Below, piece after piece: positions 1 to 64,000 of a DNA stretch of 64,000 bases; the stretch's first letter is position 1; every line of letters begins with the position of its first letter. The notes under the pieces were generated by a model, which had not been told where the DNA came from, ran no database searches, and worked only from the letters and a program-made list of their open reading frames with translations. Source of the DNA: an uncultured Bacteroidales bacterium. Lineage in GTDB: Bacteria; Bacteroidota; Bacteroidia; Bacteroidales; UBA932. A program made the translations under genes and the position numbers. The stretch lies in contig CAMIYB010000002.1 in NCBI GenBank assembly GCA_946402945.1, positions 40,415 to 104,414 of the forward strand. The letters run 5' to 3'.

Positions 1-1508
1 GCTTCGATATAATTGAGCAGGACCTCGGCATACCGCATATCAATCCAGTCCAGCAGGCCGGAGTCCCAGTTCGGATCCACTTCCGTTTCCTCCAGGAATT
101 TGCGGAGCAGGAATCCGGTGCGGGTATAGTTGCCGCCATAGGGGTCGAATCCGGAATAGTTCGTATCGTCGGCCGCGCCGTAGATATAATAGGTCTTTCC
201 GTCCACCGGCCAGGTGTAGGGATTGCCGCTTTTAATCTTGGCGGTCCCGTCCTGCTGGATCAGGCCTGCCTGGATGATGATCTCCGTCTTCTTGAATTCC
301 GCTCCCGGAAGGATGACCGTCGCATGCAGGCGAGCGTCCTTATCGGCGAATATATCCGTCGGATGGTCGAATTTGTAGTAATTCTTGGATGCGGAATAGC
401 CCGTGTAGTCGGTCAGGTCGTTGCCGGCATCGGACGTGCGCACCGGGGTGCTCTCGCCGTTGGAGCCGTAACTCTCGTAGAGATCCACCAGTTCCAGGTT
501 CGGATCCATGCGCCCCGGATGCGGCCAGCCGCCGCAGGTCTGTTTGGGTTGGAAGAAAATCGGATAGTTGCTGCCCGTTCCCTTGACCGTAACCCCTTTG
601 ATGAAAATGACTTCGGGGCTCGCGCTGTTGGGCTGGGTAAACAGTTTGTAATAATTTTCCGCCGCTTCCGCCGGGGTGGCGGGCTCCGGCTGATACAGGC
701 CGTAACGATCCGAATCGATGACCAGTTCGGCCGCCTCGATGGCCGTCTTGTACCATTCTGCCGCAGCCGCGGCGTCCACGCCGACCAGGTGTTCATCCAC
801 CGCCTTGCCGGCCAGGGAAACCTTGTCGCCGAACTTGGCGACGGACGCGGCGAAGAGGGCGACCCGGGACGTCAGGGCGGCTGCCACGTATTTGTTGGCA
901 CGGCGCTCCGTCAGGCCGACGGGAGGCAGTTTTTCCATCGCGGTCTTTCCCATTTTAATGGCATAGTTCCATGTCTCCTCCTCGGTGGAGCGGGGCACCT
1001 TCAACGCATCTACGTCCCCCGTCCACTGCTGGGTCGTCTCGATGATCGGAACGCCGCCGTAACGCTTGGCCAGGCCGAAATACGTGTAGCACTTGATGAA
1101 GGCCACCTCGCCCTCCAGGGCCGCCTTTTCATCGTCCCGCACCGGCAGGGTCGGGATGGCGTCGGAGAGGATATTGACATCCCGCAGCAGGGAGAAGGCG
1201 TCCGACCACCACTGGAAATAGTTGACGCTGTAGTGATCCACATACTGGGAATGGGTCGCTTCTTCCGTAAACATGGCCGGAACCATGTTGGAATGGGTGT
1301 AATGCTGATTGAAGCCGTCCCGCATGTACATGAAGTCCTCGACCGGCAATTGGGCGTACAGGTTGGCCATGTACAGTTCCACGCCGGCGGAGGAAGAGAA
1401 GAGGACATCCGGGTTGATTTTGTCCTTGGGCTGAATGTTCAGGTAGTCCGCACAGGCAGAGGAGACCAGCGCGGCAAGGAGCATAGAAAGTACCGTATAG
1501 CGTTTCAT
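1..1508 (-). CDS. RagB/SusD family outer-membrane lipoprotein, 3' end cut by window edge
   Basis: Minus-strand reading from ATG at 1508 (MKRYTVLSMLLAALVSSACADYLNIQPKDKINPD...) stays open to base 1; lipobox and SusD-like text; directly downstream of a SusC gene. Confidence 0.88.
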   Translation of the reverse strand, partial: MKRYTVLSMLLAALVSSACADYLNIQPKDKINPDVLFSSSAGVELYMANLYAQLPVEDFMYMRDGFNQHYTHSNMVPAMFTEEATHSQYVDHYSVNYFQWWSDAFSLLRDVNILSDAIPTLPVRDDEKAALEGEVAFIKCYTYFGLAKRYGGVPIIETTQQWTGDVDALKVPRSTEEETWNYAIKMGKTAMEKLPPVGLTERRANKYVAAALTSRVALFAASVAKFGDKVSLAGKAVDEHLVGVDAAAAAEWYKTAIEAAELVIDSDRYGLYQPEPATPAEAAENYYKLFTQPNSASPEVIFIKGVTVKGTGSNYPIFFQPKQTCGGWPHPGRMDPNLELVDLYESYGSNGESTPVRTSDAGNDLTDYTGYSASKNYYKFDHPTDIFADKDARLHATVILPGAEFKKTEIIIQAGLIQQDGTAKIKSGNPYTWPVDGKTYYIYGAADDTNYSGFDPYGGNYTRTGFLLRKFLEETEVDPNWDSGLLDWIDMRYAEVLLNYIE

Positions 1509-1515
1509 AAGCATC

Positions 1516-4500
1516 TTAGAATGAAATGTTTACACCCAGATTCCAACTTTGCATCAGCGGATAGTTGCATCCCATGCTGCTGGTCCCGACCGTCTTCTCC
1601 GGATCGAAGGGCTTGACGAAGGGGTCGCAGAGGGTGAACACGTTGTTGGCGTTGACGTAGAAGCGGACTTTGCTGATGCCGATACGCGTCGTCCAGCGTT
1701 GCGGGAGCGTGTAACCGATCGTCAGGTTCTTCAGACGCAGGTAGGTGACGTCCCGCCGCCAGACGGAACTTTCCAGATAGTTGGAGCCGGCGTCGGTAAT
1801 CACACGGGTCGAAGGCCATTTCCCCGGAATCCACTCACTGGTATCGTCAAACATGTCCGTCCGATGCCAGCGGTCGTAGAAATAGGCGGGGGTGTTGAGG
1901 TTGTAGGCCAGCACCTCGGCGTACATCTCCTTGAAGCGGATGGTGTTGAATCCGGAGCCATGGAAGACCAGGGAGAAGTCCAGCCCTTTCCAGGAACCGG
2001 ACAGGGTCAGTCCATAGAACAGTTTCGGATAGCCGCTGTAGAAGAGCGGAACCATGTCATTCCCGTCGATGACGCCGTCTTCGTTCATGTCCTTGTAACG
2101 GAAGTCGCCCGGAAGGATCTTGTCGTTGCCGCGGGCCCCGTTCTGGACCGGCGCCTGGAGAATCTCCTGCTCACTTTGGAACTGTCCCTCCAGGACATAG
2201 CCCCAGTACACATCGTTGTACCGGTTGGCACGGCCGTTCAGCCAGCGCTGCCGGGTACTGGAGAATTCCGCCTCCTCGACATAGAGGTTCTGGGAACGGG
2301 CATAATTGAAGTTGCCGGAAATGCTGTAGTAGAAGTCCCCGGCATGGCCGTTCCAGGCCGCCGTGAAGTCGATGCCGAAGGTGCGGTCGCTGTTGAGGTT
2401 TTCCTGCGGGAGACTGGCTCCGAAGGTGTTGGGCAGCGACAGGAGGCGGCTGGACAGCAGGCCCGACCGGTCGCGGTCATACACATCCACGGAGAAGGTC
2501 AGGGCATTTTTCAGGAAACCGAAATCCAGGCCGATGTCCGCCATCTTCGAGGTAAACCAGGTCAACTTGTCATTAACCAGCGCGGGAGACGCCGCACCAG
2601 TCGTCCAGACGCCGTCCGTGAACTCATATCCCCCGCCGCCGGTCACACTGAAACCGGGAATATACTGGAAGGGCTTGCCGTTGTCTTCGCCCACCAGACC
2701 ATAGGAGGCGCGCAGTTTCAGATAGGAAATGACGCGCTGCCGTTTCATGAAAGGCTCCTCCGAGACGCGCCATCCGGCCGAGACGACGGGGAAGAAGCCC
2801 CATCGCATCTGCGGACTGTACAGGCAGGAACCGTCATACCGGAAGGAGGCGTCCAGCAGATACCTGTCTTTGAACGCATAGGACAGACGGCCGATGTAGG
2901 ACATGCTCGTCTCGTCTTTTTCCATACCGGAGGTCTTCATGTTGTTCTCGCTGGCCAGGTCCACCTGGTCCCCCGTATAGAAGGAGTATTCCCGGAGAAG
3001 GGAACTGGTACGGCTGTGGTAGCCGGTCTGCTCATACACGAATGTCGCTTCCACCTGGTGCTTCCCGCCGAACAGGTGGGAATAGGCAAGCATGGCCTGC
3101 AGGGTGGTCAAGCCGGACGTGGTGTAGGCATTGCTGATGGTGGACGGACCGTTCTTTTCCTGCGGAGAATAGGGAATGTCCGCCGTCTCGTCGTAAACAT
3201 AGAGGTTGTAAGCCTTGTTGAGCGTCTTGGTGGAGATGTCCCGGTAGTTGTAACTGAAGTTCACCTTGGCGTAGAGCCCTTCCAGGAAAGGGAAATCATA
3301 GCGAAGGGCGGCGGCGCCGTTGAATACCCGGTCATCCGTGTTGCTGTAGCCGGAGACGCCGGACATGGACTTCGCCAGGGCATGGCCGTAAGAGGTGACG
3401 GCCATGTAGTCGGGGTTGCCGTTCGCATAGATCGGCTCAGTCGGAAGGGCCGTCCGGGAAGCGAAGAAAACGTCATAGAACCCGCCGACAGTGCCCTTCT
3501 TGCGGTCCTCGGAGCCGGACAACTGGAAGTCCAGATGGAGGTGGTCCGTGATGTTGACGTTGACATTGGAGCGGAAATCCACCTTGTTGTATCCCAGGTC
3601 TCCGCTCCGCAGCAGGCCTTCGTCCGTCAGGTAGCCGGCTCCGACGTAATATTTCGCGCGCGGGGTCGCCCCTTCCACGGAGAGGTGGTATTGGCGCTGG
3701 GTCGAAAAGGGTTTGATGACGGCGTTGTACCAGTCGGTGGACGGCGCGGCCGCCTCCTGCGCGAGTTGCTCCCGCGTGTAGGCGGGCGTACCATTGTAAA
3801 TCATGGCCTCATTGTAGAGTTCGGTCCACTGCTGCCGGTTGCTCATCGCCGGCATATCCGTCGGCATCTGGATACCGGCCACCGCTTCGAAGGAAAGGAC
3901 GGGCCGCTTGGAGGAACCCGTCTTGGTCGTGACGATGACGACGCCGTTGGCGCCGCGGCGGCCGTACACGGCACCCAGGGCATCCTTGATGACCGAAATG
4001 CTTTCAATGTCATTCGGATCCAGCCGCTGGAAAATGTTGTTGCCGGAGACCTGCGGGATCCCGTCCACGACATAGAGCGGATTGCCGAAGCCGCGGATGT
4101 TGATACTGGTGCTGAAGGAGCCCGGTTCACCGTTTTCCTGCCGGATCTGCAGACCTGCCACTTTGCCGGCCAGGTCCTGCGCCAGGGAGGAACTGGTCGC
4201 TGTCTTGAGTTCCTTCCCTCCGCCGATGCTCGAAACGGCCCCGGTCAGGTTTTCACGTTTCCGCACGCCGTAGCCGATGACCACCGCATCGTCCAGCCGT
4301 TCCGCCTCGGCCAGCAGGACAAGGGTCTTCCCATCGATTTCGCGGGCCTGTGCCGTGTACTCCTTGAACCCCAGGAAACTGATGTTCAAGACCTCTTCCG
4401 GACCGGCTTTCAACTCGAAGTTGCCGTCCAGGTCGGTGGTCGTCGAGGCGCGGCTGCGCGAACTGAACACGACCGCTCCCGGGACAGGGGCGCCTGACTC

Positions 4501-4617
4501 GTCCGTCACCTTGCCCTTGACAGCCTGGGACTGTCCCTGCGGCTGGGCCGGGGACAGAAGCGGCAGGAAGGCGAGCGGGAGGGCGACTGCCATTCTGACG
4601 ATAAGATTGCTTTTCAT
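1516..4617 (-). CDS. SusC/RagA-like TonB-dependent outer-membrane transporter
   Basis: CarboxypepD_reg-like N-terminus (VKGKVTDESGAPVPGAVVF), plug motifs (LYVVDGIPQVSGN, VYGRRGANGVVIVTTK), C-terminal barrel; likely start MKSNLIVRM at 4617. Confidence 0.95.
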   Translation of the reverse strand: MKSNLIVRMAVALPLAFLPLLSPAQPQGQSQAVKGKVTDESGAPVPGAVVFSSRSRASTTTDLDGNFELKAGPEEVLNISFLGFKEYTAQAREIDGKTLVLLAEAERLDDAVVIGYGVRKRENLTGAVSSIGGGKELKTATSSSLAQDLAGKVAGLQIRQENGEPGSFSTSINIRGFGNPLYVVDGIPQVSGNNIFQRLDPNDIESISVIKDALGAVYGRRGANGVVIVTTKTGSSKRPVLSFEAVAGIQMPTDMPAMSNRQQWTELYNEAMIYNGTPAYTREQLAQEAAAPSTDWYNAVIKPFSTQRQYHLSVEGATPRAKYYVGAGYLTDEGLLRSGDLGYNKVDFRSNVNVNITDHLHLDFQLSGSEDRKKGTVGGFYDVFFASRTALPTEPIYANGNPDYMAVTSYGHALAKSMSGVSGYSNTDDRVFNGAAALRYDFPFLEGLYAKVNFSYNYRDISTKTLNKAYNLYVYDETADIPYSPQEKNGPSTISNAYTTSGLTTLQAMLAYSHLFGGKHQVEATFVYEQTGYHSRTSSLLREYSFYTGDQVDLASENNMKTSGMEKDETSMSYIGRLSYAFKDRYLLDASFRYDGSCLYSPQMRWGFFPVVSAGWRVSEEPFMKRQRVISYLKLRASYGLVGEDNGKPFQYIPGFSVTGGGGYEFTDGVWTTGAASPALVNDKLTWFTSKMADIGLDFGFLKNALTFSVDVYDRDRSGLLSSRLLSLPNTFGASLPQENLNSDRTFGIDFTAAWNGHAGDFYYSISGNFNYARSQNLYVEEAEFSSTRQRWLNGRANRYNDVYWGYVLEGQFQSEQEILQAPVQNGARGNDKILPGDFRYKDMNEDGVIDGNDMVPLFYSGYPKLFYGLTLSGSWKGLDFSLVFHGSGFNTIRFKEMYAEVLAYNLNTPAYFYDRWHRTDMFDDTSEWIPGKWPSTRVITDAGSNYLESSVWRRDVTYLRLKNLTIGYTLPQRWTTRIGISKVRFYVNANNVFTLCDPFVKPFDPEKTVGTSSMGCNYPLMQSWNLGVNISF

Positions 4618-4650
4618 AGATAAGCGCGTTCTGTTTTTACGCAAAAATAA

Positions 4651-4674
4651 AAGGCGACCTTTAACGGCCACCTT
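4651..4674 (-). terminator. Intrinsic terminator-like hairpin between the regulator gene and susC
   Basis: Minus strand AAGGTGGCC-GTTAAA-GGTCGCCTT followed by TTATTTTT; 9-bp stem with two G-U pairs. Confidence 0.6.
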
Positions 4675-4732
4675 AATATTTCCTTAACGCAGGGAGAAAA
4701 CGCTTAAAATGTTTTAATTTTTTACGGCAACC

Positions 4733-7147
4733 CTATTTTTTCTTAACAAAATCAGTAAAAGGAGTACTGAATTCCTCTCCCATCATCTGGGAATACCGCT
4801 GCACGAAAGCCTTGTAAGATTCCTGCGCCGCACCGTAGCGTTTGCTCTCCATCAGGGCGGTGCATTTCATCCGCACCGCCTCTTCGTCCAGCGAGTCGAA
4901 GCCGAGCACCAGGTCGCTCAGGAACACCCGGTCGGAATCGGACATCCGCCGGACAGAGAGGGAAGAAAGGGCGGTGATCATCTTCTCGGCATATTCCGCC
5001 TTGAAGCGGTCCAGCCACTCCGCCTCTACATCCGGAAGCAGTGGTCCCCTGCCGGCCAGATGGACGAATTCCTGGACCGCTGCGGCGTCCGCCATGCCCG
5101 AATGAACGGCCTCAGACAGTTCCAGCGCCCGATAGTAGTCGCAGGGAATTCCAGCCATTTCCATTGACCAGTTGCCGGCGCTGCTGGAGATGGATGCAGG
5201 GCCCAGTTTTTCCAGCTGGGCACGGATCCGGTTGAAATAGACCGCCCGGTTGTTGTTGAAACTCTCTTCGCTCTTGTCGAACCAGAGGTTTTCCCGCAGT
5301 TGCGCATTGGATACCCGTCCGTCCTCACGGCAATGCAGAAGCAGGAAGGCAAGCAGTTGCTGCATCATCGGAGAGAACTCCTTGGTCAGATCCTGACCGT
5401 TGGGGCCGGTCACCTTGAAGAAGCCCAGCAGCCTGATCTGCGGAGCGTCCGGAGCCGTTTCCGTCTCGTCTTCCTGCGGGAAAACAGGCTTGTCGCGCCG
5501 ACGGACAGCCCACAGGAGCGCCGCGGTACCAAGCAGCGCCAAAACAAGTAGCAGCCAGGGCCACCAGGGGCTTTCTTCCCGGCTCGCAACAGGCATCTGC
5601 CGATAAGGGTCCCGGATCGAGAAACTCTTGACAAGGCCGTTCCCGCCCGGAGCCACGCCCGCGATATAGACTTTCCAGCCATCCTCAACGCGAAGCAGCC
5701 GGCATCTCCAATAGACCGTCATGCCATGCGTAAGGATGGGGCTTCTCCGGCATTCGCCGGTCTCCGGATTGATTTCGGCCAGGACAAGGCGACCGGAATC
5801 ATAAGCGAGCAGATGGAAGCGGCCGTCATAAAAGACCAGGTCCGGGGATGCCGGAGACAGCGCATCGGATTCGACCACCGTCCGCACGGAGCCATCGTCC
5901 AGGCGGATCGCCAAGATGTCGGAGAAATCAAGGATGGTAAGGTCCTGGCGCCCGCTTTCATTGCCGTCGCCACCATAGAAAAAGGCGATGCTGTCCCGCA
6001 CGCAGAAGGCGGAGCGGCGTCTGGGCTCCACGTCTTCCAGCACCATCCGCTTGACCGGCGCGCCCGGTTTCCAGCAGACCATCTCATTCAGGAAACGGTG
6101 ATAACCATAGCCGAAGAGGCGTATCACGCTCCCGTCGGAAGGATTGCACAAAAGGGCGGACTCATAACTGCGGGAATAGGCCTCACGCCGTTCCTGCCGT
6201 TCCCAGCACAGGCGCTCGAAGTCGAATCGGTTGGGAACCGGCGGCTGCGCCTCCAGATCAAGGATATAGAGCCCGCCGTCGGAATCCTGGATAATATCCT
6301 CCCCCATCGCCTCGATCGGCAGGGTGTCCGCGAAGGGATAACGCTCGGCCTGGTCGCCGTCGGGATGGATCCGGACGATTTCGTTGGCACTGACAAAGGT
6401 CAGCCCGCAGGAAGAATCACCATAGGCGATGCGGAAAGGAACGCTGATCGGGAAGGACGGTCCCGGTTGCCAGCGGGCATCCTGTTCCTCCCGCCAGATC
6501 GGATTTGCGATGGCGGCGGTCAGCCGGCGGCCCTGTTTTGCCGTATGGGCGAAGCGGGCGGCATTGGTAAACTGCCAGTGACAATCCCGCATCTGCAACC
6601 TGTCGCTATAGAGAGAAACCTCATAGAGGATCAGGGGCGCGATTTCGGTGATATTGCCCACGGCCCCGAATCCGACGCTCGCACTATGACGACGGGACGG
6701 AGCGGAAATACTTGTAAGGTAATCGCCGTTGGCATAGATCCGAAGCGAATCGCGCCGCCTTCCGATCCCGAAAGAAATCCGGTTCACCTCTCCGAGGCCG
6801 TGCGCAAGGGCCAGGGGCTTGGACACGTGCGACCCAAGGTTGACCAGCATGCCGGGCGCCTGGTCACGATCGTGGATCAGGACCAGACCCAGATCCGTCT
6901 GTCCGTCAATGAGAAGGTGGCAGATCGAGCCGAAGGGCTCCCGTTCCAGGTCGATCCGCAGGAGGAAATCCAGGGAAAGACTGTCCCGGAAAGGAACCTC
7001 ACGCCTTGCATCTCCGATCGTCAGGGAAGTCCGCGCAGAAACGGGGGCTTCATAAGAACGGAAGGCCAGTCCCCCGACATTCTCCGCCGGCAAGGGCGTC
7101 ATCGGCCCCGCCAGCAGCAAACCTATCAGGAGAAACAGCGTCAGCAT
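4733..7147 (-). CDS. Transmembrane regulator: signal peptide, large extracytoplasmic region, one TM helix, cytoplasmic winged-helix plus BTAD-like domain
   Basis: N-terminal MLTLFLLIGLLLAGP; TM SPWWPWLLLVLALLGTAALLWAVRRRDK; then IRLLGFFKVTGPNGQDLTKEFSPMMQQLLAFLLLH...LRENLWFDKSEESFNNNRAVYFNRIRAQL, which resembles SARP/BTAD regulators. Confidence 0.75.
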   Translation of the reverse strand: MLTLFLLIGLLLAGPMTPLPAENVGGLAFRSYEAPVSARTSLTIGDARREVPFRDSLSLDFLLRIDLEREPFGSICHLLIDGQTDLGLVLIHDRDQAPGMLVNLGSHVSKPLALAHGLGEVNRISFGIGRRRDSLRIYANGDYLTSISAPSRRHSASVGFGAVGNITEIAPLILYEVSLYSDRLQMRDCHWQFTNAARFAHTAKQGRRLTAAIANPIWREEQDARWQPGPSFPISVPFRIAYGDSSCGLTFVSANEIVRIHPDGDQAERYPFADTLPIEAMGEDIIQDSDGGLYILDLEAQPPVPNRFDFERLCWERQERREAYSRSYESALLCNPSDGSVIRLFGYGYHRFLNEMVCWKPGAPVKRMVLEDVEPRRRSAFCVRDSIAFFYGGDGNESGRQDLTILDFSDILAIRLDDGSVRTVVESDALSPASPDLVFYDGRFHLLAYDSGRLVLAEINPETGECRRSPILTHGMTVYWRCRLLRVEDGWKVYIAGVAPGGNGLVKSFSIRDPYRQMPVASREESPWWPWLLLVLALLGTAALLWAVRRRDKPVFPQEDETETAPDAPQIRLLGFFKVTGPNGQDLTKEFSPMMQQLLAFLLLHCREDGRVSNAQLRENLWFDKSEESFNNNRAVYFNRIRAQLEKLGPASISSSAGNWSMEMAGIPCDYYRALELSEAVHSGMADAAAVQEFVHLAGRGPLLPDVEAEWLDRFKAEYAEKMITALSSLSVRRMSDSDRVFLSDLVLGFDSLDEEAVRMKCTALMESKRYGAAQESYKAFVQRYSQMMGEEFSTPFTDFVKKK

Positions 7148-7171
7148 ATGGAAAGAAGTGATAACAAGCGC

Positions 7172-8854
7172 TTACAAGGTCTGGCCGCCGATGAATTCGC
7201 GCATAATGGAGGTCGGGGGGATGGCGGCGATTTCGTCGGGATGGAGCGGGAAGATGTAACTGAGGAATTTGAGCAGGCGGACGGCTTCCGGATAGGCCGG
7301 AGAGGCCTGGGAAATCCGCCGCAGGAGAGGCTCTGCGTAGTATTTCAGCAGCGGGAGTTCGAAGACGAGGGCGGAGTTGAAGATGGCGTCGGCATTTTCC
7401 TGGAAGGGGAAGATGCCGCGGATCTCGCCCCGGCGGACGCTGTCCCAGCGGAGGATGGTATCCTCGGGAGAGATGCCCCGGACGCGGTTGTCGCGGATCA
7501 TCCGGCGCAGGAGACGGTTGTCGGAGGTGGAGATGTTGTTGTTCTCGTCGATGCTCAGCGAGGTCAGCGCGGAGGCGTACACGCGGAAAATGCGGGTCTG
7601 GTCCACGCCGGGGACCATCTCGGGATTCAGGGCATGGATGCCCTCCATGATGAGGATGTCTTTCTCGTCGAGATGGAGTTTCTTCCCCTCGTAGCGGCGG
7701 CAGCCGGCCTTGAAATCGAACTTGGGGATTTCAACCTCCTGACCGGCCAGCAGTTCGTTGAGCTGGCGGCCGAGCAGATCGAGGTCCATGGCGCCGAGCG
7801 CCTCGAAATCATAGTTGCCGTTTTCGTCCTTCGGAGTGTCCTCCCTATTGTGGAAATAGTTGTCCAGTTCCAGCACTTTCGGGTTGAGTCCCAGCACCTT
7901 GCACTGGATGGCCAGGCGCAGGGAGGTGCTGGTCTTGCCACTGGAGGAAGGGCCCGCGATGAAGACGATCTTCACCTGTCCGCGGCGCTGCCAGATCTGG
8001 TCGGCGATGGCCGCATACTTGCGTTCGTGCAGGGCTTCGGCCAGATTGATCAGTTGGACGGCACGGCCCTCCTCTATCGCCTTGTTGAGATTGCCGATGC
8101 CGCGCACGCCCTCGATGTCGCACCAGTCGGAGTATTCCTTCAGCGAAGCGGCGATCTTGCTCTGGCGCCGGATGGGCATCAGCCGGCCGGAATCGGCCAT
8201 CTGGGGCAGTTGGAGGCACATCCCCTGGTTGAAGCCCACCAGCCCGAAGGTCTTCAGCAGGCCGGAGGACGGCACCAGCGGGCCATGGAAGGAATCGGCC
8301 GTCTTCCCGAGATAATAGACATTGGTGGTAAAGACGCCCGTCGAACGCAGGAGTTCGGCCTTATGGGGCTGATGCTGGGCGTCGAAGATGGCGGCCGCCT
8401 CCTCCGACAGCATCCGCTTTTTGGTGAAGGGGATATCCGCGTCGATGATCTTCTGCATGCCCTCGCGCACCTTTTCGATTTCCTCGTCGGTGAGGAAAAG
8501 TACGGGGCGGCGGCCGTCTTCACTTTTGAAGGGCTCCAGCAGTTCGCAGTAGAGGCCGCTCGGCAGCGAATGGTGGATGGCCAGGATCTTATCGGGATAC
8601 TGCTCCCGCACGACGGCCTGGAGGACGAAGCAGAGCGAACGGATATAGCAGCGACGGCCGTCCGAATCGCCGTAATCGAGGAATTCGACTTCCTGGGAGA
8701 CAATCACCTGATAAGAGAGGTCCTTGAGTTCGTGGTCGACCAGGGCCGCGAGCACGGGACCCTTGATGTGCCACTTCGCAGCCATCTCGCCGAGGGTCGT
8801 CCCCAATTCCACCTGATGGCGCTTGCCATCGTTCTTGCACCAGATACTGATCAT
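7172..8854 (-). CDS. Nucleoside (uridine) kinase with N-terminal TGS/ThrRS-like region
   Basis: Walker A IAGPSSSGKTSTSLRL, uridine-kinase-like LDNYFHNREDTPKDENGNYDFEALGAMDLDLL; 4-bp overlap with uvrA. Confidence 0.88.
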   Translation of the reverse strand: MISIWCKNDGKRHQVELGTTLGEMAAKWHIKGPVLAALVDHELKDLSYQVIVSQEVEFLDYGDSDGRRCYIRSLCFVLQAVVREQYPDKILAIHHSLPSGLYCELLEPFKSEDGRRPVLFLTDEEIEKVREGMQKIIDADIPFTKKRMLSEEAAAIFDAQHQPHKAELLRSTGVFTTNVYYLGKTADSFHGPLVPSSGLLKTFGLVGFNQGMCLQLPQMADSGRLMPIRRQSKIAASLKEYSDWCDIEGVRGIGNLNKAIEEGRAVQLINLAEALHERKYAAIADQIWQRRGQVKIVFIAGPSSSGKTSTSLRLAIQCKVLGLNPKVLELDNYFHNREDTPKDENGNYDFEALGAMDLDLLGRQLNELLAGQEVEIPKFDFKAGCRRYEGKKLHLDEKDILIMEGIHALNPEMVPGVDQTRIFRVYASALTSLSIDENNNISTSDNRLLRRMIRDNRVRGISPEDTILRWDSVRRGEIRGIFPFQENADAIFNSALVFELPLLKYYAEPLLRRISQASPAYPEAVRLLKFLSYIFPLHPDEIAAIPPTSIMREFIGGQTL

Positions 8855-11646
8855 AATACTTCTTTGAGAAAGGGACCCGTCACGGATTTGGGGTCGCGGG
8901 CAAGGGCTTCCGGCGTGCCTTCCGACACGATGAAACCGCCGCTCCGGCCGCCGTCCGGCCCGAGGTCGAAAATATAGTCCGTGCTCTTGAGCACGTCGAG
9001 GTTATGTTCGATGATAATAACGGTATTTCCCTGATCGACAAGGCGTTGGAGTACGCCCAGAAGGACCTTGATATCTTCGAAATGCAGGCCCGTCGTGGGC
9101 TCGTCGAGGATGTAGAGGGTGTTGCCGGTATCTTTTTTAAACAGTTCGGCGGCCAGTTTCATGCGCTGGCTCTCGCCGCCGGAAAGGGTCACCGCGCTCT
9201 GGCCCAGATGGATATAGCCCAGGCCCACGTCCATGAGCGCCCCAAGTTTCTGGGCGATCTTCGGCACGGGCGCGAAGAATTCGCAGGCCTCGCTGACGGA
9301 CATCTCCAGCACATCGTTGATGTTCTTCCCTTTGTAATGGACCGCCAGGGTATCGTCCTTGTAGCGCCGGCCGCGGCACTCGTCGCAGACCACATGGACC
9401 GAAGGCAGGAAGTTCATCTCGATGAGTTTGATCCCCGCGCCCTTGCAGGCCTCGCAGCGTCCGCCGGGGACGTTGAAGGAGAAGCGGCCGGCCTCGAAGC
9501 CGCGCACCTTGGCGTCGATGGTGTCGGCGAAGAGGTTGCGGATGTCGCCGAAGACGCCGGTAAAGGTGGCCGGATTGCTCCGGGGCGTACGGCCGATGGG
9601 ACTCTGGTCGATCTCTATGAGTTTGTCTATGTTCTTGAGGCCCAGGATCCTGTCGTGGGGCAGGGGCTTGATGCGGGCGCCATAGAACTTGTTTTTGAGC
9701 ACCGGCATGAGGGTCTCGCTGATGAGGGAGGACTTGCCGCTGCCGCTGACGCCGCTGATGCCGACAAAGCAGCCGAGGGGAATGTCGATATCGACATTTT
9801 TGAGGTTGTTGCCGCGGGCGCCGCGGATGCCGAGGGAGAGACCGTTGCCCACGCGGCGGCGGGCCGGAACGGGGATGGTCCTGGCCCCGCGCAGGTAGTC
9901 CAGCGTCAGCGACGGGCCGATGTGCGTATGGGGCTTCTCCTCCTCCGACAGGGCTTTCCCGCGCAGGAGGACATCCGTCGGGGCGCTCAGGCAGACTTCC
10001 CCGCCCTTCTCCCCTGCTCCGGGGCCCACATCCACCAGCCAGTCGGCGGCGAACATGGTCTCGGCGTCATGCTCCACCACCATGATGGAGTTGCCCTCGT
10101 CGCGGAGTTCCTTCAGCGAATGGATGAGTTTGCGGTTGTCGCGCTGGTGCAGGCCGATGGAGGGCTCGTCGAGGATGTAGAGCACGTTGACGAGTTTCGA
10201 GCCGATCTGCGTGGCCAGGCGGATGCGCTGGCTTTCGCCGCCGGAAAGGGTGGCGGTAGGCCGGTCGAGGGTCAGGTAGTCCAGTCCCACGTCCAGCATG
10301 AAGCGAACACGCTCGCGCAACTCCTTGAGAATGTCGCGGGCGATGGCGTTTTCCCGGGAGGAAAGGCGGTCGGAAAGGGTCCCGAGCCATTCGGCCAGGG
10401 CGCTGATTTCCATAGCGGAAACCTCCGAAATGATCTTTCCGTCAATGCGGAAGCACTGCGTCTCGCTGCGCAGCCGCGTTCCCCCGCACACCGGACAGAC
10501 GATCTTCTCGTCGATGTCGTCGGCGATGCCGTCGAAGGCGACCATCTCGGACTGGGGGCCGTCGCCGATGCGGAAGAGTTCGTCGGAACCGAAGACCAGC
10601 AGGGACACCACCTCGTCGGGAATGGCCTCGATGGGGTCGTAAAGGGAGAAATTGTATTTGCGGGCGATGGAGCGGATGACGTCGAACTTGCGCGTCTCGC
10701 GGATGCGGCCCAGCGGGACGATGCCGCCGTCGGCGATGGAGACGCTGCGGTCGGGGATGATGCTGTCCATATTGACATCGACAATCATCCCGAGGCCCTT
10801 GCAGTGGGGGCAGTAGCCCTCCGGCGAATTGAAGGAGAAGGTGTGGGGCTGCGGTTCCTGGAGGGAAAGGCCGCTTTCCGGATCGACCAGGTGCTTGGAG
10901 TAATGGCTCAGGGCGCCGGTCTCCATGTCCATGACGGCGACGGAGCCCTTGCCGCGGCTGAGCGCGGTCATGACCGATTCGCGGATGCGTCCGCGGTCTC
11001 CGGCACCGGGCTTGAGTTTGTCCACGACCAGCTCGATGAAATGGGCTTTGTAGCGGTCCAGGGCCGTGACGGCGGAGAGTTCCAGGAGTTCCCCGTCGAT
11101 GCGGACTTCCGTGTAGCCGCGCTTGCGGAGCTGCTCGAAAAGCTCTTTGTAGTGGCCTTTGCGGCCGCGCACGAGCGGGGCGAGCAGGAGGCATTTGCGC
11201 CCCGCATAACCCGTCACCAGCAGGTCCACGATCTGTTCGTCGGTGTAACGCACCATTTCCCGGCCGCTGGCCGGGGAGAAGGCGCGGGAGGCCTTGGCAT
11301 AGAGGAGGCGGAGGAAGTCGTAGATTTCGGTGATGGTGCCGACGGTCGAACGGGGGTTGCTGCCGGTGGTCTTCTGTTCGATGGCGATGATGGGGCTGAG
11401 GCCCTTGATCTCCTCCACTTCCGGCTTCTCCAGCACGCCCATGAAATGCTTGGCATAGGTACTGAGCGTATCCATGTAGCGGCGCTGCCCTTCCGCGTAG
11501 AGGGTATCGAAGGCCAGCGAGGACTTCCCGCTGCCCGACAGCCCTGTCACCACGACGAAGGCATTGCGCGGGATGTCCACGTCGATGCCTTTCAGATTGT
11601 GGGCCGCAGCGCCCCGTATCTCGATATACTCCCGCTCCATTTTCAA
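8851..11646 (-). CDS. uvrA: Excinuclease ABC subunit A
   Basis: Two ABC ATPase halves, CxxC zinc motifs (CPHCKGLG, CEACKGAG), LSGGESQRIRLATQIGS, LYILDEPSIGLHQRDN. Confidence 0.97.
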   Translation of the reverse strand: MKMEREYIEIRGAAAHNLKGIDVDIPRNAFVVVTGLSGSGKSSLAFDTLYAEGQRRYMDTLSTYAKHFMGVLEKPEVEEIKGLSPIIAIEQKTTGSNPRSTVGTITEIYDFLRLLYAKASRAFSPASGREMVRYTDEQIVDLLVTGYAGRKCLLLAPLVRGRKGHYKELFEQLRKRGYTEVRIDGELLELSAVTALDRYKAHFIELVVDKLKPGAGDRGRIRESVMTALSRGKGSVAVMDMETGALSHYSKHLVDPESGLSLQEPQPHTFSFNSPEGYCPHCKGLGMIVDVNMDSIIPDRSVSIADGGIVPLGRIRETRKFDVIRSIARKYNFSLYDPIEAIPDEVVSLLVFGSDELFRIGDGPQSEMVAFDGIADDIDEKIVCPVCGGTRLRSETQCFRIDGKIISEVSAMEISALAEWLGTLSDRLSSRENAIARDILKELRERVRFMLDVGLDYLTLDRPTATLSGGESQRIRLATQIGSKLVNVLYILDEPSIGLHQRDNRKLIHSLKELRDEGNSIMVVEHDAETMFAADWLVDVGPGAGEKGGEVCLSAPTDVLLRGKALSEEEKPHTHIGPSLTLDYLRGARTIPVPARRRVGNGLSLGIRGARGNNLKNVDIDIPLGCFVGISGVSGSGKSSLISETLMPVLKNKFYGARIKPLPHDRILGLKNIDKLIEIDQSPIGRTPRSNPATFTGVFGDIRNLFADTIDAKVRGFEAGRFSFNVPGGRCEACKGAGIKLIEMNFLPSVHVVCDECRGRRYKDDTLAVHYKGKNINDVLEMSVSEACEFFAPVPKIAQKLGALMDVGLGYIHLGQSAVTLSGGESQRMKLAAELFKKDTGNTLYILDEPTTGLHFEDIKVLLGVLQRLVDQGNTVIIIEHNLDVLKSTDYIFDLGPDGGRSGGFIVSEGTPEALARDPKSVTGPFLKEVL

Positions 11647-11729
11647 GAATGCCGACTGTCAGTTTTTGCCAGGTTAGGGAACACAAAAATACGAAATCTT
11701 TGTTAATTTTGCGAAAATATTAGACGCCG

Positions 11730-12476
11730 ATGATCTATATCAAGGTATTTCGCTGCAATCATCTGCAGGAAAACAGCATTCTCCTCTGGGACGAGAGCCG
11801 GGAAGGCGTCCTCGTCGATCCGGGCTTCTATTGGGACGAGGAATTCGCCGCGCTGGACGAGTCCCTGCGGAAGGAAGGGATTACCCTCAAGGCTATCTGG
11901 CTGACCCATGCCCACTTCGACCATTTCTACGGCGTCGGACCCATCGTCTTTTCCCTGCCGGGACAGCCCCTGCGCGGGTACATCTGCAAGGACTGGACGG
12001 AGGTGCCGCAGCCTCCCCGCGGGCCGCAGCGGCTTCCCGTCTATCTCCACAGCGCCGAGCAGATGCTCCTGGACCTGTCTCCGAAGATGACCCGGCCCTT
12101 CGGCCTGAAGGCCCCGGATGCGACCTTTTCCTACACCCCGCTCGCCGAGGGGGATGTCCTCTCCTTCGGCAAGGCCTCTTTCCGCGTCATCGAGACGCCC
12201 GGCCATTCTCCCGGCGGCGTATGCTTCTACGACGAGGCCGACCGGCTGCTCCTGACGGGCGACACGCTCTTTGCCGGCGCCATCGGCCGCAGCGACATGG
12301 CCGGCGGCGACTATGACAAGCTGATTGTGAGCATTATGGAACGCCTCCTGGGCCTTCCCGGCGACGTGGAGATCCTCCCCGGCCACGGCGGCCGCTCGGA
12401 CATCGCCACCGAACGCACCCACAACCCCTTCCTCCAGCCGTTCAACGAGCCGGAGGAGGAGACGCCGTTTCTTTAA
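11730..12476 (+). CDS. MBL-fold metallo-hydrolase (glyoxalase II-like)
   Basis: THAHFDHFYG and GHSPGGVCFYD...LLTGDTLFAGAIGRSD...LPGHG motifs. Confidence 0.92.
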   Translation: MIYIKVFRCNHLQENSILLWDESREGVLVDPGFYWDEEFAALDESLRKEGITLKAIWLTHAHFDHFYGVGPIVFSLPGQPLRGYICKDWTEVPQPPRGPQRLPVYLHSAEQMLLDLSPKMTRPFGLKAPDATFSYTPLAEGDVLSFGKASFRVIETPGHSPGGVCFYDEADRLLLTGDTLFAGAIGRSDMAGGDYDKLIVSIMERLLGLPGDVEILPGHGGRSDIATERTHNPFLQPFNEPEEETPFL

Positions 12477-13249
12477 TTGATCCCGCGCTCTTTTTTGATG
12501 GCCTCGTAGGCCTCCTGGATCTTCCGGAATTTCTCCGCCGCGGCCTTCTGGACCTCGGGGCCAAGTGTCGCCACCTTGTCCGGATGGTTCTTCATCGCCA
12601 TGCGCCGGTAGGCGCTGCGGACCTCGTCGTCGGTCGCCGAGGGCTGGATCTCCAGCACGGCATAGGCCGAATTCGTGTCTTTGTAATACATCGCGATGAC
12701 CGAGGCCGCATCCGAGGCGCTCAGGCCAATGGTGGTCGCAATGGCCTCCAGGACAGACTTTTCGCTCTTGTCGAACTGGCCGTCCGCGATGGCGATCCGA
12801 ACGAGATAATGGAGGAGTTGCAGACGCTGCGAATAGTTCATGTAGCGGGCGATCTGCGGACCCACTTCATAGATATTGACCTGCTGGGTGCTCAGCCGCT
12901 CCAGCACGCGTTCGGCATCCCCGACGGCCGCATCGCCGAAATTGCGCCGGATGAAATCCTTCACCACCTCGATTTCCCTCGGGTGCGTTTTCCCGTCGGC
13001 CTTGATGACCGCAGAGGAAAGCACGAGGAGGGAAACGAAGAAACTGTTGCGCTGCTCGGTGGCGCTGTACCCGCCCTGCCGGTACGAAGTTCCCGGAGAT
13101 GCCCCCTGAGAGGTCTGGGAGCCCATCATCTGCCGTGCGGCATCGACGGCCCCTTCCCAGACGGCCCCCGCAAGATAACCGAGCAGGCCCCCGATGGGCC
13201 CGAAGGCGACCCATCCGAGGACTCCCGCTATCCATTTGGCTGTACCCAT
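12473..13249 (-). CDS. TerB-like plus C-terminal DnaJ domain protein (DjlA-like)
   Basis: Gly-rich N-terminal membrane segment, TerB-like acidic helices, J domain with HPD (YRRMAMKNHPDKVATLG). Confidence 0.88.
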   Translation of the reverse strand: MGTAKWIAGVLGWVAFGPIGGLLGYLAGAVWEGAVDAARQMMGSQTSQGASPGTSYRQGGYSATEQRNSFFVSLLVLSSAVIKADGKTHPREIEVVKDFIRRNFGDAAVGDAERVLERLSTQQVNIYEVGPQIARYMNYSQRLQLLHYLVRIAIADGQFDKSEKSVLEAIATTIGLSASDAASVIAMYYKDTNSAYAVLEIQPSATDDEVRSAYRRMAMKNHPDKVATLGPEVQKAAAEKFRKIQEAYEAIKKERGIN

Positions 13250-13334
13250 TTCCTTTTCTTTTACAGGGCCTTCATCAAATCCCGGTCCAGCGGAACCATT
13301 CTGCCATTTTGGCGTGAGGCGGGACGGATGTCCA

Positions 13335-14498
13335 TTACAGACTGGCTATGAGGATTTCTTTGATCGCCTGCTCGTCGAGGGGGACGTAGGCCTCCTCCAG
13401 CCCTTCGTTCACGGCGATATGGTGGGCCATTTCGCCGATACGGCTGTCGTCTATCCCCACCTCGCGCAGGTGCATGGGGATGCCGATGCTCTCGAAGAAG
13501 GAGTAGGTCGCGTCGATGGCCTTGCGGGCGATTTCCCAGGGGTCCAGCGAGGGGTCGATGCCGAATACATTGATGCCGTATTTGACAAAGCGCCCGAGGG
13601 TGCGTCCGCTCAGGATATGATCCATCCAGCGGGGCGTGATGATGGCAAGGCCTTCGCCGTGGGTAATGTCGTAATAGCCGCTCAGGGCATGCTCGATCCC
13701 GTGGCAGGGCCAGCCGGAAGGGCTGTTTCCGAGCGAGAGGATGTCGTTGCAACCGTAGGTGCAGCAGAGCATCATCTCGGCGCGGGCCGTGTAGTCTTCG
13801 GGATTCTCCAGGCATTTCCGGCCGTTGACCATCAGGGAGCGCAGCATGCTCTCGCAGAAACCGTCGTTCAACAGGGTCGTGTCCTCCGCGAAATACTGCT
13901 CGATGGTATGGTTCATGGCGTCGGCGATGCCGGCCGCGGTCTGTTTCCGCGACACGGAGAAGGTGTAGGTCGGGTCCAGGAAGGACACCGCCGGGTAAAG
14001 CAGAGGGTCGATATACCCGATCTTGTCGTTGGTATCGGTCCGCGAGATGACCCCGCCGCTGTCGTATTCGCTGCCGGTGGCGGCCAGCGTGATGATATCC
14101 ACGATGGGGAGGGCGGCCTTCGCCTTGACCTTGTAGGTAATCAGGTCCCAGGGATCGCCGTCGTAGCAGGCACCGGCCGCGATGGCCTTGGAGCAGTCCA
14201 GCACGCTGCCGCCCCCGACGGCCAGGATCACCTCGATGCCATGCTCCTTGCAGAGCCGCACGCCGTCCAGCACGCTGGGGTCGTATTTCGGGTTGGGCTG
14301 GATGCCGGGAAGTTCGACGATTTCAAAGCCCTTCAGCAGTTCCAGCACCTTGTCATAGAGGCCGATCCTCTTGATGCTCCCGCCGCCATAGGTCAGCAGC
14401 ACCTTTTTCCCGATGGGCGCGAGCGCCGCGGGCAGCTTCTCAACCACGCCCTTGCCGAAGACAAGGCGCGTAGGGGTCATGTAGTCAAAATTCTGCAT
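13335..14498 (-). CDS. Iron-containing alcohol dehydrogenase
   Basis: GGGSVLDCSKAIAAGA, metal-binding HTIEQYF and GIEHALSGYYDITHGEGLAI; likely start MQNFDYMTPTRLVFGKG at 14498. Confidence 0.92.
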   Translation of the reverse strand: MQNFDYMTPTRLVFGKGVVEKLPAALAPIGKKVLLTYGGGSIKRIGLYDKVLELLKGFEIVELPGIQPNPKYDPSVLDGVRLCKEHGIEVILAVGGGSVLDCSKAIAAGACYDGDPWDLITYKVKAKAALPIVDIITLAATGSEYDSGGVISRTDTNDKIGYIDPLLYPAVSFLDPTYTFSVSRKQTAAGIADAMNHTIEQYFAEDTTLLNDGFCESMLRSLMVNGRKCLENPEDYTARAEMMLCCTYGCNDILSLGNSPSGWPCHGIEHALSGYYDITHGEGLAIITPRWMDHILSGRTLGRFVKYGINVFGIDPSLDPWEIARKAIDATYSFFESIGIPMHLREVGIDDSRIGEMAHHIAVNEGLEEAYVPLDEQAIKEILIASL

Positions 14499-14556
14499 GG
14501 TATCGACACATTTTTTGCTGCACAAATGTACATAAAATCTCCCGATTTTAGGCCAG

Positions 14557-14590
14557 TTGCATAAAAATCAAGACCGATGTCTTATCTTTG
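14557..14590 (+). promoter_or_regulatory. Bacteroidetes-type promoter reading into the noncoding island
   Basis: TTG (14557-14559) and TATCTTTG (14583-14590), matching the TAnnTTTG -7 element; spacing is slightly long. Confidence 0.5.
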
Positions 14591-14622
14591 TAGGCGAGCG
14601 GTCATCGCCTCTCGGCACGCCG

Positions 14623-14687
14623 CCCCACTCCGCTCAAAGGCCCAGCCGACAATAGCGGGCGACCCCACGCCGCTCAAAGGCCCAGCC
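14623..14687. repeat. 40-bp direct tandem repeat, about 1.6 copies
   Basis: CCCCACTCCGCTCAAAGGCCCAGCC (14623) and CCCCACGCCGCTCAAAGGCCCAGCC (14663). Confidence 0.85.
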
Positions 14688-14888
14688 CCAAACCCTGTTC
14701 CTCCAACTGCCCTGCGAAGCCCCTTTCTGGCAACAACCCGCGACCGTCCTCGCCATCTCTGACACCAATCTGCAACTAATCTCGCCGTCCTATGTAATTC
14801 CACCCTTGCAACAACCCGCGGTAGCCTCACCTTCTTGCACGATTTCTTCCTGGCAACAACACACCAAACTTTCCAACGCGTCTTCTCT

Positions 14889-14991
14889 GGCAACAACCCG
14901 CGGTAGCGCCGCGAGCCGCTATCTCGAGCTCGCAAGGCAGCGTTCCGCGAGGTTGTAGCCGGCGGCCTGCGTTCCTGCCGCCGGCGGTGAC
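14889..14991 (+). repeat. Left arm of a long structured inverted repeat
   Basis: GGCAACAACCCGCGGTAGCGCCGCGAGCCG...GCCGGCGGCCTGCGTTCCTGCCGCCGGCGGTGAC aligns along its length with the reverse complement of 16104-16206. Confidence 0.85.
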
Positions 14992-15248
14992 AGCCTCATC
15001 TCCATTCCTCCACCTCAACACCCCGCAACGGGCTTTTCCTCCAAAACACATCCTGTCCCCGAATACAGATCCCAGCCTCCGAAAACGCGTTCTTCGGTCA
15101 GGCCACCGCTTCCGAAAAGAAATCCTGCTCCGAAAACGCGTAAAATGGATATCGCTGATTTACAGCGCCTTATCGACTCTTCTTTTCAATAAATAGCGAA
15201 AGAGGAAACGATAGTTGATTAATTATCAACGAACTACATTTTACGGGC

Positions 15249-15660
15249 ATTGTGCCGTCCAATCCGTTTTGTCTTGATCCGCCCTGATATAAGTTTACCG
15301 ATGTTGAACAGCAGATGGTCAGGACACCCCACTTTCGCCGTGGAGGGTAAGTGACTGAATGGCAAGATGAACTGCAAAGTCCCTGTCTGAGTTTCAATAC
15401 AGGGACTTTTGCATATCGTGAGATAGACAGACAAATAGCCTCCACGCAGATTGTGTCGACCAATCCGTTTTGTCTTGATCCGCCCTGATATAAGTTTACC
15501 GATGTTGAACGGCAGATGGTCAGGACACCTCGCTTTGGCTGTGGAGGGTAAGTGACTGATTGACAAAATGAACTGTAAAAGCGCTGTCCGAGTATACAGA
15601 CCGCGCTTTTTAATTATCGCAAGATAGACAGACATATAGCATCCACGCTTTTTTTAGGAA
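15249..15660. repeat. Two tandem about 201-bp units plus the start of a third
   Basis: CAATCCGTTTTGTCTTGATCCGCCCTGATATAAGTTTACCGATGTTGAAC(A/G)GCAGATGGTCAGGACACC occurs twice at 201-bp spacing; third ATTGTGACCGTC at 15660. Confidence 0.92.
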
Positions 15661-15859
15661 TTGTGACCGTCGTACGCATTGGCGGGTCAATCGTTCATAG
15701 AAGGTACTGTAAGACACATCGAAGTATCAATACAGCAAGGGGAATTGGAGTAAAGGGGTGCTGAGGGGGCGCGGACGTAAGGGTGCGCTGATGTCACCGC
15801 CGCTGGATGGAATGCGTTCCGTGGGCTGTTGACGGTGGAGAGATGGGATCCGGCCAGAC

Positions 15860-15925
15860 GCAGGAGAGAGTCCTCCTGCCAGTCCAGTCAGTGGACCTGC
15901 AGGCACACTTTATGGTGTGTTGCAG
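15860..15925. repeat. Three consecutive short stem-loops
   Basis: GCAGGA..TCCTGC (15860-15879), CAGTCCA..TGGACCTG (15880-15899), CTGCAggCACAC..GTGTGtTGCAG (15897-15925). Confidence 0.6.
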
Positions 15926-15982
15926 GTACGATGTCGGCGGATAAGATGAGCGGGAACAGAAGAGGGTGCGGACAGTTTGCAG

Positions 15983-16096
15983 GCACAGTAAGTAGCGGGA
16001 TAGAGAATTCGGGGGGGAATGGCTAGCACAGCAGGCAGCGGGATAGAGAATTCGGGGAACGGATAGCACAATAGGCAGCGGGACAGAGAAGGCAGT
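15983..16096. repeat. About 40-43-bp degenerate tandem repeat, three copies
   Basis: GCACAGTAAGTAGCGGGATAGAGAATTCGGGG / GCACAGCAGGCAGCGGGATAGAGAATTCGGGG / GCACAATAGGCAGCGGGACAGAGAAGGCAG. Confidence 0.85.
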
Positions 16097-16103
16097 GCAT
16101 GAA

Positions 16104-16206
16104 GGCACCGCTGCCGGCGGAAACGGCGGCCGGCAGCTACAAGCGCGCGGGTCGCTGCCTAGCGAGCTCGACGGAACGGCTCGCGGCGCTACCGCGGCTT
16201 GTTGCC
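16104..16206 (-). repeat. Right arm of the structured inverted repeat
   Basis: Reverse complement GGCAACAAGCCGCGGTAGCGCCGCGAGCCG...GCTGCCGGCCGCCGTTTCCGCCGGCAGCGGTGCC aligns with 14889-14991. Confidence 0.85.
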
Positions 16207-16418
16207 TGAGCAGGGAGCGGGTGCGAGAAGGGTTAGAAGGATAGCAGAGAGTTTAGGAAAAGGTCATCTAGTGAAGAGCCTTGCGGCTTGTAGCCCGGGT
16301 GCAGGGAGAGGAAGGGATGTCTTGCGGGTGAGCAAAGAGCGGCGGAGTTGTAAAGGGCGGGTGCAGCCTACTTTTCTGCCCTCCCCGAAAACACGTCTTG
16401 CAGTCGAAATAAAACGTC

Positions 16419-16439
16419 ATGCCCGATCCGATCGGGCAT
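16419..16439. repeat. REP-like palindrome
   Basis: ATGCCCGATC-C-GATCGGGCAT, near-perfect palindrome in the noncoding region. Confidence 0.75.
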
Positions 16440-16471
16440 CTCTAACAGGTTGATTGATAAAGAGGATTCCC

Positions 16472-16596
16472 GGTCGAGCCGGGAACGACGAACAATGGGC
16501 AAGCCGGGAACGACGAACAATGGTCGAGCCGGGAACGACGAACAATGGGCAAGCCGGGAATGACGAAAAACAGTCAGGCCAGAAATGATGGTCGAT
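16472..16596. repeat. Five tandem 25-bp units (A-B-A-B-degenerate)
   Basis: GGTCGAGCCGGGAACGACGAACAAT alternates with GGGCAAGCCGGGAACGACGAACAAT; first unit lies in a TTCCCGG-TCGAG-CCGGGAA hairpin (16467-16485). Confidence 0.92.
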
Positions 16597-16616
16597 TAGA
16601 ATGCAGAACGGAAGGT

Positions 16617-16735
16617 GCCGGAACTAGAGGCGGAACTCAGGCCAGAACTCTAAACTGGAACTTTGAACTGGAACTCGGGCTAGAACTCTAAACCAGAACT
16701 CTGAACTGGAACTTTGAGCCAGAACACTGAGTCAG
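16617..16735. repeat. Degenerate minisatellite (about 13-17-bp GGAACTCTRAACT-like units)
   Basis: Run of CCGGAACTAGAGG CGGAACTCAGG CCAGAACTCTAAACT GGAACTTTGAACT GGAACTCGGG CTAGAACTCTAAA... Confidence 0.75.
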
Positions 16736-17319
16736 AGGATGATAATGACGGCGGCCTCGGAGACGAAGTCGCTGTCTTCATAGTAAAAATGGCGGTCCAG
16801 GACGGGGAAGGACTGGGGGTCGAAACGGTTGGTGATGCGGATTTCGGAAGTGCGGCCGTCACCCCAGGAAAGGACGAGGGGTTCGTCGGTAAGTTCCGCA
16901 CGGCCGTCGAGGGGGCCGAAAAGGAGGTTGTTGGACGGGGCGACCAGGCTGAGCGACAGGTCCTGCCCCGGCGAGAGGGCCACGCCCCGCGGCCCGACGG
17001 CGGAGATGGGGGCAAAAGTCGTGGCAGCAGAGACGGACGTGCTCGGCCCGACGGCGGAGATGGGGGCAAGAAGGGCCCCGGCCTTGGAGACGGGGTCGAG
17101 CGTGACGGCCCGGCCGCGGAACGTGGCGACGATCTTGTCGAGGGACAAGGCTCCTTCCGAGGCGGGGTCGAGCAGATTATCCCCGGCGGCATTCTGGACG
17201 GCGATATTGACCTCGATGGGGAGGGGGAAATCCCCCTCGTCCATCGGATCCTGCACAGAGCAACTGACGGCCGCAAGGGCGACCGTCAGCAGCAATGCAA
17301 TATGCCAAGCTCGTTTCAC
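16732..17319 (-). CDS. Predicted lipoprotein of unknown function
   Basis: GTG start VKRAWHIALLLTVALAAVSCSVQDPMDEGD gives a lipobox signal; internal 54-bp in-frame repeat (APISAVGP twice). Confidence 0.65.
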   Translation of the reverse strand: MKRAWHIALLLTVALAAVSCSVQDPMDEGDFPLPIEVNIAVQNAAGDNLLDPASEGALSLDKIVATFRGRAVTLDPVSKAGALLAPISAVGPSTSVSAATTFAPISAVGPRGVALSPGQDLSLSLVAPSNNLLFGPLDGRAELTDEPLVLSWGDGRTSEIRITNRFDPQSFPVLDRHFYYEDSDFVSEAAVIIIL

Positions 17320-17397
17320 TGTCTGGGAATATAGATGCAATTCGGGAGCGATTCGTTGCACTGCATGATTTTTTTTGTAACTTTATCGCAACAAAAA

Positions 17398-17595
17398 ATG
17401 CAAACTATGATCGCTTCCATCCTCTACATCGCCGGCGTTGTCCTGGCGATTCTCGCCATCATCGACATCTGCAAAAAGCCCATCTCGATCGTCGGCAAGA
17501 TCATCACCTCGGTCATCGTGCTCTGCACCAGTTGGCTCGGACTCCTGGTGTACTATCTGTACGCCAAGGACCACCTGACCGAGTGGTTCAAGTAG
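17398..17595 (+). CDS. Small two-TM membrane protein
   Basis: MQTMIASILYIAGVVLAILAIIDICKKPISIVGKIITSVIVLCTSWLGLLVYYLYAKDHLTEWFK; two hydrophobic helices, possibly PLDc_N-like. Confidence 0.65.
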   Translation: MQTMIASILYIAGVVLAILAIIDICKKPISIVGKIITSVIVLCTSWLGLLVYYLYAKDHLTEWFK

Positions 17596-17596
17596 G

Positions 17597-19021
17597 CTAC
17601 TTGCGCACCAGCACGGCAAACTGACCGGGCGCGAGGGTGAGTTGCGCGGTCCCTTCAAGCAGGACCCCCGAGAACACATCCTCAAACGTGCCGTCCAGCG
17701 GCAGACTCAGCGTCACAGGCTCCGCCTCCAGATTGCGGAAAGGCTCCGCCACATCCGCGCCCTGGGGACGGTTGTCGTTGGCCTCACGGACTACTTCTTC
17801 CGCCGGGGCGGCAGCCGCCACGCCGAAATTGGCCACGGTGATGACCTGGTCTTTGTCGAGGGTACGGCTATAGGCGACGACACCTTCCGGCATATTCTCC
17901 AGCCAGGCCATCTTGCCGCCGCGCTCGCCGGCGTCAAGCGCGCGGTGAGCATGCTTGAGGGCGATCAGTTTCTTATAGAAGGCCGTCTGGGCATTGTCGG
18001 TCCAGTCGGTAATCGGGTCTTTTTCGAAGAAAGCCAGCCGGCGGTCCAGACCGATCTCCTGACCGGTATAGATCAGCGGCTGGGAGCCGGGCAGCGTGAA
18101 GCAGAGGACCGCGCAGGCATTGGCGGCGGCTCCTTCGCGCTCGAACTCCGTTCCCGCCCAGGAATTCTCATCGTGGTTGGAAGTGAAGGTCAGGCGGAAA
18201 GCCTCGGCCGGGAAACGGGCGGCGTCCCGGGCCACATAGTCCTGCAATTCGGTCACCGTCTTGGCGCCGCGTGCCAGGCCGTTGAGCAGATGGTGAAGCT
18301 CCCAGGCGTAGTTGCAGTCGAAGGTCACCGTAGGATCGGCCAGGTTGTCGCGCTCGGCCTCGGCCAGCAGATAGGCGTCGGGATAATCCGCATTCATCTT
18401 CGGGAGAATGCCGTACCAGAATTCGGCGGGCACTTCCCCGGCGGCATCGCAGCGGAAGCCGTCCACGCCCTTCTCGAGCCAGAAACGCATCGCCTCGTCC
18501 TGGGCAGCCCACACGGCCTCATTTTCGTAATTGAGGCTGCGGGTATCGGTCCAGTCATACTCCCAGATGGCATTGCCCAGGGAGTCCCGCTCGTAGAAAT
18601 CGGCGGGCTTCTCGTTCATCCAGCGATGGTCCGGGGCGGTCTGGTTGGCCACCCAGTCGAGAATCACCTTGAAACCGGCCTTGTGGGCGGCGGCGAGCAG
18701 GCTCTCGAAATCTTCCATGGTGCCGAACTCGGGGTTGACGGCCGTATAGTCGGAAATGGCATAATAGGAGCCGAGGGTACCCTTGCGGCCTTCGACGCCG
18801 ATCTGGTACATCGGCATGAGCCAAAGGACATCCACGCCGAGTTCCTTCAGGCGGGGCAACTGGGCCTCGACGCCCTTGAAAGTGCCTTCGGGCGAGAACT
18901 GACGGATATTCACCTCATAGAGGACGGCGTCATAAGTCCAGTCGGGATGAAGCGAGGCCGTCCGGGTGCAGGCGCCTGCCAGAAGCAGGGCCGCGGAAAG
19001 GAGAAGGAAAAACTTTTTCAT
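17597..19021 (-). CDS. GH13 alpha-amylase family lipoprotein
   Basis: Lipobox LLLAGAC; GH13 motifs VILDWVANQ, GFRCDAAGEVP, TFTSNHDENSW. Confidence 0.93.
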   Translation of the reverse strand: MKKFFLLLSAALLLAGACTRTASLHPDWTYDAVLYEVNIRQFSPEGTFKGVEAQLPRLKELGVDVLWLMPMYQIGVEGRKGTLGSYYAISDYTAVNPEFGTMEDFESLLAAAHKAGFKVILDWVANQTAPDHRWMNEKPADFYERDSLGNAIWEYDWTDTRSLNYENEAVWAAQDEAMRFWLEKGVDGFRCDAAGEVPAEFWYGILPKMNADYPDAYLLAEAERDNLADPTVTFDCNYAWELHHLLNGLARGAKTVTELQDYVARDAARFPAEAFRLTFTSNHDENSWAGTEFEREGAAANACAVLCFTLPGSQPLIYTGQEIGLDRRLAFFEKDPITDWTDNAQTAFYKKLIALKHAHRALDAGERGGKMAWLENMPEGVVAYSRTLDKDQVITVANFGVAAAAPAEEVVREANDNRPQGADVAEPFRNLEAEPVTLSLPLDGTFEDVFSGVLLEGTAQLTLAPGQFAVLVRK

Positions 19022-19026
19022 GGCGT

Positions 19027-21024
19027 TCAGAGTTTGAAAACGACGGAGGAACGACCCTCCAGCGAAAGGGAACCGTTGCTGACGGAGTATGTACCCAGGG
19101 AAGCGACCGGATGCGAGAGGTCATCTTCGAGGGGAATGGTCACGGCACCGGCAGATACATTGTGGACGACAAGCATCTTCTCCGACCCGGCGCTCATGTA
19201 CCAGGCGGCGATGCCGTTATAGGTGGAATTGTCCTCGTTCAGGAGGGCATGGCGCGACATGACGCCGCGGCCCAGGGCCGGATAGGCGTTGCGCAGCCGG
19301 GTAAAGTTACGATAGACGTTCAGCAGAGACGAGGCGTCGGCCCGCTGGGCCTCCACGGAAATCTCCGGGGTGAGCAGGTCATTCATGATATGACCGTCCA
19401 GACCGCCCTTGGCCGCCGTTCCGCTGCGGTCCCAGACGATGGGCTGGCGCACATATTCGTCGCGTCCGCCGTCATCGTAGTCCTTGCCCCAGTAGCCGAG
19501 TTCCTCACCCTGGTAGATGTAAGGCTCGCCGGAGGCGGTCAGGAGGATGGCCGCCGCCTGCTTCATCTTGTCCATGTCCCGGTTCAGGCGCGTGGCGGCA
19601 CGGGTCTCGTCGTGGTTGGTGAGTTTGGTCGCCGCGATGGCGTCGGAACGGTATCCTGCATACTGGTTGCGGTAGGACAGCAGGTCCTTGCACAGATAGC
19701 GGCCGGTCCTTTCGTTCAGGGCCCACACCAGGCGTTCCCAGAAGTCGAATTCGAAGCAGGCGGGTAGTCCCTTGTAATAGGGGGCCACCTTATCCGCGCT
19801 CATCCACACTTCACCGACCATATAGATATCGCTGTCGTGTGTTTTGCGGAAAGTGGTGTTGCAGCGGTCGTACCAGGCCTTCAGGAAGGTCGGGTTCTCG
19901 TCCGAGGTCTCGGAATGGTAGATGTGCTTGACGGCATCCAGGCGGAAGCCGTCCACGCCCATTTCTATCCATTTGTCGGCCGTTTCGGCCAGGGCGAGGA
20001 AGGGACCGGAAGAAGAAGCCGTCGCCAAGGGACCGTAATTCAGGTCCGGCATCCAGCCGCCGCCGAAAGCTCCATGGAACCAGGCCTTGGTCGGCTTGCC
20101 GAAGACAATGTCCTTCGCATCGTTGCTGACCAGTTGAAAGGGCTCTCCCAGCGTAATCATCTGCGCAGAGGCGCTGCCTCCCCACTTGGTTCCGGCGCTC
20201 CAGTCATCGCCCGTCGAAGTGCGCACCAGGCATCCCCAGTCGGAGTCGAAATCGATGGTCACGTGGTACTTGTCGCCACCGTCGGCGTAGAAACGGGCCT
20301 GCCGGCCATTGCCGAAATACAGGTAAAGGCTGATGGAAGTGTCCGTATTGAAAGGGTCGGCCGCGGCGGTCGTGGCGGTGGCGGTCAGTTTCTTGGTACC
20401 CCAGTCCAGGTCGAAACGGAGGAGCCCCTTGTAACCCAGGTCGCCGATGGTTGTCTCGTGCCATTCGCCCGCATTGTACTGGCCGGCGGGAACCATCGGG
20501 ATGCGGCCCATCGTCACGTCCACGTTGGGGTTCTCCGAGAAAATGTACCAGTCACGATAGCCCTCCACACCCCGCTTGGCCTTGTCGAACCAGGGATGGC
20601 CCTTGCCGGTGTGGTTCAGCACATAGTCGAGGTATATCTTGATGCCCCGGCGGTGCGCCTCATCCAGAAGCGTCTGGAAATCTCCCTCAGTGCCGAATTT
20701 GGGATTGAGGGCGGCGTAGTCGGTGACATCGTAGCCGTGGTAGGAGTCGCTCGGATGGACGGGCGAGAGCCAGAGGGCGCTCACCCCCATGTCCTCGAGG
20801 TAATCCAGGTGCTGCACAATGCCCCGGAAATCACCCACGCCGTCGCCGTTGCTGTCGGCGAAACTGTACACCTGCAGCTGGTAGGTAATGTGGCCCTCGC
20901 GGGCTTCCTGCTGCTCTTCCGGGATGACGACAGAACTGTCACCTTCCGCCTGGGGAAGGGGCTCCTGCCCGCAGGAGACGGCCGCCAGCAGCAGCGCCAG
21001 AAGTAGATATCGGACTGGTTTCAT
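19027..21024 (-). CDS. GH13 alpha-amylase lipoprotein (SusG-like role)
   Basis: Lipobox LLAAVSC; IYLDYVLNHTGKGHPWF, GVDGFRLDAVKHIYH, MVGEVW, LTNHDETR motifs. Confidence 0.94.
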   Translation of the reverse strand: MKPVRYLLLALLLAAVSCGQEPLPQAEGDSSVVIPEEQQEAREGHITYQLQVYSFADSNGDGVGDFRGIVQHLDYLEDMGVSALWLSPVHPSDSYHGYDVTDYAALNPKFGTEGDFQTLLDEAHRRGIKIYLDYVLNHTGKGHPWFDKAKRGVEGYRDWYIFSENPNVDVTMGRIPMVPAGQYNAGEWHETTIGDLGYKGLLRFDLDWGTKKLTATATTAAADPFNTDTSISLYLYFGNGRQARFYADGGDKYHVTIDFDSDWGCLVRTSTGDDWSAGTKWGGSASAQMITLGEPFQLVSNDAKDIVFGKPTKAWFHGAFGGGWMPDLNYGPLATASSSGPFLALAETADKWIEMGVDGFRLDAVKHIYHSETSDENPTFLKAWYDRCNTTFRKTHDSDIYMVGEVWMSADKVAPYYKGLPACFEFDFWERLVWALNERTGRYLCKDLLSYRNQYAGYRSDAIAATKLTNHDETRAATRLNRDMDKMKQAAAILLTASGEPYIYQGEELGYWGKDYDDGGRDEYVRQPIVWDRSGTAAKGGLDGHIMNDLLTPEISVEAQRADASSLLNVYRNFTRLRNAYPALGRGVMSRHALLNEDNSTYNGIAAWYMSAGSEKMLVVHNVSAGAVTIPLEDDLSHPVASLGTYSVSNGSLSLEGRSSVVFKL

Positions 21025-21035
21025 ATGCAGTTAAA

Positions 21036-21080
21036 GGAAAAAGAGGGACCGGAAAACCCGTACGTCTCCGGCCCCTCTCG
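21036..21080 (-). terminator. Intra-operon intrinsic terminator/attenuator
   Basis: Minus strand GAGGGGCCGGA-loop-TCCGGTCCCTC followed by TTTTTCC, between the SusE/F-like gene and the GH13 genes. Confidence 0.7.
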
Positions 21081-21095
21081 AAGGGTTAAGGATTA

Positions 21096-22700
21096 TTATT
21101 TCGCCGTGAAGGCAGCCTGGTACTTGGTAATACCGGTACCATCCCAGGTAATGGTGATCTTGATGGCGTATTTGCCCTTGGCAGCAAGACTGTAGTTACC
21201 GTCTGCCTCGCCAAGTTCAACACCCGTCACCTCAACCTCGCCAGGGCCCTTCCAGTCGCCGTCGCGACGGAACTTGAACTGGCCTTCGAGTTCGATTTCG
21301 GCAATATCATAAACATAGACACCGGCCTTGGTAGCGGCATTGGTCTGGTTAGACTCAGTGGCATTATAAACAGCCTTGGAGGCACCGGAAGGATCGCCCC
21401 AGCTGTTGAAGCCGCCGGACAGGCCCACCACGAAATCGGCAGGATTCAGGACCAGGTCGCCCGTACGGGTGAAGGCAGCCTTCACGTTTGAGACAGCCTG
21501 GCCATCCCAGTCAAAGGTAATCTTGATGTTGTAGACACCGTTGTTCTTCACCTTGACATTGTCGTCACCTTCGTGCTCCAGGTCACCGCTGATGGCAACA
21601 CCGCTGCCACCGATCCAGTCGCCCTTGACGCGCACCTTGAACTCGCCGGACAGCTCGACGCCGGTCAGGTCGAAGACGTAGGTACCGGTCTTTTCGGTAG
21701 CGTCGGTAACATTGGATTCGGCAGCGTTGTACGTACCTTTACATGTGCCCTTAGGATCACCCCAACCACTCTCGACGGCGCTGCCGGACAGACCCACGAC
21801 GAATTCGGCGGGATCCAGCACATAGTCGGCCGTACGGGTGGCGGTGTAGGTGAAGCTGTTGCTCACGCGGCCGCCGGCAAGTTTGTAGGTAAGGACGAGG
21901 TCATAGACGCCGCGCTCCGGGACATAGATATTGCCGGCATCGCCGTTGGCGGTACGCTGGCTGATCTTGGTCGGGTCATCGGCATCGATACCCAGCGAAG
22001 TCTCGGCCTTGACTTTGCCCTCGATGTCGAGGGTGATCTTCCAGGCGTCGGAATACACGAACTTGAACCAGTTGGCCGGGAAGAGCTTCACATCCTTGAA
22101 AACCCAGGAGATTTCTTCGGCGCTCACATTGTTCACGGAAGTCGGCTTCAGGCACTTCTTGGGGTTGACGTCATCCCAGGAATCGGTGATGGCACCGCGA
22201 TAGTACCAGCTCTCGATGGGAACTACGATGATCTGGGGATACTGGAGATCGTTGTTCTTGTTGAGGTCGAGCACGATGTGATACATACCGGCCTTGTCCA
22301 CCTTCATGGCGGGGGCACTCTCACCGATCTTCAGTTCGCCGCGATAGAAGGCGAAGGTCGGGTTCTCGGCATAGGCCTCAGAAGCGAGATCGGGGGTATA
22401 GGACTCCAGAATGGCGCTATAGCGGGTTTCCTTACCGGCCTCATAGAGCTTGAGCTCGAATTCCTTGTCGGCTTCCAGGACGATGTACTTCTCGTACATG
22501 CCGACGCGATAGGCTTTCTCCTTTTCGTTGGAGCCGGGGCCCATCTGGTATTTGCCGCTGAGGGTGGCGGAACCGGTAGCCGGACCGGCCACATAGAAAC
22601 CATCTTCCGTGATGGTGTCAAGATTGACGCCGCCGCCGTTCTGGCAGGAGGTCATCAACACGAGCACAAATGCGCTCAGAAGATAAAATAACTTTTTCAT
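21096..22700 (-). CDS. SusE/SusF-like outer-membrane starch-binding lipoprotein
   Basis: Lipobox LMTSC; two tandem similar modules (LDPAEFVVGLSG...WGDPKG.../LNPADFVVGLSGGFNSWGDPSG...); position in the locus. Confidence 0.85.
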   Translation of the reverse strand: MKKLFYLLSAFVLVLMTSCQNGGGVNLDTITEDGFYVAGPATGSATLSGKYQMGPGSNEKEKAYRVGMYEKYIVLEADKEFELKLYEAGKETRYSAILESYTPDLASEAYAENPTFAFYRGELKIGESAPAMKVDKAGMYHIVLDLNKNNDLQYPQIIVVPIESWYYRGAITDSWDDVNPKKCLKPTSVNNVSAEEISWVFKDVKLFPANWFKFVYSDAWKITLDIEGKVKAETSLGIDADDPTKISQRTANGDAGNIYVPERGVYDLVLTYKLAGGRVSNSFTYTATRTADYVLDPAEFVVGLSGSAVESGWGDPKGTCKGTYNAAESNVTDATEKTGTYVFDLTGVELSGEFKVRVKGDWIGGSGVAISGDLEHEGDDNVKVKNNGVYNIKITFDWDGQAVSNVKAAFTRTGDLVLNPADFVVGLSGGFNSWGDPSGASKAVYNATESNQTNAATKAGVYVYDIAEIELEGQFKFRRDGDWKGPGEVEVTGVELGEADGNYSLAAKGKYAIKITITWDGTGITKYQAAFTAK

Positions 22701-22753
22701 AAAAGTTGGATTAAATAAATTAAAACTGTATTTCTGTTAGATTTTAGTATCTC

Positions 22754-24475
22754 TTATTCGGGATAACCCGGGTTCTGTGTCCAGATGGACTTGCCGTTCT
22801 CATCCTTGAGGGCAGTCTCCAGCACAAGTTTCGGAATCGGGAACCACTTGCGGTACTCATCTTTGCCGGTGACATACTGCACATAGGTTTCCTTATTGTA
22901 CATGCCGAAGCGGATCAGGTCGCGGCGGCGCACATTCTCCCAGGCGAACTCGCGTCCGCGCTCGTCGAGGATGGCGGCCAGCTTCTCCTCGGTGCTGCCC
23001 GTCAGCAACTTGGCATAGGCTGCCTTGTAGGCTGCGACCGGGTCGGCGTCATAGGCGAAACTGCGGGCGAAAAGCTTCTGGAAGTCCGCACTTGTCTCCA
23101 GGGCGGAGGTGCCGGAGGCGCCGCGCAGGATGGCTTCCTCGCGCATCCACAGCACATCGGCGTAACGGAAGAGGACAAAGTCGTTCTCACAATACTTGTG
23201 GGTTCCGTCGGTCTCCACCTCATATTTGAAGAGACGGGCGCCGTCGTTCCATGTTGCCGCGTCCAGACTGGTGACATCGGCCGTGATGATGGCCGGCTGA
23301 TTATTCTCGTCCATCTGCATCGTCTTGCCGGCTGCATCATAGATGGGCCCGACGAACCAGCCCCACTGCTTCTCGTTCCTGGTACCGTTGCCCTCGTTGC
23401 CCGGGCCGCGCACGTCGGTCGCGGCGTAGCGCTCCAGGAAGGAAGGACGGGCGCAGAACCCGTTCCAGGGCTTTTCGACCAAGTTGTATGTATTCTGGTG
23501 GCAGTAATGCAGGGTGAGGAGGTTGATGCGGAGTTTGTTCATCATGCTGCCGTTCTCGCGGCTGTCCACGGAGGAACGGCCGTCCTCGACGATGACGAAG
23601 ATGTTCTCCTTGCTGTTCTCGTTCTTGATCTTAAAGTTGGTGAAGAAGTTATCCTCGATGGCGTAGGAACCGGATGAGATGATGTTGTCGCAGCAGCGGA
23701 CAACATTCTCATAGAAATCCTTCTCAGCGGTAATGGCCGTAGAAAAATCGTTCTTGAGGTCGATGTTCTCCGGGGTGCAGTCGAAGGAGGGCGCATTGAG
23801 ATAGAGTCGTGCCAGCAGGGCATAGGCAAAGCCCTGGGTCACGCGGCCGTAGTTGGCGGCGCGGTTGGCGTCGGTCACCTTGGGCATGTTGGGGGCATTG
23901 CGCTCCAGACAATCGACCAGCCGGCTCCAGACAATATTCGGCTCCGTCAGGGGCTCGGTCTTATCGACGAACTCCTCCAGGTAGGGAATGCGGCCGAAGC
24001 AGTCGAAAAGCAGGTAATAGTAGTAGCTGCGGAGCACTTCCAGCTCGGCGACATACTGCTTGTAGAGCTCTTCGCTCATGCCGGCCTTGCCGTCCTCGAT
24101 GGTCTTGAGGAGCTTATTGCAGAGAACGGCGCCGGAGATGGTACTGTTCCAGATGTTCCGGAAGGCGGTCGTCAGCGGCTCCCAGTTGTGGGTGTTGAGG
24201 TTGCGCCAGTAGTTTCCGTCGGCCCAGTGGTCGCCGGGGGTGCGGATCGGGCAGAGGCATTCGTCGGAAGTCAGGGAAGCCACGCCCCAGTAGCCCCAGT
24301 GGTCATGGACCCACTTTACGTCGGCGTAGGCCTGGCCCACGAGCAGGATGACATTATCTTCATTGGACATCATCTCTTCGGTGGTGAAGCCTCCATAGTT
24401 TTTCTCATCCAGCCACGCATCGCAGGAGGAGAGCGTCAAGACTGCCGCAGCAGCGATTGCAAATATCTTTTTCAT
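22754..24475 (-). CDS. RagB/SusD family lipoprotein
   Basis: MKKIFAIAAAAVLTLSSCDAWLDEKNYGGFTTEEMM; SusD-like domain text; next to SusC. Confidence 0.95.
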   Translation of the reverse strand: MKKIFAIAAAAVLTLSSCDAWLDEKNYGGFTTEEMMSNEDNVILLVGQAYADVKWVHDHWGYWGVASLTSDECLCPIRTPGDHWADGNYWRNLNTHNWEPLTTAFRNIWNSTISGAVLCNKLLKTIEDGKAGMSEELYKQYVAELEVLRSYYYYLLFDCFGRIPYLEEFVDKTEPLTEPNIVWSRLVDCLERNAPNMPKVTDANRAANYGRVTQGFAYALLARLYLNAPSFDCTPENIDLKNDFSTAITAEKDFYENVVRCCDNIISSGSYAIEDNFFTNFKIKNENSKENIFVIVEDGRSSVDSRENGSMMNKLRINLLTLHYCHQNTYNLVEKPWNGFCARPSFLERYAATDVRGPGNEGNGTRNEKQWGWFVGPIYDAAGKTMQMDENNQPAIITADVTSLDAATWNDGARLFKYEVETDGTHKYCENDFVLFRYADVLWMREEAILRGASGTSALETSADFQKLFARSFAYDADPVAAYKAAYAKLLTGSTEEKLAAILDERGREFAWENVRRRDLIRFGMYNKETYVQYVTGKDEYRKWFPIPKLVLETALKDENGKSIWTQNPGYPE

Positions 24476-24490
24476 AGCCGTATGTCCTTA

Positions 24491-27451
24491 TTAGAAGAGG
24501 GTGATGTTGACACCGAGCAGCACGGTGGCGACCCGCGGGTAGAAATCGCAGTAGTCGATGCCGGAGCTCCAGACGGAGGTGGTGTTGACTTCCGGATCCT
24601 GGCCGCTGTAAGCGGTAATGGTCAGCAGATTCTGGGCCGTCAGGTAAGCACGGGCGCTCTGGATGAACTTGTTCTCCGGGAACTTGAAGGTGTAACCCAC
24701 TGTCAGGTTGTCCAACTTGAGGTAGCTGCCGTCCTCGAGGTAATAGCTCGAGAAGTGAGCCTTGTCGGAATAGGTCTCGTTGATATCCTTCATGAATACG
24801 TTGAAGCTCTGGGAACGCTGGGGACCGTAGGCCCAGCGGGTCACGTTGAGGATCTTGTTGCCGATGACCCCGCGCACGAAGAGGGTAAAATCCCAGTTCT
24901 TCCACAGGACGGTGTTGTTCCAGCCGTAGGTCAGGATGGGCTGGGCGTTGCCGATGACCATCTTCTGGCTTTCAGCCGCGTTCTCGCTGGAGACGTAACC
25001 GCCGGCCGGAGTCTGGAACATCATTGCGTGGTCCGAAGGACGGAAGTCCACGAAGTTGTAGCCATAGAAGGCGCCGACAGGCTGGCCCGCGATGACGAGC
25101 TGCGTATTGGTGTTCATGATACCGTTCTCGCCCACGCCGCCAGTGGTGGTTTCCTGGTAGTTGAAGCCCTTGGACGGGTCGGAGAGATTGGTGATATAGT
25201 TGCGGTTGAAGGAAACGGTGGGCGTGGTGGTCCAGGTCAGGTCCTTGGTCTTCACGGGCACGCCGCTGACGGTCAGCTCCACGCCGTAGCTCTGCATCTG
25301 GCCGGCATTGGCCAGGAGGGTGTGGAACTGGTAGGGAGGCGTAGGCACCTCGTAGTCCCAGAGCAGGGAGTTGGTGAGACGGTAGTACACATCCAGGCTA
25401 CCGTAGAGGCGGTTGTCCAGGAAGGAGAAATCGACGCCGAAGTTGAACTCATGCTTCTTCTCCCATTCCAGGTCGGGGTTCACGTTCTGGGAAACGCCGT
25501 AGGTGTTGACCCATTTGCCATTGTACCAGAAGGTACCGCCCAGGTCCAGCATCGCGACGCTCCGCAGGTCGGAGGCCAGGTTGTTGCCGGTGGTACCGTA
25601 ACCCAGCCGCAGCTTCAGGTCGTTGACCCAGCCGGCGGAGGCCATGAAATCTTCGCCGCTGATGCGCCAGCCCAGGGAAACGGCCGGGAACCAGCCCCAC
25701 TTGTGGTTGGCACCGAAGCGGGAGGAACCTTCCCGACGCAGGGAGGCCGACACGAGGTACTTCTCGGCGAAGTTGTAGTTGACACGGCCGAAGATGGCGA
25801 CCAGGGTGTTGGAGGCACGGCCCGAATTGGCCACGAGGTCATCCTTGCTGATGTCGCCGTACTGCATGCGGTAGTACTTGGCGCTCTCGGTCGGGAAGCC
25901 CTTGTTGGTGATGTTCTGATAGTCGGTCATGAAGTTCTGGTAGCTCAGGCCGGCCACGGCGCTGAGGTTGTGGCGGCCGAAGGACTTGACGTAATCGATG
26001 GTCCCTTCATAGAGCTGGTTCAGCGACATGTCGTAGCCGCGGTAGCCCTTGCCGGAGCCGTCCTTGTCGGTGTTGATCTGGCGGTTGAACCAGTACTGGC
26101 GGTTGTCGCCTTCCTCCATGGCGCCGAAGAAGCTGACCTTCAGGCCGGGGACGGGCTTGATGTTGACCGAGGCCTTGATGCTGCCGCGGAAGTAGTTGCC
26201 GTCGGCGTAGGACTCCTTCTGGTTCATGCCCTCGACCGGGTTGCTCAGACCCGTACCCTGCGGGGTGAAGTAGCCCGTGGGGGTGGAAGGGTCGTAGATC
26301 GGATAGGTCGGGTTGAGGATGGCGGCCTGCTTGAAGTCCCCGCAGAAGTAATCGTTGCGGTAGTGCATGTAGCTCAGGTCGTACTGGAGTTCCAGCCAGC
26401 CGTCGAGGGCCTTCTGGTTCGCGGCCAGCTTGGCGAGGATCTCGTTGCGGTTGGTGTTCTTGGCGATACCCTCGGCGTTCTTGTAGCTGACGGCCGCACG
26501 GTAGTTGAACTTGCTCGCGCTGCCGGTCACGGCCAGGTTGTGGTTGTGGGTGATGGCCACGTCGCGGGTGAGTTCCTTCATCCAGTCGGTGTTGTAGGTC
26601 TCTCCGTTGGGACCGGTGTAGAGGGTCGGTGTCACGCGGCCGCCGGAGAGGTTGGCCAGGTCGCGGAACTGGGCGGCGGTGGCCATGCCGGTGGAAGTGT
26701 TGCGGAAAGCGACGGAACCGTAACCGGAGTACTCGACGCGGGTCTGGGCGATGTCGGAGAAGTTGTCACCGCGCTTGGTGGTGATGAGGATGACGCCGTT
26801 GGTACCGCGGGTACCGTAGATGGCGGCGGCGCTACCGTCCTTGAGGACGTCCATGGCGGCGATCTCGTCCGGGGAGATGTTGTCGATGTTGCTCACCGGG
26901 ACACCGTCCACGATGTAGAGCGGGGTGGAACCCGTACCCTTGTCGAGGGTGGAGAAACCACGGATCTGGACGTTGAAACTCGTCTGGGTCGGGTCGGAGG
27001 TGGTCTTGATGATGTTCAGACCGGCGACCTTACCCTGGACAAGGCCCAGGGGGTTGGTAGTGGAACCGGCGTTGAAGTCCTCGGCCTTGACCGAGGCCAC
27101 GCTGCCGGTGACCTCCTTTTTCTTCTGGGAGCCGTAGCCGATGACCACGACGTCGTCGAGGAACATCGCATCCTCCGCCAGCGTAATGAGGGCGGGGACC
27201 TCAGAAGCCTTGAAGGTCTGGGTCTTGTAGCCGATGCAACTGACTTCGACCAGCGCGTCCTTCGAAGAGACGACCAGTTCGAAATCGCCGTCCAGGCCGG
27301 TGGACGTACCGGTGGAGGTGTTCGCCTCCATGACGGTGGCACCGACCATCGGGCCCAGCGCATCCTCCACGACGCCCTTGACCGTATAGCCCTGGGCGAA
27401 GGCGGCGATGCTGAGGACCGCGAGAATCCATGTGCTTAGCAATTTTTTCAT
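24491..27451 (-). CDS. SusC/RagA-like TonB-dependent transporter
   Basis: Signal peptide, VKGVVEDALGPMVGATVMEANTSTGTSTGLDGDF, YGTRGTNGVILITTKRG, C-terminal barrel. Confidence 0.96.
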   Translation of the reverse strand: MKKLLSTWILAVLSIAAFAQGYTVKGVVEDALGPMVGATVMEANTSTGTSTGLDGDFELVVSSKDALVEVSCIGYKTQTFKASEVPALITLAEDAMFLDDVVVIGYGSQKKKEVTGSVASVKAEDFNAGSTTNPLGLVQGKVAGLNIIKTTSDPTQTSFNVQIRGFSTLDKGTGSTPLYIVDGVPVSNIDNISPDEIAAMDVLKDGSAAAIYGTRGTNGVILITTKRGDNFSDIAQTRVEYSGYGSVAFRNTSTGMATAAQFRDLANLSGGRVTPTLYTGPNGETYNTDWMKELTRDVAITHNHNLAVTGSASKFNYRAAVSYKNAEGIAKNTNRNEILAKLAANQKALDGWLELQYDLSYMHYRNDYFCGDFKQAAILNPTYPIYDPSTPTGYFTPQGTGLSNPVEGMNQKESYADGNYFRGSIKASVNIKPVPGLKVSFFGAMEEGDNRQYWFNRQINTDKDGSGKGYRGYDMSLNQLYEGTIDYVKSFGRHNLSAVAGLSYQNFMTDYQNITNKGFPTESAKYYRMQYGDISKDDLVANSGRASNTLVAIFGRVNYNFAEKYLVSASLRREGSSRFGANHKWGWFPAVSLGWRISGEDFMASAGWVNDLKLRLGYGTTGNNLASDLRSVAMLDLGGTFWYNGKWVNTYGVSQNVNPDLEWEKKHEFNFGVDFSFLDNRLYGSLDVYYRLTNSLLWDYEVPTPPYQFHTLLANAGQMQSYGVELTVSGVPVKTKDLTWTTTPTVSFNRNYITNLSDPSKGFNYQETTTGGVGENGIMNTNTQLVIAGQPVGAFYGYNFVDFRPSDHAMMFQTPAGGYVSSENAAESQKMVIGNAQPILTYGWNNTVLWKNWDFTLFVRGVIGNKILNVTRWAYGPQRSQSFNVFMKDINETYSDKAHFSSYYLEDGSYLKLDNLTVGYTFKFPENKFIQSARAYLTAQNLLTITAYSGQDPEVNTTSVWSSGIDYCDFYPRVATVLLGVNITLF

Positions 27452-27459
27452 ATCGGAGA

Positions 27460-28797
27460 TTATTTCGGATTATTCACTTTCACGAGGTTGACGCAGAGGG
27501 CGCCGAGCACCAGGAAGATGCCGGCGACCAGGAGCATACCGGCCTGGGAGCCGCCGATCAGGCTGAGCACCAAACCGCCGGTGGCGGCAGCGATGATCTG
27601 AGGCAGGCAGATGGTGCAGTTGAACAGGCCCAGGTAACTGCCCATGTAGGGATTGCCTTCCAGCGCATTGGTCAGCAGCGTGAAGGGCAGGGCGAGCATC
27701 GCGGCCCAGGCGGCGCCGATCAGGAAATACGACAGGAAGAGGACGTACTGGTTGTGGATGAACAGGACGGAAGCGAAACCGGCGGCGCCGATCAGCAGGC
27801 TGACCACATAGCCGGTCTTGAGACTCTTGAAACGCGGCAGGACCGTGGCCCAGAGGATGGAGCCGACGGCCTGGATGGCGAAGAGCACACCCACCCAGTT
27901 GCCCGCCTGCTGGTACTCGGCGGAGGCGACGTCGGTGGTGCCCCAGCAACCTGCGGCGATGGCGCCGTTGGTATAGGTCCACATATAGAGGAAGGCGGCC
28001 CAGCAGAAGAACTGCACCAGGCCCACGGTCCAGAAGGTGGCCGGAGCCTTGGTCAGCAGTTTCAGCAGGCCTTCGCCCTTGGACTCGGCGGCCGCGGCGG
28101 GGTCGATGCCGTGGAACTCGGCATATTCCTTCGGCGGCATCTCCTTGACCTTGAGGAAGGTATAGAGCACGCAGGCGATCAGGATGGCCGCTCCGCCGTA
28201 GAAGGAGTAGATCACGCTGTCGGGAATGACGCCTTCGGGGGCGGTGTTGGCGATGCCGATCCAGGTCAGGAAAATCGGGAAAAGGTAGCCCACCAGCGAT
28301 CCCGCGTTGCAGAGGAAACTCTGGATGGAGTAGGCCGTGGTCTTCTGCTTCTCGTTCACCATATCACCGACCATCATCTTGAAGGGCTGCATGGCCACGT
28401 TGATAGAGGTGTCGAGGAAAATCAGGGAGAAAAGGCCGAACCACATGGCCATGTTCAGGCCGAGGAAGACGCGGGTCGAAAAATGGAGACTGCCGGCATT
28501 GGGCAGGAAAATCATCACCAGCACGGCGATGAGGGCGCCCACCAGCAGATAGGGCTTGCGGCGGCCCATGCGGGTCCAGGTCCGGTCGGAATACTTGCCG
28601 ATCAGCGGCTGGACAAGCATGCCCATGAGCGGCGGAAGAATCCAGAAAAACGACAACTGGTGGGGGTCTGCGCCCAGCGTGGCGAAAATACGGGAGATGT
28701 TGGCGCTCTGGAGCGCATAGGCGATCTGGACCCCGAAGAAACCGAAGCTCAGATTGAACATCTGCCAGAAGGTCAAATCACGTTTGGATTGGCTCAT
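27460..28797 (-). CDS. MFS/GPH-type sugar transporter (maltose/maltodextrin likely)
   Basis: MSQSKRDLTFWQMFNLSFGFFGVQIAYALQSANISRIFATLGA...GKYSDRTWTRMGRRKPYLLVGA; 12-TM pattern; first gene of the Sus-like operon. Confidence 0.9.
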   Translation of the reverse strand: MSQSKRDLTFWQMFNLSFGFFGVQIAYALQSANISRIFATLGADPHQLSFFWILPPLMGMLVQPLIGKYSDRTWTRMGRRKPYLLVGALIAVLVMIFLPNAGSLHFSTRVFLGLNMAMWFGLFSLIFLDTSINVAMQPFKMMVGDMVNEKQKTTAYSIQSFLCNAGSLVGYLFPIFLTWIGIANTAPEGVIPDSVIYSFYGGAAILIACVLYTFLKVKEMPPKEYAEFHGIDPAAAAESKGEGLLKLLTKAPATFWTVGLVQFFCWAAFLYMWTYTNGAIAAGCWGTTDVASAEYQQAGNWVGVLFAIQAVGSILWATVLPRFKSLKTGYVVSLLIGAAGFASVLFIHNQYVLFLSYFLIGAAWAAMLALPFTLLTNALEGNPYMGSYLGLFNCTICLPQIIAAATGGLVLSLIGGSQAGMLLVAGIFLVLGALCVNLVKVNNPK

Positions 28798-28867
28798 TCT
28801 CTTAAAAATTGTCAGTCTGCGGTGCCATCCGCCTTTAAAACCGCAAGCATTTAGCCGAGTTTTAGCA

Positions 28868-28884
28868 TGCAAATATAATTTGCA
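28868..28884. promoter_or_regulatory. Perfect palindrome overlapping the MFS -7 element
   Basis: TGCAAAT-ATA-ATTTGCA; minus-strand TATATTTG (28877-28870) matches TAnnTTTG. Confidence 0.55.
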
Positions 28885-28910
28885 CATTTCTTAAATCCAT
28901 TTACTCAGCG

Positions 28911-28940
28911 ACGAACGGACGGAAGGGACGGACGAACGGA
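28911..28940 (-). promoter_or_regulatory. Putative LytTR-family binding site: two 9-bp direct repeats with 12-bp spacer
   Basis: Minus strand TCCGTTCGT-N12-TCCGTTCGT; each half fits the LytR-family pattern [TA][AC][CA]GTTN[AG][TG]. Confidence 0.65.
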
Positions 28941-28942
28941 CG

Positions 28943-28973
28943 TTTGGAATGGATAAAAAAAATCCGTATCTTG
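28943..28973 (+). promoter_or_regulatory. Promoter of the lytS/lytTR operon
   Basis: TTTG (28943-28946), 20-nt spacer, TATCTTG (28967-28973), ATG at 28981. Confidence 0.55.
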
Positions 28974-28980
28974 CAGGTCC

Positions 28981-30366
28981 ATGAAAGTTTCGCAGTACTT
29001 TTGGATCATCAATGGTTTCGCCCTGCTGCATGCGGCCGCTTCCCTCGCCTGCCATGCCGCCGGGGTGGACGATGCCCTTCCGCTGACCCTGCTCACGATG
29101 ACGCTGACCGTCATCATCTGCGTCCGCGAACAACTCAGCGTGGAGTTTACCGCCATCAACATCATCCTGGTCAACGTTCTCGGCTTCGCCCTCGGCGTGG
29201 TCCTGGCCCGCCTGTTCGGCCTGATGCTCCCCGCCGGACCGCCGGTCAGCGCCCTTTCCACGCTGCTGACCACCGAGATCATCGGCTGGGGTCTGGTCGG
29301 CTTCGCCCGCCTCACCCTCCGGAGCGGAGACCCGCCCCGCCGCGAACCGCTTTCGCCCACGCAGATCCGCTGGATCATCGGGGCCGTCGTCACCGTGCTG
29401 CTTATCCGCATGCTCGTGCGGGCGCTGACCGTCAGCGGCCTCTTCCCCCGGGAGGACACCCTGGCCGTGGTCGGGCAGTTCCTGTCCAACTCCGTGGTGC
29501 TCCTGCTGATGGTCTTCTCCACCATCCTGCTGATCCGCTGGGGCGACCGCCTGAGGAAATCCCTGCCCACCGGATGGGTTATTTTCCTGAATATCTGCTT
29601 TTTATTCCTTATTTCCGTCCTGGCGGCCCTGACCGTCGGCGTGGGCCTGCCGCTGTCGCCGCATCCCCTGCCGGAGCGCCTCCGGCTGTTGCAGCTCCTG
29701 CTGGTGGGCGCCATCCTGGAGGCCGGTATCTTCTCGCTGACCTACATGGTCAGTTATGCCGTCTCGGCCCGGCGGAGCATGGAAGCCGAGCGTGACAAAG
29801 CCAACCTGGCCCATTCGCAGTACCAGAACCTCAAACAGCAGGTCAATCCCCATTTCCTCTTCAACAGCCTCAACATCCTCGACTGCCTGGTGGCGGACGG
29901 GGAAGACGCCGCCGCACGGGAGTACATCCGCAAACTCGCCGGCTTGTACCGCTATATGCTCCGCGGTGAAAACATGGCCCTGACAAGGCTGGAAGACGAA
30001 ATGGAATACGTGCGGATGTATGCCGACCTGCTCCGGGTCCGTTTCCCCGAGGGGCTGGAGATCGACATCGACATCCCGGCGGCGGACCTGCGGCGTTTTG
30101 TGGTGACCTACAGCGTCCAGATGCTCGTGGAAAACGCCACCAAGCACAACGCCATTTCCCCGGAAGGGGAAGCGCTGCGCATCCGCATCTCCTCCGACGG
30201 CGACCGCATCACCGTGGACAACAACCTCCGTCCGAAACTCTCCCAGCCGGAATCCACCGGCCTGGGCCTGAAATACATCCGGCAGAACTATCTCGACCGC
30301 AGCGGCCGGGATATCACCGTCACAAAAACCACTGACCACTACATAGTAACACTCCCCCTTTTATGA
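28981..30366 (+). CDS. LytS-family sensor histidine kinase
   Basis: Multi-TM N-terminus; LKQQVNPHFLFNSLNILDCL (His_kinase family) and C-terminal ATPase GLGLKYI. Confidence 0.93.
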   Translation: MKVSQYFWIINGFALLHAAASLACHAAGVDDALPLTLLTMTLTVIICVREQLSVEFTAINIILVNVLGFALGVVLARLFGLMLPAGPPVSALSTLLTTEIIGWGLVGFARLTLRSGDPPRREPLSPTQIRWIIGAVVTVLLIRMLVRALTVSGLFPREDTLAVVGQFLSNSVVLLLMVFSTILLIRWGDRLRKSLPTGWVIFLNICFLFLISVLAALTVGVGLPLSPHPLPERLRLLQLLLVGAILEAGIFSLTYMVSYAVSARRSMEAERDKANLAHSQYQNLKQQVNPHFLFNSLNILDCLVADGEDAAAREYIRKLAGLYRYMLRGENMALTRLEDEMEYVRMYADLLRVRFPEGLEIDIDIPAADLRRFVVTYSVQMLVENATKHNAISPEGEALRIRISSDGDRITVDNNLRPKLSQPESTGLGLKYIRQNYLDRSGRDITVTKTTDHYIVTLPLL

Positions 30367-31124
30367 AAGCCCTGATTGTTGAAGACGAGGCGATGGCCCG
30401 CAAACAGATGGCCAGGACCCTCACAGAGCATTTCCCCGACATAGAAATCATCGGCATGACCGGCTCGGTGGCCGAAACGGTTTCCTGGCTGAAGGTCCAT
30501 ACCCCCGACGTCATTTTCATGGACGTGGAACTGTCCGACGGAAAGTGTTTCGAGATCTTCCGGCAGGTCCGGGTGGATGCCAAAGTCATCATGACCACGG
30601 CCTACGACAGCTACGCCGTGAAGGCCTTCGAGGCCGGCAGCATCGATTACCTGCTCAAGCCCGTCGAGCCCGAAGCCCTGCACCGGGCCGTTTCCCGCTG
30701 CCGCGAGCGGACGGACCGCCCGGATGTGGAGAAACTGCTGGCGGCCCTCTCCGGAAAGGCCTCTCCCTGGAAGGAACGTTTCCTGGTCCAGGTCGGCGGC
30801 ACCATCGTCCCGGTGCGGACCTCCGACGTGGCCTATTTCTTCGCCGAGGCCAAAAACAATTACGTGGTGACCCTGGACGGCACCGCCTACATCCTCGACG
30901 CCTCGCTGGACGCCCTTTCGGCCCAGCTCGACCCGGGTGTCTTCTTCCGCGCTTCCCGCGGCCTGATTATCGCCAAGGAGCCCGTGGAGAGCGTGGTGAA
31001 ACTCCTCGGCGGGCGGCTGCAGATTCGGCTGGCCCCGCGCCTGGAGCGTCCCGGGCAGTTCGCACCGGACCTGACGGTTTCCCGCGCCCGGACCGAGGAT
31101 TTCCTCGCATGGCTCGAGAAATAG
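30363..31124 (+). CDS. LytTR-family response regulator
   Basis: Receiver MKALIVEDEAMARKQM...VIFMDVELSDG...K; C-terminal LytTR domain (RFLVQVGGTIVPVRTSDVAYFFAEAKNNYVVTLDG); 4-bp overlap with kinase. Confidence 0.95.
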   Translation: MKALIVEDEAMARKQMARTLTEHFPDIEIIGMTGSVAETVSWLKVHTPDVIFMDVELSDGKCFEIFRQVRVDAKVIMTTAYDSYAVKAFEAGSIDYLLKPVEPEALHRAVSRCRERTDRPDVEKLLAALSGKASPWKERFLVQVGGTIVPVRTSDVAYFFAEAKNNYVVTLDGTAYILDASLDALSAQLDPGVFFRASRGLIIAKEPVESVVKLLGGRLQIRLAPRLERPGQFAPDLTVSRARTEDFLAWLEK

Positions 31125-31169
31125 TTCAAAAAAAAGACTATATTTGCCCCCGTTTCAAGCACAGGCACT

Positions 31170-33218
31170 ATGAAAATCAGCATCGAATACCGCACGTCGT
31201 GGGGAGAGGAGTTGAAACTCCGTCACGGCAAATCCCTGGAATCCATGGCATATCATCCCGAGGGGATCTGGACGGCCACCCTGCCGCGCGCCCCGAAGGA
31301 ACTCTGTTTCGAACTCTGGCGCGACGGCGCCTGCGTACGCCGCGAATGGCGCCCGCACAAACTGGAGAAGGCCGGAGGCGAGGTGCGGCTCTGGTGGAAC
31401 GATGCGCCCGCCGATGCGGCGCTCCAGGACTCCAAGTTGGGCCCGGTCGTCGCCCCGCAGGGCACGGACGGGCATTGGCGCGGGGCCGGGGTCGCCGTCC
31501 CGGTATTCTCCCTGCGGAGCAAGGACAGTTTCGGCGTGGGCGAATTCCACGACCTGCGCCTGCTGGTGGACTGGGCCGTCGCCACGGGCCAGAAACTCAT
31601 CCAGTTGCTCCCGATCAACGACACCACCATGACGGGGACCTGGCAGGACTCCTATCCCTACAACGCCAATACGACCTTCGCCCTGCATCCGCAGCTGATC
31701 CATCTTCCGGCAGCCGGCGTCCGCGTCGATAAGGCCTACAAAGCCCTCCAGGAGGAACTGAACGCCCTCCCGGCGGAAGACTACGAGCGCGTCAACCAGG
31801 AAAAGGAACGCCTCCTGCGCAAGGTCTATGCGAAATTCGTCCCGAACGAAGAATTCACCGCCTTCGTCGCCCGCAACCGTGAATGGCTGCTTCCCTACGC
31901 CGTTTTCCGCTGCCTGAGCGCGGAGCACGGCACGCCGGATTTCTCGCAGTGGGGCGAAATGGCCGTTTACTCGGCGGCGAAAGTGAAGGCCTATGCGGCC
32001 GCCCATCCCGCCGAAGTGGGCTATCACGAATTCGTCCAGTATCATCTCGACAGGCAGTTGCGTGACGCCGTCGATTACGCCCATGCCCACGGCGTGGGCT
32101 TCAAGGGCGACCTGCCCATCGGCATCAGCCGCACCAGCGTGGACGCCTGGCAATATCCCGAACTCTACCACCTCGACAGCCAGGCGGGCGCACCGCCGGA
32201 CGCCTTCGCCGCCGACGGCCAGAACTGGGGCTTCCCTACGTACAACTGGGAGAAAATGTCCGAAGACGGCTATGCCTGGTGGAAGGCCCGCATGCGGAAA
32301 ATGGGTGAATATTTCGACGCCTTCCGCATCGACCACATCCTCGGCTTCTTCCGCATCTGGGAGATCCCGGCCCGCTACAAGAGCGGCCTGATGGGCCATT
32401 TCAACCCCGCCCTCCCCTACAGCGGCGACGAGTTGCGCGGCATGGGCTTCTATCCCTGGACCCCGCAGGACGACTCGACCGACGTCCTCTTCGTCGAAGA
32501 TCCGCGCCGACCCGACTGGTGGCATCCGCGCATCGGCGGGCAGAACACCGGTGCCTACCGCGACCTGCCCGGCTGGCTGCAGGACCGCTATAACGACCTC
32601 TACAACGATTTCTTCTACCGCCGCCACAACGATTTCTGGCGCGGCTCGGCCCTGGCCAAACTGCCGGCCCTCCTGCGCACGACCGGCATGCTGACCTGCG
32701 GGGAAGACCTCGGCATGATTCCGGACTGCGTACCGGCCGTGATGCAGGAACTCGGCATCCTCTCGCTGGAGATCCAGCGCATGCCCAAGGACCCGAAGGT
32801 GGAATTCGGCGATCCGGCCGCCTACCCCTATCCCTGCGTCTGCGCGACCGGCACCCACGACACCTCCACGCTGCGTGCCTGGTGGGAAGAGGACCGCGGC
32901 GCCACCGACCGTTTCTACCACGGGATGCTCGGCTGTCAGGGCGAAGTCCCCTATTACTGCGAGCCCTGGGTGTGCGAGAAGATCGTACGGGCCCATCTGG
33001 ACTCCCCCGCCATGCTCTGCGTGCTGCCGCTCCAGGACTGGCTCTCCATCGACGGGGCCGTCCGCTATCCGGGCAACCCGGCCGACGAGCGCATCAACAT
33101 CCCCGCGAACCCGCGCCACTACTGGCGCTACCGCATCCATCTGAACCTGGAAGACCTGCTCGCCCGCACCGAATTCAACGCCTACCTCCGCAGCCTCGTG
33201 GCAGCGTCGGGACGGTGA
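31170..33218 (+). CDS. malQ: 4-alpha-glucanotransferase (amylomaltase, DPE2-like)
   Basis: LLPINDTTMTGTWQDSYPYNANTTFALHPQ, GFKGDLPIGISRTSVDAW, FDAFRIDHILGFFRIWEIP, GEDLGMIP, GTHDTSTLRAWW. Confidence 0.95.
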   Translation: MKISIEYRTSWGEELKLRHGKSLESMAYHPEGIWTATLPRAPKELCFELWRDGACVRREWRPHKLEKAGGEVRLWWNDAPADAALQDSKLGPVVAPQGTDGHWRGAGVAVPVFSLRSKDSFGVGEFHDLRLLVDWAVATGQKLIQLLPINDTTMTGTWQDSYPYNANTTFALHPQLIHLPAAGVRVDKAYKALQEELNALPAEDYERVNQEKERLLRKVYAKFVPNEEFTAFVARNREWLLPYAVFRCLSAEHGTPDFSQWGEMAVYSAAKVKAYAAAHPAEVGYHEFVQYHLDRQLRDAVDYAHAHGVGFKGDLPIGISRTSVDAWQYPELYHLDSQAGAPPDAFAADGQNWGFPTYNWEKMSEDGYAWWKARMRKMGEYFDAFRIDHILGFFRIWEIPARYKSGLMGHFNPALPYSGDELRGMGFYPWTPQDDSTDVLFVEDPRRPDWWHPRIGGQNTGAYRDLPGWLQDRYNDLYNDFFYRRHNDFWRGSALAKLPALLRTTGMLTCGEDLGMIPDCVPAVMQELGILSLEIQRMPKDPKVEFGDPAAYPYPCVCATGTHDTSTLRAWWEEDRGATDRFYHGMLGCQGEVPYYCEPWVCEKIVRAHLDSPAMLCVLPLQDWLSIDGAVRYPGNPADERINIPANPRHYWRYRIHLNLEDLLARTEFNAYLRSLVAASGR

Positions 33219-33246
33219 TCGGTAGCGGTGGCTGTAAGCCGCTGCA

Positions 33247-34554
33247 CTATTTCTGCCGGATGTAGATCTGGACCGGGCAGCCGGTCAGGTCGAAATGCTC
33301 GCGCAGGCGGTTCTCGAGGAAGCGCTTGTACGGGTCTTTGACGTACTGCGGGAGATTGCAGAAGAAGGCGAAGGACGGGAAGCGCGTCGGCAGCATCGTC
33401 ACATACTTGATCTTGATGTACTTACCTTTCCAGGCCGGCGGCGGGGTCTCCGCGATGTCGGGCAGGAGGGCGTCGTTGAGCTGCGCGGTGCTGATACGGC
33501 GGGAATAGTTGCCATAGACATGGGCCACCTCGCCCAGCACGTCCAGGATGCGGACCTTTTTCAGCACGGAGGTGAACAGGATGGGCACATCGTCGAAGGG
33601 AGCGATGCGGGCGCGGAGGGCCTTCTCGTAATCCCGGAGGGTGTTGGAGTCTTTTTCGAAGGCATCCCACTTGTTGACCACCAGCACGCAGGCCTTGCGG
33701 TTGCGCTGGATCAGGTTGAAGATGCTCATGTCCTGGGACTCCATGCCGGAGGTCGCGTCAATCATCAGCACGCAGACATCCGCCTTTTCGATGGCGCGGA
33801 TGGAACGCATGACGCTGTAGAACTCCAGGTCCTCGCTGACCTTGTTCTTACGGCGCATGCCGGCCGTATCGACCAGCATGAATTCATGGCCGAACTTGTT
33901 GTAATAGGTCTCGATGGAGTCGCGGGTCGTGCCGGCGACGGGCGTCACGATGTTCCGCTCCACGCCCAGGAGGGCATTGGTCAGGGACGACTTGCCGACA
34001 TTCGGCTTGCCGACAATGGCCACACGGGGGATGCCCGCATAGGGATCGGGCGCCTCTTTCTCCTCGGGCAGGCGCCGCATGATTTCGTCCAGCAGGTCGC
34101 CCGTACCGCTGCCGTTGGCGGCGGAAATGGACCAGATCTCCCCCAGTCCGAGGGAATAGAAATCATAGGCGTCGAACTGCTTGGCGCCGGAATCCACCTT
34201 ATTGACACAGAGGACGACGGGCTTGCGGGAGCGGCGGAGCAGGTCGGCGATTTCAGCATCGTAGTCGGTGATGCCGGTCGCGGCCTCGACCATGAAGAGC
34301 ACCAGGTCGGCCTCGTCGATGGCGATGACCACCTGCTTGCGGATTTCCTCCTCGAACACGTCGTCCGAACCGGAGGACCAGCCGCCGGTATCCACGACGG
34401 AGAACTCCCGGCCGCACCACTCGCATTTGCCGTAATGGCGGTCCCGGGTCACGCCGGCGGTCTCGTCGACGATGGCCTGGCGCATCCCGACCAGGCGGTT
34501 GAAAAGGGTGGATTTGCCGACATTCGGCCGTCCTACGATCGCTACAAGTGCCAT
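33247..34554 (-). CDS. der: GTPase Der (EngA)
   Basis: Tandem G domains: [16 protein letters not shown] and [19 protein letters not shown]-terminal KH-like domain. Confidence 0.97.
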
Positions 34555-34566
34555 ATCTGAAGGCTG

Positions 34567-34797
34567 TTATTTCTTATATAACCCGCAATCCTTGCAGGCT
34601 TCGGAGTATTGGCCGGAACAAGTCCGGCGCTGGGCTTCGGCGTCATCTTCCTTGTAGCAGCGGATCCCGATCTGACGCATCTGCTCATTGCTTCCGACAT
34701 CCGAATTGGGAAATTCCTTCCCCCGGAAAATGAGGTTGAAGCACATGGCGAAAACGCCGATCCCCAGGAATATCAGGGCTGCGAGGAAGACTTTCAT
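34567..34797 (-). CDS. Small single-TM, cysteine-rich protein
   Basis: MKVFLAALIFLGIGVFAMCFNLIFRGKEFPNSDVGSNEQMRQIGIRCYKEDDAEAQRRTCSGQYSEACKDCGLYKK; tight spacing with der and prs. Confidence 0.7.
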   Translation of the reverse strand: MKVFLAALIFLGIGVFAMCFNLIFRGKEFPNSDVGSNEQMRQIGIRCYKEDDAEAQRRTCSGQYSEACKDCGLYKK

Positions 34798-34802
34798 GCC
34801 GC

Positions 34803-35780
34803 CTAGAAAATAAATTCGGTACTGATGGGCAGGTAGTTATAGACCCGCCGGATGATGTGGGCGAAGGTCCCGGCCATGGACACGACCTTGATCTTGGAGG
34901 TATCCTTGGACGGATCCGCGCTCAGGGGGATGGTGTCGGTGACGATGAGTTCGGTCAGGGCCGACTTCGCGATCCTGTCATAGGCCGGACCGGACATGAC
35001 CGCGTGCGTGCAGCAGGCCCGGACGCTCGCGGCGCCCTTTTCCATGAGCACGTCGGCCGCCTTGGTCAGCGTTCCGGCCGTGTCCACCATGTCGTCCACG
35101 AGGATGATGTTGCGGCCCTCGACTTCGCCGATGGCCGTAATGGAGGCCACCACGTTGGCCTTTTCCCGCGACTTATGGGCGATGATGACCGGGCAGGCCA
35201 GGTCGCGCGCATAGGCGTTGGCCCGCTTGGCCCCGCCCATGTCGGGCGCCGCGATGGAGAGGTTCTTCAGGTGGAGGGACTTGATATAGGGAATGAACAC
35301 ATGGCTGGCGTAAACGTGGTCCACGGGGATATCGAAGAAGCCCTGGATCTGGTCGGCGTGGAGGTCGCAGGTCATGACCCGGTCGGCACCGGCGGCACGC
35401 AGCAGGTTGGCCACCAGTTTGGCGCCGATGGACACGCGGGGCTTGTCCTTGCGGTCCTGGCGGGCCCAGCCGAAATACGGCATCACGGCGATCACCTTCG
35501 AGGCGGAGGCACGCTTGGCGGCATCGATGGTAAGGAGCAACTCCATCAGATTGTCTGCCGGCGGGAAAGTGGACTGGAGGATGAAGACCATCGCTCCGCG
35601 GACGCTTTCGGTGAAAGCCGGCTGGAATTCCCCGTCGCTGAACTGGGAGACTTCCAGGGCGCCCAGGTGGAGTTGGGGCTCATCGGCTTCCTTCCGCTGG
35701 TTGATCGCCTCCACGACCTTCTCCGCGAAATTCCGGGAAGCCCGGCACGCGAAGAGTTCCATTCTGTGTTCGAATTGCAT
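34803..35780 (-). CDS. prs: Ribose-phosphate pyrophosphokinase
   Basis: PYFGWARQDRKDKPRVSIGAKLVANLL, DLHADQIQGFFDIPVDHVYA, VDDMVDTAGTLTKA. Confidence 0.96.
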   Translation of the reverse strand: MQFEHRMELFACRASRNFAEKVVEAINQRKEADEPQLHLGALEVSQFSDGEFQPAFTESVRGAMVFILQSTFPPADNLMELLLTIDAAKRASASKVIAVMPYFGWARQDRKDKPRVSIGAKLVANLLRAAGADRVMTCDLHADQIQGFFDIPVDHVYASHVFIPYIKSLHLKNLSIAAPDMGGAKRANAYARDLACPVIIAHKSREKANVVASITAIGEVEGRNIILVDDMVDTAGTLTKAADVLMEKGAASVRACCTHAVMSGPAYDRIAKSALTELIVTDTIPLSADPSKDTSKIKVVSMAGTFAHIIRRVYNYLPISTEFIF

Positions 35781-35783
35781 AAC

Positions 35784-36380
35784 TTATCGAGGATTAAGGA
35801 TTGATTCGATATAGTCCAGCACATCGTCCCGGCCCAGGCCTGACTGGGCGGACGTAATGAAACAGGGAGGAAGACCCTCCCAATATTGAAGCAACTGATT
35901 CTTGTAGGCATCCACCTGGCGCTGCAGGGCCACCGGGCCCAGTTTGTCGCCTTTGGTAAAGAGGATACCGAATGGGATCGCGTTGTCCCGCAGTTCCTGC
36001 ATAAAGTCCAGGTCCACCCGCTGGACATCGTGACGGGCGTCCACCAGCACGAAGATCATCTCCAGTTCCTCCGAGTAGGTGAGGAAGTTGCTGATGATGC
36101 CATGGAGTTTCTCCCGCTCCCGCTGGGACATCTTGGCGAAGCCGTAACCCGGCAGGTCCACCAGGTACCAGGCGTCATTGATAAGGAAATGGTTGACGAG
36201 TTTTGTCTTGCCGGGGGTGGAGGAGGTCATGGCCAGTTTACGACGGCCGCAGAGCATGTTGATCAGGGAAGACTTGCCCACGTTGGAGCGTCCGATGAAG
36301 GCGATTTCGGGCAGTTTCCGGGCGGGCTTCCCTGCGACGGAAACGCTGCTGCCTGCGAATTGTGCCTCCTTGATTTTCAT
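35784..36380 (-). CDS. engB: Ribosome biogenesis GTPase YihA/YsxC (EngB)
   Basis: PEIAFIGRSNVGKSSLINMLCGR, TPGKTKLVNHFLINDAWYLVDLPGYGFA, FTKGDK. Confidence 0.95.
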   Translation of the reverse strand: MKIKEAQFAGSSVSVAGKPARKLPEIAFIGRSNVGKSSLINMLCGRRKLAMTSSTPGKTKLVNHFLINDAWYLVDLPGYGFAKMSQREREKLHGIISNFLTYSEELEMIFVLVDARHDVQRVDLDFMQELRDNAIPFGILFTKGDKLGPVALQRQVDAYKNQLLQYWEGLPPCFITSAQSGLGRDDVLDYIESILNPR

Positions 36381-36451
36381 ACTGCAAAGATAGCAATTCT
36401 TGCGGGATTCCACCACGGGGACAGATAAAAAAAACGGACCGGCCGGGGCAG

Positions 36452-36859
36452 CTAGTCCGCTTTTTCAAATTTCAACTGGCGTATGTAGTAACTCTTGTCC
36501 TTGCAGGCGACCAGGATGGTCACCCCGAACACTTCCCCGCCGGCCCTGAGGGTGCCGATGGCGTGCCGCGTGTTGCCGCGGGAGGCCGTGCTCGTAACTT
36601 CGAAGGAGCGGGGCGCATAGGTCTCAAAGAAGGATTTGACGATTTGCCGGGCCTGGTTGCGGCTGGCGACGCTGGTGCTGGAGAGGACGGTGATCTCGAG
36701 ATTGTCGGCGAACCAGGCGGCGAGCGATTCGGAATCGGCCGTCCGGATGTATTTTGCGATGGGCTGGAATACATCCGCGCCCTCGCCGCTCTGTGCGGCG
36801 GCGCCGGGGGCAAGGAGCATCGCGAGGGATGCGGCTATGAGTACAAAAATTTTCTTCAT
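36452..36859 (-). CDS. Small secreted protein, NTF2-like (DUF4783-like)
   Basis: Signal peptide MKKIFVLIAASLAMLLAPGAAAQ; family text FETYAPRSFEVTSTASRGNTRHAIGTLRAGGEVFGVTILV. Confidence 0.75.
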   Translation of the reverse strand: MKKIFVLIAASLAMLLAPGAAAQSGEGADVFQPIAKYIRTADSESLAAWFADNLEITVLSSTSVASRNQARQIVKSFFETYAPRSFEVTSTASRGNTRHAIGTLRAGGEVFGVTILVACKDKSYYIRQLKFEKAD

Positions 36860-36941
36860 CCAGGCATGGAATCTCCGGCGCGGAATGTTGCAAATTCCGC
36901 GCCACGTCCTTATCTTTGCGAAAACGTAACGGAAAGCGACG

Positions 36942-37415
36942 ATGCGGATTACCTTGCGCGTAATCGGAAAGACCGATGTAAAATGGGTCAGGGAGGGCCT
37001 CGGACTGTATGTCTCGCGGCTGGCGCACTATGTCCCTTTCGCCCTGGAAGAAATTCCCGAGCCGAAGTTCACCGCCGCCGCTACCCAGGCGTCGGTCCGG
37101 GAGAAGGAGGGGGAGCTGCTGCTCTCCGGCCTGAAACCTTCCGACGAAGTCATCCTGCTGGACGAGCGCGGCGCGCAGATGCGCAGCGTCGATTTCGCCC
37201 GTTACCTGCAGGACAAACTCTCCCGCGGCGGCCGCAACCTGCTCTTCCTGGTCGGCGGTCCCTATGGCTTCTCCCAGGCCGTCTATGACAGGGCCGACGG
37301 TAAACTGTCGCTCTCGGAGATGACCTTCTCCCACCAGATGGTCCGGGTCGTGTTCGCCGAGCAACTCTACCGGGCCTGCACCATCCTGAAAGGCGAACCT
37401 TATCACCATGAGTAA
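36942..37415 (+). CDS. rlmH: 23S rRNA (pseudouridine1915-N3)-methyltransferase RlmH
   Basis: LLDERGAQMRSVDFARYLQ, LLFLVGGPYGFSQAVYDRADGKLSLSEMTFSHQMVRVVFAEQLYRA; preceded by TATCTTTG promoter. Confidence 0.96.
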   Translation: MRITLRVIGKTDVKWVREGLGLYVSRLAHYVPFALEEIPEPKFTAAATQASVREKEGELLLSGLKPSDEVILLDERGAQMRSVDFARYLQDKLSRGGRNLLFLVGGPYGFSQAVYDRADGKLSLSEMTFSHQMVRVVFAEQLYRACTILKGEPYHHE

Positions 37416-40400
37416 GAAAGGACATACCTGGCTGGGACGCTATTTTTGGCTGGTGCTGATCGGCATCGCCGGGGTGCTGCTCGGCGTCTCCGTGCTTTCG
37501 AAGCGCGGGACGGACCTGTCCGACCTGGCCACGCGCCGCTTCTCCTGGCGGGTCACCGAACGGGTGAACCGGCTGGAATCCTACATGGACGAGGTCCTGG
37601 CGCTGCCGCGCGGGGTCTGGCCGAACCTGGCCGACCTGCCTGAGGATATGGTCATCTACCGTTACGACGACGACACCCTCAAGGCCTGGTGCCACCAGTT
37701 CTCCCTGGACAATGACGACGTCGCCTCCGACTACCGCATCGAGCGCCTGACCGCCCGGCGTTTCAATCTGGTCTCCCCGCTCCGGGATGTGGACACTTCC
37801 CTGAGTTATGTCAACATGGGCCCGCAATGGTACCTGGTCAAGATGAAGGAAGACGGGCGGGGCCGGCGGGTCTATGGCGGCCTCCAGGTCCGCAACACCC
37901 TCGACCGCCGGAGTTACAACGGGGTCAATCCGCGCCTGAAACTCTCCGACCGTTTCGCCGTCTATCCGGTATCGACGGCCGGCGGCGCGACCGTTTCCGT
38001 GGAGGGCATCCCCCTGCTGAAAATTATCCAGGAAAACGCCCGTGTGATGCCCCTGGTGCCGGATGCCGGCATCCTCTGGCTGTCGCTCCTCCTGGTGCTG
38101 ACGGGTCTTTTCTTCTACCTGCACCGCCAGGGCAGTCTGCGGGACGGCTATGTCTGCGCGGCGGCCATGACCTTCGCCATGGGGCTGTTCTATCTGCTCG
38201 GGCGCGGGATGCAGGGCATGTCCGACCTCTTCTCGCCGACGGTCTATGCCGGAGGGCCCTTCCTCTTCTCGCTGGGGGCGGTGCTGATCGTCAATACCTG
38301 GCTGACCTGCCTGGTCATCTGCCTGTCCATGGTCCAGTTGCCGCTGCTGCGGCGGCTGCGGGCGGGCGGCGCCCTGCCCCGGCGCCTTTTCGCGGGCGGC
38401 CTCTGCCTCTTCATCGCTTTGCTGGCCTACTACATCCACGCGACCTTCCGCAGCATCATCGCCAACTCCAACATCACGCTGGAACTCTATAAGATCCGCG
38501 ACCTGAGCCGTTTCACGGCCTATGTCTATTTCTCCTACCTCTGCCTGATGGCCAGCATCCCCCTGCTGCTCCAGATCCTGGGGCGGCTGCTCCGGAAGGG
38601 GAAGAAACGGCGGATCGATGTCTTCTCGCGGACGGGTCGCCTGCTCTTTGCCTTCCTGTCCACCTGCTACCTGCTGACGGCCTCCTCCGTGCTGGGTTTC
38701 CGCCGGGAAGCCAGCCGCGCCGACATCTGGGCCAACCGCCTGGCCATGGACCGCAACCTCGGCTTCGAATTGCAGTTGCGGCGCATGGAGCGGGCCATCG
38801 CCTCCGATCCGGTCATCCCTTCCCTGCTGGCCTTCGACACGGACTATCGCATCTCCCTGGGCCGGATCATGGAAAATTACATGCACCGCCTGCCCCAGGA
38901 GTACGACATCAGTCTCTACATGTTCCGGGACGACGATTCCGACCCCGGTACGCTCCAGTACTACAACGACCGTATCCGCCAGGGATTCGCGCTTCCGGAC
39001 AGTTCCCGCTTTTTCTATTCCCGCTCCGGCAACGGCAGGGCGCGCTACACGGGTGTCTTTGCCTATTACACCCCTTCCATCGGCGTGACGACCCTGCTTG
39101 TCGGCATCGATTCCAATGCCGACAAGGAAGGCCGCGGCTACACGGCCGCCCTGGGGGACAACCGCTCCGGCGGGCTGGTCCTCCCGCGCGATTATTCTTA
39201 TGGGAAATACCTGGAAGATAAACTGATCAGTTACAATGGCGACTACGCCTACCCGACCATTCTCTCGGGCCGGCTCAAGTCCCTTGCCGACGAGGTGGAG
39301 GACAGCGGCCAGACCAGTCTCGACCGCTATGTCCACTTCCTCACCCGCATCTCCGACGACGAGTGCGTCATCGTGTCGCGGCCGGCGGAAGGCCTGACCC
39401 AGTACATGGTGGCGGGCCTGCTGATTTTCCTGCTGTCTTTCTTCGGCATCAACGTCCCCCTGCTGATGCGGCCGCGCCGGAGCGCATTCGACCGCAATTA
39501 TTACAAGCAGCGCATCAACATCCTGCTCTTCTTCTCCCTGGTGGCCACCCTCGTCGCCATGGCCGTCATCAGCGTCCTCTTCGTCTATCGGCGCAACGAG
39601 GCCAACCTCCAGCGCCTGATGACGGACCGCATCAACACGGTCCAGTCGCTGGTGGAGGCGCGCAGCCGCTCCTTCACCGGGCCGGCGGATTTCCTCTCGC
39701 AGGAATTCAGCGGCATCCTGGCCAGCATCGGCGATTACACCCATTCCGACATCACCCTCTACGGCACGGACGGCAAGGTGCTGCGCTCCACGGCGCCGGA
39801 GTTCTTCGAGCGGATGGTTCTCGGGTCGCGCCTGGACGAGGATGCCTTCCGGGAGATCATGTTCCTCAACCGGCGCTACTTCATCCACAAGGAGGAAGTG
39901 TCCGGAAGGAGTTTCTACGCGCTCTACGCCCCGATTTTCGGGACGGAGGGGCAGATGCTCGCCATCGTCTGCGCCCCGTACACCGACTCAGGCCTGGAGT
40001 TCCGGGAGGAAGCGGTGTTCCATGCGGTGTTCATCATCACCGTATTCTTCCTGCTGCTCATCCTGACGCGCTTCCTCTCGATCAAGGTCACCGACAAGAT
40101 GTTCCGCCCCCTGGTGGAGATGGGCGGGAAGATGTCCGCGGCCCGCACCGAGGGACTGGAGTACATCATGTATGACCGGGAGGACGAGATCACGGCGCTG
40201 GTCCGCTCCTACAACCTCATGGTGCACGACGTGAGCGAAAGCAGCAAGCAACTGGCCCAGGTCGAGCGTGACAAGGCCTGGAGCGAGATGGCCCGGCAGG
40301 TGGCCCATGAGATCAAGAATCCGCTGACGCCCATCAAGTTGCAGATCCAGCGCATCATCCGCCTGCGCGAGCGCCATGCCCCGGACTGGGAAGAGAAATT

Positions 40401-40974
40401 CGACTCCATCGTTCCCGTCATCATGGACAGCATCGATTCGCTGACCGACACGGCCAATGAATTCTCCACCTTCGCCCGGCTCTACAGCGAGGAACCGGTC
40501 GATATCGACCTGTACCGGCTGGTCGCCGACCAGGTGGCCCTTTTCGACGAGAAGGACAACATCCACCTCGAGTTCATCGGCCTGAAAGACGCCGTGGTCT
40601 CCGGTCCGAAGCCCCAGTTGACCCGCGTGATCGTCAACCTGCTCACCAATGCGGTCCAGGCGGTGGAGAACCAGCAGCGGGAGGAGCGCGAGGCGGGCCG
40701 CACCCCGGAGATGGGGCAGATCCACGTGTCCCTGCGCAACTCCTCCCGGGATGGTTTCTACGACATCGTGGTGGAGGACAACGGCCCCGGCGTCCGAGAC
40801 GAGAACCGCAGCCGTCTCTTCACCCCGAACTTCACCACCAAGACCGGCGGGACGGGCCTCGGATTGGCCATCTGCAAGAACATCCTGGAGCGTTGCGGCG
40901 GCGAAATCTTCTATGCCCGCGCCTTCACCCTCGGCGGCGCCTCCTTTACTGTCCGGTTCCCGAAGAAAAAATAG
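37408..40974 (+). CDS. Large NtrY-like transmembrane sensor histidine kinase
   Basis: Multiple TM segments, HAMP region, H-box ARQVAHEIKNPLTPIKLQIQRI, GTGLGLAICKNILERCGGEI; 8-bp overlap with rlmH. Confidence 0.93.
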   Translation: MSKKGHTWLGRYFWLVLIGIAGVLLGVSVLSKRGTDLSDLATRRFSWRVTERVNRLESYMDEVLALPRGVWPNLADLPEDMVIYRYDDDTLKAWCHQFSLDNDDVASDYRIERLTARRFNLVSPLRDVDTSLSYVNMGPQWYLVKMKEDGRGRRVYGGLQVRNTLDRRSYNGVNPRLKLSDRFAVYPVSTAGGATVSVEGIPLLKIIQENARVMPLVPDAGILWLSLLLVLTGLFFYLHRQGSLRDGYVCAAAMTFAMGLFYLLGRGMQGMSDLFSPTVYAGGPFLFSLGAVLIVNTWLTCLVICLSMVQLPLLRRLRAGGALPRRLFAGGLCLFIALLAYYIHATFRSIIANSNITLELYKIRDLSRFTAYVYFSYLCLMASIPLLLQILGRLLRKGKKRRIDVFSRTGRLLFAFLSTCYLLTASSVLGFRREASRADIWANRLAMDRNLGFELQLRRMERAIASDPVIPSLLAFDTDYRISLGRIMENYMHRLPQEYDISLYMFRDDDSDPGTLQYYNDRIRQGFALPDSSRFFYSRSGNGRARYTGVFAYYTPSIGVTTLLVGIDSNADKEGRGYTAALGDNRSGGLVLPRDYSYGKYLEDKLISYNGDYAYPTILSGRLKSLADEVEDSGQTSLDRYVHFLTRISDDECVIVSRPAEGLTQYMVAGLLIFLLSFFGINVPLLMRPRRSAFDRNYYKQRINILLFFSLVATLVAMAVISVLFVYRRNEANLQRLMTDRINTVQSLVEARSRSFTGPADFLSQEFSGILASIGDYTHSDITLYGTDGKVLRSTAPEFFERMVLGSRLDEDAFREIMFLNRRYFIHKEEVSGRSFYALYAPIFGTEGQMLAIVCAPYTDSGLEFREEAVFHAVFIITVFFLLLILTRFLSIKVTDKMFRPLVEMGGKMSAARTEGLEYIMYDREDEITALVRSYNLMVHDVSESSKQLAQVERDKAWSEMARQVAHEIKNPLTPIKLQIQRIIRLRERHAPDWEEKFDSIVPVIMDSIDSLTDTANEFSTFARLYSEEPVDIDLYRLVADQVALFDEKDNIHLEFIGLKDAVVSGPKPQLTRVIVNLLTNAVQAVENQQREEREAGRTPEMGQIHVSLRNSSRDGFYDIVVEDNGPGVRDENRSRLFTPNFTTKTGGTGLGLAICKNILERCGGEIFYARAFTLGGASFTVRFPKKK

Positions 40975-40992
40975 GGAATTCTTTCGTAATCA

Positions 40993-42363
40993 CTATATCG
41001 CCAGGCGGAAACCGAAGGTGCCCTTGATGTTGACGGCGGGCATCTTGGAACGGTTGGCGATGCGGCAGGCATCCCAGGGGCTGGCGCAACTGCCGCCGCG
41101 CTGGACGTGCCACTCGGAACCGGCTTCCGCTTCCTGCCCGTAGAGGGCGAAACGGTCCTGGCACCATTCCCAGGCATTGCCGGACATGTCGTAGAGGTTC
41201 AACTCGTTGGGCCGCTTGCTGCGCACATTGACGGGCTTGCCGTCGGTGTTTTTGGTGTAGGCGGCCACGGAGCCGATGTCGCCGGAACCGGCATAACGGG
41301 TGCCCCGGGACTTGTTGCCGCCGCGGGCGGCATACTCCCATTCCGCTTCGGTCGGAAGACGGAACTTCCTGCCGCTCAGTTCATTGAGTTTCAGGATAAA
41401 CATCTGGGCCGCATACCAGGACACATTGATGACGGGCTTGTCGGGGAACTTCTCATAGTTGCCGATGGGCAGGGAGCCCATGATGGCAAGCCACTGCCCG
41501 ACGGTCACCTCGGTCTGGCAGATTTCGAAATCTTCCACGGTGACTTCGTGGACGGGCTTCTCATCATCGCCGGCCTGCTCTTCCTGCTCCGCGGTGGCGC
41601 CCATCCGGAAACTTCCGCCCTTGACGGCGATCATGTTGAACTTTACCCCGGCCACGGAAACCGTCTCGTTGGCGCAGACCTGCTCCCTTTCGGGCTGCTG
41701 CTCCACAATGGCTTTCAGGACGGCCTCAGGGCAGGATTCGCCCGTCACGACCGCGAGCCGGAACGTCAGGGCACCGGCCTTGGTATAGGGCGCGACGCCT
41801 TCGCGGCTGAGCGCCGTGCGGACGACACCCAGAGAACCCTCGGAGGGTCCCGCGGGATTGCGGGTAAGCCCATCGGCGGGCGTGTCGGCGAAAAGGTCGG
41901 AGCACCATTCACGGGTGCCGGCGACCGGTGCGAATACGCCGCGGCCGACAGCATACTCCCACATCGCTTCCGTCGGAAGGACGAAGGGAACGCCTGTCAT
42001 CTTCGCGAGTTTCCGGGTAAATTTCACGGCATCCTCATAGGAGACCCGGTCCACGGGCAGATGGTCGGCCTGGGTCGAGGAAGGGTTCTTCCCCATGACC
42101 GCGGTCCAGAGAGCCTGGGAAACGGGTTCCGTGCTGATTCCATAGCCGTCGAGCACGACCTGGTGGTGCTGGGCCGCGCCTTTGATCTTGCGAAGGTCGG
42201 CCTGGGCGCCCATCGTGAAGGTTCCGCCGGGAATCCCGGCCATCCGGAAACTGACGCCTCCGGCCTCATAGGTTTCCTGCAGGTCCACCGGCCCGGAAAC
42301 CGTGCGGCCTCCGCCGCAGGCGACCGCGACGAAGGCCAGCAGAAGGTAAAACACCTTTTTCAT
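40993..42363 (-). CDS. Lipoprotein with two SUMF1/FGE-like domains
   Basis: Lipobox LLAFVAVAC; MAGIPGGTFTMGA... and IAVKGGSFRMGA...LPTEAEWEYAARGG...VQRGGSCASPWDACRIANR. Confidence 0.88.
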   Translation of the reverse strand: MKKVFYLLLAFVAVACGGGRTVSGPVDLQETYEAGGVSFRMAGIPGGTFTMGAQADLRKIKGAAQHHQVVLDGYGISTEPVSQALWTAVMGKNPSSTQADHLPVDRVSYEDAVKFTRKLAKMTGVPFVLPTEAMWEYAVGRGVFAPVAGTREWCSDLFADTPADGLTRNPAGPSEGSLGVVRTALSREGVAPYTKAGALTFRLAVVTGESCPEAVLKAIVEQQPEREQVCANETVSVAGVKFNMIAVKGGSFRMGATAEQEEQAGDDEKPVHEVTVEDFEICQTEVTVGQWLAIMGSLPIGNYEKFPDKPVINVSWYAAQMFILKLNELSGRKFRLPTEAEWEYAARGGNKSRGTRYAGSGDIGSVAAYTKNTDGKPVNVRSKRPNELNLYDMSGNAWEWCQDRFALYGQEAEAGSEWHVQRGGSCASPWDACRIANRSKMPAVNIKGTFGFRLAI

Positions 42364-42369
42364 AAGACT

Positions 42370-42936
42370 TTAGACACGCTGTCCGTAACTGCGGTCGGTC
42401 GTGTTGACGGTGATGACGTCGTCGGTATCGATAAAGAGGGGAACCATCACCTTGGCACCGGTCTCCAGGGTCACTTCCTTCAGGGCGGAAGTGGAGGCGG
42501 TATTGCCCTTGACGGCGGGCTCGGCGTAGGTCACCTTGAGGGTGACATAGGTCGGAAGTTCGCAGGTCAGGCAACGCTCCTCGGGCTCGGTCACGAAGAT
42601 CATCTCCACGTGCTGGCCTTCCTTCATGAGGTCGGCGTTCTCGACGATGTCCTTCGGAAGGGAAATCTGGTCGTAGGTCTCTTCGTTCATGAAGTTGAAG
42701 CCATCCTCATCGGCATAGAGGAACTGATAGCCGCGGTGCTCGACCGTGATGGTCTCGATCTTGGCGCCGGCGGTGAAGGTATTCTCCAGGATGCGGCCGT
42801 TCTCCAGGTTGCGGAGTTTGGTCTTGACGAAAGCGGGGCCCTTGCCCGGCTTGACGTGCTGGAACCAGACGATGGAGCACGGTTTGCCGTTGAAATTGAG
42901 ATAAAGCCCGTTTTTGAAATCTGCAGTTGTTGCCAT
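42370..42936 (-). CDS. efp: Elongation factor P
   Basis: MATTADFKNGLYLNFNGKPCSIVWFQHVKPGKGPAFVKTKLRNL; C-terminal OB domain. Confidence 0.96.
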   Translation of the reverse strand: MATTADFKNGLYLNFNGKPCSIVWFQHVKPGKGPAFVKTKLRNLENGRILENTFTAGAKIETITVEHRGYQFLYADEDGFNFMNEETYDQISLPKDIVENADLMKEGQHVEMIFVTEPEERCLTCELPTYVTLKVTYAEPAVKGNTASTSALKEVTLETGAKVMVPLFIDTDDVITVNTTDRSYGQRV

Positions 42937-42998
42937 ATAAAAATATCGTTTAACAGTAATAGTCAATCAGTCAGCCTGCAAAATTAAGGAATTGTCCG

Positions 42999-43883
42999 CT
43001 AAGATGCAAATTTTCCCTCCCGAATGGCGGCGGCCACCTGTTCGAGCAGCCATTTCGGGGTGGACGTCGCCCCGCAGACGCCCACGCGGTCTCCCTCCCG
43101 GAACCATTCCGGAAGGAGGTCGGCGACGCAGCCGGCCCGGTGGCAGCGGGGATTGGCGCTGCAGCACAGGTCGAAGAGCACCCGTCCGTTGGAACTGGCC
43201 GTTCCCGATACGAACACGAGCACGTCGTGGCTGCGGGCGAAGTCCTCCAGCCGGTCGTGACGCGACGCAACCTGCTGGCAGATGGTATCGTGGACCGCCA
43301 GGAGGGCGGGATCGGCCATCCTGCGGCGGAGCAGGTCGCAGAGGGCGGCATACTCCGTCGGACTCTTGGTCGTCTGGGAGAAGACCTCGACCGGGGCGTC
43401 CGTCCGGATCCGCCCCTGGGTGAAGGCCTGCTCGAGCATGCGGCTGTCCTCGACCACCAGCACGTCGCCGCCGACCTGCCCGGCGAGCCCGAGCACCTCC
43501 GCGTGGCCCACCTTTCCGAACAGGACGACCTGGCCGCCGGAAGCCTTCACCCGGGCGTAGGCTTCCCGGATGCGCCGCTGGAGTTGCAGCACGACGGGGC
43601 AGGTACAATCGACCAGGGTCAGGGAGCGCTCCCGGGCCAGTGCATAGGTAGAGGGCGGCTCGCCATGGGCCCGGATCAGCACCGGGCCCTCCCCCGCCTC
43701 GTCGAGGCTGCGGATGGTCCGCAGGCCCCGGGCGCGAAGCCGGTCGAGTTCCTGTTCATTGTGGACGATGGCCCCGAGCGAAGACAGGGGCTGCCCCTCC
43801 GCCAGGAGGGCTTCCGCCTTCCCGATGGCGCGGATCACCCCGCCGCAGAAGCCGGAATACGGGTCGATTTCGACGGAAATCAT
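42999..43883 (-). CDS. ispH: 4-hydroxy-3-methylbut-2-enyl diphosphate reductase
   Basis: GFCGGVIRAI, LGAIVHNEQELDRL, RAHGEPPSTY, VDCTCPVV, GTASSNG motifs. Confidence 0.95.
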   Translation of the reverse strand: MISVEIDPYSGFCGGVIRAIGKAEALLAEGQPLSSLGAIVHNEQELDRLRARGLRTIRSLDEAGEGPVLIRAHGEPPSTYALARERSLTLVDCTCPVVLQLQRRIREAYARVKASGGQVVLFGKVGHAEVLGLAGQVGGDVLVVEDSRMLEQAFTQGRIRTDAPVEVFSQTTKSPTEYAALCDLLRRRMADPALLAVHDTICQQVASRHDRLEDFARSHDVLVFVSGTASSNGRVLFDLCCSANPRCHRAGCVADLLPEWFREGDRVGVCGATSTPKWLLEQVAAAIREGKFAS

Positions 43884-44572
43884 CAGCCGAGAATGCCGAA
43901 TTTGCCCTGGATCAGGCCCTGGATCCAGACCACCTCCTCGTGGAGGTTCATGTCGGAGTTGTCCAGGATGAAGGCGTCGGCGGCCCGCTGGAGCGGGGAG
44001 GTCTCCCGGTGCGAGTCGATGTAGTCGCGCTCCTTGAGATTGGCAAGGACCTCCTGGAAATCAGGCGTCTGGCCCTTGGAGACCAACTCGTCGTAGCGGC
44101 GCTGGGCGCGGACCTGGTCATCGGCGGTCATGAACACCTTCAGTTCGGCGTCGGGGAACACCGTCGTACCGATGTCGCGACCGTCCATGATGATACGGCC
44201 CTTGCGGCCGAACTCGTGGAGTTTGGCGTCCACGAAGTTGCGCACGGCCGGAATCGTCGCGATCGGGCTGACGGAATTGGATACGCGCAGGGTGCGGATT
44301 TCCGCCTCGACGCAGCGGTCCCCGATGCAGGTCCCGCGGTCCGTCTCAAAATGGAGGTCCAGCCCGCCCAGCATGGGAATCAGCCGGGCCGTGTCGATGC
44401 GGTCCGTTCCTTCGATCAGGCCCTGTTCCAGGGCAAAGAGGGTCACGCCCCTGTACAGGGCGCCGGAATCCAGGTAGAGGAATCCGAATTCCTTTGCAAC
44501 GAGTTTCGCGAAGGTGCTTTTGCCGGTGGAGGAATAGCCGTCGACGGCGATGACGATGTCCGGGATAGTCAT
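43883..44572 (-). CDS. cmk: Cytidylate kinase
   Basis: MTIPDIVIAVDGYSSTGKSTFAKLVAKEFGFLYLDSGALYRGVTLFAL; MDGRDIGTTVFPDAELKVFMTA. Confidence 0.96.
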   Translation of the reverse strand: MTIPDIVIAVDGYSSTGKSTFAKLVAKEFGFLYLDSGALYRGVTLFALEQGLIEGTDRIDTARLIPMLGGLDLHFETDRGTCIGDRCVEAEIRTLRVSNSVSPIATIPAVRNFVDAKLHEFGRKGRIIMDGRDIGTTVFPDAELKVFMTADDQVRAQRRYDELVSKGQTPDFQEVLANLKERDYIDSHRETSPLQRAADAFILDNSDMNLHEEVVWIQGLIQGKFGILG

Positions 44573-44663
44573 GGCTTTGGGTCTTGTATTGAACACAAAA
44601 ATAACAAAAATTGTCCGAAGAAAAAGAAATTTATCCGATATTTGTAGAAAACTATCCTTAGGT

Positions 44664-45815
44664 ATGAAGATTCTGGTTATCGACGACGAGCGCGCCATCC
44701 GCAATTCGCTCAAGGAAATCCTCATGGACGAGGGCTACGACGTGGACACCGCCGAAGACGGGGCGGCCGGCTGCGCCCAGGCGGGCAAGGAGCGCTACGA
44801 CGTCATTTTCTGCGACATCAAGATGCCGAACATGGAGGGGACGCAGGTCCTCCGTCAGTTGCAGGAAGACGGGGTGGAGACCCCCGTGGTTATGATTTCG
44901 GGCCATGGCGACATTGACACGGCCGTGTCCTGCATGCGCGACGGCGCCTTCGACTTCATCCAGAAGCCGCTGGACCTCAACCGCATCCTCATCACGATCA
45001 AAAACGCCACCGACAAGGCCAACCTCGTCAAGGAAAACAAGATCCTCAAGAAGAAGGTCTATGGCCAGCAGATGATCGGCGAGTCCGAACCCATCCGCCA
45101 CATCCGCGAGATGATTGCGAAAGTGGCTCCTACGGACGCCCGCGTGCTGATTACCGGCGCCAACGGTTCCGGCAAGGAACTCGTGGCCCGCAGCCTCCAC
45201 CAGCAGAGCGACCGCAGCGCCATGCCCTACATCGAGGTCAACTGCGCCGCCATCCCCTCGGAACTGATCGAGAGCGAGTTGTTCGGCCACGAGAAAGGCT
45301 CCTTCACCTCGGCCATCAAGCAGCACAAGGGCAAGTTCGAACAGGCCGACGGCGGCACCCTCTTCCTCGACGAAATCGGCGACATGTCCCTGGCCGCCCA
45401 GGCCAAGGTGCTGCGCGTCCTCCAGGAGAAAAAACTCTCCCGCGTGGGCAGCGACAAGGACATCGAAGTGAATGTGCGCGTGGTCGCCGCCACCAACAAG
45501 GACCTGAAGGCGGAAATCGCCAAGGGAACCTTCCGCGAGGACCTCTACCACCGGCTGAGCGTCATCCTGATCCGTGTCCCGACCCTGGACGAGCGCAAGG
45601 ACGACATCCCGCTGCTGGTGGATTATTTCGCCGAGCAGATCTGCGCTGAAAGCGGCAAGCCCCAGCGGGCCTTCTCCCCCGAGGCCGTCGCCCTGCTGGC
45701 GGAAAAATCCTGGCCCGGCAACATCCGGGAACTGCGCAACGTAGTGGAACGCCTCCTCATCCTGGGCGGCAACCCCGTCTCGGAACAGGATGTAAAGGAC
45801 TACGTCAATGCTTAG
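44664..45815 (+). CDS. NtrC/NtrX-like response regulator with AAA+ domain, no C-terminal HTH
   Basis: Receiver MKILVIDDERAIRNSLKEIL; AAA+ ITGANGSGKELVARSLHQQS, GGTLFLDEIGDM; ends at ILGGNPVSEQDVKDYVNA. Confidence 0.93.
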   Translation: MKILVIDDERAIRNSLKEILMDEGYDVDTAEDGAAGCAQAGKERYDVIFCDIKMPNMEGTQVLRQLQEDGVETPVVMISGHGDIDTAVSCMRDGAFDFIQKPLDLNRILITIKNATDKANLVKENKILKKKVYGQQMIGESEPIRHIREMIAKVAPTDARVLITGANGSGKELVARSLHQQSDRSAMPYIEVNCAAIPSELIESELFGHEKGSFTSAIKQHKGKFEQADGGTLFLDEIGDMSLAAQAKVLRVLQEKKLSRVGSDKDIEVNVRVVAATNKDLKAEIAKGTFREDLYHRLSVILIRVPTLDERKDDIPLLVDYFAEQICAESGKPQRAFSPEAVALLAEKSWPGNIRELRNVVERLLILGGNPVSEQDVKDYVNA

Positions 45816-47223
45816 AAGAATCCGCATCATCCTGGCGGTGCTTTTCCTGGCCGGCATCACCCTGCTGGTGGCCGGATGGTGGGAAGACGCCCCTGCGTGG
45901 CTGGGCTGGATGGCCAGGATCCAGTTCCTGCCCGCCGTGATGGCAGGCAGCCTCGGCATCCTCGCCGGGCTGCTCCTGCTGACCCTGGTCTTCGGACGGG
46001 TGTACTGCTCCGTCATCTGCCCGCTGGGCGTGTTCCAGGACGGCGTTTCCGCCCTGGCCGGCCTGCGGAAGAAACAGCGGTTCCGCCACTCTCCCGAACT
46101 GAAATGGCTCCGTTACGGCGTGTTGGCCCTGTATGTGGCGGCCATCCTGGCCGGCGTGCAGGTCGCCGTGGCCCTTCTTGCCCCCTACAGCGCCTATGGC
46201 CGTATGGTCCATACCCTGCTGGGGCCTTTCTGGCTGCAGACCCTTCCCGCCCTGGCCGTCGCCCTGGTGACCTTCGGCGTGATCGCGGTCCTCGCCTGGC
46301 GGGGCGGCCGGACCTGGTGCAACACCATCTGCCCGGTCGGCACCACGCTGAGCCTCGTCTCGCGCTTTTCCCTGCTGCGGCCCGTCATCGACGCGGACAA
46401 ATGCAAGAACTGCCACAAATGCGAACGCGTCTGCAAGGCCTCCTGCATCGACGTCCCGAATCACCGCATCGACTACAGCCGCTGCGTGGACTGCTTCAAC
46501 TGCCTGGACAACTGCTCCTTCGGCGCCCTGCAATACCGCTTCGCCTACGGCAGGAAGAAGCCCGCGGCGGAAGTGGACCCTTCCCGCAGGGAGGCCCTCA
46601 AGGCCGGTGCCCTGCTCGTCGCCGGCGCCGCCTCGGCTTCGGTGAGCGCCCTCGCCCAGAGCGACAAGAAACGCGACGGCGGCCTGGCGGACATCCTTCC
46701 GAAACAGCGCCCCGTCCGGAACGTGCCCCTCACGCCCTTCGGTTCGGAAAGCGTCCGGGATTTCTACCGCCGCTGCACGGCCTGCCAGTTGTGCGTGGGC
46801 GTGTGCCCGAACAAGGTCCTGCGCCCTTCCACGGACCTGCAGCGGCTGATGCAGCCCGAAATGAGTTATGAACGGGGATACTGCCGACCCGAATGCACAG
46901 CCTGCGCCCAGGTCTGTCCTTCGGGTGCCATCCGCCCCCTGACGGCCGAGGAAAAGACCGCCTGCCACATCGGCTATGCCATCGTGGACCGCGAGCGCTG
47001 CGTCGTGGAACGGGACGGCGTCTCCTGCGGCAACTGCGCCCGCCACTGCCCCGTCGGGGCCATCCTCATGGTCCGCCGGGACAAGGACGACCCGGATTCT
47101 CCGCTGATTCCGGCCGTGGCGACCGAGCGCTGCATCGGCTGCGGCGCCTGCGAGTATGTCTGCCCTTCGCGGCCGCTGAGCGCCATCCACGTCGAGGGCC
47201 GGCAAGACCACCTAAAGGCATAG
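45808..47223 (+). CDS. NapH/NapG-like fused membrane polyferredoxin
   Basis: TM helices with CSVICPLG and CNTICPVG; multiple CxxCxxC clusters; internal Tat-like RREALKAGALLVAGAASASVSALA. Confidence 0.85.
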   Translation: MLRRIRIILAVLFLAGITLLVAGWWEDAPAWLGWMARIQFLPAVMAGSLGILAGLLLLTLVFGRVYCSVICPLGVFQDGVSALAGLRKKQRFRHSPELKWLRYGVLALYVAAILAGVQVAVALLAPYSAYGRMVHTLLGPFWLQTLPALAVALVTFGVIAVLAWRGGRTWCNTICPVGTTLSLVSRFSLLRPVIDADKCKNCHKCERVCKASCIDVPNHRIDYSRCVDCFNCLDNCSFGALQYRFAYGRKKPAAEVDPSRREALKAGALLVAGAASASVSALAQSDKKRDGGLADILPKQRPVRNVPLTPFGSESVRDFYRRCTACQLCVGVCPNKVLRPSTDLQRLMQPEMSYERGYCRPECTACAQVCPSGAIRPLTAEEKTACHIGYAIVDRERCVVERDGVSCGNCARHCPVGAILMVRRDKDDPDSPLIPAVATERCIGCGACEYVCPSRPLSAIHVEGRQDHLKA

Positions 47224-47226
47224 GAC

Positions 47227-48564
47227 ATGGACAGAAGAACCTTCCTCAAATATACGGGCGCCGGAGCCGCGGGTGCGGCGCTGGCCGCCTGCGGGTCCCG
47301 TCCCGAACGCAAGTCCGACCAGGGGGCGGGCCCCATGGAAATGCGCACCAACCCGGGCAACGGCGACGTGGTCTCCCTGCTGGGTTACGGCTGCATGCGC
47401 TGGCCCATGACCAAGGACGAAAACGACCGGGAAATCATCGACCAGGAAAAGGTCAATGAACTGGTGGACAAGGCCATCGCGAACGGCGTCAACTATTTCG
47501 ACACTTCGCCGGTGTACCTGCGCGGCGAGTCGGAAAAGGCCACCGGCATCGCCCTGGCCCGGCACCCGCGCTCGAGTTACCTGATTGCCACCAAACTGTC
47601 CAATTTCGGCATTCCCGACCGCGAAAAGTCCCTGCAGATGTACCGCAATTCTTTCGAGGAACTGCAGACCGACCATTTCGACTACTATCTGCTGCATGCC
47701 ATCGGCCGGGGCGGCTACGAGGCCTTCAAAGAGCGTTACGAAGACAACGGACTCATGGATTTCGCCCTCGCCGAGCGCGAAGCCGGCCGCATCCGCCAGT
47801 TGGGTTTCTCTTTCCACGGCAGCCGGCCCCAGTTCGACCAGATGATTTCCCTGCACGACAAGTACCATTTCGATTTCGTGCAGATCGAGATGAACTATGT
47901 GGACTGGAAGCATGCCGACGGCGTGCGCAACGTCAACGCCGACTACCTCTACGAGGAACTGGACAAGCGGGAAATCCCCATCGTGGTCATGGAGCCGCTG
48001 CTGGGCGGCCGGCTGGCCGACTTGCCGGGGAACGTGGCCGCGCAGCTGAAGGAGCGCGAGCCGGACGCCTCGCTGGCCTCCTGGGCCTTCCGCTTCGTGG
48101 GCACCTATCCGCGCATCCTGACCATCCTCAGCGGCATGACCTACATGGAGCACCTGGAGGACAACCTGAAGACCTTCTGCGGGTTCAAGCCCCTCACCGA
48201 CGAGGAACTGGACCTGCTGGAGCGGATGGCCGTGCTGATGAAGGAGTACCCGACCGTGAACTGCACCAACTGCAAATACTGCATGCCCTGCCCCTACGGC
48301 ATCGATATTCCTTCCATTTTCCGCCAGTACAACGCCTGCGTCAATGAGGGGACTATCCCGCAGAACGCGGCCCAGCGCGATTTCAAACGCCTGCGCAGGG
48401 CTTATCTGGGCAGTTACGACAAAGCGGTTCCGCCCGAGCGGCAGGCCGACCACTGCATCGGCTGCGGCCAGTGCAAGATCCACTGCCCCCAGAGCATCGA
48501 CATCCCCGCCGAACTCCGGCGCATCGACCTTTTTGTCGAAAAAATGAAACGCGGAACGCTCTAG
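47227..48564 (+). CDS. Aldo/keto reductase with Tat signal/lipobox and C-terminal 4Fe-4S motifs
   Basis: MDRRTFLKYTGAGAAGAALAACGS; AKR text; CTNCKYCMPCPYGIDIP and CIGCGQCKIHCPQSIDIP. Confidence 0.92.
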   Translation: MDRRTFLKYTGAGAAGAALAACGSRPERKSDQGAGPMEMRTNPGNGDVVSLLGYGCMRWPMTKDENDREIIDQEKVNELVDKAIANGVNYFDTSPVYLRGESEKATGIALARHPRSSYLIATKLSNFGIPDREKSLQMYRNSFEELQTDHFDYYLLHAIGRGGYEAFKERYEDNGLMDFALAEREAGRIRQLGFSFHGSRPQFDQMISLHDKYHFDFVQIEMNYVDWKHADGVRNVNADYLYEELDKREIPIVVMEPLLGGRLADLPGNVAAQLKEREPDASLASWAFRFVGTYPRILTILSGMTYMEHLEDNLKTFCGFKPLTDEELDLLERMAVLMKEYPTVNCTNCKYCMPCPYGIDIPSIFRQYNACVNEGTIPQNAAQRDFKRLRRAYLGSYDKAVPPERQADHCIGCGQCKIHCPQSIDIPAELRRIDLFVEKMKRGTL

Positions 48565-49445
48565 AAACCGTACGCAATACCCACCGTCAGGCTGCGGGAC
48601 AGCGGGCCGCCCAGCAGGACGGCCGCATCGAGACGGATCCCATTCCAATGGACGCCCAGTCCTGCCGAAGCGAAAGACGGCAGGACGGCTTTGGCGCTGC
48701 CCCAGTGATAGCCTCCGCGCAGAAAGAGAAACTCCCGCCAACTGTATTGCACGCCTCCGGAAAGGATCACGCCGCCGCCAAGGTAGAAATCGGCGTCGAG
48801 GTCAGCCTCGAGGCGGTGTTCCCCGAAACAATGGGCGTAGGCGGCACCCAGGGAGACGGAAGCGGCCGTAGGATAGACCTTGTCGCCGAGGGAGGCCGAA
48901 CCCAGTTGGGAAAGGCCCAGGAAGGCCGAGAATCCTCCCTTGCGCAGCAGCAGGGACAGATCCATGGCAAAGCCCGAGAGGTGGTCTTCCGGGCTGAGAG
49001 TCGAGGAGAGGTAATGGCCGCCGATGCCGACGGAAAACAGTTCCGACAGGGCCATGGAAAGGCCCAGGCGGGCTTGGAAGTCCGTCGGGGTCCAACCCTC
49101 ATAGCCCACGGCCCGCTGCAGGGCGGCGGAGGCCGAAATGCCATAGCGTTTACCCAGGCGGCCCGCGGCGGCGAGGGTGAAATGGTTTCCGCACTCGCCA
49201 GAAGGGTTCCAGCGGCTATAGGAGAAGGCGCCGTCGAAGGTCCCGTCATAGAAGGGAACGGCCGCAACGGATCCGAACGCGGGCCCCTGCGAGAGCGAGG
49301 CGAGCCCGGCAAAGGCCAGGCCGGCCCGGGCGGGATCCCGGACGATGCGGCCGAAGCCCATGGCCTCCAGTCCGCCGCTCACCTCCTGGGCCTTTGCCCC
49401 GAAAGCCGCCAGTAACAACAAGAGTATCAATGCTTTCCTTCTCAT
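48561..49445 (-). CDS. PorV/PorQ-like outer-membrane protein
   Basis: Signal peptide; RDPARAGLAFAGLASLSQGPAFGSVAAVPF; beta-barrel-like C-terminus ending GIAYGF. Confidence 0.7.
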   Translation of the reverse strand: MRRKALILLLLLAAFGAKAQEVSGGLEAMGFGRIVRDPARAGLAFAGLASLSQGPAFGSVAAVPFYDGTFDGAFSYSRWNPSGECGNHFTLAAAGRLGKRYGISASAALQRAVGYEGWTPTDFQARLGLSMALSELFSVGIGGHYLSSTLSPEDHLSGFAMDLSLLLRKGGFSAFLGLSQLGSASLGDKVYPTAASVSLGAAYAHCFGEHRLEADLDADFYLGGGVILSGGVQYSWREFLFLRGGYHWGSAKAVLPSFASAGLGVHWNGIRLDAAVLLGGPLSRSLTVGIAYGF

Positions 49446-51607
49446 AGTTTCAACAGGTTTTTGGTGTAGGTCCGACCATCGTAACTGACCGAGAGGAAGA
49501 GCCGCACCGGCGCAATGAGGCTCAGGTCGAGCCGCAGCGGCGTTTCCGCCCCGCAGAGAACGGTGTCGTCATAGAGGATGGCGCCTGTGGAGGTCTGGAG
49601 GACGATATGGGTCGGGACGGGATCGGTTCCCGTCAGGATGAGCAGATCGGAATAGACCTTGTACCCGGGAAGGGTTTCCAGGGTCAGGCCTTCCGGGGCG
49701 GCATAGACCGGAAAGGATACCTGCAGGGAGGCGCCCAGGGCATCCCGGGCCGTGACCGTGACTTCCGCCCTCCCCTCCTGTAGCATAATCAGCGAGAAGG
49801 AGGCACCATTACGGCTCAGGAACACGGTCTCCGGATGATCCACCGTGACGGAAAAGTCGGGAACCTCCCCGTCCGGATCGGAGAAATAATCCGTCAGCAG
49901 GAAATTCGCCCGCTCCCCCGTCTTGCGCAGGAGGACAGGATTCATCCGCTTTTCGAGGACGGGCGCATGGTTGGGCAGCACCGTAATATCGATGCCGCGA
50001 TGGTCGGTGGCGCCGAAGCGGTCGGTGGCGGTCACTTCGGCATGGTAGGTTCCGGCACGGACGGTTTTTCCATCCAGGACGATTTCATAGCGGTCCGGGG
50101 CGGTTTTCCGCAGGGAGAAGGCCTCCCCTTCCAGACTGAGATCCACCGCATCCTGGTCCGGATCGAGAAGATCCGCTTGTGCGCGAAAGGTCTCATGGGC
50201 ATGGATGGTGGCCGCATCGGGGCTGAGGGAAAGCATCGGCGGCCGGTTGTCCGTTGCACCGTAGCGACAGGAGCCCATGGCGTCGAGGAAGCCGCCGATT
50301 TCTCCGACGGCGGGGGCCGCACCGCCGAGCAGGCGCGCGCGTAACTGCCCGGGCGTAAAACCGGGGCCGCCGAAGGCCTCGACGAGCAGGGCGGCGACGC
50401 CGGAGACCTGCGGGGCGGCGAAAGAGGTGCCGCTCGCACGGCCATATCCGCCGTCCGGCATCGTGCTGTAGACGGCGACGCCGGGCGCACAGATCCGGAC
50501 CCAGTCACCATGGTTGGAAAACGCCGCCTGACGGCCCTCTGCGTCCGTTGCGCCGACAAAAAGGGCATCCGGGAAATCGGCGGCGACGGGGTTGTAGTCC
50601 AGCCCCTCGTTGCCGGATGCGAACACCAGCAGACCGCCCTTCATCGGCGAATCCGCCCGCTGCTCCCCCGTCTCCGGGTCGCAGCCCGCTTTCTGGGAGA
50701 AATACGAGAGCGCCAGTTGGTAGGAAAGCGGAATATGGGAACGGGAGAAACTGGCCTTTTCCTGCTCGCTGACGCTGCCGTCCCCGTCCGTATCGGCCTT
50801 GAAGGCCCAACTGTTCTGGGCGATCAGGGCTCCATGGTTGGCGGCCCAGACCAGGGCCGCCTCATAGTCGCCGAGGCGGTCTTTTCCCTCTTTCCGGGAA
50901 AAGATCTGGGCCGAGAGGAGCCGGACCCCGTCGCCGGATCCGGAGCCCCCTGCAATGCCGCTGATCCCGATGCCGTTGCCGCGGACCGCCGACACGATGC
51001 CGGCCACCTGGGTGCCGTGCACATCGGCCTGGAGCCCCTCCTCCGTAAAATCTTCCGACGCGAGGAGATGGGACGCCAGGTCGGGGTGGGTCGCATCGAT
51101 GCCGCCGTCGAGGATGGCCACGATGATATCGCTCCGCCCGGAAAAGCCCTGCTCCCAGAGCGGCGCCACATGGATATCCGGCGCGGCCGAGGAAGAGACG
51201 AGATAGGTCTGGCGGGACAGGTCCGGATCGTTGGGAAGGGCCACCGGAGCGGGCCGCAGCCGGCGTTCCGCATAGGCGATGCCGGGCAGGTCGCAGGCCG
51301 CCTTGGTCGCAGGCATATCCCCACTGAGGCGCAGTTTGTACCAGCGGTCCAGGCCGAAATCGTGCAGGGCTTTCTCGAAACGCGGCTCGTCCGTAAACAG
51401 CCGGCGGGCGGATACGACCCCGGGCAACTGCGACCAGTCCGGCACCTGTGCGGGATCTTCCAACTGGACCAGCAGGACATCCGCTTCATAAGGGGAAAAC
51501 TCCCCGGACAGGACTTCGGCGGACGGAGCCGGCACGGAAACCACTGCGGCCTGCTTGGAGCAGGCCGCAAGGATCAGCAAAAGCGCTATGGAGAACTTCC
51601 TATACAC
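49442..51607 (-). CDS. S8 family subtilisin-like protease, lipoprotein, with C-terminal Ig-like and CTD-like region
   Basis: Lipobox LILAAC; catalytic VAILDGGIDATHPDL, DVHGTQVAGIVSA, GTSFAAPQVSGVAALL. Confidence 0.93.
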   Translation of the reverse strand: MYRKFSIALLLILAACSKQAAVVSVPAPSAEVLSGEFSPYEADVLLVQLEDPAQVPDWSQLPGVVSARRLFTDEPRFEKALHDFGLDRWYKLRLSGDMPATKAACDLPGIAYAERRLRPAPVALPNDPDLSRQTYLVSSSAAPDIHVAPLWEQGFSGRSDIIVAILDGGIDATHPDLASHLLASEDFTEEGLQADVHGTQVAGIVSAVRGNGIGISGIAGGSGSGDGVRLLSAQIFSRKEGKDRLGDYEAALVWAANHGALIAQNSWAFKADTDGDGSVSEQEKASFSRSHIPLSYQLALSYFSQKAGCDPETGEQRADSPMKGGLLVFASGNEGLDYNPVAADFPDALFVGATDAEGRQAAFSNHGDWVRICAPGVAVYSTMPDGGYGRASGTSFAAPQVSGVAALLVEAFGGPGFTPGQLRARLLGGAAPAVGEIGGFLDAMGSCRYGATDNRPPMLSLSPDAATIHAHETFRAQADLLDPDQDAVDLSLEGEAFSLRKTAPDRYEIVLDGKTVRAGTYHAEVTATDRFGATDHRGIDITVLPNHAPVLEKRMNPVLLRKTGERANFLLTDYFSDPDGEVPDFSVTVDHPETVFLSRNGASFSLIMLQEGRAEVTVTARDALGASLQVSFPVYAAPEGLTLETLPGYKVYSDLLILTGTDPVPTHIVLQTSTGAILYDDTVLCGAETPLRLDLSLIAPVRLFLSVSYDGRTYTKNLLKL

Positions 51608-53459
51608 CCTCCTGGGTCAATCGTTCCTCGTCCAAGCCGTTCACGGAGATGGTCAGGGTACGGGCCGCACCGCTGTTGGCCGGAATTTCAAAGGCCACGG
51701 ACGGTTCTTCCGCGCTGCCGGTACCCGTAAGGCTCGCGGTACCGTCGCTGAAAGAAATCTCCACAGGGAAAGAAGCCTTGTCGCTGAGGCACAGGACCTT
51801 CAGGATGAAGGTGTCAGCCGACACGGTATCGTCGTCCACCAGGGCGGCACCCGGAGTCACCTCATAGCCGATGTAGTACACATAGTCCTTCTCGGCCGGC
51901 TGGACGAAACTGACACCGGTGTTGACATGGTTGATGAAAATGCTCCAGGTGATGTCCTCCAGGTACTCCGGACCGAGATTGTCCGGAACCGTGATGACGG
52001 CGACAGGATCGGAAGCCGACACGAGGACGTTACCGACGGGGGCGAACCCCTCACTCACGATGGACACCTCATATTCCGCGAAGTCGCCGGGGTCGGTGGT
52101 GATCTTCAGGTCGAAAGACGCGGCGGTCACCTCTTCAGCCTCATGGGAGACATAGGTCGGGACGGCGGAATTGTACACGCAGCGGACCGAGCCGAAAGAA
52201 GCGTCGGGCGTTTCCGTCACATCGGAGTATTCGACTGGGCCGTTGCCTTCATCCACCAGGATATCGAAGAACTTGAGCGTATTGCCGGAAAGGTCGGAAC
52301 CATTGCCGAGATAACTCATGACATCGTCCGTGAAGGCGCCCGTTCCTTCATCGACAATCCCGGCGATCGGGAAGAACAGCGACGAAGTGGAGAAGGCCCA
52401 ACCCGGGACGTCGTTCCGGGAAATCTTGCGGTAACGGGAGTCGTACAGGGCTTTCAACTCGACATAGGTAGGCATGCGGAACGAGGGATCCACCTTCGCG
52501 CAGGGATCTTCCTCGAAGTCCGGCTCGGGGATGGAGGCGATGGCGACAGCCGTCTCTTCCGGCTTGTATGCCTTGCCGGCATAGTCCTCACCGGCAGGGA
52601 TGCCGTAGATGCTGCCCGGACGGAACAGCAGACCGACCGTTTCCGCATCGTCGGCGATGACAAAACGGCTCTTGTCGGCCGAGAGGGCCACATTGCCGCG
52701 CGCCCAGAGGATACCGGCCTCTTCGATGAAACCTGCATCCTGCTTGAAAGTCGCGATCGGCTTCCAGAGGGAAGTCAGGTCGTCATAACTGACCTCGAGG
52801 GTCAGGTTCTGCGGAACGGCGCTGTAGTTGGCGGGGAAAACGATGTCCACCTCGGTGTCTTCGGCCTGGAACGGCCCGGCGGGGGCGCCGGCAGCATCCG
52901 AGACGATGCGGTAACGCCAGGGCAGGAAGGTCGGTTCACCGGCCTTGGTAACGGTCGTCGGCTCCACCGGAACCCGGTAGGTCGCTCCGTTGCAGGAAAT
53001 GCGCTCGGGGATCAGGTCAGCGATCTTCGGCAGGGATTCGCTGTAGTCGAAGAGCGAAGCGGCCTGCTTGCATTCATAAACCGTTGTCCACGCGCCGAAA
53101 TCGACGGAAAGTTCCAGGGTGACAGGCAGTTCCCGGGACGTTTTGTTCGCGGGCACTTCCACATCGACAACACCGTTGCCGGGCGTTCCGTCAATCGGGT
53201 CGCAGTAGGCACCGTCCACCTTGAGACGGCACTTCCAGGGAAGGACCTTGGCGTTGAGTTCCATGGACTTCGTGTCTTTGAAAACGAAGGTCACCGAATA
53301 CTTACCGCCCTCGGCCGGAATCAGTTCCGGCAGATCGGATTCCTTGTACTCCGCCGTGAAGATGACCTTCTCGTCGGGCTGCTTCTGGCAGGCGCCCGCA
53401 AAGAGGATCCCGGCCAGGACAGTCAGCAAAAGTGTCAGAAAGGAAATATTACGTTTCAT
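51600..53459 (-). CDS. Surface lipoprotein with Ig-like repeats, unknown function
   Basis: MKRNISFLTLLLTVLAGILFAGACQKQPDEK; repetitive beta-sandwich-like text. Confidence 0.75.
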   Translation of the reverse strand: MKRNISFLTLLLTVLAGILFAGACQKQPDEKVIFTAEYKESDLPELIPAEGGKYSVTFVFKDTKSMELNAKVLPWKCRLKVDGAYCDPIDGTPGNGVVDVEVPANKTSRELPVTLELSVDFGAWTTVYECKQAASLFDYSESLPKIADLIPERISCNGATYRVPVEPTTVTKAGEPTFLPWRYRIVSDAAGAPAGPFQAEDTEVDIVFPANYSAVPQNLTLEVSYDDLTSLWKPIATFKQDAGFIEEAGILWARGNVALSADKSRFVIADDAETVGLLFRPGSIYGIPAGEDYAGKAYKPEETAVAIASIPEPDFEEDPCAKVDPSFRMPTYVELKALYDSRYRKISRNDVPGWAFSTSSLFFPIAGIVDEGTGAFTDDVMSYLGNGSDLSGNTLKFFDILVDEGNGPVEYSDVTETPDASFGSVRCVYNSAVPTYVSHEAEEVTAASFDLKITTDPGDFAEYEVSIVSEGFAPVGNVLVSASDPVAVITVPDNLGPEYLEDITWSIFINHVNTGVSFVQPAEKDYVYYIGYEVTPGAALVDDDTVSADTFILKVLCLSDKASFPVEISFSDGTASLTGTGSAEEPSVAFEIPANSGAARTLTISVNGLDEERLTQEGV

Positions 53460-53471
53460 AAGGCAGTTCAT

Positions 53472-53906
53472 TTAGTATTTGAGGTTTTCAAGGACAGACT
53501 CGGGAACCGCATCAATCTTCCGGTAGGTCGAAATCTGACTGCCGTCGGACGTTGTCAGGACCAGCGACACCTTGTTGACCGTTACCGTATAACTGGAGGC
53601 CCAGCGGGAACCGTCCGAATAGGAACCGAAGAGGAAGTTGCCCGAAAGGGTCCACTCGCCGGAGTATTCCGAATAGCGGCCCTCTCCCAGCAACTGGTAG
53701 AGGACAAAGGTATTGTCCTGGGAGAAAGTCACATACACATTGATGGTCTCATCACCGAAGGCGGCCGCCTTGGTGACATCCACGGCGGACAGTTCCCAAA
53801 CCCCGACGATGTCGAGCACCTCGTCCTGCGCCAGATGGTTCTGCCGGCAGGAAACGACCCCGAGAAGGGTCAGCATCGCAAAAGCAAAAGCGTAAATCTT
53901 TTTCAT
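53472..53906 (-). CDS. Small lipoprotein, lipocalin-like
   Basis: MKKIYAFAFAMLTLLGVVSCRQNHLAQDEVLDIVGVWELSAVDV; small beta-rich protein. Confidence 0.7.
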   Translation of the reverse strand: MKKIYAFAFAMLTLLGVVSCRQNHLAQDEVLDIVGVWELSAVDVTKAAAFGDETINVYVTFSQDNTFVLYQLLGEGRYSEYSGEWTLSGNFLFGSYSDGSRWASSYTVTVNKVSLVLTTSDGSQISTYRKIDAVPESVLENLKY

Positions 53907-53931
53907 AATGCATCGGATCGTTTAAGGGTTA

Positions 53932-55860
53932 TTACAGCCAGCCTCCGTTTTTCGAGACCACGGGACGGCAGATGACGGAGACGGTGCGGGTGATTTCCAT
54001 GCCGCCCTCCTTATCTCCACCGATAACGGTACCGCCGTTGATGGCCTTGATGACGAATTTGGCGCTGCCAAACTGCTGAGGGGTAATCTTCAGGCGGCCG
54101 TACTCGATGACGGGGTCATCCTTCAGGGCGAGGGATGTCCGGTCGCGGTCCGAGACCTCCACGGAGAGATAGGTCAGCGTGGAGGCATTCCCGCCGAAAT
54201 AAGGCTCCAGGTCGATATGGTTGGTCTCGCCCTGGACGGCTTCCAGGCAGGGAGTACCTTCGATATTCATGAAGAGTTTCCATACGTCGATGGCACCGCC
54301 ACCCGTACCGCCACGGTACTTGTAAAGCTGCTGGGTACCGCCGTAGGAAGAACGCTTCCCGACGAGCAGGTCGTCGATGCTATTGGCAGAAGAGAGCAGC
54401 AGGGAGACGAACTCGTCCCGGGTGTAGGTCTTGCCGAGTTTCTTGGCATAGGCGAGGCCGAGGGCGACGACACCGCTCATGTGCGGGGCGGACATCGAAG
54501 TTCCCTGCGCGAAGGCGTATTCCGCACCGTCGCTGATGGTAGGAACCACGGTGGAAAGGATCTCGCCGTAGGAGTTACCGCTCTGGACCTCTCCGCCCGG
54601 GGCGAAGATGTTGGTACCGGGGCCATAACTTGAATAGTAGGCCGGGAGGTAGTCGGACGCCAGGGCACCTACGCTGATGTAGCGGTAATAACCGCCCGGA
54701 TACTCAGCATGGTCCAGGGTGCCGTTACCGGAGGAGAAGACGGCGATACCGCCATCCAACACGTCGTTGGGCGTTGCCTGGAAATAGTCGTAGGCGGCGA
54801 CTTCCGCTTCATAGGCCTCCGCAAACGCGGCATCCGAAGAGAAGGGATCGCCCGTATAGCCGTAGGAGCAATTGATAACGGCGGCGCCATTGTCCGCCGC
54901 ATATTTCACGGCGCGGAGGAAAGCGGCACTGCTGCCGGACCCTTCCGTCATGGCCTGGGCCGACATGATGCGGCAGCCGTCACCCTTGCCGGAGCCGCCC
55001 GCAACGCCGCAGACACCGATGCCGTTGTTGTTGACGGCGGCGATGGTGCCGGCGCAGTGGGTGCCATGGTTACCGGTCTCGTAGGTGATCGGCGTATTGC
55101 GGCGGGAGAAGTTGTAGCCGTAGATGTCATCGACAAAGCCGTTGCCATCGTCGTCCACATCGTCCTCACCGCTCAACTCCGCGGCGTTCACCCACATGTT
55201 GGCGGCCAGGTCGGGATGGTTCCACTGGACGCCTTCATCCACGACGGCCACGACGATGTCCGGGTCGCCTGCGCACAGGGCCCAGGCATCCTTGACATTG
55301 ATATCGGCTCCGGCACGGGCGTTGAGCCCGGCACGGACGTCACCGTTGTTGATGTAGTGCCACTGGTCCACCAGAGAAGGATCGTTGAAGGGATAGGTGA
55401 CTGCCTTGGTCACGAGACCCGGGGCATAGGGGGTCACCGACGCTTCTTCCGAGCGCATCAGGCGGTTGAACTCCACCTTGGCGACCTCTTCCCTCCCGGC
55501 GACCGCCAGGGCGACCGCCTCCGCGGAGGCATTCTCATCCAGTTCCAGCAGGTACCAGCGGTCCAGGCCGAAACGGGCTTCGAGGTCCTCCTTGCCGGGC
55601 GTGTGCGGGAAAAGTTTTTCCACGCCCCGGACGCCCAGCGTCGAGCGGAGGGCCTTCTCGCCCTGCTCACGCTGCGCGGGATCCAGTTTGACCATCAGTT
55701 CCCCGGCGGATGCCGAACGGGCCGAATTCGAAATCTTGGCCTCAGGATAATTGTTCTGCACAGCCTTGCCCGCCTGGGCGGTCGGCTCCTGCTCCCGGGA
55801 GCAGGAAAGCGCCAGGAGCGTCAGGATCGCAGAAAGAGTCAAAAATCTGTATGCTTTCAT
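53932..55860 (-). CDS. S8 family subtilisin-like protease, lipoprotein
   Basis: Lipobox LTLLALSC; VAVVDEGVQWNHPDL, NHGTHCAGTIAAV, GTSMSAPHMSGVVALGLAY; I9-like propeptide region. Confidence 0.94.
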   Translation of the reverse strand: MKAYRFLTLSAILTLLALSCSREQEPTAQAGKAVQNNYPEAKISNSARSASAGELMVKLDPAQREQGEKALRSTLGVRGVEKLFPHTPGKEDLEARFGLDRWYLLELDENASAEAVALAVAGREEVAKVEFNRLMRSEEASVTPYAPGLVTKAVTYPFNDPSLVDQWHYINNGDVRAGLNARAGADINVKDAWALCAGDPDIVVAVVDEGVQWNHPDLAANMWVNAAELSGEDDVDDDGNGFVDDIYGYNFSRRNTPITYETGNHGTHCAGTIAAVNNNGIGVCGVAGGSGKGDGCRIMSAQAMTEGSGSSAAFLRAVKYAADNGAAVINCSYGYTGDPFSSDAAFAEAYEAEVAAYDYFQATPNDVLDGGIAVFSSGNGTLDHAEYPGGYYRYISVGALASDYLPAYYSSYGPGTNIFAPGGEVQSGNSYGEILSTVVPTISDGAEYAFAQGTSMSAPHMSGVVALGLAYAKKLGKTYTRDEFVSLLLSSANSIDDLLVGKRSSYGGTQQLYKYRGGTGGGAIDVWKLFMNIEGTPCLEAVQGETNHIDLEPYFGGNASTLTYLSVEVSDRDRTSLALKDDPVIEYGRLKITPQQFGSAKFVIKAINGGTVIGGDKEGGMEITRTVSVICRPVVSKNGGWL

Positions 55861-55879
55861 TTCCATAATCATTCAAGGT

Positions 55880-58363
55880 TTAACGAATCGGCCGGAGGTG
55901 GTCCTGCAGGCGGATTTCGCCGGATTCCACCGTCTCGGCGGCAGGAAGGACCTCTGCGCGGAAGGAAGCGACCTTGCGCTCCGGTGCAGACATCTTCACA
56001 CCCGTTGCTTCAGGATAGATGACAAAGTGCTTGCAGGCCTCCTCGAAGATGGATTCGGCATGTCCCTGCTGCGTTTCCACACTGTTCTTGCGGACCCGGA
56101 ACGGAGCCGGACGGCGCGTCGCGGCGGCTGCGGGAGCCGGAGCGGGCGTGGCTGCAGGAGCGAGACCGGAATCATCCTTCTCGGGATCCACCAGCAGCAG
56201 GTTGGTGTAGATGGCGTAGGTGTCATCGTAGGTGTTGCCCAACTGATCGAAATAGGTCATGAAGGCGAAACCGTCGAACTGGTAGTTGGAGTACCGGGAG
56301 ACGAAGGCGATGACGCCGTCGGCGACGAAACCGCCGATGATCAACTGGTCGTTTTCGGAGTAGGCCAGCAGGGACATGATATTACCCGTAGAGGCATACC
56401 GGTCTTCCATACCGGCTTCATAGACACCCAGGCGCGGATACATCGTAAAGCCGCCGTCCTCGAACTCTTCCATCATCTGCTCGTAGTGGCACATGATGTT
56501 GCCGCTGAGGTAGTCGAACCAGACCGCGTCATTATCGATACCGAGCGTCTTGGTCGCACGCGGGAACAGGCCCTTCGCCCAGACGACTTCCTCTTCCGGA
56601 TCATAGACCAGGGTCGCCTGGCCTTGATAGCAGCGCTGCGGGTCGCCGATCGGACGCAGATCCTCATCGACGTTAAGACGGTCCTTCGCGTAATAGTTGT
56701 AGGTGCCGTCATAAGCGGTGGTGGAGGATGCCGTCTTGACGTTGCGGGAAGAGTACTTGCGATAGACATTGTTGGGCTCGCCCGAAGTATAGACGGAGGT
56801 GGTCAGCGTTTCCTGGACGAAACCGTTGTCGGCGACGGCCAGCAGGACGTATTCCGTACCCGGGGCCAAGCCCGTGAAGATACCCTCGATCATGGCGTCG
56901 TTGACCTTCGCCAGGGTGGTATCGGGCACCTCGTTCTCCGCATCCGGATCGGTCAGTTCGGCGACGATGGCATCGATGTCAGCATCGATGTCGGCGCGGT
57001 CGTAGAGCCCGTAGTAGAGGGTCTCGATTTCCTCGCCGCTGATGTAATACTGGACCGAATTCTCGGCCGTGTTACCGCTCTTGGCATATTTATCGTTGGC
57101 CGTCAGGCCCATGCTGAGTTTGATGGGATACTCCTCGCCGGCCGCGATATAGCCGAAGGGCTTGCTGACGGTCGTCTGCACCTCGCCGTTCTTGTCAAGG
57201 CCGACGCCGACCAGCGTGTACAGGCCGGTCTTGTCGAAGGAAAGCCTGATGCGGCCGGAACTGTTTAGGGTCTTGCATCCGGGCAGGGAACCGTCGGCGA
57301 TGACGATGGCCTTTTCCGAAGCTTCCACATCATTCAGACGGCCCTCGAACACCTGATAGACAAATTTCTTGACATCGGCGCCCAGCGTCAGGTTGAGCGT
57401 CAGGTTGCCGGCTGCGTCGGAATGGTTGGACTCGACCTTGACATCGTAATCCACGGCGCTGTAGCCGGGCAGTACGAGACGGAACATACCGTTGCCGTTG
57501 GCGTAGGTGACGCTGCCGCTCTGGTACTCGATGGCCAGACCCTGTTTGGGGAAGGTCAGGACACCGTCGGTCAGTGTGCCGTAGGAGTCGCCGTTCACCC
57601 AATATTCAGGGCTGTAGGAAGAACCGATCTGCTCGAAGCCGTTGACCGAAACACCGAGGGGCTGCGGTTTCATCTTGACCTTGGTCGGGTCGGTCGCGTC
57701 GATATCGACGGTCGACCCCGCGACGTGATACGACTCCGCAGCCTCCTCACTCCGGCCGAAGAGGGCCGCGATCAACTTCACCGGGAAGAAGTCCGGGAAA
57801 CGGTAATAGCCCGGGAGGTCCGCCCGTTCGTAGATATCGACTTCGCCTTCGGAATACTTGTTCGGAATAACCCAGATGGACGAGACAAAGTCATCACGCA
57901 TTTTGGCCTTGCCGAGGTAGTTCCACTGGACGCGGATGACCTCGAAACTGAGGGTCGTCGGGAGCGCCGTGTAGTAGGACACATTCTGGGGGCCGTCCAC
58001 GGAAAGGGACACCGCATAGTTGATACCGATCTTCGCATCGTCGAAGTGGACCTTGAAGGTGGTCGAGGTCTGGCCCTTCTCAAAGACGATGGGATCGACC
58101 TTGAAGATCTGGGCCTCGGAGGTATCGGTCACAACCGGCGTGAACACCTTGCGCGCGGACTTGTCCTTACGCATCGCCGTAAAGGTGAAGAAGGTGTCGT
58201 CGGTCGGCTCCAGCTCATTGGAACCGAGGTGCTCCTGGGTCGGGAAATAGAACAACTGGCTGTCAGCCCAGTCCTGGGGGCCGGGTTGGAACTCCTCCTT
58301 CACGGAGCAGGAGACCAGGGCCGCCAGTACGAGGAATGATGCAATATATCTGAGTGCTTTCAT
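55880..58363 (-). CDS. Surface lipoprotein of a SusCD operon, unknown function
   Basis: MKALRYIASFLVLAALVSCSVKEEFQPGPQDWADSQLFYFP; directly downstream of SusD; Pro/Ala-rich linker near C-terminus. Confidence 0.75.
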   Translation of the reverse strand: MKALRYIASFLVLAALVSCSVKEEFQPGPQDWADSQLFYFPTQEHLGSNELEPTDDTFFTFTAMRKDKSARKVFTPVVTDTSEAQIFKVDPIVFEKGQTSTTFKVHFDDAKIGINYAVSLSVDGPQNVSYYTALPTTLSFEVIRVQWNYLGKAKMRDDFVSSIWVIPNKYSEGEVDIYERADLPGYYRFPDFFPVKLIAALFGRSEEAAESYHVAGSTVDIDATDPTKVKMKPQPLGVSVNGFEQIGSSYSPEYWVNGDSYGTLTDGVLTFPKQGLAIEYQSGSVTYANGNGMFRLVLPGYSAVDYDVKVESNHSDAAGNLTLNLTLGADVKKFVYQVFEGRLNDVEASEKAIVIADGSLPGCKTLNSSGRIRLSFDKTGLYTLVGVGLDKNGEVQTTVSKPFGYIAAGEEYPIKLSMGLTANDKYAKSGNTAENSVQYYISGEEIETLYYGLYDRADIDADIDAIVAELTDPDAENEVPDTTLAKVNDAMIEGIFTGLAPGTEYVLLAVADNGFVQETLTTSVYTSGEPNNVYRKYSSRNVKTASSTTAYDGTYNYYAKDRLNVDEDLRPIGDPQRCYQGQATLVYDPEEEVVWAKGLFPRATKTLGIDNDAVWFDYLSGNIMCHYEQMMEEFEDGGFTMYPRLGVYEAGMEDRYASTGNIMSLLAYSENDQLIIGGFVADGVIAFVSRYSNYQFDGFAFMTYFDQLGNTYDDTYAIYTNLLLVDPEKDDSGLAPAATPAPAPAAAATRRPAPFRVRKNSVETQQGHAESIFEEACKHFVIYPEATGVKMSAPERKVASFRAEVLPAAETVESGEIRLQDHLRPIR

Positions 58364-58377
58364 ATCTTCGGAGTATT

Positions 58378-60048
58378 TTATTTCCACAGTTTGATTTTAC
58401 CGGACGGGTCCGGGTTGTTGCTCACATCGGTGATACCGAGGTTATTCTGGAACTCGGAGCGGGTGACGACGATGTTCCAAACGGGAGAAGGCGTGCCGTC
58501 GGAGTTGAAACTGTCGGCGGTGTTGAGGCGCTCGACCTGGGCGTGGTTCGTACCCTCGTAGCCACGGTGGATGCCCTTGTTGCCATAGCGCTTGTAGTCG
58601 AAGATGAGGATACCCTCACCCCAGAACTCGATGCGCTTCTGGAGGAACAGTTCGTCGAGGAAACCCTTGACCGAGGCGCTGCGGCCGGTACAGTCGTAAC
58701 TCTGGTCGGTGTAACGGGTCTTCATGACGGTGTTGAGCGCCTTGATGGCTCCGGCCAGGTCGTTGTCGCGGGCCAGGGCTTCCGCATAGAGGAAGTGCAT
58801 CTCCTCGATACGCATCAGGCAGTAGTCCGAGGCGTTGCCGACATTGTAGTCGTTGCACTCGCCATGGGCCGGGCGGAACTTGATGGCCTGGTAAGCGACA
58901 GCGGGCGTCAGGCTCAAGGCGGTGGAACCGTTCAGGAAGGCATCCTGATCCTCGGCCGAGCCGGCCAGCTTGTAATTATAGTAGGACATGAAGTCGGGAT
59001 CCAGCCAGGAGTGCTTGCGGAAATCCTTGTCGTTGATGAAGTTGTAGAGCTCCTTGTTGATACCGAGTTTGGTCAGCGTCATATAGCCCCACTGGGCTTC
59101 GCCGGACATGTGGGCCGGGAAGGCGAGGAGGTTGTTGAAGTTTTCGCTCGAAACGGTCAGACCCCAGATCCAGGCATTGTTGGCGGAGCCGTTGTTGAAG
59201 CCGTTCACCGGGTCTTCCCACTGCTCCTGGTTGAGCGGGATCCTGCCGCTCTCGTCAATGACCTTCTTGGCATAGCGGGCGGCCTCCTTGTAGTTGCCGT
59301 CGGCCATGTAGGCGCGGGCGAAGAGGCCGTAGACGCCCCAGATGGTCGGCGTGGTATAGCCGCTCTTGACATTCGCAAGATACTCGGCCGCCTTTTCGAG
59401 ATCGGAGAAGATGAACGCATACATCTTCTCATGCGGGGCGCGCGGGTTGTTCTTGGCCTGTTCGAAGTCGATGGTCTCATCGACGATCGGGACGGTCAGG
59501 CCCATCACCTTGCTGACATCGGTGTAAACCCCGTTGTTGGAGACCGGCTCATAGAGACGGGCCAGGTCGAGGTAGAAGTAGGCGCGGTAGGCATAGGCCA
59601 GGCCCAGGTAACGGAGCATCTCGTCGGTGGCCGTATCGGGATCCACCACGGAGATGATGTCGTTGCAGGATTTGATCCACTTGTAGTAACCCACCCAGAA
59701 AGACTGGGCATAGACATATTCGGATCCCTGGTATTCATTGGTCGCCCAGTTGCCGAACCAGTTGTACCCCGGTTCGCCCTGGCAGGCGATATCCTCGAGC
59801 ATGAAGTCGGTAGCCGTGTGGAGGGCGGGCAGACCGAAGTCATAGTGACGGTTGCCGCTGCCCAGGAGGGCGCCCGAACGCATCATCTGCACCGGAAGGG
59901 CGTTGGCCTGGGCCTTGAGCGCCTCTTCGCTCTTGGACACCTGCGCCAGCGTCTGCGTACTGCTCTCCGGGAAGGTTTCCTGGATACACCCGGCCGCCAG
60001 GAATGCGAAGGCCAGGATGAAGGAATATTTCAGAACATTGTTTTTCAT
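58378..60048 (-). CDS. RagB/SusD family lipoprotein
   Basis: MKNNVLKYSFILAFAFLAAGCIQETFPESSTQT; SusD-like text; adjacent to SusC. Confidence 0.95.
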   Translation of the reverse strand: MKNNVLKYSFILAFAFLAAGCIQETFPESSTQTLAQVSKSEEALKAQANALPVQMMRSGALLGSGNRHYDFGLPALHTATDFMLEDIACQGEPGYNWFGNWATNEYQGSEYVYAQSFWVGYYKWIKSCNDIISVVDPDTATDEMLRYLGLAYAYRAYFYLDLARLYEPVSNNGVYTDVSKVMGLTVPIVDETIDFEQAKNNPRAPHEKMYAFIFSDLEKAAEYLANVKSGYTTPTIWGVYGLFARAYMADGNYKEAARYAKKVIDESGRIPLNQEQWEDPVNGFNNGSANNAWIWGLTVSSENFNNLLAFPAHMSGEAQWGYMTLTKLGINKELYNFINDKDFRKHSWLDPDFMSYYNYKLAGSAEDQDAFLNGSTALSLTPAVAYQAIKFRPAHGECNDYNVGNASDYCLMRIEEMHFLYAEALARDNDLAGAIKALNTVMKTRYTDQSYDCTGRSASVKGFLDELFLQKRIEFWGEGILIFDYKRYGNKGIHRGYEGTNHAQVERLNTADSFNSDGTPSPVWNIVVTRSEFQNNLGITDVSNNPDPSGKIKLWK

Positions 60049-60063
60049 ACGCGGAACCTCCTT

Positions 60064-63000
60064 TTAGAATGTAATGTTGATACCGCCGGAGAAGGTGCGG
60101 ATCGGGGAGTTGTAAGCATAGTTGGTCGAACCCGAGAAACTGAATCGCGGATCCAGACCCTGACGATAGGACCAATACCAGATGTTGTCACACATCAAAT
60201 ATACACGCACGCGCGAGAGACGGATCGCGTCGGTCCATTTCTTCGGCAGGGTATATCCGAGCTGGGCGTTCTGGATGTTCAGGTAACTGGCGGGAACCAG
60301 GAAACGGTCGGACTCACTGGAGGTGTACTGGTCCTGATAGACGATACGCGGGATATCGGAACCCGGGTTCTCCGGGGTCCATGCGTTCAGCGCATCCTTG
60401 TGGAAGTTGCTGCCGACGCTCGTGGAAGGGGAAGACATCAGGGCCGCATAACCGGAGTCGTAGGTCTTGCCGCCGAGGGAGTAGGTGAACTGGACGGCGA
60501 AGTCGAAACCGCCGGCCTCGATGCTCGTACCGAAACCGCCATAGAGTTTCGGGGTGGTGTCCTCGCAGAGGTACTGGGTCGCCGCGGAGTAGTCCTTGGT
60601 CTTGACCCGGCGGATCAGGGTGCCGTCGGCATCCTTGATATCCTGCCACCACTGGGACTGGCCGTCCTCATGGTCGATGCCCGCGTACTTGCGGATGTAG
60701 AAGGTATTGAGCGGCAGGCCCTCGCCGATGTACTTGTTGCCGGAGGCGAAACCGCCGTGGCCGTCGATGTTGAGGGTCTTGTTCTCTTCGGGGAGCATCA
60801 GGATCTTGTTGGTGTAGTGCGTGGCGTTGAAGTTGATATCCCAGCGGAAGTTGCGGCGGTTGACGGCCGTGGCAGAGATGTTGAACTCGACACCGCTGTT
60901 GCGCATGTCACCGATGTTGTCATAGTAGCCGGAATAACCGAGCGAGCGCGGCACCGTGAACCAGAAGAGCATGTCGGAAGTCAGGCGGTAGAAATACTCG
61001 ATACCGCCGCGGATGCGGCCGCCGAGGAGTTCGAAATCGACACCGGCGTTGATGTTGGTGTTGGTTTCCCAGGTGATCTGCGGATTACCCTTGCCGGCGA
61101 AGGAGATGGCAAGTTCGCCTTCGTTGTTGGAGATGCCGTAAGTATCGGTGTAGAGGTAGTTGCCGATGTTATCGTTACCCTGCGAACCGATGGAGGCCTT
61201 GATCTTCAGCATGTCCACCCACTGGGCCTTGAACCAGGGCTCGCGGTTGATCAGCCAGCCGACGCCGGCCGACCAGAAGTTGGCCCAGCGGTAATCGACG
61301 GCGAAACGCGAGGAGGCGTCCAGACGGTAGGAGGCGCTCACGAAGATCTTGTTGTCGTAGTCGTACTGGACACGGGTGAAGTAACCTTCCGTGTTGTAGC
61401 GGCCGCGGGAGGAAGCGGCGCTCTGGGCATCGACGACGGCACCGTTGAGTTCGAGGTTGTCCAGGGAGAACATCTTCGTCTTGCTGGCGGACAGGGAGGA
61501 ACTCGTGGTGTTGTAGTTCTCATGACCGATCATCGCGCCGATGTGATGGACCTGGGCGATGGTCTTGTTGTAGTCGAGGTATTCCTGGAGGTTGAGCGCG
61601 AAGTAACGGCTGTGGCCCTTGGAGATGGAACCGCCGTTCGAGGCGAACTGGCCGTAGTACATGTTGCTCATGTCCGTGGAACGGGTCTCGTCCAGGTTGA
61701 AACCGGCGTTGAAGGTGAACTTGAAGTCCTTCAGGAAGCGCACCTCGGCGAAGGCCTGGGTCGTGACGGCGTTGCCTTCGGAGTTGCTGATATCCAGGCG
61801 GGCCAGGCTCAGGGCGTTGGCGTTCGGGTTGTTCGGACGGGTCAGACCGGCGTTCATACCGTTACCGAAATCGTAGACGGTGATGCCGTGGGAATCGATG
61901 AGGATGTTGCCCTGCCCGTCACGGATGTACACCGGATAGATCGGGGCCATGGTGGCCGCGAAACCGAAGATATTGCCGGTGGAACCCGCGGAGCCTTCAT
62001 CGCCGTTGGAGTTGTTCCAGTTGAAGTTGGTATAGCCGATATTGGCGCCGATGCGCAACCACTCTTTGGCCTGGTATTCGGCTTTGAGCCGGCCGGTAAA
62101 GCGGTACATGTCGTTGCCATAGACGATACCCTTGTTGTTCAGGTAGCCGAAGGAGGCATGGACCGAAGCCCTGTCGCTGGAGCCGGAGACGCTCACGTTG
62201 TACTCCTGGCGGAAGCCCGTCTGATAGACGGCGTCCATCCAGTTGTCGGCCGTGAGGTAGTATTCCTGACCGTTATAGGCCATCCGGCGGCCCAGCGTGG
62301 CGTTGGGGTTCAGGCGGCCGTTGGAGCCGACCAGGTACTGGCCTTCCGGGATGTTGTAGATGTTGTATCCCAGACCGCCCTGGTTGGACGACAGGACCAG
62401 CGCGCTCGCCGCGGCGACGTGCGCCGCATTGTTGGTATAGTTGCCGTCGGCCGAGAGGCGGTAGTAGTCGTACAGGGTGCGGTAATGCATCTCATAGTAC
62501 TGGCCCGGGTCGGTGATGTAGTCGTAGAACTGGAGGGCCTTGGTATTGACACCCCACTTTGCGTCCACATTGACCGTCGCCTGGCCGGACTTGCCCTTCT
62601 TGGTGGTGATCATGATGACACCGTTGGCGCCACGGGCACCGTAGAGGGCGTTGGAAGCCGCATCCTTGAGGACCGTCATCGACTCGATATCCGCCGGGTT
62701 GATGTTGTTCATGTCACCGCCGTACGGGATACCGTCCACGACATAGAGCGGAGTGGAATCCGCATTGATGGAACTGATACCGCGGATGATGATGGACGGG
62801 CTGGACCCGAGGGAACCGGAGGACGTGGTCATCTGGACACCGGCGACGAGACCTTCCAGGGAGCGGGTCACATCGGAGGTCTGCACCTTGGAGATGTCGG
62901 ATGACTTGACGACGGCCGCCGATCCGGTAAAGGCCTCCTTGGTGGAGGTACCGAACGCGACGACGATGGTCTCCGCGAGGGTCTCGCTGTCGGGGTGGAG

Positions 63001-63282
63001 CTGCACATCATGCCTGCTCTGCCCGTCGACGGGTATCTCGACATTCTTGTAGCCTACGGATGAGAAAATCAGCGTGCCGCTGGAGGAGACGGTGATGGAA
63101 TAATTACCATCCACGTCCGTCGCTCCGCCCGTCTGGGTCCCCGCGATCTGGATGGCCGCGAAGGGAACCGGCTCCCCGGTCGAGGCGTCCGTCACGACGC
63201 CGGAGACCGTGAGGGTCTGGGCGAAGGCCGCAGATCCGACGAGCAGCGACAACATTACGAATAGAACCTTGATTCTTTTCAT
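60064..63282 (-). CDS. SusC/RagA-like TonB-dependent transporter
   Basis: MKRIKVLFVMLSLLVGSAAFAQTLTVSGVVTDASTGEPVPFAAIQI; LYGARGANGVIMITTKKG; C-terminal barrel. Confidence 0.96.
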   Translation of the reverse strand: MKRIKVLFVMLSLLVGSAAFAQTLTVSGVVTDASTGEPVPFAAIQIAGTQTGGATDVDGNYSITVSSSGTLIFSSVGYKNVEIPVDGQSRHDVQLHPDSETLAETIVVAFGTSTKEAFTGSAAVVKSSDISKVQTSDVTRSLEGLVAGVQMTTSSGSLGSSPSIIIRGISSINADSTPLYVVDGIPYGGDMNNINPADIESMTVLKDAASNALYGARGANGVIMITTKKGKSGQATVNVDAKWGVNTKALQFYDYITDPGQYYEMHYRTLYDYYRLSADGNYTNNAAHVAAASALVLSSNQGGLGYNIYNIPEGQYLVGSNGRLNPNATLGRRMAYNGQEYYLTADNWMDAVYQTGFRQEYNVSVSGSSDRASVHASFGYLNNKGIVYGNDMYRFTGRLKAEYQAKEWLRIGANIGYTNFNWNNSNGDEGSAGSTGNIFGFAATMAPIYPVYIRDGQGNILIDSHGITVYDFGNGMNAGLTRPNNPNANALSLARLDISNSEGNAVTTQAFAEVRFLKDFKFTFNAGFNLDETRSTDMSNMYYGQFASNGGSISKGHSRYFALNLQEYLDYNKTIAQVHHIGAMIGHENYNTTSSSLSASKTKMFSLDNLELNGAVVDAQSAASSRGRYNTEGYFTRVQYDYDNKIFVSASYRLDASSRFAVDYRWANFWSAGVGWLINREPWFKAQWVDMLKIKASIGSQGNDNIGNYLYTDTYGISNNEGELAISFAGKGNPQITWETNTNINAGVDFELLGGRIRGGIEYFYRLTSDMLFWFTVPRSLGYSGYYDNIGDMRNSGVEFNISATAVNRRNFRWDINFNATHYTNKILMLPEENKTLNIDGHGGFASGNKYIGEGLPLNTFYIRKYAGIDHEDGQSQWWQDIKDADGTLIRRVKTKDYSAATQYLCEDTTPKLYGGFGTSIEAGGFDFAVQFTYSLGGKTYDSGYAALMSSPSTSVGSNFHKDALNAWTPENPGSDIPRIVYQDQYTSSESDRFLVPASYLNIQNAQLGYTLPKKWTDAIRLSRVRVYLMCDNIWYWSYRQGLDPRFSFSGSTNYAYNSPIRTFSGGINITF

Positions 63283-63623
63283 AAGCTATTCATTTAATAC
63301 ACAAACATTTGAATAAGTTCAAACCAATCTTTTCCCCCTTTAGGGGGAGTCTTTTCGGACGCATCTTCCCGATTTATCGTGGGAACAATACGCACAATTT
63401 CCGCAAATTAACGAATTTTTTATGGTTTTTCCAAACCCGAAAAACGCTGGCAAAATGGGGCGTTTGGGCGTTTTTATCGTTTTAGAACATGCTAATTTTC
63501 AATAACATGCAGGAAGTCGCTTATAATTTCCCGGGTTTTTGCAGAATTCTCTTACAAATAGTAAGATATCGCTCTTTTTCAATTTTTTTCTTTAGTCCCG
63601 GAAGAAAGATTTTTTCAATTCTT

Positions 63624-63656
63624 TTTGCAAAGTTCCAAGAGTTTTTTGTACCTTTG
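63624..63656 (+). promoter_or_regulatory. Promoter of tRNA-Ser
   Basis: TTTG (63624-63627), 21-nt spacer, TACCTTTG (63649-63656). Confidence 0.75.
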
Positions 63657-63685
63657 CAGTCCGATTCTTTCGATCGGCACTTTTT

Positions 63686-63773
63686 GGAGAGATGCTCGAG
63701 TGGCTGAAGAGGCACGCCTGGAAAGCGTGTGTACCCCAAAAGGGTATCGCGAGTTCGAATCTCGCTCTCTCCG
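63686..63773 (+). tRNA. tRNA-Ser (GGA)
   Basis: Acceptor GGAGAGA/TCTCTCC, anticodon stem CACGC-CTGGAAA-GCGTG, long variable arm, GAGTTCGAATCTC T-arm. Confidence 0.95.
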
Positions 63774-63832
63774 CAAAATGAACGGAAAATCGCGCCAAGT
63801 TCACTTGAGCGCGATTTTTTCGTTCATTTTGA
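63774..63832 (+). terminator. Strong terminator-like hairpin downstream of tRNA-Ser
   Basis: AAAATGAACGgAAAATCGCGC...GCGCGATTTTttCGTTCATTTT, about 20-bp stem. Confidence 0.75.
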
Positions 63833-63982
63833 AAGCCCCGCCGGCCAGGCGGGGCGAGATGTCGGAGCCCGCAAGGGCGACGAAATCTCGGAGAGTTTGT
63901 GCGTAGGGGCCGGATGCCTTAATATATCGCTTTGCAAGGACCCCCCGGGAGGGCCCCGAGATAGCGCAAGCGCAGCGCCGCG

Positions 63983-64000
63983 GAATCTCGCTCTCTCCGC
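63983..64000 (+). repeat. Duplicate of the tRNA-Ser 3' end
   Basis: GAATCTCGCTCTCTCCGC identical to 63757-63774; may continue past the window. Confidence 0.85.

Follow-up and report, generated by a model that had tools for sequence, protein, structure and literature searches.

A dispersed three-way-junction element in a genus of gut Bacteroidales, and its possible REP-like nature

Two copies of a structured element in the window

The stretch of DNA analyzed here (64,000 nucleotides of an uncultured Bacteroidales bacterium, contig CAMIYB010000002.1; hereafter "the window") contains two copies of a structured, intergenic, multi-copy element whose helices covary among its relatives. On balance, we regard these copies as members of a dispersed, genus-restricted, non-autonomous REP-like single-strand-DNA element with a new architecture.

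The initial annotation had described positions 14889–14991 and 16104–16206 as a long inverted-repeat pair. The match itself was confirmed: 14882–14989 and 16106–16213 align over 108 nt with 81% agreement as reverse complements, and the right arm recovered the left arm with E = 4.8e-24 in a whole-genome search. The term "inverted-repeat pair" is nevertheless too strong, because the arms belong to two independent copies rather than forming the two ends of a single element; the copies represent one each of two sub-types and face each other by chance. Both arms folded far better than shuffled sequences (z = −4.1 and −3.3; no shuffle was as good). A helix closing around both hairpins, P1 (CTGGCA/TGACAG on the left, CAGGCA/TGCCTT on the right), had been missed in the initial annotation. 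Because P1 is present, the fold is a three-way junction of P1, a long hairpin (P2) and a second hairpin (P3). The three paired substitutions noted earlier between the arms are all present (C-G to G-C in the outer stem, and C-G to T-A and G-C to C-G in the 3' hairpin), and a fourth is located in P1. The copies, their parts and the truncated 5' ends nearby are listed below in window positions.

14887–14993, + strand: W_left (sub-type A), entire three-way junction (model match 14886–14995; alignment A3)
14887–14892, + strand: P1 5' strand CTGGCA, partner TGACAG at 14988–14993 (fold; P1 covaries across copies)
14893–14956, + strand: P2, long hairpin ACAACCCGCGG...CCGCGAGGTTGT with inner GCGAGC/GCTCGC (fold of W_left)
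14955–14958, + strand: GTAG tetranucleotide at the foot of P3, a REP-like guide position, its GT paired inside P2 (sequence; alignments A3 and A4)
14958–14985, + strand: P3, hairpin GCCGGCGGC/GCCGCCGGC with a CGTT core in the loop (fold of W_left)
16103–16208, − strand: W_right (sub-type B), entire three-way junction, P1 AGGCA/TGCCT (fold, alignment, model match)
14727–14747, + strand: truncated element 5' end, first ∼20 nt (window repeat family D5)
14805–14825, + strand: truncated element 5' end (window repeat family D5; whole-genome match C2:55219–55239)
14846–14860, + strand: truncated element 5' end (window repeat family D6)

The MAG to which the window belongs (1.72 Mb in 96 contigs, 70.6% complete) was searched with a covariance model, as had been proposed, and nine full copies were found on six contigs, together with many truncated 5' ends in the whole-genome search. 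An assembly artefact, which the initial annotation had named as a possible source of the region, is ruled out by the distribution of these nine copies over six contigs and by the presence of homologues in dozens of MAGs that were assembled independently. Sub-type A comprises W_left and the copies on contigs C61, C76 and C57, and sub-type B comprises W_right and two copies each on C48 and C52. Among the nine copies, both sides had changed in 8 of the 39 base pairs, and no pair varied on one side only. The tetranucleotide GTAG was present in eight of the nine; TTAG, TGAG and CCAG were found in other genomes.

Tandem arrays with a period of about 46–48 nt were observed directly upstream of full copies, the repeated unit consisting of the first ∼20 nt of the element and its 5' flank (L080 (G000:C75), 1–300; L064 (C52), 3150–3310; L212, 1030–1150). 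These arrays of truncated 5' ends were perhaps generated by replication slippage at the hairpin. They were rejected as a general feature of the element, as they were found only in C75, C52, the window and G168, and were absent upstream of the 46 copies inspected in eight further genomes.

Family range, consensus and spread as a unit

Of the 200 genomes of the genus that were searched with a covariance model of the nine copies, a sample of one MAG per species in which the MAGs are fragmented at the repeats of interest, 44 carried full-length relatives, with up to 13 per genome. A broader covariance model found no such relative in 294 genomes from elsewhere in the order. The element family is genus-restricted. 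Thus, the non-autonomous, REPIN-like or structured-RNA family that had been proposed from the two arms is borne out by the copies in this genome and its congeners, whereas a Bacteroidales-wide spread is not. The P3 pattern matched 109 stretches in 85,488 species genomes; the 80 matches listed were all in Bacteroidales-type MAGs, mostly from herbivore guts, and the named genomes among them were Candidatus Cryptobacteroides and Candidatus Cacconaster. The names of the matched genomes point to Cryptobacteroides as the host genus. The same pattern had no match in a viral collection. For the window and nine related loci, no Rfam family matched the element above the gathering cut-off, and a scan at a weak threshold gave only chance-level matches. 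In a literature search, no paper was found that joins "Cryptobacteroides" with "repetitive extragenic palindromic."

The consensus is nnGCAACAG - P2 - CTGTAGC - P3 GCCGGAGnnCGTATATTCCGGC - CGG - TGCnn, with a total length of about 90–110 nt across the family and about 105 nt in this MAG. P1 consists of GCA/TGC and about 2 bp more; P2 may have any sequence, with a tip that often reads GAGCC..TT..GAGCTC; and the loop of P3 is conserved.

The boundaries of the element were clearest in the congener G208, in which copies a, d, e, g and h, with different flanks, match pairwise mostly over the element alone. Their agreement ends within ∼2 nt of the element 5' end and ∼5 nt inside the 3' end of the model. 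Agreement confined to the element shows that, in at least one genome, it spreads as a unit of its own. Likewise, W_left agrees with the copies on C76 and C61 to +3 upstream and to +1/−1 downstream, and the complementarity of the flanks ends two bases beyond GCA/TGC. We also considered whether P1 was captured as the stem of a palindromic target (insertion in terminator tips), and rejected this because pairing past that point did not exceed the control. In G177, G184 and G015, the copies share longer blocks, so larger repeats can also carry the element. Copies spaced a few tens to hundreds of nucleotides apart are often oppositely oriented (G119, G127, G146, G168, L327 and L328), and direct pairs also occur (C48 and C52). 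No clean empty orthologous site was obtained, the neighborhood not being conserved in relatives.

Transposase genes beside the element

The copies are intergenic, and with genes approximated by the longest open frames, 41 of 97 copies lay between convergent genes, which was the commonest setting. In the collected loci, all nine REP-type (Y1/RAYT) ORFs were within 1 kb of a copy; 68% of the examined sequence was > 1 kb from a copy, so the probability of this arrangement by chance is ∼3e-5. The distance from the RAYT stop codon to the element 3' end was −22 (L278), +7 (L280) or +14 nt (G025). The earlier statement that no transposase lies beside the arms is therefore correct for the window locus but does not extend to other loci, where copies abut transposase genes. 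In this MAG, at the completeness given above, no Y1_Tnp and no RAYT homologue was found. At the level of whole genomes the association was absent, with RAYT genes in 28 of the 44 genomes with the element and in 98 of the 156 without it (OR 1.04), and most of the RAYT genes sampled had no adjoining copy. The element was tracked only by close relatives of the G025 RAYT (9/14), and phylogeny may explain this.

Beside copies, IS256 and IS3 transposases were no less frequent than RAYTs. At many loci, the gene for an IS256 Zn-variant transposase (NF048019) ends −4 to +6 nt from the element 3' end, always in convergent orientation. At L268, the left TIR lies at −993, the element at 0–100, and right TIRs at +111 and +152, and a second TIR type has the same layout in G215, G027, G026 and G023. 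As a right TIR lies beyond the element, the element copy is inside the IS256-type IS, and such copies take up precisely the interval from the stop codon to the right TIR. An IS3 transposase similarly ends within ∼5 nt of the copy at L287. Among the IS256 Zn-variant copies examined, about half lacked the element. An IS1182-like element (terminus CGTAAAATG) was considered as a carrier, as several copies in this MAG face such an end, but solitary copies elsewhere and the IS256, IS3 and RAYT cases lack it, and it was treated as a neighbor.

The position directly behind the stop codons of unrelated ISs may reflect a site where insertion is preferred, or a module that ISs use as an end or a terminator. 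It is possible, as a secondary reading, that the element is a structured DNA satellite that parasitizes or is used by mobile elements generally, sitting exactly behind the stop codons of IS256, IS3 and Y1/RAYT transposases and within the right end, being exchanged horizontally and also spreading alone. The occurrence of one unit behind several unrelated transposase families raises a testable question about small structured elements that ride on or regulate ISs.

A rather doubtful explanation is that the element is a portable 3'-end module of ISs (a terminator, an insulator or part of the right end), with solitary copies being remnants or MITE-like derivatives. The tight spacing behind IS256 Zn-variant and IS3 genes, with the right TIR on the far side and two TIR types, argues for it, as does the resemblance of P2 to a two-way terminator in A+T-richer genomes (L280, L278 and L323). 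Furthermore, the related IS256 Zn-variant elements without the junction (L382, L380 and L383, in G214, G221 and G166) have a simple hairpin immediately after the transposase gene, and this hairpin is formed from the right TIR (GGTTGGTGGAATGC...GCATTCCACCAACC). However, no IS256 or IS3 TIR or gene adjoins most copies, including all nine of this MAG. A MITE of a TIR transposon would have the terminal inverted repeats of a known IS and a target-site duplication; the solitary copies inspected had no IS256/IS3 TIR, and the pairing of the element stopped two bases outside GCA/TGC. The IS256 Zn-variant genes were detected in just 17 of the 200 genomes and not in this MAG, the element joins transposases that are unrelated to each other (IS256, IS3 and Y1), and P2 lacks a T-run in GC-rich genomes.

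Covariation and the folded strand

In alignment A4, which contains 76 distinct copies, changes on both sides were found at 511 pair positions, against 170 in shuffles. Standard pairs accounted for 89.9% of the pair positions (69.9% when shuffled), and only 30–49% were paired when the structure was slid along the sequence. A second set, A5, gave covariation in agreement with A4; its loci were picked by a P3 pattern, a choice that biases the P3 pairs but leaves P1 and P2 unaffected. Fitting to the model, as was done for both alignments, favors pairing. Covariation was found in all helices of the three-way junction. The initial suggestion, made from the two arms, that a folded RNA or single-stranded DNA is under selection is thus supported by covariation beyond chance in a larger alignment, with folded DNA favored over RNA on the grounds given below.

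An RNA is expected to show G-U pairs on its own strand. The reliable pairs comprised 2,083 Watson-Crick, 17 G-T and 13 A-C pairs in A4, and 2,572 Watson-Crick, 34 G-T and 13 A-C pairs in A5, so that G-T and A-C each made up ∼1% or less. By comparison, tRNAs from the same loci had 29 G-U (5.8%) and 0 A-C among 502 pairs. Because G-T and A-C are both rare and the Watson-Crick pairing is near-symmetric, these counts suggest that the fold is constrained as DNA rather than RNA, or that the palindromes are corrected during replication. Judged from these sequence comparisons, the structure of the element is under selection, probably as DNA. The rarity of both mismatches provides a concrete sequence test for DNA versus RNA folding.

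We accordingly consider it unlikely that the element is a structured RNA (a small RNA or 3'-UTR element) selected at the transcript level. Its stable fold, conserved loops, strong covariation and bias toward gene 3' ends would suit such an RNA, but G-U pairs are far rarer than in the tRNAs, their other-strand equivalent A-C is similarly rare, the genomes contain 1–13 copies with unrelated neighbors, and Rfam has no match.

Comparison with known systems and a proposed model

REP sequences of the GTAG superfamily are single hairpins of 20–65 nt with GT[AG]G at the 5' foot, which TnpA_REP cleaves as a single strand at CT; most descriptions of REP-like elements come from Proteobacteria, where they are single hairpins. 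The element resembles REPs and REPINs in that it is intergenic, has many copies, a genome-specific sequence and a fixed fold, bears, in most copies of this MAG, a GTAG foot before a GC-rich hairpin (P3), frequently forms inverted pairs, and is enriched next to Y1 transposase genes in the collected loci. It differs in being a ∼100-nt three-way junction instead of one short hairpin, in having the GT of GTAG base-paired in P2 and a variable tetranucleotide, and in its low copy number (1–13) and the failure to find an enzyme in this MAG. Since the single short hairpin that defines REPs is absent, we do not class the element as a REP. A GTAG foot with a hairpin is the REP signature read as a single strand by TnpA_REP (PMC8266576).

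The closest known description is that of the "atypical secondary structures" that flank TnpA_Y1 genes of subclass 2.6 in Bacteroidetes, which are weaker and without GT[AG]G (Quentin et al., 2018, PMC6006769). Both concern unusual folds beside a Y1 gene in Bacteroidetes, with more copies in the genome. The fold of our element, compared with these structures by description only, is strong, and GTAG is common in it. The RAYT adjoining the element in G025 (NHFH, YVGNNP) appears closer to subclass 2.4. As for the right ends of IS256 Zn-variant and IS3 elements, copies of the element take up the whole stretch from the stop codon to the right TIR there, but the element also occurs alone and beside Y1 genes.

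Based on these comparisons, we propose that the element would work like a REP sequence. The fold would form on single-stranded DNA, for example on the lagging-strand template, and a Y1/HUH enzyme of the TnpA_REP (RAYT) group may recognize P3 and the tetranucleotide, cut beside P1, and then move or copy the unit. Watson-Crick pairing of the stems on both strands would be maintained by selection for recognition or by strand-templated correction of the palindromes. In this MAG, the enzyme may have been lost or may lie in the unassembled 30%; as it is missing from the assembly, the copies here may be relics. If the element is REP-like, a strongly covarying three-way-junction form in a large gut genus would widen the range of RAYT substrates.

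The core sites of integron attC sites read RYYYAAC...GTTRRRY. An attC-like recombination site is similar in size, single-strand fold and place directly behind stop codons, but is highly improbable here, because the core sites are missing from the boundaries (the ends read GCA...TGC), the preceding genes are complete ISs with their own TIRs, and the copies are dispersed in both orientations without cassette arrays.

Other repeats around the window copies

Between the two arms lies a MITE-like element of 108 nt (window 15139–15246) with inverted ends CGTAAAATG...CATTTTACG, a second copy of which is on contig C8 near 19690–19800. The CGTAAAATG terminus was also found on IS-like ends at the contig ends of C76, C52, C48 and C93, and in G162, an IS1182-family transposase adjoins a related end. 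Window 15249–15648 consists of a unit in two tandem copies (199 nt, 85% alike), pieces of which are found again next to the element in contigs C48 and C52. Farther to the right, window 16447–16596 is a tandem repeat of 25 nt (GGTCGAGCCGGGAACGACGAACAAT) that includes half of a GTCATTCCCGGCTTGACCGGGAATC-type palindrome, and this palindrome is also located 5' of element copies in C48 and elsewhere. The same intergenic block contains a short tandem repeat of the GGAACTCnGGCCAGAACTCTAAACT type at 16632–16720.
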